From NCBI GenBank assembly GCA_036381315.1, contig DASVDB010000106.1:1-34384 (forward strand): DNA of 34,384 nt, in the 5' to 3' direction. This DNA comes from Bacilli bacterium (GTDB lineage: Bacteria > Bacillota > Bacilli > Paenibacillales > KCTC-25726). Position 1 is the stretch's first letter, and every line of letters begins with the position of its first letter. Both the position numbers and the translations under genes were made by a program. The notes under the pieces were generated by a model. It ran no database searches, was not told the origin of the DNA, and saw only the letters and a list, made by a program, of their open reading frames with translations. Below are positions 1 to 34,384 of this stretch, piece after piece.

Positions 1-58
1 TGCGGAACATGTGCTGGCAAGCAATGTATACGGCGCTTCCCGGCAGAAAGGGGAATAA
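1..58 (+). CDS. panB: PanB C-terminus (partial)
   Basis: Only the last 18 codons and the TAA at 56-58 are in the window; the readable tail ends VYGASRQKGE. PanB is ketopantoate hydroxymethyltransferase, the first committed step of pantothenate synthesis. The assignment rests mostly on position: the stop is 3 bases before the panC start, as in the usual panB-panC-panD operon, and a short tail with a YG(G/A)S-like end resembles Bacillus PanB. The catalytic part is outside the window, so this cannot be confirmed here. Confidence 0.6.
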   Translation, partial: AEHVLASNVYGASRQKGE

Positions 59-61
59 TGA

Positions 62-961
62 ATGCAAGTCGTGCGCACGATCGCCGAAATGAGACAACTT
101 GTCGCGTCCCGCCGGGAAAAAGGGGAAACGATCGGGTTTGTGCCTACTCTCGGCTATTTGCATGAAGGGCACATCAGCCTCGTGGACAAGGCGAAACGAC
201 AGTGCGGATTCGTTGTTTTAAGCATCTTTGTCAATCCGCTGCAATTTGGCCCCAATGAAGATTACGCCAAGTATCCGCGGGATGCAAAACGCGATCTGGA
301 GCTGGCTGCAAAGGCCGGCGTTGACGCCGTGTTCATGCCGGAAGTTACGGAAATGTATCCGGATTTCCCGCAGCCGATCAAGACGATGGTGCATGTTTCC
401 GAAATCACGGATACGTTGTGCGGCGCTTCCCGCCCGGGACATTTTGCCGGCGTCGCAACCGTCGTGCTGAAACTGTTTAATATCGTTCGTCCGGATCAAG
501 CGTTTTTCGGTTTGAAAGACGCGCAGCAGGTTGCGGTCATCACGGCGATGGTCAAGGATTTGAATGTGCCTGTCGAAATCGTGCCGTGCCCGATTGTCCG
601 CGATGCCGACGGGCTTGCGTTAAGTTCCCGCAATGTTTACCTGAACGAACAGGAACGGCAGCAGGCGACCGTGTTGCATGAAGCGTTGAGCGGTCTTGAG
701 CGGGAGATTCGCGCAAATGGGGCCACGATCGGCGCGCTGAAGCAAAAGTTGGCCGCTGTGATCGCAGCGAAGCCGCTCGCGCAAATCGACTACGCGGTAA
801 TTCTGACATATCCGGATCTCAAGCCGCTGCCGGATGCGACGTTAATAGCCGATCTTAAGCCGGATCGGGAATTAATCGCCGCATTGGCCGTCAAGTTTGG
901 CGGAACGCGCTTGATCGATAACAAGATATTTCGCCCATCGGAGGTGCATGCGCATGTTTAG
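62..961 (+). CDS. panC: Pantothenate synthetase PanC
   Basis: PanC joins pantoate and beta-alanine using ATP, through a pantoyl-adenylate intermediate, in the cytoplasm. The 299-residue protein has the usual family length. The nucleotide-binding signature [10 protein letters not shown] (HIGH-like, H34 and H37) and the downstream SSRN (188-191, KMSKS-like loop) are both present, within the long conserved middle part. The ATG at 62 follows an AAAGGGG ribosome binding site at 47-53 that lies inside the end of panB, with an 8-base spacer. The gene overlaps the panD start by 8 bases, so panB, panC and panD are very likely one transcript with translational coupling. PanD makes the beta-alanine that PanC uses. 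Nothing appears broken. Confidence 0.97.
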
Positions 962-1337
962 AACCATGATGAAAGCAAAACTGCACTGCGCAACGGTTAC
1001 GGAAGCGAATTTGCATTATATGGGCAGCATTACGATTGACGAGGAGCTAATGGAACTTGTCGACATTTTGCCTAATGAAAAAGTGCAGGTCGTCAACAAC
1101 AACAACGGAGCAAGGCTGGAAACTTACGCCATTCCGGGAGCGCGCGGCTCACGGGTCATTTGCCTGAACGGGGCGGCGGCGCGCCTGGTCCAGCCGGGCG
1201 ACACTGTCATTATCATTTCCTACGCGCTGATGGATAACGCCGAAGCCAGGAAGCATAAGCCCGTGGTCGCGCTGATGGGCGCGGGCAATCGGGTGGAAAA
1301 ACTGATAAAAGAGGAACAGCCGGCTACCATTGGATGA
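954..1337 (+). CDS. panD: Aspartate 1-decarboxylase PanD
   Basis: PanD decarboxylates aspartate to beta-alanine for pantothenate synthesis. It is made as a proenzyme that cleaves itself between Gly24 and Ser25 to form a pyruvoyl cofactor; here that site is YMGS, with G24-S25 in the exact position. K9, Y22 and the [11 protein letters not shown] stretch are kept. I chose ATG 954 over ATG 948 because GGAGG at 940-944 is 9 bases from 954 but only 3 from 948; this gives 127 residues, the Bacillus length. It overlaps panC by 8 bases. One oddity: residue 12 is Cys (HCATV) where the family almost always has Arg (HRATV), which one CGC-to-TGC change explains. No obvious terminator follows, and the next gene starts 98 bases on. 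Confidence 0.96.
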
Positions 1338-1435
1338 TCTCCCCGGAATGAAAAAACGGCGCGCAACGCAGACTGAACATAACCGGACACCGGATAACGC
1401 TCTTTCGGACATTGGCTGAAAGTGGGGTGCTGATC

Positions 1436-2107
1436 ATGTTCAGACAGTTGTTTGCGACGATGTTCGAGGCGTTGGAACAAATCGAACGCCAATATGCGGA
1501 AGCAAAAGGCGGCACGCGAAAAGAACTGGAACAACAACTTGCGGTATTGAAGGCAATGAGCGACGAATGCATGGAACAATGGCTCTTGTTTGAGGAAAAA
1601 ATGGCGAGCTTTGCCGAACTGGCGAATCTTCCGCAGCCGCAGGCCAAAAGCAAGCAAAACGGCGGCGCGGCTTCCGCCATGGCCGACCCGTGCACGGTCG
1701 ACGCGGAGCATCTTGGATTGTTCATAAAAGCGCAAGGGTATTTTAAATTGCTTATGTATGACGAAGCCATTCGCATTTTTGAAAAACTTGTGACGGAGAG
1801 CCCCGACTTTTTGTGGGCAAGGCTTTATTTGGCGTTAGGATATGTGCATAAAGGCGATTATAATGAAGCGTTTCGCCATTTTCGCTTGTTGATCCCGTTC
1901 GCCGATCACCCGCGTATGTTGGCTATCGCCTATAATGCAATGGGCTGCATCCAGGTATGCAGAGCCAACCTGGCCGATGCGCGGGAGTTTTTTGCCAAGG
2001 CGCAGCAATCCGATCCGACTTACGGCATCCCCGGCGAACATTTTCAGGCGTGCCGCATCGATGCCGAGGCGCTGAAAAAAACCGTTGAACAGCCGCCGCA
2101 TAGTTGA
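1436..2107 (+). CDS. Tetratricopeptide-repeat protein
   Basis: A soluble protein of about 223 residues. Roughly residues 5-60 are charged and helical with heptad-like spacing (possible coiled coil), followed by a low-complexity linker (PQPQAKSKQNGG). From about residue 97 on there are two to three TPR units, with pairs such as YDEAIRIFEKL and YNEAFRHFRLL followed by an ADAREFFAKAQQSDP unit. TPRs are protein-protein interaction repeats, so a partner-binding role is likely but the partner is unknown. ATG 1436 is preferred because GGGG at 1424-1427 is 8 bases upstream; an in-frame TTG at 1412 would add 8 residues but lacks a good site. It sits between panD and dinG in the same direction. No signal peptide or membrane segment is seen. 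Confidence 0.85.
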   Translation: MFRQLFATMFEALEQIERQYAEAKGGTRKELEQQLAVLKAMSDECMEQWLLFEEKMASFAELANLPQPQAKSKQNGGAASAMADPCTVDAEHLGLFIKAQGYFKLLMYDEAIRIFEKLVTESPDFLWARLYLALGYVHKGDYNEAFRHFRLLIPFADHPRMLAIAYNAMGCIQVCRANLADAREFFAKAQQSDPTYGIPGEHFQACRIDAEALKKTVEQPPHS

Positions 2108-2157
2108 TATGCTAAGAAAAAGCCCGTTTAAAGAAAATGAAGGACAGGACAATCAAA

Positions 2158-5031
2158 ATGAAATTTGCCGTTATCGATCTGGAAACGACCGGAGCTCAGC
2201 CTGATGATGCAATCATCCAGGTTGGGCTCGTTATTATTGATAAGAACAAGATCGCAGGCACTTATACGAAAAAAGTAAATCCGGGCCGAACCATTCCCGA
2301 GTTTATCCAGCGCTTAACCGGCATTACGAACGAAGATGTGCAGGATGCGCCAACAATTGCCGAGGTGCTTACGGAATTGCTGCCCCTTTTGCAAGATGCC
2401 GTATTGGTCGCGCATAACGCTTCCTTTGATGTTGGATATTTGCAAAGAATGCTGCAGAAATGCGGCATGCCGCCCTTTTCCGGGCGAGTGCTGGATACGA
2501 TTCCATTGGCGCGCATGCTGTATCCGGGAATGCCCAGCTTAAACTTGCACAGCCTGGCCAAATCGCTTGGGATTGCCCACGAAAAGTCGCATCAGGCGGA
2601 CAGCGACGCCTTGGCGACGGCGCACGTATTGCTTGCTTGCCTCGAGAAATTGCGCCGCCTGCCGCTTTTGACATTGCAGCGCCTGGACGGCATATTCGCC
2701 GGCGCTCCGCCCGCGTTGGCGGATTTGGCGTGGTTGATCGGCGAAATGCGCGCGCAATGCGAAGCGTCTTTGCCGCTCTTCCTGGATAACGGCAGGGCGT
2801 TTCGGCAAATTCAACTTCATGTCGACGATTGGACGGACGAAGATTTTTCCCGCGACGAATCGCTTGTGGACGCCTGGGCAAACACCGGGTTCAACGATTT
2901 TCTCGCGGAAATCAAGGCGCGGCTTAAACGGAAATTCGACCGATTTGAAGAACGGTCCGCGCAAGATGAGATGATCAGGCTTGTCCACGATTCGTTGGAG
3001 CAAGGAAATCATCTGCTGGTTGAAGCGGGAACGGGAACGGGCAAATCGCTGGCGTATTTGCTGCCGGCGCTTTATTACAGCGCGATGTCCGGGAACAAAA
3101 CCGTTGTCGGCACCCACACGATCCATTTGCAGGAGCAAATCCGCACGCGCGATGTTCCGCTGTTGCAGGAAGTGTTTCCGTTTCCCATCCGGGTTGCCTT
3201 GCTGAAAGGGCGCAACCATTATTTATGCTTGCGTAAATTTGAGGCGAAAATCAACACGCTTGATTTTGCCTATGATTATGATGATCGCATTACGGCCGGG
3301 CAATTGCTGGTGTGGCTTGGCGAGACGGAAACCGGAGATGATGAGGAGCTGCATTTTGGGCCGCACGGCGCGGAGTTTTGGCGAACTGTCGAAAGCGATG
3401 CGGAGTCTTGTTCGGCGAAAACGTGCCCGTGGTTCAAAAAATGTTTTTATCATCGGGCAAAAAACCGCGCCAATCAGGCCGATCTGATCGTTACCAACCA
3501 TTCGCTCCTGCTTTCGGATATGAAAGCCGAAAACAGGCTTTTGCCCGCATACCGGCAGTTGATCATTGATGAGGCTCACCACTTTGAAGAAGAAGCAACC
3601 AGGCATCTCGGCATGGAAGTGCATTATTTTTCTTTGCTGAATGCTTTGCAGCGGTTTTACAAAGACAACCGTTCCGGTCTGCTGCCGGTTTTGGCGGCCA
3701 AATTGGCGCAATCCGGCGACGAAGGGATAACTGAGTGGACTGCCGCGCTGGAACGGCTTTTCCCGGAATTTGTGCGTTTAAAGGAAGAGTGGGATACGCT
3801 CACCCAGCTTATGTTTGATATGCTCGCCAAGATGAATGCGGCGGACCAAAGCGAACAGGGGCAGCACATCTTGCGCTTGCGTCCTGAGCAAATGCCCTCT
3901 CCATGGCCGGCCGCGCTCGAAGCGGAAGACAACATGTATATAGGCATCAGCTCCGTGCTGAACGATTTAAAGCGCATCGTGGATAAAGTCGAACCGCGCC
4001 AAGCGGAACTGGAAATAGAAGGGATACTCGGCGATATTTCGGCGGCTGCCGCCGAATTGTCTAGACAGCGGGACACGCTAAGATTTATTATGAGAATGGC
4101 GGAAGAACAATTTGTCTATTGGCTGGAAGCGTCCAGCGCTTACAAGCAAAAGTCTTTGCTGCTTACCGCCGCGCCGATGGACGTAAGCCCCGTCTTGCGC
4201 GAGCGTTTCTTCGCCGAGAAAGATGCGGTCGTGCTGACTTCGGCGACTTTGTCGGTTAACCAATCATTTGATTATTTGATAGAGGCGCTTGGCCTAAACG
4301 AGGCCCAAAAAGACGGACGGCTGGTTACATCCGTTTTGAAATCTCCGTTTGCTTACAGAGAACAGGCTTTGCTCCTGATCCCGCGCGATTTTGCCAGCGT
4401 TCGGGGAAATGCCTCGGCGTCGTTCATTGCGGAGCTGGCGCAGTCGCTTTCCAGCGTTGCCAAAGCAACCGGCGGACGGATGATGGTGCTGTTTACGTCC
4501 TATCGCATGCTGCGTCAGGTGTATGACCTGATGGTTCCCGAGTTGCTTTCGTCCGGCATGCAAGTTTTGGGACAGGGGATTGGCGGCATCAGCCGCAGTA
4601 AAATGATCGCGTATTTTCAAGAGAATCCGTCCAGTGTTTTGCTTGGCACGAGCAGCTTTTGGGAAGGCGTCGACATTCCCGGCGAAGCGCTGAGCTGCCT
4701 CGCGATCGTCCGCTTGCCGTTTCAGCCGCCGAACCATCCACTGGTTGAAGCAAAATGCGAGATTGCCAGAAGGAAAGAGCAAAACCCGTTTATGCGCGTC
4801 TCCGTCCCGCAAGCGGTCATTAAATTTAAACAGGGATTCGGCCGCTTGATCAGAACGGCGTCGGATAAAGGCATTGTGATTGTGTATGACACGCGGGTGA
4901 TCGAAACGGCTTACGGTAAGTATTTTCTTTATTCGCTTCCCGGGCCCAAAATCGAACATCTTCCGACGCGATCGCTCGTTTCGCGCATTGCGGAGTGGCT
5001 AGCCGAAAGAGAAAAGGGGGATTCCACGTGA
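2158..5031 (+). CDS. dinG: DinG-type helicase with N-terminal exonuclease domain
   Basis: A 957-residue, XPD/DinG-like superfamily 2 protein. Residues 1 to about 180 form a DnaQ-like 3'-5' exonuclease with the DEDDh pattern (DLETTG, HNASFDVGYL, HQADSDA). The helicase part has Walker A GTGTGKS (291-297), DEAH (471-474) and C-terminal motifs SATL and QGFGRLIR. Four cysteines lie between Walker A and DEAH at 357, 418, 423 and 429, the C-x4-C-x5-C layout of the Fe-S ligands of E. coli DinG. ATG 2158 has AGGA at 2146-2149 eight bases upstream; ATG 2137 has no convincing site. The stop overlaps the rex GTG by 4 bases. In Bacillus, dinG also follows panD. The role is DNA repair or replication, likely unwinding and trimming nucleic acid, but the exact substrate cannot be read from sequence. 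Confidence 0.95.
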   Translation: MKFAVIDLETTGAQPDDAIIQVGLVIIDKNKIAGTYTKKVNPGRTIPEFIQRLTGITNEDVQDAPTIAEVLTELLPLLQDAVLVAHNASFDVGYLQRMLQKCGMPPFSGRVLDTIPLARMLYPGMPSLNLHSLAKSLGIAHEKSHQADSDALATAHVLLACLEKLRRLPLLTLQRLDGIFAGAPPALADLAWLIGEMRAQCEASLPLFLDNGRAFRQIQLHVDDWTDEDFSRDESLVDAWANTGFNDFLAEIKARLKRKFDRFEERSAQDEMIRLVHDSLEQGNHLLVEAGTGTGKSLAYLLPALYYSAMSGNKTVVGTHTIHLQEQIRTRDVPLLQEVFPFPIRVALLKGRNHYLCLRKFEAKINTLDFAYDYDDRITAGQLLVWLGETETGDDEELHFGPHGAEFWRTVESDAESCSAKTCPWFKKCFYHRAKNRANQADLIVTNHSLLLSDMKAENRLLPAYRQLIIDEAHHFEEEATRHLGMEVHYFSLLNALQRFYKDNRSGLLPVLAAKLAQSGDEGITEWTAALERLFPEFVRLKEEWDTLTQLMFDMLAKMNAADQSEQGQHILRLRPEQMPSPWPAALEAEDNMYIGISSVLNDLKRIVDKVEPRQAELEIEGILGDISAAAAELSRQRDTLRFIMRMAEEQFVYWLEASSAYKQKSLLLTAAPMDVSPVLRERFFAEKDAVVLTSATLSVNQSFDYLIEALGLNEAQKDGRLVTSVLKSPFAYREQALLLIPRDFASVRGNASASFIAELAQSLSSVAKATGGRMMVLFTSYRMLRQVYDLMVPELLSSGMQVLGQGIGGISRSKMIAYFQENPSSVLLGTSSFWEGVDIPGEALSCLAIVRLPFQPPNHPLVEAKCEIARRKEQNPFMRVSVPQAVIKFKQGFGRLIRTASDKGIVIVYDTRVIETAYGKYFLYSLPGPKIEHLPTRSLVSRIAEWLAEREKGDST

Positions 5032-5651
5032 AAACTTTGAAAATTTCCGAAGCGGTGGTGCGGAGATTGCCGATTTATTTGCGGTTTCTAAAAGAATTGC
5101 AAATGAAAAATGTCATGACCGTGTCGTCGCACGAGCTTGGGCAAAAACTGGATTTGAATCCGGCGCAAATTCGCAAAGATTTGGCGTATTTCGGCGAATT
5201 CGGCAAAAAGGGGATCGGTTATGACGTCGGTTATTTGATCGAGAAGATCCGGCAAATTCTGAAGCTGGACCAGCCGATCAATGTGGCGTTGGTCGGCGCC
5301 GGCAATCTCGGCCACGCGCTCAGCAATTATAACGCGTATTTGAAAGACAACATGCGGATCTGCGCGATTTTTGACAATCACCCGCAAAAAGTCGGACAAA
5401 AAATCAACAATCTCCCGATTCATTCGACGAACGAACTGAAGCGGATTGTGCGGGAAAAGCAAATCCGCATCGGTATTATTACCGTCCCTGCGGCGGAAGC
5501 GCAGCGGGTGGCCGACCAGTTTGTCGACGCGGGCGTCGAAGCGATTCTGAATTTTGCTCCGATTATCATCAAAGTGCCGGAGGAAATCAGGGTCCATCAC
5601 GCCGATTTTACGACGGAACTGCAAAGTTTGGCCTATTATTTGGAAAATTGA
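5028..5651 (+). CDS. rex: Redox-sensing transcriptional repressor Rex
   Basis: Rex binds operator DNA when NAD+ dominates and leaves it when NADH rises, so controlling fermentation and respiration genes. The 207-residue protein has an N-terminal winged helix (about 1-80, with SEAVVRRLPIYLRFLKEL and the conserved FGKKGIGYDV), a Rossmann fold with G90-A-G92-N-L-G95 for NAD(H), and the domain-swap C-terminal helix ending QSLAYYLEN. The start is GTG 5028, since AAGGGGG at 5014-5020 is 7 bases away; it overlaps the dinG stop (GTGA). An upstream in-frame GTG at 4995 would add 11 unconserved residues. It is convergent with the decayed gene that follows, with no clear terminator between them. Two Rex-like half sites lie upstream of hbd (12203-12220). 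Confidence 0.95.
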   Translation: MKTLKISEAVVRRLPIYLRFLKELQMKNVMTVSSHELGQKLDLNPAQIRKDLAYFGEFGKKGIGYDVGYLIEKIRQILKLDQPINVALVGAGNLGHALSNYNAYLKDNMRICAIFDNHPQKVGQKINNLPIHSTNELKRIVREKQIRIGIITVPAAEAQRVADQFVDAGVEAILNFAPIIIKVPEEIRVHHADFTTELQSLAYYLEN

Positions 5652-5660
5652 GCAAATCGC

Positions 5661-6273
5661 TTAAACTAGCTGACCGCAGCACTGTTTGAATTTCTTGCCG
5701 CTGCCGCATAAACAACGGTCGTTTCGCCCCGGAAGCGGCCGGCCGCTTTTTATGTGCTGGTTGAGCCAATTTTTGCGGATTTTGGTTGCCAAAAACTCGA
5801 GCTTCTCGGCGGAATGGCGATAAATCATTTTATAGCTGGTGCAGAACACATCCTCCATTTTATCGGCTAGCCATACGCGATTGCGCGGGCAGCCGCCATA
5901 GCATAATTTCAGATATTCGCAAGTTTGGCATTTTTCCGGAAGGTCGGGCTTTAAGCCCATAATTTCCTCGTATTTCGGATTCGTTAATATTTCCGCCAGC
6001 GTGTTTTCCTTGAAGTTTCCCACTTTCCAGTCGTTGCTCATGAAAAAGTCGCAGGGAAAAACGTCGCCGTTTTGCTCGATGATCAATGTTTTCGGGCACG
6101 TTTTCCGGTGCGTGCATGTCCAACATCTCGTACGGTATGCGGATCTCTTCCGGGCGCTTGTCGCTAGTGCCGTTGAAGTAACAGTTTTTGCAGCCCATGT
6201 TGCATTAATTGGATACCGTTTTCCACATGACGCTAAGACCGCTGTAAAGATTTCCCCCGCAAGCAAGACTCAT
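5661..6273 (-). pseudogene. Radical SAM/SPASM (SEC-C) maturase-like gene, internally deleted
   Basis: Read on the minus strand, ATG 6273 has a GAGGA site 7 bases upstream and begins a radical SAM N-terminus (SVMWKTVSN). An in-frame TAA at 6205-6207 comes immediately before CNMGCKNCYF, the CX3CX2C iron-sulfur motif; one C-to-T change of CAA explains it. The frame continues to about 6130 (RIPYEMLD), where homology shifts to another frame and jumps to a SPASM-type region (HRKTCPKTLIIEQNGDVF, then CQTCEYLKLCYGGCP) and a C-terminal SEC-C motif (CLCGSGKKFKQCCG). So most of the TIM-barrel core, perhaps 150-200 codons by comparison with the family, is missing at a frame-shifting junction near 6112-6135. 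Intact relatives are anaerobic-sulfatase-maturase-like enzymes. This copy cannot make a working enzyme. Confidence 0.8.
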
Positions 6274-6324
6274 GTCGTATTCCTCTCTTTAGCCCAAACC
6301 GTGGCGGTCAAATTTGCCCAATTA

Positions 6325-7317
6325 TTAATAAAGTCCGAATAACTGCAGCAGCTTGTACACCAAAAATGAAATGATTGCCGTACCCGGCAGCGTAAACACC
6401 CAGGCGTAAACGATTTTGCCGGCTAAGCCCCAACGAACGGAATTGACCCTGTTGGCCAGACCGACGCCGATTACGGAGCCGGTGATCGTATGCGTCGAAC
6501 TGACCGGAATACCGATGCGCGCAACGAAAGTCAGGATAAGCGACGTCGCCACTTCCGCGGAAAAACCGTTGATCGGTTCCAGCTTGCTTAGACGCATGCC
6601 CATGGTGGTGATGACTTTTTTGCCGCCGATTGCCGTGCCGAGCGCCATGGCCAAACCGCAGGCGAGAATAACCCAGAAAGGAATCGGTTCATCCATGCTG
6701 GCAACATAACCGCCGGCAACAAGACCCATCATGATGATGCCCATTGATTTTTGCGCGTCGGAAGTGCCGTGGCTGAAGGCGAGCCATGAGACCGATAGGA
6801 GCTGCAGCCTGCGGAACAGCTTTTTCACTTTGGAAGGGGAATAGTTGGCAAAAATGAAATTGAATATTTTCATTAACAGAAACGATAAAAAAGCGCCGAT
6901 AACCGGTGAAAACAGCATCGCCAAAAGCACCTTGTAAACACCGGAGGCGATGATCAATTGGAAACCGCCGTGGGCGACGCCGGCGCCGATAATGCCGCCG
7001 ATCAGCGCGTGGGAGGCGCTGATTGGCATGCCGATCAGCGTCATGCCCGTATTCCAGATGATCCCGCCGACCAGAATGGCGACCACGACCGCGAGGGTGA
7101 TCCCTTCCGATTTGATGATTCCGCCGCCAATCATTTTCGCCACCGCGGTGAAGGCGAAAGCGCCGACCAAATTCAATACCGCGGCCAAAAGTACGGCATA
7201 AATCGGCTTTAAGCCTCTCGTTGCGATAATGGTGGCAATTGCATTTGCCGAGTCGTTCCAACCGTTGGTAAAGTCAAACAGCAAGGCGAGAATGACGATC
7301 AACACAATAAGTGCCAT
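6325..7317 (-). CDS. pit: Inorganic phosphate transporter, Pit/PHO-4 family
   Basis: A membrane protein of about 330 residues with some ten hydrophobic segments and the two inverted family signatures, FDFTNGWNDSANA near the N-terminus and the matching SWLAFSHGTSDAQKSMG stretch in the second half. Pit proteins import phosphate (often as a metal-phosphate complex) with protons. The start is set at ATG 7317 (MALIVLIVIL), which aligns with Bacillus Pit; ATG 7329 would add four residues and cannot be excluded because neither has an ideal ribosome binding site. The gene begins 4 bases after the DUF47 stop, so it is probably translated by coupling from one transcript starting upstream of 7942. No Pho box was recognised. 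Confidence 0.93.
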   Translation of the reverse strand: MALIVLIVILALLFDFTNGWNDSANAIATIIATRGLKPIYAVLLAAVLNLVGAFAFTAVAKMIGGGIIKSEGITLAVVVAILVGGIIWNTGMTLIGMPISASHALIGGIIGAGVAHGGFQLIIASGVYKVLLAMLFSPVIGAFLSFLLMKIFNFIFANYSPSKVKKLFRRLQLLSVSWLAFSHGTSDAQKSMGIIMMGLVAGGYVASMDEPIPFWVILACGLAMALGTAIGGKKVITTMGMRLSKLEPINGFSAEVATSLILTFVARIGIPVSSTHTITGSVIGVGLANRVNSVRWGLAGKIVYAWVFTLPGTAIISFLVYKLLQLFGLY

Positions 7318-7321
7318 TCCG

Positions 7322-7942
7322 TCAAGCATACCGCAATACCACGCTCTCCAGAATGTTGGCCGCATCTTCACACGCGTCGGTCGTTTCTTCAAGCCGTTCG
7401 TAAAGTTCCTTCAGTTTGAAATCCTGATATGGGTCCGCCGGGTGCGTGAAAATCTGGCGAATCCCTTCGCGCATCAGCCTGTCGCCTTCGTCTTCCAAAC
7501 TGTTGATTTGCACGGTATGCGCAAGGATTTGCATATACTTTTTCTTCGCCAACAATTCGAACGCCTGCACCAAATGATTGCAACTGTCGACGATGACTTG
7601 CGCGAAATGCCGCATACAGTCGTCGCTCCGAATGACGTTCAGATAATCGAAACGGGCAATGGACGCTTCGATACCGTCGGTTACGTCATCCATCTTGATT
7701 GCCAATTCCATGATATCTTCGCGGTCGAGCGGCGTAACAAACGTTTTATTCAAACCGCGAAAAATGTTATGGGTAATTTCATCGCCTGCCGTTTCCAGTT
7801 GTTTTATTTTGGGAAAGTGTTTGGCGGGCGGTTCGCTGCCTGACATCGCTTCCTGAAACAAATGCGCGGCTTTCAGCGCGTTTTCTGCGGAATGGATGAG
7901 CAGCTTTAGAAAATCCGTGTCGCCTTTTCTGCGAAAAACCAT
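7322..7942 (-). CDS. DUF47 PhoU-like protein, Pit partner
   Basis: A 206-residue, highly helical cytoplasmic protein of the DUF47 (YkaA/PhoU-like) family, with family-typical stretches FRGLNKTFVTPLDREDI, MDDVTDGIEA and HSAENALKAAHLF. These proteins are nearly always encoded beside a Pit phosphate transporter and are thought to modulate it. ATG 7942 was chosen because GGGGG (complement of 7954-7958) lies 11 bases upstream and the family begins near MVFRRK; a longer reading frame to ATG 7990 adds 16 unconserved residues. It is the first gene of the DUF47-pit pair and is divergent from mtaD across a 216-base gap. Confidence 0.9.
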   Translation of the reverse strand: MVFRRKGDTDFLKLLIHSAENALKAAHLFQEAMSGSEPPAKHFPKIKQLETAGDEITHNIFRGLNKTFVTPLDREDIMELAIKMDDVTDGIEASIARFDYLNVIRSDDCMRHFAQVIVDSCNHLVQAFELLAKKKYMQILAHTVQINSLEDEGDRLMREGIRQIFTHPADPYQDFKLKELYERLEETTDACEDAANILESVVLRYA

Positions 7943-8075
7943 CACAAGGAAAACCCCCGATTTGACAAAATATTTGTTGAAATTGCCCATACCATTTAAA
8001 ACCTATCATATCCCGTAACGCAACGCAATTGGCAAAACAAAATGACAGCGCTTTTATTTTTTGCGGCTTTCCGGA

Positions 8076-8104
8076 TTGCTTTTCCGCATATGAACGTGTA
8101 CATT
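8076..8104 (+). promoter_or_regulatory. Candidate promoter for mtaD
   Basis: TTGCTT (8076-8081) and TACATT (8099-8104) are separated by 17 bases, a SigA-like arrangement with moderate matches (3/6 and 4/6), about 55 bases upstream of the mtaD ATG in the divergent DUF47/mtaD gap. Prediction only. Confidence 0.35.
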
Positions 8105-8158
8105 TAAACTGTCAAAACATCCGCGCTGAGGTAAAACGCGCGTGAAAAGGACGAGCAA

Positions 8159-9445
8159 ATGGGTAAAAAGTTAATCAAAAACAGTATTTTTGTTACGATG
8201 GATGACGCCCATCCGATTGTAAGCGGATGTTTGGCTTGGGATGATGACACGATCACTTACATCGGAGAGCGCCTGCCGGAAGGACAATTTGACGAAGTGA
8301 TCGACGGAAGCCACAGGCTGTTTATGCCGGGGCTTGTCAACACGCACGGCCATGCCGCCATGTCGCTTCTTAGGGGATATGCCGACGATTTGGCGCTAAA
8401 GGTTTGGCTTGAAGAAAAGATGTGGCCGATCGAAAACAAGTTTACGGATGAAGATGTTCGGATAGGCGCCAAGTTGTCCATTTTGGAAATGCTAAAAAGC
8501 GGCACCACCTGTTTTGTCGATATGTACGACCACATGAATGAGGTCGCGTTGGCGGTCGAGCAATCCGGCATTCGCGCTTCGCTGGCGCGGGGAATGATCG
8601 GGTTTCCGCCGGAGGCGCAAACGGCCAAGCTAAAAGAAGCGACGCAATTCGCCAAGGACTGGAATGGCAAGGCGGACGGCCGCATTACGACGATGATGTC
8701 GCCGCATTCGCCGTACACATGCCCGCCGGATTTTATCAGGCGCATTGTGGAGACAGCGCAAACGCTCAATCTTCCCGTGCATACGCACATGTCCGAAACA
8801 AGCGAAGAAGTCGAGCGCAACGTGTGCGATTACGGCAAACGTCCCGTCGCGCATTTGCGCGATTTGGGCATGTTTGACGTCCCTTGCCTCGTCGCGCACG
8901 CCGTGCATTTGACCGACGAGGAAATCGGCATTTTGGCGGAGCATAAGGTGCACGTCTCGCATAACCCCGGCAGCAACCTGAAATTGGCGAGCGGGGTGGC
9001 CCGCGTGATGGATATGATGCGCGCCGGGATTTTGTTGTCGTTGGGCACCGACAGTGCGGCAAGCAACAACGATTTGGACATGTTCGGCGAAATCCAGCTT
9101 ACCGCGCTCATTCATAAAGGCGTCTCCGGCGATCCTACCGCCGTCAAAGCTTATGATGCGCTGAAGATGGGCACGATCAACGGGGCCCGGTCGCTTTGGC
9201 TGGATCGGGTGGGCATGCTGCGAGCCGGAATGAAGGCGGATTTTATCGGCATCGATATCGACCAGCCGCATTTTTATCCGCGTACCGACTTCATTTCCCA
9301 TCTTGTTTATTCCGCCAGCGGCCGGGATGTCGCCGATGTGTGCATCGACGGCAAATGGATTGTGCGCAATCGGGAAGTTTTGACGATGGACGAAGAAAAA
9401 ATTATGCGCGAATTTGCCGCTTGTTTCGCTCGCCTGACGAAATAA
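8159..9445 (+). CDS. mtaD: 5-methylthioadenosine/S-adenosylhomocysteine deaminase (amidohydrolase)
   Basis: A 428-residue metal-dependent amidohydrolase of the ATZ/TRZ-like group. MtaD enzymes deaminate methylthioadenosine and S-adenosylhomocysteine to inosine derivatives, dealing with by-products of SAM use. Metal ligands are all visible: H63-G-H65 in NTHGH, H210 in HTHMSET (with E213), H247 in VAHAVHL and D298 in LGTDSAASNND. Length is normal. AAGGA at 8147-8151 is 7 bases before the ATG. It is followed 58 bases later by the TseB-like gene. The window also holds mtnE and mtnU, 15 kb away, but not the other salvage genes. Related deaminases can prefer other substrates (guanine, adenosine, chlorinated triazines), so the substrate is family-level inference. 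Confidence 0.88.
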   Translation: MGKKLIKNSIFVTMDDAHPIVSGCLAWDDDTITYIGERLPEGQFDEVIDGSHRLFMPGLVNTHGHAAMSLLRGYADDLALKVWLEEKMWPIENKFTDEDVRIGAKLSILEMLKSGTTCFVDMYDHMNEVALAVEQSGIRASLARGMIGFPPEAQTAKLKEATQFAKDWNGKADGRITTMMSPHSPYTCPPDFIRRIVETAQTLNLPVHTHMSETSEEVERNVCDYGKRPVAHLRDLGMFDVPCLVAHAVHLTDEEIGILAEHKVHVSHNPGSNLKLASGVARVMDMMRAGILLSLGTDSAASNNDLDMFGEIQLTALIHKGVSGDPTAVKAYDALKMGTINGARSLWLDRVGMLRAGMKADFIGIDIDQPHFYPRTDFISHLVYSASGRDVADVCIDGKWIVRNREVLTMDEEKIMREFAACFARLTK

Positions 9446-9503
9446 AGCATTATCAGGATAAAGCATCAGCAAGCAACTATTGCGAAGGAGAAAATGCCGC
9501 ATC

Positions 9504-9995
9504 ATGAATAAAAAAGTCGCATTTTTCTCGCTGTCGGTTCTCTTTATAGCCGCTTTGTTTATTTGGACGTACAACCTCGTGCAAGCCGACCATTGGCGGG
9601 AACAAAACGCCGCGGTGAAGCGGGCCGTTTCGGTCGGCGATGCGGTTTACGGCTTGCAAAAAGTGGACGATACCGATTGGTTCAACGGCGACAAATCCTA
9701 TACGATCATTTTTGGACGGGATGCCGACAATCGCCGGATCATCGCCTGGGTAAGCGATACGGATGTGCATATGGAGTACGCCGATGAAGGAATTAGCCGC
9801 AAACAGGCGGAGAATCTGGTCAAGGCGGAAACTCCCAAGGCCGTCATCATCCGCGCCGTGCCCGGCGTGCTGAACGATACCTATGTCTGGGAAGTTTACT
9901 ATAAAGCGAATATAGAAGGTGCGACGAAATATTTTTACGCTTATTATCGCTTTGCCGACGGCAAACGGCTGGACAAGCTTTATCTGAACAGCTGA
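9504..9995 (+). CDS. TseB/YpmB-like membrane-anchored protein (DUF5590)
   Basis: A 163-residue protein with a short positive N-terminus, one membrane segment (about residues 6-26) and an exported domain built of beta-rich modules (YTIIFGRDADNRRIIAWVSD and YFYAYYRFADGKRLDKLYL). The size and layout match B. subtilis YpmB/TseB, a cell-wall elongation regulator acting with the penicillin-binding protein PBP2a; that function is known for the family, not shown here. The start MNKK at 9504 fits this layout; GAAGGAG at 9484-9490 is 13 bases away, rather long. In Bacillus the gene sits between dinG and dnaD, as it roughly does here. A terminator follows directly. Confidence 0.82.
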   Translation: MNKKVAFFSLSVLFIAALFIWTYNLVQADHWREQNAAVKRAVSVGDAVYGLQKVDDTDWFNGDKSYTIIFGRDADNRRIIAWVSDTDVHMEYADEGISRKQAENLVKAETPKAVIIRAVPGVLNDTYVWEVYYKANIEGATKYFYAYYRFADGKRLDKLYLNS

Positions 9996-10010
9996 TTTTG
10001 CAAAGCTTTC

Positions 10011-10032
10011 GCCTTGTCGCAAGGCTTTTTTT
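10011..10032 (+). terminator. Rho-independent terminator after the TseB-like gene
   Basis: GCCTTG (10011-10016) and CAAGGC (10020-10025) form a perfect 6-bp stem with a TCG loop, followed by seven T (10026-10032). It lies 16 bases after the stop and probably ends the mtaD-TseB transcript. Confidence 0.8.
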
Positions 10033-10112
10033 GTTGCGTAAAAAACGGTTTCCACACATTACATCCGGGGAATGATATCATTTTATGCTATACTTCGATA
10101 TATACGCGAATC

Positions 10113-10118
10113 TATAAT
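10113..10118 (+). promoter_or_regulatory. Candidate -10 element for the exported protein/M41 protease pair
   Basis: A perfect TATAAT sits 40 bases before the GTG start at 10158, in an AT-rich gap that follows a terminator, so a new promoter is expected here. No good SigA -35 is found at 16-18 bases (ATACTT at 17), so an activator-dependent or alternative-sigma promoter is possible. Confidence 0.4.
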
Positions 10119-10157
10119 ATATGCTGTTCATTGTCGGATGAAAGGGGGATATTTGTC

Positions 10158-10691
10158 GTGAAAATTCGTATTATACCTTTGTTAACCAGCGCCGTCGTGT
10201 TGTTCGCTGTATTGTTGGGCGGCTGGTTTGCCTATAGAAGCTACGCAATGGAAAATCCGCTTGCGCAGACGGTTAATCATTTGCCCGGCGTGCAGCGCGC
10301 CGAAGTTGCCGTCTCCGCCGATCAGGTGACAATTGCGATCACGCCGAAAAATAACGCGAATTTGCGCACCATTTATGATCAATTGCTGAAAAAAGGCAAA
10401 GCGGTGATCGGCAACCGCAAGCTTGTTTTGACAGTCCGCGACCACACCAACGAACGATTGGAAAAATTGTGGGCGAACATGTTGTTTCAGGTCGCCCAGT
10501 CTATGGAAACGAAGCAATATGCGATGATTCCCGCCGCCCTGCAAAATATGGAAAAGCAAAATCCCGGCATCAAGTCGGTAGCGGAGATGGATGCGACAAA
10601 CGTGTATATTCAGCTTTATGACGGCGAGTATGCCAAATATGTCATTCTGCCGCGTATTCCCGAGCGAATCGGGGTGTGGCCGAATGAATAA
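10158..10691 (+). CDS. Exported single-TM protein upstream of M41 protease
   Basis: I do not recognise this 177-residue protein by name. Residues about 5-23 form one membrane helix (LLTSAVVLFAVLLGGWFAY); the rest, about 150 residues, would lie outside the membrane. That part reads as alternating strands and helices: LPGVQRAEVAVSADQVTIAI, a helix NLRTIYDQLLKKGKAV, the strand KLVLTVRD, a long helix (ERLEKLWANMLFQVAQSM) and a strand pair ending TNVYIQLYD and YVILPRIP. GTG 10158 follows AAAGGGGGA (10141-10149) with an 8-base spacer. The end overlaps the next ATG by 8 bases, so it is translationally coupled to the membrane protease, which itself lacks an extracytoplasmic domain. A role as partner or regulator of that protease is inference from the coupling. 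Confidence 0.8.
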   Translation: MKIRIIPLLTSAVVLFAVLLGGWFAYRSYAMENPLAQTVNHLPGVQRAEVAVSADQVTIAITPKNNANLRTIYDQLLKKGKAVIGNRKLVLTVRDHTNERLEKLWANMLFQVAQSMETKQYAMIPAALQNMEKQNPGIKSVAEMDATNVYIQLYDGEYAKYVILPRIPERIGVWPNE

Positions 10692-12168
10692 GTATGCGAA
10701 AGAAATAGCAATCGGAGCTTTTTTGGCGGTGGTGGGCTTTATTCTGTTTCTTGGCGTAAACGTCATCCCCGTGCTTGTGTTGGCCGCGCTTGCCGCCATT
10801 GTTTTCTATCTTTTGCATGCCCGCAGCGGCGCGGGAATTTTCGCGCAATTTGCCAAGCAAAAAGCGGATGTGCGGCCGGAATATTTCACGTTCGCGGAAA
10901 TTGGCGGGCAGGACCGCGCCAAAGAGGAATTGCGGGAAGCGTTGGAATTTTTGATCCACCGCGACAAAATTGCCAGGATGGGCATCCGCCCGTTAAAAGG
11001 CATTTTGCTGTCCGGGCCGCCGGGGACGGGGAAAACATTGATGGCGAAAGCGGCGGCGCATTATACCGACTCCGTGTTCGTCGCGGCGTCAGGCAGCGAA
11101 TTTGTCGAAATGTATGTTGGCGTCGGCGCGAGCCGCGTGCGTGAATTGTTTCGCGACGCCGTGCAGATGGCGCGCAAACAAAAAAAGGAGAGCGCCATTA
11201 TTTTCATCGATGAAATTGACGTGATCGGCGCAAAACGCGACGGTGGCCAACATAAGGAATACGACCAAACGCTGAACCAATTGTTGACCGAAATGGACGG
11301 CATCCGGGCCAACGTTTCGCCGCGCATCCTGTTGGTGGCGGCCACCAACCGCCTGGAAATGCTCGATCCCGCGCTTTTGCGGCCGGGCAGGTTCGACCGC
11401 CGGATTGAAGTGGATTTGCCGGACAAAAAAGGCAGATTGCATATTCTGAACATCCATGCGCAAAATAAGCCGCTTGCGGCGGATGCCAATTTGGAAAAGG
11501 TCGCGGAAGAAACATTCGGATTTTCCGGCGCCCAACTGGAAAGCGTGATGAACGAAGCGGCAATTTATGCGCTGCGGGATGAAAGCGAGTTGATTGCGCA
11601 GCGGCATTTGTCTTTGGCGATTGACAAAGTGATGATGGGAGAGCGGACGGACCGGAAAGCGACGGACGAGGAAAGAAAGCGGGTCGCCCTGCATGAATTG
11701 GGCCACGCGATTGCCGCCGAGACGGTGCGTCCCGGCTCGGTATCGCAAGTGTCGTTAAGCCCGCGCGGCGGCGCTTTGGGATATGTGCGCCACAACCCGC
11801 AGAAAGACCAGTATTTATATACGAAGCCGTTTCTCGAGGGACAAATCATGATCGCGCTGGGCGGCGCCGTTGCCGAAGAAATGTTTTACGGCCATCGCAG
11901 CACCGGTTCCAGCAACGACTTCGAACAAGCGTTGAAAATTGCGCAGACGATGGTGGATGCCGGCTTGACCGATCTGGGCATCGTCCGTTCCGATCTGTTG
12001 GAAAAAACGGATTTGTCCGGGGAGATCAAGCGGATTCTCGATGAACTGACCATGCGCACGCGTCAGTTATTGGAGCCGTACCGCCCGGTTTTCCTGCAAT
12101 GTTTTGAAATCTTGCTCAAGGAAGAAATTTTGAGCGGCGACCAATTTCGCCGGCTGCTTGCGGCATAA
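10684..12168 (+). CDS. Short FtsH-like AAA+ metalloprotease (M41) without extracytoplasmic domain
   Basis: A 494-residue membrane AAA+ protease, well below the roughly 610-650 residues of canonical FtsH. Two hydrophobic helices (about 7-25 and 28-46) are joined by only two or three residues, so the usual extracytoplasmic domain of about 70 residues is absent. The AAA module has Walker A GPPGTGKT (111-118), the pore loop MYVGVGASRVREL (Tyr in place of the usual Phe), Walker B with D176-E177 and the second region of homology ending LRPGRFDRR. The M41 domain has HELGH (337-341) with third zinc ligand D412 in SSNDFE, so proteolysis should be intact. It would pull membrane or cytosolic proteins apart and degrade them. 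ATG 10684 is set by the 8-base overlap with the preceding exported protein. Confidence 0.9.
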   Translation: MNKYAKEIAIGAFLAVVGFILFLGVNVIPVLVLAALAAIVFYLLHARSGAGIFAQFAKQKADVRPEYFTFAEIGGQDRAKEELREALEFLIHRDKIARMGIRPLKGILLSGPPGTGKTLMAKAAAHYTDSVFVAASGSEFVEMYVGVGASRVRELFRDAVQMARKQKKESAIIFIDEIDVIGAKRDGGQHKEYDQTLNQLLTEMDGIRANVSPRILLVAATNRLEMLDPALLRPGRFDRRIEVDLPDKKGRLHILNIHAQNKPLAADANLEKVAEETFGFSGAQLESVMNEAAIYALRDESELIAQRHLSLAIDKVMMGERTDRKATDEERKRVALHELGHAIAAETVRPGSVSQVSLSPRGGALGYVRHNPQKDQYLYTKPFLEGQIMIALGGAVAEEMFYGHRSTGSSNDFEQALKIAQTMVDAGLTDLGIVRSDLLEKTDLSGEIKRILDELTMRTRQLLEPYRPVFLQCFEILLKEEILSGDQFRRLLAA

Positions 12169-12169
12169 C

Positions 12170-12194
12170 GGGGGCTTTTTGCCCCCTTGCATTT
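12170..12194 (+). terminator. Terminator after the M41 protease gene
   Basis: GGGGGC (12170-12175), loop TTTTT, GCCCCC (12181-12186), then TTGCATTTT. A perfect, very stable 6-bp GC stem directly after the stop; the T-run is interrupted, so efficiency is uncertain. Confidence 0.65.
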
Positions 12195-12202
12195 TACATA
12201 AG

Positions 12203-12220
12203 TTCACAAATCGTTCACAA
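12203..12220. promoter_or_regulatory. Two Rex-like half sites in direct repeat upstream of hbd
   Basis: TTCACAA occurs at 12203-12209 and again at 12214-12220, separated by ATCG. TTCACAA is the right half of the usual Rex operator (TTGTGAA, four bases, TTCACAA), but here the halves are in the same orientation, so this is not a standard palindrome. It lies about 130 bases upstream of hbd. Rex is encoded in this window. Functional binding is speculative. Confidence 0.3.
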
Positions 12221-12351
12221 AGAAAACGCTTCAGGTTGAATAGTTTGTTCATATTGCCGCGCACTTGCTGCTTAAAAGAAAAAAACGATGTATCATAGAA
12301 TCAGATAGAACGCGCAACATGTGACAGTTGCCGACGGGGAGGAACGTTTCC

Positions 12352-13227
12352 ATGAGATTCAAAAAAATCGGCGTAGTCGGCGCCGGCACGATGGGGCAGG
12401 GAATTGCCGAAGCTTTGGCGATAAAAGGGTTGGAAGTGTTTCTGGTGGAAAGAACACCGGAAAATCTGGAACAATCCTGGAATATGATCGTCGCCAGCCT
12501 GGATAAGCAGATTGAAAAATGGGGCATTACCGTAACAGAGAAAAAGCTGATCCTGGCCAAAATACATAAAACGCCGGACATCAACCGGCTTTCCGAATGC
12601 GATATGGTGATCGAATCGATTACGGAAGACCTGGAAATGAAAAAGAATTTGTTTGCCGAGCTGGACAAAATATGCCGGGAAGACGTCATTTTGGCCAGCA
12701 ACACGTCAACGCTCAGCCTGACCGAATTGGCGGAAGCGACCAAGCGCCCGGAAAACGTCATCGGGATGCATTTTCTGTATCCCGTGTCGAAAATCAATCT
12801 GGTCGAAATTATTCGCGGGTTAAAAACTTCCGACAACGTTTTTCAGGAAACAAAGCAGTTTGTCGAAGAAGTGATCGAGAAAAAAGGCATCATGGTGTAT
12901 GAGTCGCCGGGCTTCGTGACCACGCGGCTGATTTGCACGTTGATCAATGAGGCGCTGCACACTTTGAGCGAAGGTGTGGCGTCGGCGGAAGACATCGACG
13001 CAGCGATGCGGATCGGTTACGATTTTCATTACGGACCGCTGGAGATGTGCGACCGTTTCGGCCTGGATTCCGTCATGGCGGCCATGGAGCGGCTGTTCCG
13101 CGAGTATGGGGATATCAAATACCGGCCGTCCATTTTATTGAAAAAAATGGTTCGCGCCGGACATCTTGGCGTTAAAACCGGAGAAGGATTTTTCCGTTAT
13201 GATAAGGATGGTGACCGGATCTCATGA
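12352..13227 (+). CDS. hbd: 3-hydroxybutyryl-CoA (3-hydroxyacyl-CoA) dehydrogenase
   Basis: A 291-residue NAD(P)-dependent dehydrogenase that interconverts 3-hydroxyacyl-CoA and 3-ketoacyl-CoA, in fatty-acid beta-oxidation or butyryl/polyhydroxybutyrate-type C4 metabolism. The Rossmann motif is G10-A-G12-T-M-G15. The catalytic pair is H140 (GMHFLYPV) and E152 (LVEI), spaced 12 residues as in the family. The C-terminal helical domain contains the signature GPLEMCDRFGLDSV. ATG 12352 follows GGGGAGGA (12336-12343) with an 8-base spacer. The stop overlaps the ackA ATG (ATGA). A TATCAT at 12291-12296 could be a -10 box but lacks a good -35. Whether the substrate is strictly C4 cannot be told from sequence. 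Confidence 0.92.
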   Translation: MRFKKIGVVGAGTMGQGIAEALAIKGLEVFLVERTPENLEQSWNMIVASLDKQIEKWGITVTEKKLILAKIHKTPDINRLSECDMVIESITEDLEMKKNLFAELDKICREDVILASNTSTLSLTELAEATKRPENVIGMHFLYPVSKINLVEIIRGLKTSDNVFQETKQFVEEVIEKKGIMVYESPGFVTTRLICTLINEALHTLSEGVASAEDIDAAMRIGYDFHYGPLEMCDRFGLDSVMAAMERLFREYGDIKYRPSILLKKMVRAGHLGVKTGEGFFRYDKDGDRIS

Positions 13228-14438
13228 AAATTCTCGTTATTAACGCAGGCAGTTCTTCGCTCAAATATCAGTTGTACGACATGACGAACGAATCGGTGCT
13301 GGCAAAAGGCAAAGTGGAACGGATCGGGATGGAGTCGGCGATTGTCTCGCACGAGCCTACGGGCGGCGAAGAAATCCGCAAAGTGCGCGAAGTTTTGGAC
13401 CACACCGCGGCGATCCGCCGCGTTATCGACATGCTGACGAAATCCGAACACCCGGTGTTACAGTCGATCGATGAAATCGATGCCGTCGGGCATCGCGTGG
13501 TGCACGGCGGCGAAACGTTCGCGCAGTCGGTGTTGATTACTCCGGAAGTAAAGCAGGAAATCCGCCGGCTGTTCGATTTGGCGCCGCTGCATAACCCGGC
13601 GCATATGATGGGGATCGTTGCTGTCGAGCAAAATTTGCCGAATGTGCCGCAGGCGGCTGTGTTTGACACCGCTTTTCACCAAACGATGCCGAAACAATCG
13701 TATTTATACGCCATTCCGACTGTTTTGTATCGCAAGCACCAAATTCGCCGGTACGGATTCCACGGCACTTCGCATGAGTATGTGAGCCAACGCGCGGCGG
13801 CGTTTTTGGGCAAACCGCTGGAAAGCCTGAAAATGATCACTTGCCATATCGGCAACGGCGTTAGCTGCACCGCCATACTGGGAGGCAAATCGTTCGATAC
13901 GAGCATGGGGATGACTCCGCTGGAAGGCCTGATGATGGGCACGCGCAGCGGCGATCTGGACCCGGCGATCGTGCCCTTTACGATGGCGAAAGAAGACTTG
14001 ACAATCAATGAGGTCAACTCCATGTTGAACAAACATAGCGGCCTGTTGGCGGTTTCGGGCATCTCCAGCGACATGCGGGAAATCGTCAAGGCGATGCAGG
14101 ATGGCGATCGCAAGGCGGAACTTGCTTTCCAAATGTACGAGTATCGCCTGCGCAAGTATATCGGCGCATACGCGGCCGCGATGAACGGCGTAGACGCCTT
14201 GGTGTTTACCGCGGGCGTCGGCGAAAACTCGGTGGAATTGCGCAAAGCGATCTGCACGCAGTTGACCTATTTGGGCCTGGAGTTTGATGAAGCGGCAAAC
14301 GAGCAAAAGACAGGCGGGGAACGGCGGATATCGACGGCAAATTCGCGCGTACAGGCACTCGTTATTCCCACCAATGAAGAATTGGTCATCGCCCGGGACA
14401 CATTCCGCCTGGTCACAGCCGCCCAAAACGGGCAATGA
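13224..14438 (+). CDS. ackA: Acetate kinase AckA
   Basis: Transfers phosphate between acetyl phosphate and ADP, giving ATP and acetate. At 404 residues it has the normal length, and its key residues fall on positions known from the Methanosarcina enzyme: N7 (NAGSSSLK), R91 (HRVVHGG), D148 (VFDTAFHQ), H208 (CHIGNG), R241 (GTRSGDLDP) and E385 near the end. The ATG overlaps the hbd stop by 4 bases, so the two are co-translated. The pairing of a 3-hydroxyacyl-CoA dehydrogenase with acetate kinase, without phosphotransacetylase, is unusual compared with the common pta-ackA arrangement. Butyrate kinase is the alternative for the family, but motifs and length fit acetate kinase. Confidence 0.95.
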   Translation: MKILVINAGSSSLKYQLYDMTNESVLAKGKVERIGMESAIVSHEPTGGEEIRKVREVLDHTAAIRRVIDMLTKSEHPVLQSIDEIDAVGHRVVHGGETFAQSVLITPEVKQEIRRLFDLAPLHNPAHMMGIVAVEQNLPNVPQAAVFDTAFHQTMPKQSYLYAIPTVLYRKHQIRRYGFHGTSHEYVSQRAAAFLGKPLESLKMITCHIGNGVSCTAILGGKSFDTSMGMTPLEGLMMGTRSGDLDPAIVPFTMAKEDLTINEVNSMLNKHSGLLAVSGISSDMREIVKAMQDGDRKAELAFQMYEYRLRKYIGAYAAAMNGVDALVFTAGVGENSVELRKAICTQLTYLGLEFDEAANEQKTGGERRISTANSRVQALVIPTNEELVIARDTFRLVTAAQNGQ

Positions 14439-14509
14439 AATCGGGTAACGAAAGCGGGTAACTTTAGACGATTCAGTTGCGATTAACGTTGTGGGGAGAG
14501 TGGTGACAG

Positions 14510-15223
14510 ATGGCGTTTGAATCGATGGCTGATAAGCCGGTCGCGCGCGGCATGGCGATGGCCATGCAGGAAGGCGACTTTGCGTTTCCGTATCTCTTGC
14601 TGCGCGCCTATCGCACCTGCAATCTGACGGATACGGATGTGTTGCTGCTTTTGCATTTGTTGGCGTTTTACCGTAAGGAACACAATGATTTTCCCGCCCT
14701 GGACGAACTTTTGTCCCGGATGAGCGCCTCGCAGGAGCAGGTGGCCGATTCGCTGCGGAAGCTTATGAAAGACGGCTGGATTGCCATTGAGGAAGGAACG
14801 GACCCGCAAACCGGCATTCATTTTGAGCGGTATAACCTGGAACCGTTGTTTGCCAAACTCGCGGCTGTTGCCGCAAATGCGGCGGGAAACGGCGGCGAAT
14901 CGCCGGAATTTGCGGAACAGGGCAAGCGCGGCAAGGCGAACAGTGCCGCGAAAACGGGCGGTGCCGAAACGGATATTTTCACAATATTCGAGCAGGAATT
15001 TGCGCGGCCGCTATCCCCGATGGAATGCGAGACGATCACCACGTGGCTTGACAAGGACCGTTACTCCAAAGAGCTGATTTGCTTTGCGTTAAAAGAAGCG
15101 GTTTTTTCCGGCAAACTGCATTTTCGCTATATCGACCGCATTTTATTGGAGTGGAGCCGCAATCGGGTAACATCGGTGGAGGAAGCGCGCGAACATGCGC
15201 GCAAATTCCGCGGTTCGCGCTAG
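14510..15223 (+). CDS. dnaD: DnaD-family replication initiation protein
   Basis: A 237-residue primosome protein that in low-GC Gram-positives works with DnaB and DnaI to load the replicative helicase at oriC and at stalled forks. Residues about 20-120 form the N-terminal winged-helix DDBH1 domain (LTDTDVLLLLHLLAFYRK, then a wing at WIAIEEG); a variable, Ala/Gly-rich linker (about 121-160) follows; the C-terminal DDBH2 domain has the conserved FRYIDRILLEWSRNRV (YxxxIxxxW motif). GGGGAGAG at 14493-14500 is 9 bases from the ATG. In Bacillus dnaD is flanked by asnS and nth; neither is present here, as ackA precedes it and a DUF421 gene follows. No terminator is evident between ackA and dnaD. Confidence 0.92.
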   Translation: MAFESMADKPVARGMAMAMQEGDFAFPYLLLRAYRTCNLTDTDVLLLLHLLAFYRKEHNDFPALDELLSRMSASQEQVADSLRKLMKDGWIAIEEGTDPQTGIHFERYNLEPLFAKLAAVAANAAGNGGESPEFAEQGKRGKANSAAKTGGAETDIFTIFEQEFARPLSPMECETITTWLDKDRYSKELICFALKEAVFSGKLHFRYIDRILLEWSRNRVTSVEEAREHARKFRGSR

Positions 15224-15290
15224 GTAATAAAAGTGGCGCCAACTGTACATAATGGGGTTGTCGAAATTACAACCTCAGGAGGAAAGCAGT

Positions 15291-16151
15291 GTGCCTGACT
15301 GGATGGGAATAGCGCTTCGCACCTTACTGGCGGTAATCGTGTTATTTGCAATGACCAAACTGCTGGGAAAACGCCAAATATCGCAGCTTTCCCTGTTTGA
15401 GTATATAACCGGGATTACGATCGGCGATACGGCGGCGTATGTGGCGTTGGAAATGGGGACGGCCTGGTATTTGGGGCTTATTTCGTTATTCGTATGGGTC
15501 GCGGTTTCGCTCGGCATCGAATTTTTGCAGTTGAAAAGCAAAAAAGTCCGGGATTTTGTCGACGGCAAGGGAACCGTTTTAATCAAGGACGGCAAGCTGT
15601 TGGAGGACAATTTGAAAAAAGAGCGGCTTACGGTCGATGAATTGCTGGCATTGTTGCGCAAAAAGAGCGTGTTTAACACCGCCGATGTGGAATTTGCGGT
15701 GATGGAGCCGAGCGGTGAAGTAAACGTGTTGGTGACAAAAGAAAACAAACCGCTCACGCCAAAAGATTTGGGGATCAAAACAGGGCCCGAGCAGGAGACG
15801 CAAATGGTCATCGCCGACGGCGAGATTTTGGACGAGCCGCTTGCAACGATCGGCTTGAACCGCGAATGGTTGAAAACGGAACTGGACAAACTGGGCGTGG
15901 CTGTCGAAAATGTGTTTTTGGGCCAGGTGGACAGCTATGGCCAGTTATACGTCGATCTCTACGATGACAACATCAAAGTGCCTGCTCCCCAGCAAAAGGC
16001 GGCGCTCTTGGCCACTTTAAAAAAATGCGAAGCCGACCTGGAGATGTTCGGGCTGTCGGTTGACGATCTGCTTGTCAAGAAAATGTACGAATCTTGTTCG
16101 CAGAAGCTGCAGCAGGTCATTGCGGATGTGAAGCCGCTGTTGGTCCGATAG
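15291..16151 (+). CDS. DUF421 (YetF-like) membrane protein
   Basis: A 286-residue protein with three N-terminal membrane segments (about 4-24, 36-55 and 60-80), including the family stretch KLLGKRQISQLSLFEYITGI, followed by a cytoplasmic domain with the duplicated alpha/beta fold typical of YetF/YcaP proteins (GTVLIKDGKLLEDNLKKERL and VIADGEILDEPLATIGLNRE). The biochemical role of the family is unknown; several members are linked to spore or stress functions in Bacillus. GTG 15291 is preferred because AGGAGG at 15277-15282 lies 8 bases upstream; an ATG at 15252 has no site. The last codons and stop are part of a 15-bp tandem repeat, so the C-terminus may have been reshaped recently. It is convergent with proC. 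Confidence 0.88.
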   Translation: MPDWMGIALRTLLAVIVLFAMTKLLGKRQISQLSLFEYITGITIGDTAAYVALEMGTAWYLGLISLFVWVAVSLGIEFLQLKSKKVRDFVDGKGTVLIKDGKLLEDNLKKERLTVDELLALLRKKSVFNTADVEFAVMEPSGEVNVLVTKENKPLTPKDLGIKTGPEQETQMVIADGEILDEPLATIGLNREWLKTELDKLGVAVENVFLGQVDSYGQLYVDLYDDNIKVPAPQQKAALLATLKKCEADLEMFGLSVDDLLVKKMYESCSQKLQQVIADVKPLLVR

Positions 16152-16177
16152 CTGTTGGTCCGATAGCTGTTGGTCCG
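16136..16177. repeat. 15-bp tandem repeat across the DUF421 stop codon
   Basis: GCTGTTGGTCCGATA is present in 2.8 copies (16136-16150, 16151-16165, 16166-16177). The period is five codons, so the reading frame shows LLVR-stop twice and then LLVR without a stop. It looks like recent slipped-strand duplication at the gene end. Confidence 0.9.
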
Positions 16178-16200
16178 GCAAGGGAAGATGTTGCGTTTGC

Positions 16201-17058
16201 TTATGATTGCAAGGCGTGTTTTTTGATTTCGTCGCCCAACTCCTGCGCGCGTTCCGCCGCGCGATGAATTGCCTTCACGATCGTCTCCGGCATTTCGTGC
16301 CGATTCATCACTTCCAAAGCGGCTTGCGTCGTGCCGCCGGGGGATGTTACTTTCGCGCGCAACGCCGCCGGCTGCTCGCCCGTTGATGCAACCATTTTTG
16401 CCGCGCCGAGCACCGTTTGGATTGTTAATCCGCGGGCGGTTTCCGCGGCCAGCCCCGCTTCTACGCCGGCGCGAATCATCGCTTCCATCAGAAGGTAAAC
16501 ATATGCGGGGCCGCTGCCGGAGACTCCGGTCACGATATCCAACAGAGGCTCTTCCACAACCGCCGAGACGCCGACAGATTCAAACAAGGCTAACGCGATC
16601 TCTTTGTTCGCTTCCGAAACCGCCGGCGAAAAAGCGACCCCCGTTGCGCCGAGCCCGATGGTGCTGGAGGTGTTGGGCATCGCCCGAACGATTTGCGCGC
16701 CGGTCAAGGTCAATTGCTCGATGACCGGAATTGCGAGGCCCGCCACGACGGATATGAGCAGATGCCTGGCGGACCAAAGTCCTTTATAGGCGGCCAGCGC
16801 CGCCGCGGCGTCTTTCGGTTTGACGGCCAAAACGATGACGTCGGATGCGCCCAGCGCTTGCCGCTTTTGTTCATCCGTCAAGGCCGCCGCCACGCCGTAG
16901 CGTTCCTGCAGGAGCGTAAGGCGGTCCGTGCCGCGGTTGATCAGCGTGATTCGCTCCGGCGCGGTTTTGCCTCCTTGCAAAAGGCCGCGCACCATCGCCT
17001 CGGCAATCGAACCGGCCCCGAGAAAGCAAATTTGTTTGGCGGAAAGAGCAATTGACAT
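16201..17058 (-). CDS. proC: Pyrroline-5-carboxylate reductase ProC
   Basis: The last step of proline synthesis: reduces pyrroline-5-carboxylate to proline with NAD(P)H. The 285-residue protein has an N-terminal Rossmann motif G14-A-G16-S-I-A19 and the P5CR signature near the C-terminus (VTSPGGTTQAAL, from residue 237), with the helical dimer domain around VSGSGPAYVYLLMEAM. GGAGGT lies 8 bases upstream of the ATG at 17058. It starts 34 bases after proA and is the third gene of proB-proA-proC, so all three proline enzymes share the T-box leader. No terminator was found after it before the convergent DUF421 gene. Confidence 0.95.
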   Translation of the reverse strand: MSIALSAKQICFLGAGSIAEAMVRGLLQGGKTAPERITLINRGTDRLTLLQERYGVAAALTDEQKRQALGASDVIVLAVKPKDAAAALAAYKGLWSARHLLISVVAGLAIPVIEQLTLTGAQIVRAMPNTSSTIGLGATGVAFSPAVSEANKEIALALFESVGVSAVVEEPLLDIVTGVSGSGPAYVYLLMEAMIRAGVEAGLAAETARGLTIQTVLGAAKMVASTGEQPAALRAKVTSPGGTTQAALEVMNRHEMPETIVKAIHRAAERAQELGDEIKKHALQS

Positions 17059-17092
17059 GCGGAAAACCTCCGGATAAAAATTTTCGTAAAAT

Positions 17093-18340
17093 TCAAATGC
17101 GAATCTGCCCCTGCCCGGAAACCACGTATTTCGTCGAGGTTAACGCCGGCAGGCCCATCGGGCCGCGGGCATGCAGCTTTTGCGTGCTGATGCCGATTTC
17201 CGCGCCGAAACCGAATTCAAAGCCGTCTGTAAACCGCGTCGAGGCATTATGATAAACGGCGGCCGCGTCCACTTCGTTCAGAAACCGTTCGGCGTTGGCG
17301 GCATTCTCGGTCACGATGCATTCCGAATGCATGGTGCCGTATTTGCGAATATGGTTCAATGCTTCATCGAGATTTTCCACGGTTTTGACCGATAAAATAT
17401 AGTCGTTATATTCAGTCGCCCAGTCTTCTTCCGTGGCGGCCTTCATGTCCGGCACGAGTTTTCGCGACTGTTCGTCGCCCCGTAATTCCACATGCTCGGA
17501 CAAAAGCGCGTCCGCCAATTCGCGCAAATGCGCTTCGGCAAATTTGCGGTGTACGAGCAGCGTTTCCATGGCGTTGCAGACGGACGGACGTTGCACCTTT
17601 GCGTTCACGGCGATTTTTTTCGCCATCTCCGGCGCCGCCGTTTCGTCAATATAGGTATGGCATACGCCTGCGCCCGTTTCGATAACCGGGACGGTGGCAT
17701 TGTTGACGACATTCTGGATGAGCGCAGCACCTCCGCGCGGAATCACGACGTCCAAAAGTCCGTTTAATTTCAGCATTTCATCGACCGATGAACGGTTCGG
17801 ATCTTCGACAAGTTGCAAAGCTTCCGGCGGTATCGCGCTTGCGGAAAGGGCGTCCCGCAATATTTCCACAATTTTTTTGTTGGACGACAGCGCCGCGGAA
17901 CCGCCGCGCAACACGACAGAGTTGCCGGTTTTCAGGCATAACGCCGCGGCATCGACGGTTACGTTGGGGCGCGCCTCGTACACCATCCCGATAACGCCGA
18001 GCGGCACGCGAATTTTGCGAATGCTTAAACCATTCGGCCGTTCGGTGCTTTCCAGCACTTCGCCGATCGGATCGGGCAGTGCGATAATTTCGCGCACGCC
18101 GTCCGCCATCGCCGCGATCCGCTTGCTGTTCAATTCCAAGCGGTCCAGGAGCGACTTGGATAGGCCGGTTTCCTTGCCGCGCCGCAAATCTTCCGCATTG
18201 GCGGCGATGATTTCTTTTTCCCGCGAGATTAATGCCTCCGCCATTAGGCCAAGCGCATGGTTTTTCTGTTCGGTCGTAAGCGCCGAAAGGCGCGGTGTGC
18301 ATTGTTTGGCCAATGCGGCTTTTTCCCTTACTTCACTCAT
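17093..18340 (-). CDS. proA: Glutamate-5-semialdehyde dehydrogenase ProA
   Basis: Reduces gamma-glutamyl phosphate to glutamate semialdehyde with NADPH. The 415 residues match the Bacillus length. Visible features are the aldehyde-dehydrogenase-like nucleotide-binding part (VPLGVIGMVYEARPNVT, LRGGSAALSSN), catalytic Cys255 in QRPSVCNAMETLLV and the conserved C-terminal GFGAEIGISTQKLHARGP. ATG 18340 follows GGAGG (complement of 18348-18352) with a 7-base spacer; an ATG at 18355 would lie upstream of that site. It begins 24 bases after the proB stop. ProA and ProB usually form a complex that channels the unstable phosphate. Confidence 0.97.
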   Translation of the reverse strand: MSEVREKAALAKQCTPRLSALTTEQKNHALGLMAEALISREKEIIAANAEDLRRGKETGLSKSLLDRLELNSKRIAAMADGVREIIALPDPIGEVLESTERPNGLSIRKIRVPLGVIGMVYEARPNVTVDAAALCLKTGNSVVLRGGSAALSSNKKIVEILRDALSASAIPPEALQLVEDPNRSSVDEMLKLNGLLDVVIPRGGAALIQNVVNNATVPVIETGAGVCHTYIDETAAPEMAKKIAVNAKVQRPSVCNAMETLLVHRKFAEAHLRELADALLSEHVELRGDEQSRKLVPDMKAATEEDWATEYNDYILSVKTVENLDEALNHIRKYGTMHSECIVTENAANAERFLNEVDAAAVYHNASTRFTDGFEFGFGAEIGISTQKLHARGPMGLPALTSTKYVVSGQGQIRI

Positions 18341-18364
18341 GTTTTTTCCTCCCACATAAAAATA

Positions 18365-19465
18365 TTAATGATTGAACGCAAACCATTCGTCCCGGTGGAT
18401 GACTTCCGCGGGGTGGGCGTCGACCCGCTTTTGCGCCTCTTTCAAGGACATGCCGGCTACCGCGCGGATTTGCCAGGATGCGTAATTGCTGACGCCGCGT
18501 CCGATCGTCTGCTTCTGCGCGTTTTGGACTTCAACGACATCGCCCGGATGAAACTCGCCGGTCACGGCGATCACGCCGGCCGGCAGCAGGCTTTTGCCGC
18601 CAAAGAGCAGCGCTTTTTCCGCGCCCTGGTCGATCTGGATCGTACCTTGCGGCTTCGACAAAAAACCGACCCATTGTTTTTTCATCGGGAGAGTTTCCGA
18701 ATGAGTATGGAAATACGTTCCTTTTCCTTGGCCCTTAAGGGCACGCAATAAATCCCCGGGTTCGGCCGCTGTGCCTACGAACGCGGGGACGCCGCCGCGC
18801 ATGGCAATCCGCGCCGCTTCGATCTTGGAACGCATGCCGCCGGTGCCGACAGCGCTGCCGGCGCCGCCCGCGATCCGCATAATCGCTTCGTTGATCTCGT
18901 CAACCTGTCCAATCCGGGTAGCATTGGCGTTTTTCCGCGGATCCGCGGAATACAGCCCGTCCGTATCGGTGACGATCAACAGGTGCTGCGCTTTGACCAG
19001 ATTGGCGGTCAGGGCGCTTAACGTATCGTTGTCGCCGAATTTCAGTTCGTCGACGGAGATCGTGTCGTTTTCGTTGATGATCGGAACCGCCTTTTTTTGC
19101 AAGAGCACTTCGATTGTCATCAGGGCGTTCGTCGCCCGTTTGCGGTTGGAAAAATCCGACCGGGTAAGCAGAAGCTGCGCTACTGGCAGCCCGAAGCGGG
19201 AAAACGCCTCCTGGTACGCTTGCATCAGCAGCGCTTGCCCGACGGCTGCGGAAGCTTGCTTTGCCGCCAGAATTTTCGGGCGCTCTTTGTACCCGATCGA
19301 CATATAACCGGCGGCAACGGCTCCAGAGGTCACAAGCAAAACCTGCGTTCCCTGCCTGATCAGTTCGGCGATCTCCGCGGCGAAATAATCCACCTGTTTC
19401 CGGTTGAGGCCGCCCTCCCGGGTTGTCAGCGAACTGCTGCCGATTTTGACGACGATGCGCTGCAT
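18365..19465 (-). CDS. proB: Glutamate 5-kinase ProB
   Basis: The first, feedback-regulated step of proline synthesis: phosphorylates glutamate at the gamma-carboxyl. The 366-residue protein has the amino-acid kinase domain (VVKIGSSSL with K7, LLVTSGAVAAG, INENDTIS, VTDTDGLYSADPR, GTGGMRSKIEAA) followed from about residue 275 by a C-terminal PUA domain (KALLFGGKSLLPAGV, FHPGDVVEV). AAAGGAG (complement of 19473-19479) is 7 bases before ATG 19465. It is first in the proB-proA-proC operon, directly behind the T-box leader, so expression should rise when tRNA-Pro is uncharged. Confidence 0.97.
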   Translation of the reverse strand: MQRIVVKIGSSSLTTREGGLNRKQVDYFAAEIAELIRQGTQVLLVTSGAVAAGYMSIGYKERPKILAAKQASAAVGQALLMQAYQEAFSRFGLPVAQLLLTRSDFSNRKRATNALMTIEVLLQKKAVPIINENDTISVDELKFGDNDTLSALTANLVKAQHLLIVTDTDGLYSADPRKNANATRIGQVDEINEAIMRIAGGAGSAVGTGGMRSKIEAARIAMRGGVPAFVGTAAEPGDLLRALKGQGKGTYFHTHSETLPMKKQWVGFLSKPQGTIQIDQGAEKALLFGGKSLLPAGVIAVTGEFHPGDVVEVQNAQKQTIGRGVSNYASWQIRAVAGMSLKEAQKRVDAHPAEVIHRDEWFAFNH

Positions 19466-19507
19466 AAAAATGCTCCTTTCAAAGCTTGCGGAGACTTGCA
19501 AATATGC

Positions 19508-19540
19508 AAAAAGACTCCCATCCGGTTAAGGACGAAAGCC
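19508..19540 (-). terminator. T-box attenuator terminator
   Basis: GGCTTTCGTCC (19530-19540) pairs over all 11 positions with GGATGGGAGTC (19513-19523), using four G-U pairs, with a six-base loop and five U (19508-19512). Formation would stop transcription before proB; the T-box antiterminator is its competitor. Confidence 0.75.
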
Positions 19541-19735
19541 TGGCTTCCGCGGTACCACCTTAATTGATGAAAAAATCATCCGCTCTTTTCCGGATAACAG
19601 CCGGATCCTGTCCAACTTGTCATTGGCCGTTCAGGGGCGGGTGCGGAAAGCATGCGCGGTAAATTTTCGCAGCCGGGAAATTTACTCTCTGAACGCCAGG
19701 GGCTTTCCGCCTTTTCCCTTCGTCACGTTTCTTTC
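19508..19735 (-). promoter_or_regulatory. T-box leader (proline) controlling proBAC
   Basis: The T-box AAGGTGGTACCGCGG is at 19547-19561 on the minus strand. Upstream, Stem I can be drawn: GCGGAAAGC (19702-19710) pairs perfectly with GCTTTCCGC (19643-19651), and above it the AGAGAG element (19685-19690) precedes a perfect 8-bp distal stem, GTAAATTT (19678-19685) with AAATTTAC (19659-19666). The likely specifier lies just 3' of Stem I in a C-rich run where CCU (19633-19635) or CCC can be read, both proline codons. Uncharged tRNA-Pro would pair with the specifier and T-box to favour the antiterminator. Coordinates of the outer stem are approximate. Confidence 0.88.
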
Positions 19736-19749
19736 TGTTTTGTAGTTTA

Positions 19750-19778
19750 AAGATAGCATGCGGGCTTATGTTTGTAAA
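19750..19778 (-). promoter_or_regulatory. SigA-type promoter of proBAC
   Basis: On the minus strand TTTACA (19773-19778, 5/6) and TATCTT (19750-19755, 4/6) are spaced exactly 17 bases apart, ending about 15 bases before the start of the folded T-box leader. Predicted start of transcription is near 19743. Confidence 0.72.
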
Positions 19779-19794
19779 GCGCGCATGGCGCGCG

Positions 19795-19890
19795 ACCGGC
19801 TCCGACGCATCCCCTGCGCGTGACGCTGGCAATGGCGGGCAACTGGCTCCGGCGCGTCCCGCCCTCTGTGCGTGATGCCGGCAATGGCGG
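19795..19890. repeat. GC-rich imperfect direct repeat
   Basis: Two copies of a 44-49 bp sequence, 19795-19838 and 19842-19890, both beginning AC(C/T)GGCTCCG and ending GCAATGGCGG, with a 5-base length difference in the middle. They lie upstream of the proBAC promoter. No gene is evident in 19779-19980. Confidence 0.7.
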
Positions 19891-20020
19891 CGCGGTGGCG
19901 GATCATTAAGAAGCGGGCAGCGGGCATAGAAGTGTGCAACTTGGCAACCAGCTTGCATCCGGGCTCGAATTAAAATGTTAGAAATGGCTTTAAAGATCTG
20001 ACTTTTACTGACCTATAGAA

Positions 20021-20191
20021 AAATATATATGAAAAATGGAATATAATTTTCTCAGAATTTGATTTTTTAATGAATATATATGAAAAATAGTATATATTTG
20101 ATCGTGAATTTAAATTTTACACAAATATATATGAAAAATCACATTTATGAGCTGCAAACTGCGACTTTTATGAAAATGTATGTGAAAAAAC
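20021..20191. repeat. AT-rich tandem array, four units of exactly 51 bp
   Basis: AATATATATGAAAAAT begins at 20022, 20073 and 20124 and, with three changes, at 20175, an exact 51-bp spacing each time. The remaining 35 bases per unit diverge, with units 3 and 4 still related (TTTATGAGCTGCAAA and TTTATTGGCCGCAAA). The base composition is far more AT-rich than the surrounding genes. The stretch 19966-20354 holds no recognised gene; units 2-4 are open in one frame (20080-20229, 49 codons) but without a ribosome binding site. Confidence 0.85.
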
Positions 20192-20354
20192 ATATTTATT
20201 GGCCGCAAAGCCCATTTGCCTGCCTTTAGGGACAACCCTGGATGGTTAAGGTTAAGGAGCTATTTTTGCCGAGTGTTCGCCGTGTCTTTACTTCAAGCAG
20301 AAAATGTATTACTTTTAAAAAGCAAGGTAACGGGCAAAATGTGAGGAAAAACAA

Positions 20355-20741
20355 ATGGAAAAGCGACTTTCGCCGGGAATTAAGACCGTTCGGATAATCT
20401 TTTGTGTTTTGGCAATCTTGTTTGGCATTTGCGTCTTGATTCAGGTTTTTCTGGCAGGGCTCGCGATCTTCTACGGGCCGGATAATTGGTCCAGACATAC
20501 ATCATTTATCCATCTGTTCGAGTACTTGCCGATTCTAATGTTTATCCTTAGCTTTTTTGGGCGTATCAAAGGGGCGGCGCGTTGGCTAAGTTTTGGTCTG
20601 ATCCTGTTAATCATGGTGCAATATGCAACGGTCAAGGGCTTGCCCGAAGTAGGATACTTGGCGGCACTGCACCCTGTCGTCGCTTTGCTGATATTTTGGG
20701 CGGCAATTGTGGTGATTCGGCGATCTTTACGGTTATTCTAG
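20355..20741 (+). CDS. DUF6220-like small membrane protein
   Basis: A 128-residue protein with four hydrophobic segments (about 12-38, 53-68, 75-93 and 104-121). The pattern of a first helix followed by FLAGLAIFYGPDNW, an HLFEYLPILM stretch and an AALHPVVALLIFW segment near the end fits the DUF6220 family of four-helix membrane proteins of unknown function. GAGGA lies about 8 bases before the ATG. It is followed 47 bases later by the PhzF-family gene in the same direction. Function cannot be stated. Confidence 0.8.
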   Translation: MEKRLSPGIKTVRIIFCVLAILFGICVLIQVFLAGLAIFYGPDNWSRHTSFIHLFEYLPILMFILSFFGRIKGAARWLSFGLILLIMVQYATVKGLPEVGYLAALHPVVALLIFWAAIVVIRRSLRLF

Positions 20742-20788
20742 CGAGATGAAAATGGTCCTATTCATTGCAATCAAAGGAGTTGTTGCCA

Positions 20789-21583
20789 ATGTCGATTCCC
20801 TTTTACCAAGTCGATGCGTTCACGGATCAGCCGTTTGCCGGCAATCCCGCGGGAGTTTGTCTATTGCCGGGGCCAAAGGGTGATGCGTGGATGCAAAATG
20901 TGGCGGCGGAAATGAATTTGCCGGAAACGGCGTTTCTGCTAAAGCAGGAGGACGGCTATTCCTTGCGTTGGTTCGCCCCGCAAAGCGAAGTTCCGTTGTG
21001 CGGCCATGCCACTTTGGCGAGCGCATATGTGTTATGGGCGACCGGACAACTTGCAGCATCCGTTGAAGCGAGGTTTCACACCAAGAGCGGCCTGTTGACC
21101 GCGGTGAAAAACGGCGATTGGATCGAGCTCAATTTCCCTGCTGAAAAGGCAACGCCGTGCGTTGCGCCGGTATTTTTGCCGGAAGCGCTGGGCTGCGATT
21201 TTGTCTATGTGGGCCGCAACCGCATGGATTATTTGGTGGAAGTGGCGTCGGAAGAAGAGCTAAAATCGCTTGCACCGGATATGAATTTGCTTATGAAAGT
21301 CGACACGCGCGGTGTCATCGTAACGTGCCGGGCGAAGACAAAGCCGTACGATTTCATGTCCCGCTTTTTTTGCCCGCTTCTGGGCGTGCCGGAAGATCCG
21401 GTCACCGGGTCGTCGCACTGTTGCCTTGCGCCGTATTGGCAACAAAAGTTGGGCAAAGACGAATTTGCCGCCTTCCAGGCTTCGCCCCGCGGCGGTGTAC
21501 TGCGCGTGCGCGTTGAGTCTGGAGGCAGGGTGGCGATCAGCGGGCAGGCGGTCGTCGTGCTGAAAGCGGAACTTTTTTCTTGA
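20789..21583 (+). CDS. PhzF-family isomerase/epimerase-like protein
   Basis: A 264-residue protein of the PhzF/diaminopimelate-epimerase-like fold. Family hallmarks are VDAFTDQPFAGNPAGV at the N-terminus, the catalytic Glu46 in LPETAFL, LCGHATLA and the C-terminal EDPVTGSSHCCLAPYW. PhzF itself isomerises a phenazine precursor, but no phenazine genes are near and most members in Bacilli have no proven substrate. ATG 20789 follows AAAGGAG (20773-20779) with a 9-base spacer; an in-frame start at 20765 lies upstream of that site. Likely cytoplasmic. Confidence 0.9.
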   Translation: MSIPFYQVDAFTDQPFAGNPAGVCLLPGPKGDAWMQNVAAEMNLPETAFLLKQEDGYSLRWFAPQSEVPLCGHATLASAYVLWATGQLAASVEARFHTKSGLLTAVKNGDWIELNFPAEKATPCVAPVFLPEALGCDFVYVGRNRMDYLVEVASEEELKSLAPDMNLLMKVDTRGVIVTCRAKTKPYDFMSRFFCPLLGVPEDPVTGSSHCCLAPYWQQKLGKDEFAAFQASPRGGVLRVRVESGGRVAISGQAVVVLKAELFS

Positions 21584-21595
21584 GCGCGTTTTGTT

Positions 21596-21601
21596 TATAA
21601 T
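21596..21601 (+). promoter_or_regulatory. Candidate -10 element for fabV
   Basis: A perfect TATAAT 43 bases before the fabV ATG, in the gap after the PhzF-family gene. The region at the -35 position is only a T-run (TTTTTT at 21573-21578), so the promoter is weakly supported. Confidence 0.4.
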
Positions 21602-21644
21602 AAAACGGGTAAATTGAATGATTCGTATGGGAAAGGAAGTTTCT

Positions 21645-22847
21645 ATGATTATTCAACCTAAAATCAGGGGATTTATTTGTACGACTGCCCATCCGACCGG
21701 CTGCGCAGAGCATGTGCGGGAACAAATCGCATACGTGCAAGGGAAAAAGCCAATTGCCGGAGCAAAAAAAGCGCTCGTTATCGGCGCGTCGACAGGTTAC
21801 GGATTGGCATCGCGGATTGCCGCCGCGTTCGGCTGCGGCGCGGATACGATCGGCGTGTTTTTTGAACGGCCCGCTTCCGGGGACAGAACCGCAACCGCGG
21901 GCTGGTACAACACAGTTGCTTTTACGGAAGCTGCCGCTGCGAAGGGGCTGTATGCCGGCAATATTAACGGAGACGCCTTTTCCGATGAGATCAAAGCGCA
22001 AACGATTCGTTTGATTAAAGAGAAATTCGGCAAAGTCGATCTGGTCGTATACAGTTTGGCGTCGCCGCGCAGGACGCATCCGCGAACCGGCGAGACATTT
22101 GCGTCGGTCATTAAGCCGATCGGCAAATCTTTCACCAGCAAAACGGTCAATACCGGGACCGGTGTCGTATCCGAAGTTACGGTAGAACCGGCGACCGACG
22201 ATGAAATTCGCCAGACAGTCGCCATTATGGGCGGCGAAGATTGGGAAATGTGGCTGGACGCTTTAAGCGCCGCCGAAGTGTTGGCTGAAGGCGTTACCAC
22301 CGTTGCTTATTCGTATATTGGCCCGGAAGTGACGCACGCGATTTATCGCGAAGGCACGATCGGGCGGGCGAAGGACCACCTGGAAAATACCGCGCAAGTT
22401 TTGCGCGAAAAGCTGAAACCATTGGGCGGCAGGGCATACGTGTCGGTCAACAAAGCGGTTGTAACGCAATCCAGTTCGGCTATTCCTGTTGTGCCTTTGT
22501 ACATAGCCCTTTTATTTAAAGTCATGAAAAATAAAGGATTGCACGAAGGCTGCATCGAGCAGATGTATCGGCTGTTTGCCGATCGTCTCTACACGCAGAC
22601 AGGCACGCCGACCGACGGGAAAGGACTTATCCGCATCGACGATTGGGAAATGACGAGCGAAGTGCAGCAGGAAGTCGCCAAACTGTGGGGAGAAGTAACC
22701 ACCGATAATCTGGACAAGTTGTCCGATTATGCCGGTTACAAAGCCGATTTTCTGAAATTGTTCGGCTTTGGGTTGGATCATGTCGACTATTCCGCCGACG
22801 TGAGCCCCGAACTTCCACTCGCCCTGGCAAACGAGCAAGTCGGCTGA
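21645..22847 (+). CDS. fabV: FabV-type enoyl reductase / trans-2-enoyl-CoA reductase
   Basis: A 400-residue, extended short-chain-dehydrogenase-type reductase, much longer than FabI (about 260). It reduces trans-2-enoyl-ACP (FabV) or enoyl-CoA (Ter) with NAD(P)H. The N-terminal IIQPKIRGFICTTAHP and the nucleotide motif VIGASTGYGLASR are typical. The active-site Y-x8-K is Y234 to K243 (YREGTIGRAK), one residue off the Burkholderia numbering; the residue after K243 is Asp. AAAGGA lies 7-8 bases before ATG 21645. A strong terminator follows. ACP- and CoA-dependent forms cannot be separated by eye. FabV enzymes are generally insensitive to triclosan, a family trait not tested here. Confidence 0.93.
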   Translation: MIIQPKIRGFICTTAHPTGCAEHVREQIAYVQGKKPIAGAKKALVIGASTGYGLASRIAAAFGCGADTIGVFFERPASGDRTATAGWYNTVAFTEAAAAKGLYAGNINGDAFSDEIKAQTIRLIKEKFGKVDLVVYSLASPRRTHPRTGETFASVIKPIGKSFTSKTVNTGTGVVSEVTVEPATDDEIRQTVAIMGGEDWEMWLDALSAAEVLAEGVTTVAYSYIGPEVTHAIYREGTIGRAKDHLENTAQVLREKLKPLGGRAYVSVNKAVVTQSSSAIPVVPLYIALLFKVMKNKGLHEGCIEQMYRLFADRLYTQTGTPTDGKGLIRIDDWEMTSEVQQEVAKLWGEVTTDNLDKLSDYAGYKADFLKLFGFGLDHVDYSADVSPELPLALANEQVG

Positions 22848-22925
22848 ACGCGCAAAGCGGAGGGATGCTTCTTTTTTCCTGCATCCGCAGCGAAGTGATG
22901 CGAGAAGCAAAACGATACGAAACCG

Positions 22926-22970
22926 ACCGTTCGATGACCGTTCGTTGAATGCTCATCGGACGGTTTTTTT
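22926..22970 (+). terminator. Rho-independent terminator after fabV
   Basis: ACCGTTCGATGA (22926-22937) pairs with TCATCGGACGGT (22953-22964) over 12 bases with one G-U pair and a 15-base loop, followed by a run of T to 22970. It lies 79 bases after the fabV stop. Confidence 0.85.
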
Positions 22971-23172
22971 ATGCTTTGGATGTGTTCCTAAAAACAAATG
23001 TTTGTTTTATATTTATTTTCCATGCACCAGCTCTGTACTCATCGCCTTTAGGCGGCCAGCATCCAGAATGTGCTCTTTGTAAACGTTATACCCCACTGCG
23101 CAACGCTAAAACGAGGAGCGAACCACCTACCCGCGCAATGCAAAACGGTAGGATCGTCATCCCGCCCAACTC

Positions 23173-23355
23173 TAACGGACGCAGCAGAGGCTATTTTCCG
23201 AAAAAAGGCCGCTCAAAAAATTTAACGGACGTGACAGAGGCTATTCGCTGATTTTTTACCTGAATACCGCACAAAGTTCTAAAATAAGCGCACCCACGTC
23301 CGTTAAACTTTAAAACCGGGCGTAAAACCCAAAATAGCCTCTGTCACGTCCGTTA
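23173..23355. repeat. 50-bp-period repeat present in both orientations
   Basis: A 23-bp element beginning TAACGGAC and ending AGAGGCTATT occurs at 23173-23195 and 23223-23245 (+). An exact inverted copy of the second is at 23333-23355, and a 10-base inverted part (ACGTCCGTTA) is at 23296-23305. Copies are 50 bases apart on each arm, so the whole is a head-to-head pair of two-unit arrays that could fold on itself. No gene is evident in 22971-23853. I associate similar elements with Paenibacillus intergenic DNA, from memory only. Confidence 0.85.
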
Positions 23356-23386
23356 GATCCGAAAACTCCTTAATACGAAGTTGCAT

Positions 23387-23628
23387 GTCGGCAAACCGAC
23401 TGGGCTTCAAAGCGAAAATGCCGCAGTTCGCCGAACCGGTTGCGTTCCGTCAGCGGGCTAGAAAGGCCGCAAGCCGGCAAACCGTCCGCGGTTTTGCGGA
23501 TGAGTTACGGCCGAGTTTTCGTTGGCGAGCTTTAGGTGGCTTAAAGCCACCGATTGCTTTTCCGCGAGACTCGAGCCTGAACAGGCGGCTTTCAGCCGCT
23601 GGCAAGAACTTGCCGGTTTTAGCCGGCA
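23387..23628. repeat. Cluster of short perfect hairpins
   Basis: At least six short stem-loops follow one another: GTCGG/CCGAC (23387-23400), GTTC/GAAC within CGCA/TGCG (23422-23444), TCCGC/GCGGA (23485-23500), GGTGGC/GCCACC (23535-23551), GCGGCT/AGCCGC (23585-23599), GGCAAG/CTTGCC (23601-23614) and TGCCGG/CCGGCA (23611-23628). Loops are two to six bases, apart from the GTTC/GAAC stem. Reading frames are open by chance on both strands here, as expected for palindromic DNA, and none has a convincing ribosome binding site. Confidence 0.75.
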
Positions 23629-23632
23629 GTCG

Positions 23633-23821
23633 TTTAGTTGGATTTTGTCCAATCAAATTTTCCGATTTCACCCTTGCAAAAGGAATTAAGTGGATTTCAT
23701 CCATCTAATTCAGGCGATTTCCAATAATTTTGTTGATTTCATGTAAAAATAGTTGGACAAAATCCAATTAAACATTCCATTACAAAATATTCCTCGATAA
23801 TAGTTGGATAAAATCCAACTA
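23633..23821. repeat. Four dyads of the TAGTTGGA-N5-TCCAACTA type
   Basis: Dyads at 23633-23657, 23684-23710, 23750-23770 and 23801-23821 share GGA-N5-TCC cores with a five-base loop. The last is perfect over 8-bp arms. The first two carry the same two-base mismatch. The loops of copies 1 (TTTTG) and 3 (CAAAA) are reverse complements, so these two copies are inverted relative to each other. They fill the gap downstream of mtnE. Confidence 0.85.
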
Positions 23822-23853
23822 AATTCCGGCGTAATCAATCCCCATCCGCTTAT

Positions 23854-25053
23854 TCAAAACACTCCGAGTTTGCCGATCCGCTCGATTGCCTCGCGCAGCC
23901 TTTCTTCCGTCGTCAAGAGGCCGAGGCGAACATAGCCTTCGCCATTCGCGCCAAAGCCGCTGCCCGGCGCGACCACTACTTTTGCCTGCGAAATCAACAG
24001 TTCGGCGAACTCCGAAGATGTGTAGGGGCGCGGAACAGGCAGCCAGGCAAAAAACGATCCGGCCGACGGCTGCGCAGGCCAGCCGATGTCGCGCAAAGCC
24101 GCAAACAACGCGTCGCGGCGTTTTTCATAAACGGCGCACAGCTCGCGCACGCAATCCTGCGGTCCGTTCAAAGCTGCCGCCGCCGCTTCCTGTATCCCGC
24201 CGAACAGACTGCAATAGTAGTGGTCCTGCAAAAGGTTGAGCATGCCGACGATTTGCGCGTTGCCCACGGCGAATCCAACCCGCCATCCCGCCATATTGAA
24301 AGTTTTCGAAAGCGTATAAAATTCAACGCCGACTTCTTTGGCGCAAGGCGTTTGCAAAAAGCTGGGCGGTTTGACTCCGTCAAAGCCAAGCGCCCCATAG
24401 GCAAAATCGCTGGCTACAACGATGTGGTGCTTTTCCGCAAAGCGGACCGTTTCCGCATAAAATGACGGTGTTGCCGTCGCGGCAGTCGGATTGTTCGGAT
24501 AATTGATGAACATGAGCTTGGCGGTATTCGCTTCTTTTTCCGGAATAGCGGAAAAATCGGGCAAAAAACCGTTGCCCGCGGAAAGCGGCATCGTCACCAT
24601 CCGCGCGCCCGCAAGCGCAATGCCCGACCAATAGTCGGGATAACCCGGATCCGGGACCAAACAAACATCGCCGTTATTCAACAAGCATTGGCTGATTTCC
24701 ACCAGTCCGGTTTTGGCGCCGAATAATACGGCGATTTCCCGTTCGGGGTCCAGTTTAACGCCGTAATCCTCTTGATAGCGTTTGGCAACCGCTTGTTTCA
24801 GAAAAAGGTAGCCGTCAAACGGCGGATAGCGGTGATAAAGCGGATTTCCCGCCGCTTCCCGCAGTGCTTGTACAATATGGTCGGGGGTCGGCAAATCCGG
24901 ATTACCCTGGCCGAGATTGATGACATCATGTCCCTCAGCGATTTCCGCTTGGGCGCGTTTGACGAGATTGGCAAAAAATTGTTTGGGCAACCGTTGCAGC
25001 CTGTCGGCGCTCTTCATCTCAAATGCGCCCCACGGCCGATTTGTTTCATTCAT
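23854..25053 (-). CDS. mtnE: Methionine-salvage aminotransferase MtnE-like
   Basis: A 399-residue PLP-dependent class I aminotransferase. It strongly resembles B. subtilis MtnE (YkrV), from LPKQFFANLVKRAQ and GHDVINLGQGNPDLPTP through LFGAKTGLVEI to the end GYVRLGLLTTEERLREA. The PLP lysine is K250 in TLSKTFNMAGWRVGF. MtnE turns ketomethylthiobutyrate into methionine using glutamine, giving ketoglutaramate, the MtnU substrate; mtnU lies on the opposite strand one gene away. ATG 25053 has GGAG 10 bases upstream; ATG 25017 aligns better with Bacillus and remains possible. The alternative is a general LL-diaminopimelate/aspartate-type aminotransferase, but the MtnE match and mtnU context favour salvage. 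Confidence 0.85.
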   Translation of the reverse strand: MNETNRPWGAFEMKSADRLQRLPKQFFANLVKRAQAEIAEGHDVINLGQGNPDLPTPDHIVQALREAAGNPLYHRYPPFDGYLFLKQAVAKRYQEDYGVKLDPEREIAVLFGAKTGLVEISQCLLNNGDVCLVPDPGYPDYWSGIALAGARMVTMPLSAGNGFLPDFSAIPEKEANTAKLMFINYPNNPTAATATPSFYAETVRFAEKHHIVVASDFAYGALGFDGVKPPSFLQTPCAKEVGVEFYTLSKTFNMAGWRVGFAVGNAQIVGMLNLLQDHYYCSLFGGIQEAAAAALNGPQDCVRELCAVYEKRRDALFAALRDIGWPAQPSAGSFFAWLPVPRPYTSSEFAELLISQAKVVVAPGSGFGANGEGYVRLGLLTTEERLREAIERIGKLGVF

Positions 25054-25189
25054 GAGCCGATCACTCCGTTTTCCGATTAAACAATCCTAATTTACCACGA
25101 TTGTTAGCGGCTGTATATAAATCAGCGCGAACATGTGCTAATCTTATGGTGAAGGGCTTTTCAGTTCGGCGCTTGAAAGAGGCGGTTTT

Positions 25190-26098
25190 GTGAAAATCAT
25201 GGTGACAGGCGCAACCGGCTTTATCGCCGGACATCTGCTGCGTCTCCTGCATGCACGCGGACACCAAACCGTTTGCGTTTCCAGATTTCCGCATGCGGGC
25301 GCGGGTTTATCCGGGGAATGGACCACATGGGATGATCTTGCCCAAAATCCGGCAAAGTTTGCGGGCATTGACGCAATCGTCAATTTGGCCGGCGCGACGA
25401 TTAACAAACGCTGGACGAAGCGGGCGAAAAAGCGCATTTACTCGTCAAGAATAGAAGCAACGAAGCGGATCGCCGAACTGGTCGACCGGATTAAAGACAA
25501 GCCGAAAGTAGTAATAAACGGTTCGGGTGCGGGGATATACGGCACATCGGAGACAAAAATTTTTACCGAGCAAAGCGAGGGCCAAGACAGCGACTTTTTA
25601 GGTTCCGTAGTCCGGAATTGGGAAGCCGCTGCCGATCAAATTGCGGGCACCCGAGTTGTCAAACTGCGGCCGGGCGTAGTGTTGGGCAGCGACGGCGGGG
25701 CGTTTCCGCTCATGGTTTTGCCTTACCGATTATTCGCGGGCGGGCGGATCGGAAGCGGGAAGCAATGGCTGCCGTGGATCCACATCGACGATATGGCGGA
25801 ATCGATCCTTTTCTGCATCGAATGCGAGGAAATATCCGGCCCGGTGAACTGCGCAGCGCCTCACCATGTGACAAACGACGAATTCGGGCGAATGCTTGGC
25901 GACATATTGCGCCGCCCGCATTGGCTTCCCGTTCCCGCATTTCTAATGCGTTTGGCGTTGGGGGAAATGTCCATGTTGTTGTTGCAGGGCCAGAGGGTTG
26001 CGCCGCAGAAATTGCTCGCGCACGGTTTTCGCTTCAACTTTCCCGAACTGAATCCGGCGTTGCAGAATTTGCTAATGAAACGAAGGGATATACCATGA
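25190..26098 (+). CDS. TIGR01777-family NAD(P)-dependent epimerase-like protein
   Basis: A 302-residue extended SDR protein. The Rossmann motif VTGATGFIAGHL is at residues 5-16. Family-typical stretches are NLAGATINKRWTKRAKKRIYSSR, NGSGAGIYGTS, LRPGVVLGSDGGAF and the C-terminal DUF1731 segment (VAPQKLLAHGFRFNFPEL). These proteins (YfhF in Bacillus, older label SulA-like cell-division inhibitor) have no established reaction. GTG 25190 follows GAGG with a 7-base spacer. The stop overlaps the mtnU ATG by 4 bases (ATGA), so the two proteins are co-translated. It is divergent from mtnE. Confidence 0.9.
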   Translation: MKIMVTGATGFIAGHLLRLLHARGHQTVCVSRFPHAGAGLSGEWTTWDDLAQNPAKFAGIDAIVNLAGATINKRWTKRAKKRIYSSRIEATKRIAELVDRIKDKPKVVINGSGAGIYGTSETKIFTEQSEGQDSDFLGSVVRNWEAAADQIAGTRVVKLRPGVVLGSDGGAFPLMVLPYRLFAGGRIGSGKQWLPWIHIDDMAESILFCIECEEISGPVNCAAPHHVTNDEFGRMLGDILRRPHWLPVPAFLMRLALGEMSMLLLQGQRVAPQKLLAHGFRFNFPELNPALQNLLMKRRDIP

Positions 26099-26889
26099 CC
26101 GAAAAACTACGCGTCGCACTGATCCAGATGCATGTGCAGGCAGGCGAGCCGGAAGCCAATTTTGCCGCCGTAACCAGGCGTTTGCAGCAAGTCGCCGCAT
26201 CCGAGCCGAAGCCGGATTTGATCATCTTGCCGGAGATGTGGAATACCGGTTATGCCTTGCCAACCATAACGGAAACTGCGGACGAAAACGGTTCGCGGAC
26301 GAAAGACTTTTTCTCCGCATTCAGCAGCACGCAGCAAATCAACGTGATCGCCGGGTCCGTTTCGGTTAAAACGAAACAAGGCGTAAAAAATGTCGCTTAC
26401 GCATTTGACCGCAACGGCAAGCTCGTTGCCGAATACGCCAAACTCCACTTATTTCGTTTAATGGATGAGGAAAAGTATCTGATCGGCGGGAACAAAAGCG
26501 AATTGGCGCAATTTGACGGTGTTTTGGCTGGTCTTATGATTTGCTACGATCTTCGCTTCCCCGAATTGGCGCGCAAATACGCGCTCGCGGGCGCGAACAT
26601 CCTGTTTGTTCCGGCTGAGTGGCCGCATCCCAGACTGCATCATTGGCGTACGCTGTTGCAGGCGCGCGCGATTGAAAACCAGCTGTTCGTGGTGGCTTGC
26701 AACCGCGTCGGCATAAGCGGCGGGACGCACTTTTTCGGCCACTCGATGGTGGTTGATCCATGGGGAGAAATCGTTGCCGAAGGCGCGGAAGACGAAGCGG
26801 ACATTTTTGCCGAACTTGATCTGACATTGGTCAACCGGGTGCGCAAGCAAATACCGATCATTCCGGACCGCCGGCCGGAAGTTTACTGA
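26095..26889 (+). CDS. mtnU: Omega-amidase/nitrilase-family hydrolase MtnU-like
   Basis: A 264-residue member of the carbon-nitrogen hydrolase superfamily with the complete triad E47 (LPEMWNTGY), K116 (YAKLHLF) and C150 (MICYDLRFPE). It matches B. subtilis MtnU (YkrU) closely, including LMDEEKYL, PHPRLHHWRTLLQARAIENQ and HSMVVDPWG. MtnU hydrolyses ketoglutaramate, left by glutamine transaminases such as MtnE, pulling methionine salvage forward. The start is ATG 26095, with AAGGGA 8 bases upstream and a 4-base overlap with the preceding SDR gene; the frame stays open far upstream but only as a shadow of that gene. A possible terminator follows. Confidence 0.9.
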   Translation: MTEKLRVALIQMHVQAGEPEANFAAVTRRLQQVAASEPKPDLIILPEMWNTGYALPTITETADENGSRTKDFFSAFSSTQQINVIAGSVSVKTKQGVKNVAYAFDRNGKLVAEYAKLHLFRLMDEEKYLIGGNKSELAQFDGVLAGLMICYDLRFPELARKYALAGANILFVPAEWPHPRLHHWRTLLQARAIENQLFVVACNRVGISGGTHFFGHSMVVDPWGEIVAEGAEDEADIFAELDLTLVNRVRKQIPIIPDRRPEVY

Positions 26890-26895
26890 AGCTTA

Positions 26896-26919
26896 CTGAT
26901 GGCGGCATCAGCTGTTTTT
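26896..26919 (+). terminator. Candidate terminator after mtnU
   Basis: CTGATG (26896-26901), loop GCGG, CATCAG (26906-26911), then CTGTTTTT. It overlaps the last codons of the convergent lysR gene. Confidence 0.5.
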
Positions 26920-27816
26920 CCTTACCACGTCCAGTAAAGTGGCGATAAACGCGTCCGCCGCCTTGGACAAGTATCTTCCTTTGCGGTAAGCGATCACCAA
27001 TGTGCGGGTTGGGCGCGGCTTGGCTAACGGCAAATATACCGGAACGAATTCGCTGGTCTTTACCCGCGTAACCATCACCGGCACGAAGGCAATTCCCATG
27101 CCCGCCGCCACCAGCGATTGGACGGTTTCGATATTGCTGCTTTCAAACATGATGTTGGGCGTAAATCCGGCGCTGCGGCACAAATCGAAGGTAAGTTGGC
27201 GGAATCCTTGGCCTTTTTTCAATACGACAAACGGTTCGTCCCGCAATTCGGACAATTCCACGCATTGGTCTTGCAATGAAGCTCTTGTGGCAAAGCGATG
27301 CGCGGGAGGAACGGCGAGACGGATTTCTTCTTCCACCAGCGTTTGGTATTCCAGCATTTGTTCGCCGAGCGGCAGCGCCAAAAGCGAAATATCCGTCTGT
27401 CCGCCGGTCGTATGCTCAATCAGTTTATCCGTCGTATCTTCGATCAGTGTAATGTCCACTTGCGGATATTTTGCTTTGTAAACTGGCAGCACCTTGGGCA
27501 GAATGTGCGAGCCGGTGATGGGCAGCGAACCGACAATCAGTTTGCCTTTGCGCATTTGCGATATGTCGTCCATCTCCTGCTTCAACTGCTCGACGGAGTC
27601 GATGATCTTGCGCGCGTTCTCGACGAACGCCTGCCCCGCGTAAGTCAATTCCACCGAATTGGTGCTGCGCTGGAACAGGATCACCCCCAGCTCTTTTTCC
27701 AATTTGGACAGCTGCTGGCTCAGCGACGGCTGGGCGATATGCAGTTTTTCCGCGGCCCGCGAAAAGTTCAACTCTTCGGAAATTTTGATGACGTACTGCA
27801 ATTGGCGCAGTTCCAT
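26908..27816 (-). CDS. LysR-family transcriptional regulator
   Basis: A 302-residue LysR-type regulator: N-terminal winged helix (about 1-60: MELRQLQYVIKISEELNFSR, AAEKLHIAQPSLSQQLSKLE) and a periplasmic-binding-protein-like effector domain (about 90-295, starting LIVGSLPITGSHILPKVLP). AGAGGA is 6 bases before the ATG. It is divergent from leuC with a 115-base gap holding a dyad that suits a LysR operator, so it may control leuCD and itself; Bacilli relatives include the CysL/YwfM-type group, and the inducer cannot be told from sequence. Confidence 0.92.
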   Translation of the reverse strand: MELRQLQYVIKISEELNFSRAAEKLHIAQPSLSQQLSKLEKELGVILFQRSTNSVELTYAGQAFVENARKIIDSVEQLKQEMDDISQMRKGKLIVGSLPITGSHILPKVLPVYKAKYPQVDITLIEDTTDKLIEHTTGGQTDISLLALPLGEQMLEYQTLVEEEIRLAVPPAHRFATRASLQDQCVELSELRDEPFVVLKKGQGFRQLTFDLCRSAGFTPNIMFESSNIETVQSLVAAGMGIAFVPVMVTRVKTSEFVPVYLPLAKPRPTRTLVIAYRKGRYLSKAADAFIATLLDVVRKNS

Positions 27817-27854
27817 ACACAGTCCTCTTTTTCTTATAGTTTCAACCTATTAAG

Positions 27855-27901
27855 TCTATAGATATTATATCTTAGAACAATGAAGATGGAAATGCTATTA
27901 T
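27855..27901 (+). promoter_or_regulatory. lysR-leuC divergent operator and candidate leuC promoter
   Basis: TCTA-T-AGATAT-T-ATATCT-TAGA (27855-27876) is a dyad with one bulged base, fitting the T-N11-A style of LysR sites. TATTAT at 27896-27901 (5/6) could be the leuC -10 box, with a weak -35 (TTAGAA, 27872-27877) overlapping the dyad at 18-base spacing, typical of an activated promoter. Confidence 0.45.
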
Positions 27902-27931
27902 AGTTGGTAAGTAAAATTGAGGTGAGAAGCT

Positions 27932-29362
27932 ATGGCGAAAAAGACTTTATACGAAAAAATTTGGGAACAGCACGTTATTCACGAGGAAGAAGGCAAGCCC
28001 AGCGTCATTTACATCGATTTGCATCTCGTTCACGAAGTGACTTCCCCGCAAGCGTTCGAGGGGTTGCGGCTGAACGGCCGCAAAGTGCGCCGGCCTGATC
28101 TGACGTTTGCGACTATGGATCACAACGTGCCTACGACGCAAAAAGACCGCTTCAATATCAAAGATCCGATTTCCCGGCAGCAAGTGAAAACATTGGCGGA
28201 AAATTGCCGGGAATTCGGCGTCAAACTGTACGATCTGAACTCGGAAGATCAAGGGATCGTGCATGTCATGGGGCCGGAATTGGGGCTTACGTATCCCGGT
28301 AAAACGATTGTTTGCGGCGACAGCCACACATCGACCCACGGCGCATTTGGCGCGCTCGCGTTCGGCATCGGCACGAGCGAGGTGGAACACGTGCTGGCGA
28401 CCCAATGCCTGCAACAGGCGAAATCGAAAACGATGGAAGTTCGCGTAAACGGCAAACTTCGCCCCGGCATCCGCGCCAAAGACTTGATCCTGGGCATTAT
28501 CGGCAAATTCGGAACGGCGTTTGCCACCGGTTATGTCATTGAATATACGGGGCAAGCGATTCGCGACCTGTCGATGGAAGGCCGGATGACGGTTTGCAAT
28601 ATGTCGATCGAAGCCGGCGCCAGAGCCGGGTTGATCGCCCCCGACGAGAAAACGTTCGCCTATTTACGCGGGCGCCAGTTTGCCCCGAAAGGCGCGGACT
28701 TTGACCGTGCTGTGGAAGAATGGAAAAAGCTCGTTACCGACGAAGGCGCCGAATATGATGCGGTCGTCGAATTTAACGCGGACGAATTGGTGCCGCAGGT
28801 GACCTGGGGAACAAGCCCGGGCATGGGCGCGGATATTTTGTCCAGCGTTCCCGATCCGGAAAGCTTCGCGACGGAAGGGGAGCGCCGCGCGGCAAGAAGA
28901 GCGCTCGAATATATGGGGTTAAAGCCGGGCACGAAAATGAAGGACATTCAGCTTGACCGTATTTTTATCGGTTCGTGCACCAACGCGCGCATTGAAGATT
29001 TGCGCGCCGCGGCGCAAATTGTTAGAGGCTATCATGTAGCGCCGACAATAAAAGAAGCGATTGTCGTGCCGGGTTCCGGGCGCGTGAAAGCGCAAGCGGA
29101 AAAAGAAGGACTGGACAAGATTTTTATCGCTGCCGGATTTGAATGGCGCGAAGCCGGATGCAGCATGTGCCTGGCCATGAATCCCGACTTCTTGTTGCCG
29201 GGAGAGCGCTGCGCCTCGACATCGAACCGCAATTTTGAAGGGCGTCAGGGGCGCGGCGGCAGAACGCATCTTTGTTCGCCGGAAATGGCCGCGGCAGCGG
29301 CCATCAAAGGACATTTTGTCGACGTTCGCGAATGGGAAATTAAAGAACCGGCTTCGGTTTAA
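27932..29362 (+). CDS. leuC: 3-isopropylmalate dehydratase large subunit LeuC
   Basis: The iron-sulfur subunit of isopropylmalate isomerase, second step of leucine synthesis. The 476 residues match the family length. The [4Fe-4S] ligands are C349 ([11 protein letters not shown]), C410 and C413 ([10 protein letters not shown]); aconitase-like signatures [20 protein letters not shown] and [13 protein letters not shown] are all present. GAGGTGA (27919-27925) is 6 bases before the ATG. leuD follows 32 bases later and supplies the swivel domain. leuA and leuB are not in the window. Regulation probably involves the divergent LysR gene; no T-box was seen in the 115-base gap. Confidence 0.97.
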
Positions 29363-29394
29363 CCGCACAACTGGCGGAAAGGAGACGATCAACA

Positions 29395-30006
29395 ATGGAA
29401 AAATTTACGAAACATACGGGCATTGTGGCGCCTTTGGACAGAGTGAACGTGGACACCGACGCCATTATACCGAAACAATTTTTAAAACGCATTGAACGGA
29501 CGGGATTCGGCCAATTTTTGTTCTATGAATGGCGTTTTACCGAAAATGGCGAGCCCATTACCGATTTTGTGCTGAATCAACCCCGTTACCAAGGCGCATC
29601 TGTGCTGCTGGCCGGCGAGAATTTCGGCTGCGGTTCCTCGCGCGAGCATGCACCGTGGGCTATTCTCGACTATGGATTTCGCGTTATCATCGCGCCTTCG
29701 TTCGCCGATATTTTTTACAACAACTGCTTTAAAAACGGAATATTGCCAATTCGCATGAGCCAGGAAAAAGTGAGCGAACTGTTTCAGCGCACTGCCCAGC
29801 ATGAAGGCTATAAACTTAACGTTGACCTCGAGCAAAAAGTCATTACCGACGAGTTCGGTTTGCGCATGGAATTCAACATTTTGGAACATCGCCGGCAATT
29901 TTTGCTGCTTGGTATGGACGACATCGGCTTGACGCTGCAGCATGAGGCGAAAATCGCCGCATACGAGAAAGAGCACCAAAGCAGGCTGGCTTACCCGACC
30001 GCCTGA
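29395..30006 (+). CDS. leuD: 3-isopropylmalate dehydratase small subunit LeuD
   Basis: The 203-residue swivel-domain subunit that completes the LeuCD isomerase. Signatures are the N-terminal [16 protein letters not shown], the catalytic-loop [18 protein letters not shown] and [22 protein letters not shown] lies about 11 bases before the ATG. It is the second gene of leuCD and is followed by a strong terminator, so the operon here is just leuC-leuD. Confidence 0.97.
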
Positions 30007-30039
30007 GACAAATGGTTATCCGTACAATATCGTTTGCGA

Positions 30040-30082
30040 AAACCGGAGCGGTTTGCGTAACGCGCTGCTCCGGTTTGTTTTT
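30040..30082 (+). terminator. Rho-independent terminator after leuD
   Basis: AAACCGGAGC (30040-30049) pairs perfectly with GCTCCGGTTT (30067-30076), 10 bp with a 17-base loop, followed by GTTTTT. Confidence 0.85.
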
Positions 30083-30179
30083 GTCTATTTTGATGCGGCA
30101 AAAATTAGCGGATTTCGCAACTTTAAAGATTTTCCGTCGTCTAAATCTATGTCGAGAGCATGTCGATTCATTGCCTTTA

Positions 30180-30209
30180 TTGTCACCCTTGCGGCGTATT
30201 TGCTAGAAT
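30180..30209 (+). promoter_or_regulatory. SigA-type promoter of the amidase/S-layer operon
   Basis: TTGTCA (30180-30185, 5/6) and TAGAAT (30204-30209, 5/6) are 18 bases apart, ending 38 bases before the amidase ATG and well clear of the leuD terminator. Confidence 0.65.
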
Positions 30210-30247
30210 GATAGTGTTGCGCCGATCGATCGTTTGCGAGGTGAATC

Positions 30248-31738
30248 ATGAAACGGATTTTGCTGATATTGGTCATATTGGTTATGTCTCCTTTTGTTAC
30301 CGCATTAGTCAGCGCGGAAAATTCCGTGAATGTTTACATTAACGGAAGCAAATGGCAGGGGGCGGACTCGGCCATTCTGTTTCACTCCGCTGTTTTTCTT
30401 CCGATCAGTGTGATCAATAACGGCCTGGGCATCCAAACCAAATGGAACGGGCAAGATCAAAACATCGTGATGCGGATGGGGACCGATCGGATGGTGCAAA
30501 CCATCGGCAAATCGACAGCCGCGGTAGACGGGAAAAACGTGGAACTGGCGGAGGCCCCAAGGATGTTCAACAATCAGCCGTACGTGGCGGCGCGGTCTTT
30601 AACCGGCGCATTCCGCGTAAAAACCACTTGGGATGGCCTGAAGAATGCGCTTTATCTGTTTAAAAACGACCGTGGCATTTCCACGCAAACCGCCTCGAAA
30701 GACGAAAACGCGGCAGAAAATGAATCGCAAGCGGCGGAAGAAAAAATATCCCGGCAAACGGAGGCGGATTCCGAACCGGATCGTTCCATTTTAAGCGAAA
30801 ACCGGCAAAATGAAACCGACTTAACGTTTGACGATGTGATTAATACGAGCGGCAAAACGGTGGTGAAAGCGATCAGTTCCGATCAAAACGGCATTGTGAT
30901 TCGCATGGACGGCGCGGTAACCCCGGACATCTTTACATTGCCTGATCCGTACCGAATCGTTGTCGATTTGCGGAACGCGGAACTCGACCGGTCGCTCTTG
31001 AGCGACTCTGCCGCGCAAAACGGCGAAGTTGCGGCAAACCATCCGTACGTGGAAAATATCCGCTACGCCTTGTTCGATAATGCGCCGGTCACCGTGCGCG
31101 TCGTCATCGATTTGAACAGAAACGTTAACTACAAGTTGGTTCAGGATGAGGCGGATCATCAAATTGTGATTTCAATTCCCACCAAAGTGTACAAGGTTGT
31201 CGTTGACGCCGGCCATGGCGGCACGGATCCGGGTTCCACCGGCTACAGCAAAAAAGATGAGAAATGGTTTACGCTGGCGCTGGCAAAGAAATTAGCTGCC
31301 ATTCTCGGTAATGATTCATCAATTGAGCCGATTTTGACGCGATCCGACGATTCGACCGTGTCGCTGGATGAACGCGTTGCAATTGCCAACAAAGAGAATG
31401 CGGATTTGTTTGTGTCCATCCACGGCAATATCTACGAAAATTCGCAAAGCATCCGCGGAACGGAAACCTATTATGCGCGTGATGAAAGTATTCCCTTGGC
31501 TGAAGAACTGCATAAGCGGGTGTTAAGCGCAACCGGTTTTCCTGACAGACATGTCCGAAAGGAAAATTACCGCGTGATTAAAAATACCAAAATGCCTGCG
31601 GTGTTGCTGGAAATCGGCTATCTGTCCAACCCGACGGATGAAAAAAATATGCTGAATGAAAGTTTTCAGGAAAAACTGGCAGGAGAAATCGCCTCGGGTA
31701 TCCAATCATATCTGAAGCAAATGGGAGAGGAGAATTAA
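30248..31738 (+). CDS. Exported N-acetylmuramoyl-L-alanine amidase (Amidase_3) with AMIN and copper-amine-oxidase-N-like domains
   Basis: A 496-residue secreted cell-wall hydrolase. A signal peptide (about 1-23, ending ALVSA) is followed by a copper-amine-oxidase N-terminal-like domain (about 25-140: VYINGSKWQ, PYVAARSLTGAF), an acidic Gln/Glu-rich linker (about 145-195), an AMIN-like domain (about 205-310) and an Amidase_3 catalytic domain (315-490). Zinc and catalytic residues are visible: H323 (VDAGHGGTDPG), E375 (LDER), H392 (SIHGN) and E455 (LLEIGYLSN). It cuts the amide between muramic acid and the stem peptide. GAGGTGA is a few bases before the ATG. The stop is one base before the S-layer gene, so both are co-translated. 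Confidence 0.93.
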   Translation: MKRILLILVILVMSPFVTALVSAENSVNVYINGSKWQGADSAILFHSAVFLPISVINNGLGIQTKWNGQDQNIVMRMGTDRMVQTIGKSTAAVDGKNVELAEAPRMFNNQPYVAARSLTGAFRVKTTWDGLKNALYLFKNDRGISTQTASKDENAAENESQAAEEKISRQTEADSEPDRSILSENRQNETDLTFDDVINTSGKTVVKAISSDQNGIVIRMDGAVTPDIFTLPDPYRIVVDLRNAELDRSLLSDSAAQNGEVAANHPYVENIRYALFDNAPVTVRVVIDLNRNVNYKLVQDEADHQIVISIPTKVYKVVVDAGHGGTDPGSTGYSKKDEKWFTLALAKKLAAILGNDSSIEPILTRSDDSTVSLDERVAIANKENADLFVSIHGNIYENSQSIRGTETYYARDESIPLAEELHKRVLSATGFPDRHVRKENYRVIKNTKMPAVLLEIGYLSNPTDEKNMLNESFQEKLAGEIASGIQSYLKQMGEEN

Positions 31739-31739
31739 T

Positions 31740-34384
31740 ATGTTAAAAGGATTGCGGAAATTGAGCCAACGAACATTGGCGGTCGTTCTGGCTTTGCTTT
31801 TGGCGGCAAGCGGATCCGTCATGGCGGAAAACGCCGCAACCGGGGAAAGCGGCGGATCGGGCCCTGCCGTGATCGCCTCTTTCGCCGACGTTAATCCCGG
31901 GCATTGGGCCGAAAAATTTATTTCCAAGTTGGCGCTTTTGGATGTTGTGAGCGGCGATACCAGCGGCAATTACAACCCAAGCAGCGATGTCACAAAAGAA
32001 GAAGTTGCCATTATGGCCGTTCGGCTTCTGGGTCTGCAGGATGAGATCGATACCGCGGGCGATTATGCGCTAAAGTTGATCATTTCGCCATGGGCCAAAC
32101 CTTATGTGGTAAAAGCGATAGACGAACATTGGATCGATTTGCAAGAAGAAATGGACGGGTACGACCCGCTTACTTCCTGGGGCAAATCCAAAGCGTCGCG
32201 CGAATGGGTTGCCAAACTGGTCGTGCGTGCGCTTGGCAAGGAAGCGGATGCGCGCGCGCTGGGACTTATGACGACATCATTTACCGACGATAGCGATATT
32301 TCCGCGAATGCGCGCGGCTACATAAACGAAGCGGTCAACTTGGGGATTATTAAAGGCAAAGACGACGGCAACGGAGGAATGGCCTTTGCCCCCAAAGGCA
32401 ATATTACCCGGGCGGAAATAGCAGTCATGTTCGGCATGGCGGAAGAACTGCTTGCGCAGCGTTCGGAGCGGATTGTAAACGGTACGCTTATGGAACTCGG
32501 CAGCCAATCCGTTACGTTATTGACTGCGGACGGCACGACAAAAACATATTCGCTCTCGCCGGAAGTCAAATTTTTCTCCGGCAAAACCAACAAACGCGTC
32601 AATTCCTGGGAAATCGGCAGCAATGAACAAGTCTCCGTCATCCAGATTGATGACATGGCTTATTACGTCGAGTCTACCGGCAATCAAGCCGCTTATGAAG
32701 ATATTACCGGTCAGGTTGTCAGCACAGACGGCGGCCTGCTGAAATTGACTGTGGACGGACAAGACAAAATTTACACGTTGTCAAACGCAACGCTGATCGT
32801 CGATCGAAACGGCTCGGGAATGAACTTGTCCGATTTGCTTGCGGGCATGACGGTCACAATCAGCAAAATGCCCGGAGATGCCAGCAACCCGGTCGTGAAA
32901 ATCACCGTCCAGGATGACGCGCCGGTGGTGGCGACTGTTACCGGAACGATTCAGGCTATCGATTTGAACGACAGCAAGATAGAAGTGAAGGACGCTTCGA
33001 CAGGAGCGGTGAATTGGTATGCGCTGCCTACCGGCTTGCCGATTGCCTATCACGACAGCGCGATCACAATCGGCGATTTGCATATCGGCGATCAAGTTAC
33101 TGTGCAAACGACGGACGGCGCCGTAACGTCTTTTTCGGTGGACAACTCCAGTGTTTTGATCTATGAGGGCAAAATAAACAGCGTTGACGCAGACGGCAAG
33201 ACAATCATGCTGAATTTGGGCAATAATGAGTTAAAAGGATTTTTTACTATCGATGATGTGAAAGTTGTAATCGACGGACTGACGAACGCGTCTTTACTCG
33301 ATATTCAGAAAGACGACGAAGTAACCGTGGAAGTGGACGGCAACAATATGGCCCGAAAAATCACGGTGAAAAACCGGGAAGTCGAAGTCGCGCGGAATGC
33401 CGTAATCGTTTTGCCCTATAAAGCGGATTTTGGCCAAACCATTCTGGCGATTGGAAAAGAATTGCAAACGTTTAACGTTACCGACCGCACATTGCTTGAA
33501 TATAACGGCATGCGGGTTGATTTGAAAGATTTTGCAACGTATTTTCCGGTGGATAAAAAAGTTGATATTACGTACTCCGGAGATCAGCTGATTTCACTGC
33601 GAGTTACAAACTTTTACGACGGCGTGCTTGAAGAAATCAATACCTTGCAAAAAACTATCAAATTGGCATCGGAAAATTACGGCGATATAACGTTAAACTA
33701 CAACTTTTTGGCGATCAATGTGTTTGGCAAAACAAGCGGCAGCTTTAGCGATCTCAAAACAGGCGCTCAAATCCGCGTATTCCTTGATCAAGATCAGGGA
33801 AATGTGATCGGCGTCTATCTGAAACAGGACCGCTTTTTCAAAGTAACAGGCAAATACACCAACAATTCGAAACTGTATGCGGAAGACCCTGCGGGCACGA
33901 GTTATTTGCTTTCGGTTAGTCCAACCGCCACCATTTCCTCTGCGGACGGCGCGTTAACCTATAACGATCTGGCTGCGGGTCAAATCATTGTGGCGGGCTT
34001 CGTTGGCAATACGGCGGAGTCGATCTATGTGACAAAAACTACAATAGGCAAAGTTACGGCAGTTGATCCGGCAAATAATCAATTAACAATAAACGGTTAC
34101 GATGGACTGTCAAAGACTGTTACGATGCAAAAACCACCTGTGGTCGTTAGCGGAAATACCCAGTCCAGCGGACTGGCTCTCGTGGCAGTTAATGACCGCA
34201 TTCAGCTTTCGGAAGGGCGCAACGGGCAAACGCTCGTGCAAAAAATACCGGGCGTATCCAAAAAGTTTTTCCGATATGAGGCGCAATCCAACACGATTCA
34301 ATTCCTGCATTCTTATGTAAATGAAACGTATATTTACGATCTCAGCACTAATGTATATGTGCACCAGGGCGATCAGAATATTTT
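31740..34384 (+). CDS. S-layer-homology protein with tandem beta-modules (partial)
   Basis: Runs off the window with at least 881 codons and no stop. A signal peptide ends at VMA (residue 29). Three SLH domains, which anchor to pyruvylated wall polymer, lie at about 46-95, 105-160 and 168-225 (FADVNPGHWAEKFISKL, FTDDSDISANARGYINEA and ITRAEIAVMF are the clearest). Thereafter come about eight beta-rich modules, with strand starts near residues 248, 324, 402, 477, 550, 628, 704 and 770, of the G-x-I-x-x-(I/V)D type, roughly 75 residues each. GGGAGAGGAG is 7 bases before ATG 31740. It is one base downstream of the amidase stop, suggesting a joint wall-surface role. It is likely a surface structural protein; a catalytic part may lie beyond the window. 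Confidence 0.9.
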   Translation, partial: MLKGLRKLSQRTLAVVLALLLAASGSVMAENAATGESGGSGPAVIASFADVNPGHWAEKFISKLALLDVVSGDTSGNYNPSSDVTKEEVAIMAVRLLGLQDEIDTAGDYALKLIISPWAKPYVVKAIDEHWIDLQEEMDGYDPLTSWGKSKASREWVAKLVVRALGKEADARALGLMTTSFTDDSDISANARGYINEAVNLGIIKGKDDGNGGMAFAPKGNITRAEIAVMFGMAEELLAQRSERIVNGTLMELGSQSVTLLTADGTTKTYSLSPEVKFFSGKTNKRVNSWEIGSNEQVSVIQIDDMAYYVESTGNQAAYEDITGQVVSTDGGLLKLTVDGQDKIYTLSNATLIVDRNGSGMNLSDLLAGMTVTISKMPGDASNPVVKITVQDDAPVVATVTGTIQAIDLNDSKIEVKDASTGAVNWYALPTGLPIAYHDSAITIGDLHIGDQVTVQTTDGAVTSFSVDNSSVLIYEGKINSVDADGKTIMLNLGNNELKGFFTIDDVKVVIDGLTNASLLDIQKDDEVTVEVDGNNMARKITVKNREVEVARNAVIVLPYKADFGQTILAIGKELQTFNVTDRTLLEYNGMRVDLKDFATYFPVDKKVDITYSGDQLISLRVTNFYDGVLEEINTLQKTIKLASENYGDITLNYNFLAINVFGKTSGSFSDLKTGAQIRVFLDQDQGNVIGVYLKQDRFFKVTGKYTNNSKLYAEDPAGTSYLLSVSPTATISSADGALTYNDLAAGQIIVAGFVGNTAESIYVTKTTIGKVTAVDPANNQLTINGYDGLSKTVTMQKPPVVVSGNTQSSGLALVAVNDRIQLSEGRNGQTLVQKIPGVSKKFFRYEAQSNTIQFLHSYVNETYIYDLSTNVYVHQGDQNI

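Follow-up and report, generated by a model that had tools for sequence, protein, structure and literature searches.

The array of 51-bp units in the window (the whole 34,384-nucleotide stretch of DNA that was analysed) is best read as one copy of a dispersed, non-autonomous, BOX-like non-coding element that carries phased candidate binding sites at the level of DNA. From sequence comparison, we put the probability of this reading at roughly 0.55. The sequence-only reading had offered three options for the array: a decayed coding repeat, a protein-binding array or a chromosome-organising element. The second is the best supported, since near-palindromic sites are conserved above their spacers, their spacing is fixed near five helical turns and no clear RNA-strand asymmetry is seen; it is from these features that we infer binding.

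The motif AATATATATGAAAAAT, which had been described as recurring always 51 bases apart, matches perfectly at 20022, 20073 and 20124 of the window; the copy at 20175 is AATGTATGTGAAAAAA, with three mismatches. The period itself was borne out. At lag 51 the autocorrelation of the array is 0.627. None of 2000 first-order Markov shuffles scored as high, their maximum at any lag from 30 to 100 being 0.500, and TRF also detects the 51-bp period. Because no shuffle matched lag 51, the earlier observation was real, if slightly overstated. It had missed that every unit is a near-palindrome. The parts of the element and its neighbours are as follows:

18365..19501, minus strand: proB, glutamate 5-kinase (TIGR01027, E 5.1e-133), the left neighbour, outside the element
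19525..19732, minus strand: T-box leader of proB (RF00230), which bounds the intergenic region, outside the element
19935..20019, plus strand: head-like flank, GCAACCGAGTTCGNATTAAAATGTTNGAAA...TCTGACTTTTCCTGACC, aligned with C167, C38 and C109 and partly with C1, C56 and C85; left edge approximate, judged by eye
20021..20048, plus strand: site 1, a 28-bp near-palindrome with its right arm degraded in the window copy
20049..20071, plus strand: spacer 1, 23 bp
20072..20099, plus strand: site 2
20100..20122, plus strand: spacer 2, 23 bp, against 24 bp in each of the remaining 11 arrays
20123..20150, plus strand: site 3
20151..20173, plus strand: spacer 3, 23 bp
20174..20201, plus strand: site 4
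20202..20244, plus strand: tail-like flank, common to C9 and C138; C138 is a tail without sites
20355..20741, plus strand: 128-aa ORF without an NCBIfam match at E 1e-10, the right neighbour, outside the element

The array thus lies between the minus-strand proB leader and a plus-strand ORF. The leader matches its Rfam model at 84.7 bits (E 1.4e-18), under the 93-bit gathering score. Elsewhere in the window, 2.8 perfect tandem copies of a 15-bp unit (GCTGTTGGTCCGATA) stand at 16136-16177, at the end of the 15252-16151 ORF.

Lack of any further copy in the genome had been named as part of what would refute the first reading. That part fails, for the window's own genome (G000, a 2.78-Mb draft) holds 11 more full arrays, which the sequence-only reading had missed. 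The 261-bp query gave 13 matches, itself included. An 18-base core, allowed up to two mismatches, matched 42 times (0 in the reversed control) and revealed an extra array on C102 and a lone site on C134. Neither a looser spacing pattern (19 matches, control 2) nor a four-site pattern with up to three mismatches (11 matches in 10 arrays, control 0) added another array. The census stands at 12 four-site arrays, two lone sites (C58 and C134) and the tail-only copy on C138.

All 12 arrays have four units with unit-specific spacers, and their heads and tails are only partial. The site consensus is AAATATATGTGAAAAATCACATATATTT, a near-palindrome of about 28 bp. Sites are spaced 51/52/51 bp in ten arrays and 52/52/52 in C56; the window copy reads 51/51/51 because its second spacer is 1 bp shorter. 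All 36 spacings are therefore 51 or 52 bp, and the three that deviate from 51/52/51 do so by 1 bp each. Pairwise identity averages 0.80-0.83 over the sites and 0.61-0.64 over the spacers (0.68 without C102), where only spacers of equal length were compared. In the C102 array the sites are 0.76 identical to those of the other arrays and the spacers 0.38, yet the spacing is exactly 51/52/51. Because it keeps sites and distances around nearly unrelated spacers, conservation in G000, judged from these mean identities, is seen to track the sites and the distance between them and not the intervening sequence. Descent from a changing master copy, instead of selection in place, could explain part of the site conservation. 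The A-rich centre of the site (TGAAAA) is asymmetric, unlike a perfect dimer site. We rejected a CRISPR array because the spacers are homologous among 11 of the 12 arrays and not unique.

These spacings also bear on whether the array once encoded protein. As had been pointed out, a single frame gives MKNSIY, MKNHIY and VKKHIY in units 2-4, and a decayed coding repeat of 17-residue units would explain this single open frame; unit 1, however, has stops. The multiple of three on which that idea leaned is lost in the family, since 52-bp steps occur in 11 of the 12 G000 arrays and, together with those in most pairs from the related genus described below, break the frame. The conserved columns are symmetric, forming near-palindromes. 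With ten arrays at 51/52/51 and C56 at 52/52/52, the open frame is an accident of the window copy and depends on its 1-bp shorter second spacer. On family spacing and frames we rejected the coding repeat, to which we give next to no credence.

Close relatives were sought in 60 genomes, none of the same genus; the single genome of the same family had no match, and three members of the order gave short, weak matches only (best E 3.9e-5). Three TGTGAAAA boxes at 50-54 bp were found in 10 of 296 genomes of the order, namely G000, eight genomes of another genus (g11) and G132, and the reversed control matched once in each of two genomes. The g11 arrays repeat AATGTATGTGAAAAACAGCATACATT at 51-52 bp between head and tail modules. 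A search of 15 genomes with the g11 core TGTATGTGAAAAACAGCATACA at up to three mismatches (reversed control 0 in all) counted 316, 227, 134, 56, 176, 363, 33, 255, 72, 18, 0 and 0 cores in twelve g11 genomes; the eight three-box genomes have 33-363, two more have 72 and 18, and two have none. Of 126 pairs of neighbouring g11 cores, 119 have a spacing of 51 or 52 bp. Together with the 36 of 36 G000 spacings, this supports the earlier suggestion that 51 bp matters for being near five helical turns.

Fetched g11 arrays, which were selected by the three-box pattern, have 3-13 units, and one-unit forms also occur. The head often contains GGAAACTATAGTTTCC, and the tail is by eye a small hairpin followed by a T-run. 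Most arrays are located 3' of genes. By crude ORF calls, array and 5' gene run in the same direction in 28 of 30 cases, or 23 of 25 with orthologous loci merged; in three arrays that gene is more than 1 kb away. Among the matches listed, of 56, on contig C1 of the g11 genome G168, cores are mostly on the plus strand to about 2.87 Mb and mostly on the minus strand between 2.9 and 6.7 Mb. Exceptions occur, but the pattern looks like an alignment with replication or gene strand.

The arrays of G132 have a period of 51 and the core TGTGAAAAAC. Of its two loci, L204 no longer has the dyad but retains TATGAAAAAC and the 51-bp period. Here (L204:3000-3760) a terminator-like sequence is followed by about 15 units, repeated roughly every 51 bp, whose core is TATGAAAAACCACCC; the A-tract is kept. 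A short core and a common period suggest that the G000 and g11 elements are homologous. In 68 loci of named genomes, retrieved with the 964-aa ORF at 2137-5031 of the window, there were no three TGTGAAA boxes in a row at 49-54 bp.

To follow individual elements, we searched 16 g11 genomes for the gene ends flanking eight g11 arrays and fetched 30 short regions, 21 of which, from three loci, were read; gene calls here are crude. One locus has seven units in G074, four in G295, one each in G232 and G258, and none in G203, G102 and G168. The G258 element is 160 bp long, consisting of head, one unit and tail. The two bases that flank it are immediate neighbours in the empty site of G203, and a terminator-like sequence directly precedes it. 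This was the sole junction analysed base by base, and it has no target duplication. The minimal element also lacks terminal inverted repeats (end-to-end score 5, shuffle mean 5.8). Filled and empty forms are plain at the two other loci, where the junctions are less exact. For the fully resolved g11 locus, insertion is a simpler explanation than that three genomes each lost the element precisely. Another dispersed repeat, roughly 100 bp long and ending in ...CGCTGAAACGGTACCGTCCTTTAAAAGGACGGCAAAGCCGTTTCCACTTG or close variants, lies in g11 intergenic regions (L210, L217 and L218); it stands alone at the otherwise empty site L210 and behind array tails at others.

A DDE-type MITE was rejected because the one element tested, that of G258, has neither terminal inverted repeats nor a target duplication. 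Its position behind a terminator and the missing duplication would suit a group IIC intron reverse transcriptase, which is a conceivable, purely conjectural mobiliser. Carriage by phages or plasmids was likewise rejected, as one g11 element had no match in plasmids and phages and the strict core pattern had none in viral contigs. REP/REPIN sequences mobilised by a Y1 (RAYT) transposase would also be short, intergenic, high-copy palindromes, and Y1 transposases do occur in some array-bearing g11 genomes. However, PF01797 has no match in five carriers, G000, G122 (with 227 cores), G132, G264 and G104; on this ground we rejected REP/RAYT mobilisation and assign it practically no weight.

The turnover at orthologous loci fits another explanation, a parasitic or neutral interspersed minisatellite. 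Units would then multiply by slippage or recombination, the period would merely be inherited, and no host protein need bind. Presence is patchy between and within genera, unit number varies at orthologous loci, and g11 arrays lie mostly 3' of genes; Croucher 2011 takes the similar BOX elements to be parasitic (PMC3049150). Against such an origin, sites are conserved over spacers, C102 keeps exact spacing despite nearly unrelated spacers, and only three of 36 G000 spacings leave the 51/52/51 pattern, each by a single base pair. We regard it as possible but clearly the less probable account.

Stems working as RNA would be expected to show more G·U than A·C mismatches on the transcribed strand. 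In stems of 157 g11 cores, G·U and A·C number 43 and 30, and in the 56 distinct cores 24 and 15; in G000 they number 43 and 45, from 55 reads in which five very symmetric sites appear twice, once per strand, with an equal effect on the two classes. The g11 excess is at most a slight lean to RNA, leaving room for a weak RNA constraint there, and it is missing in G000. Because G·U is not clearly favoured over A·C, a chain of RNA hairpins, made from the strand shown and active as a small RNA or in the 3' regions of mRNAs, is probably the wrong reading of the array. The co-orientation of the 5' gene in g11 and the tail there, which by eye looks like a terminator, speak for RNA, whereas orientation to genes is mixed in G000. 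Folding is mixed too: the two other G000 arrays tested beat their shuffles (z -4.5 to -6.1), but fold well on both strands, and the window copy folds scarcely better than its shuffles (z about -1.2). Rfam covariance models run over 19400-20800 of the window gave no match to the array; a second listed Rfam match, with E 0.29, was taken as chance. From mismatch counts and folding, we rejected the hairpin chain as the main reading and consider an RNA element unlikely.

The last of the original options was a chromosome-organising element, whose phased sites would be used by a nucleoid or segregation protein to the benefit of the host. Its attractions are the near-constant phasing and the company the G000 copies keep, beside the core genes trpE, ftsY/ylxM, pgeF, rho, guaA, nfo and proB. 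A host function of this kind is hard to square with the lack of a match in the single family relative searched, with two of twelve g11 genomes having no core, and with unit numbers that differ between species. In the relatives, patchy presence, modular build and filled or empty sites speak rather for a dispersed BOX-like repeat, and we hold an organising role to be very improbable.

For the BOX-like element that we prefer, the following scheme may apply. A dimeric protein would recognise each near-palindrome of about 28 bp as double-stranded DNA. Since 51-52 bp corresponds to about five helical turns, the bound dimers would lie on one face of the helix, where they could act cooperatively to bend or bridge the DNA. 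As non-autonomous repeats, the elements would spread with the help of a mobiliser acting in trans.

The comparison with BOX can be made part by part. In Streptococcus pneumoniae, BOX is built as boxA-boxB(n)-boxC and, in the text of the paper on these elements, is over-represented between convergent genes and has BOX TIRs (PMC3049150). The likeness lies in an interspersed element with a head, a variable number of tandem units between strains and a tail (PMC3049150). Head and tail do enclose variable tandem units in g11, while G000 has partial flanks and always four units; intergenic copies are many, with presence and absence at orthologous sites observed in g11. The element differs in its 51-52 bp units, in the four-unit form with unit-specific spacers of all 12 G000 arrays, and in the minimal g11 element, which has no IS-like terminal inverted repeats where BOX, as described in that source, has TIRs (PMC3049150). 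Because of these missing repeats, we liken it to BOX in its working and do not class it as a member.

BrickBuilt of Porphyromonas gingivalis, a MITE with a minisatellite, is likewise intergenic, multicopy and arranged as leader, tandem repeat and tail, but its 23-nt repeats follow one another with no spacers and its ends are small inverted repeats (PMC4596501). Here the units are 51-52 bp long and contain near-palindromes, and no TIR was found. No description of these repeats in Paenibacillales was among the literature matches listed. Mycobacterial interspersed repetitive units (MIRU) are dispersed tandem arrays used as VNTRs, with a unit length near 53 bp; they are alike in arrangement and unit length, and belong to another phylum. 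REP, BIME and REPIN sequences are short palindromes in high copy, as are the sites here; they differ in that several of our carriers lack a Y1 transposase and in that the sites form direct arrays of near-constant phase. The arrays are abundant in some genomes (up to 363 cores), are gained and lost between species at fixed places and keep a near-constant phase, and therefore offer a natural system for studying how bacterial minisatellites spread and whether proteins read them.

A period near 52 bp is also found beyond this family. A class-wide pattern search of 250 genomes is not specific: it matched one other genome in the forward direction (G423, by eye an unrelated 52-bp repeat) and four in the reversed control. 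The control matches exposed other tandem arrays of about 52 bp and different sequence. Five genomes of other families, chosen since a 50-54-bp pattern had matched them, were surveyed with TRF over 560 kb in all, which gave 24 arrays of period at least 25, of which 19 are at 51-53 bp (15 of 20 without four previously known places). Dyads in seven of 20 survey arrays beat all 100 shuffles, and others, among them those of L269, L272 and both L276 arrays, are within chance. The arrays of G385, G345, G464, G481 and G423 (for example L255-L262, L272-L276 and L280-L281) have an almost constant 52-bp period with several units that by eye seem unrelated; some in this group have a clear inverted repeat, such as TGTCCGTCAT...ATGACGGACA followed by a T-run.

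Broader samples temper this pattern. Six other Paenibacillales genomes (240 kb) have two arrays, neither at 51-53 bp, and 20 further Bacilli genomes (372 kb) have ten listed arrays, one of them in that range, at 53; six of the ten come from one CRISPR-like locus and others are tRNA-like by eye. In 1.51 Mb from the 68 named loci, one of 14 arrays is at 51. Because the 372-kb and 240-kb surveys are nearly devoid of 51-53-bp arrays, a rule of about 52 bp is not universal. It seems doubtful that intergenic tandem arrays of many Bacilli share a sequence-independent ruler of about 52 bp, or five helical turns. Were the period truly independent of sequence across Bacilli, a physical ruler would have to exist; it would imply a shared mechanism of copying or packaging, with the window element as its Paenibacillales form. 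In Paenibacillus psychroresistens (L062:18386-18540), three 51-bp units with the dyad GCTGTAA...TTACAGC follow an apparent terminator; their sequence differs from that of the window element and their period is equal. A CRISPR-looking array in G307 (L302:13705-15798) has a period of about 73 and the repeat GTTACAACTGAGACCCGAGCAACAAGGGGACTGAAAG.
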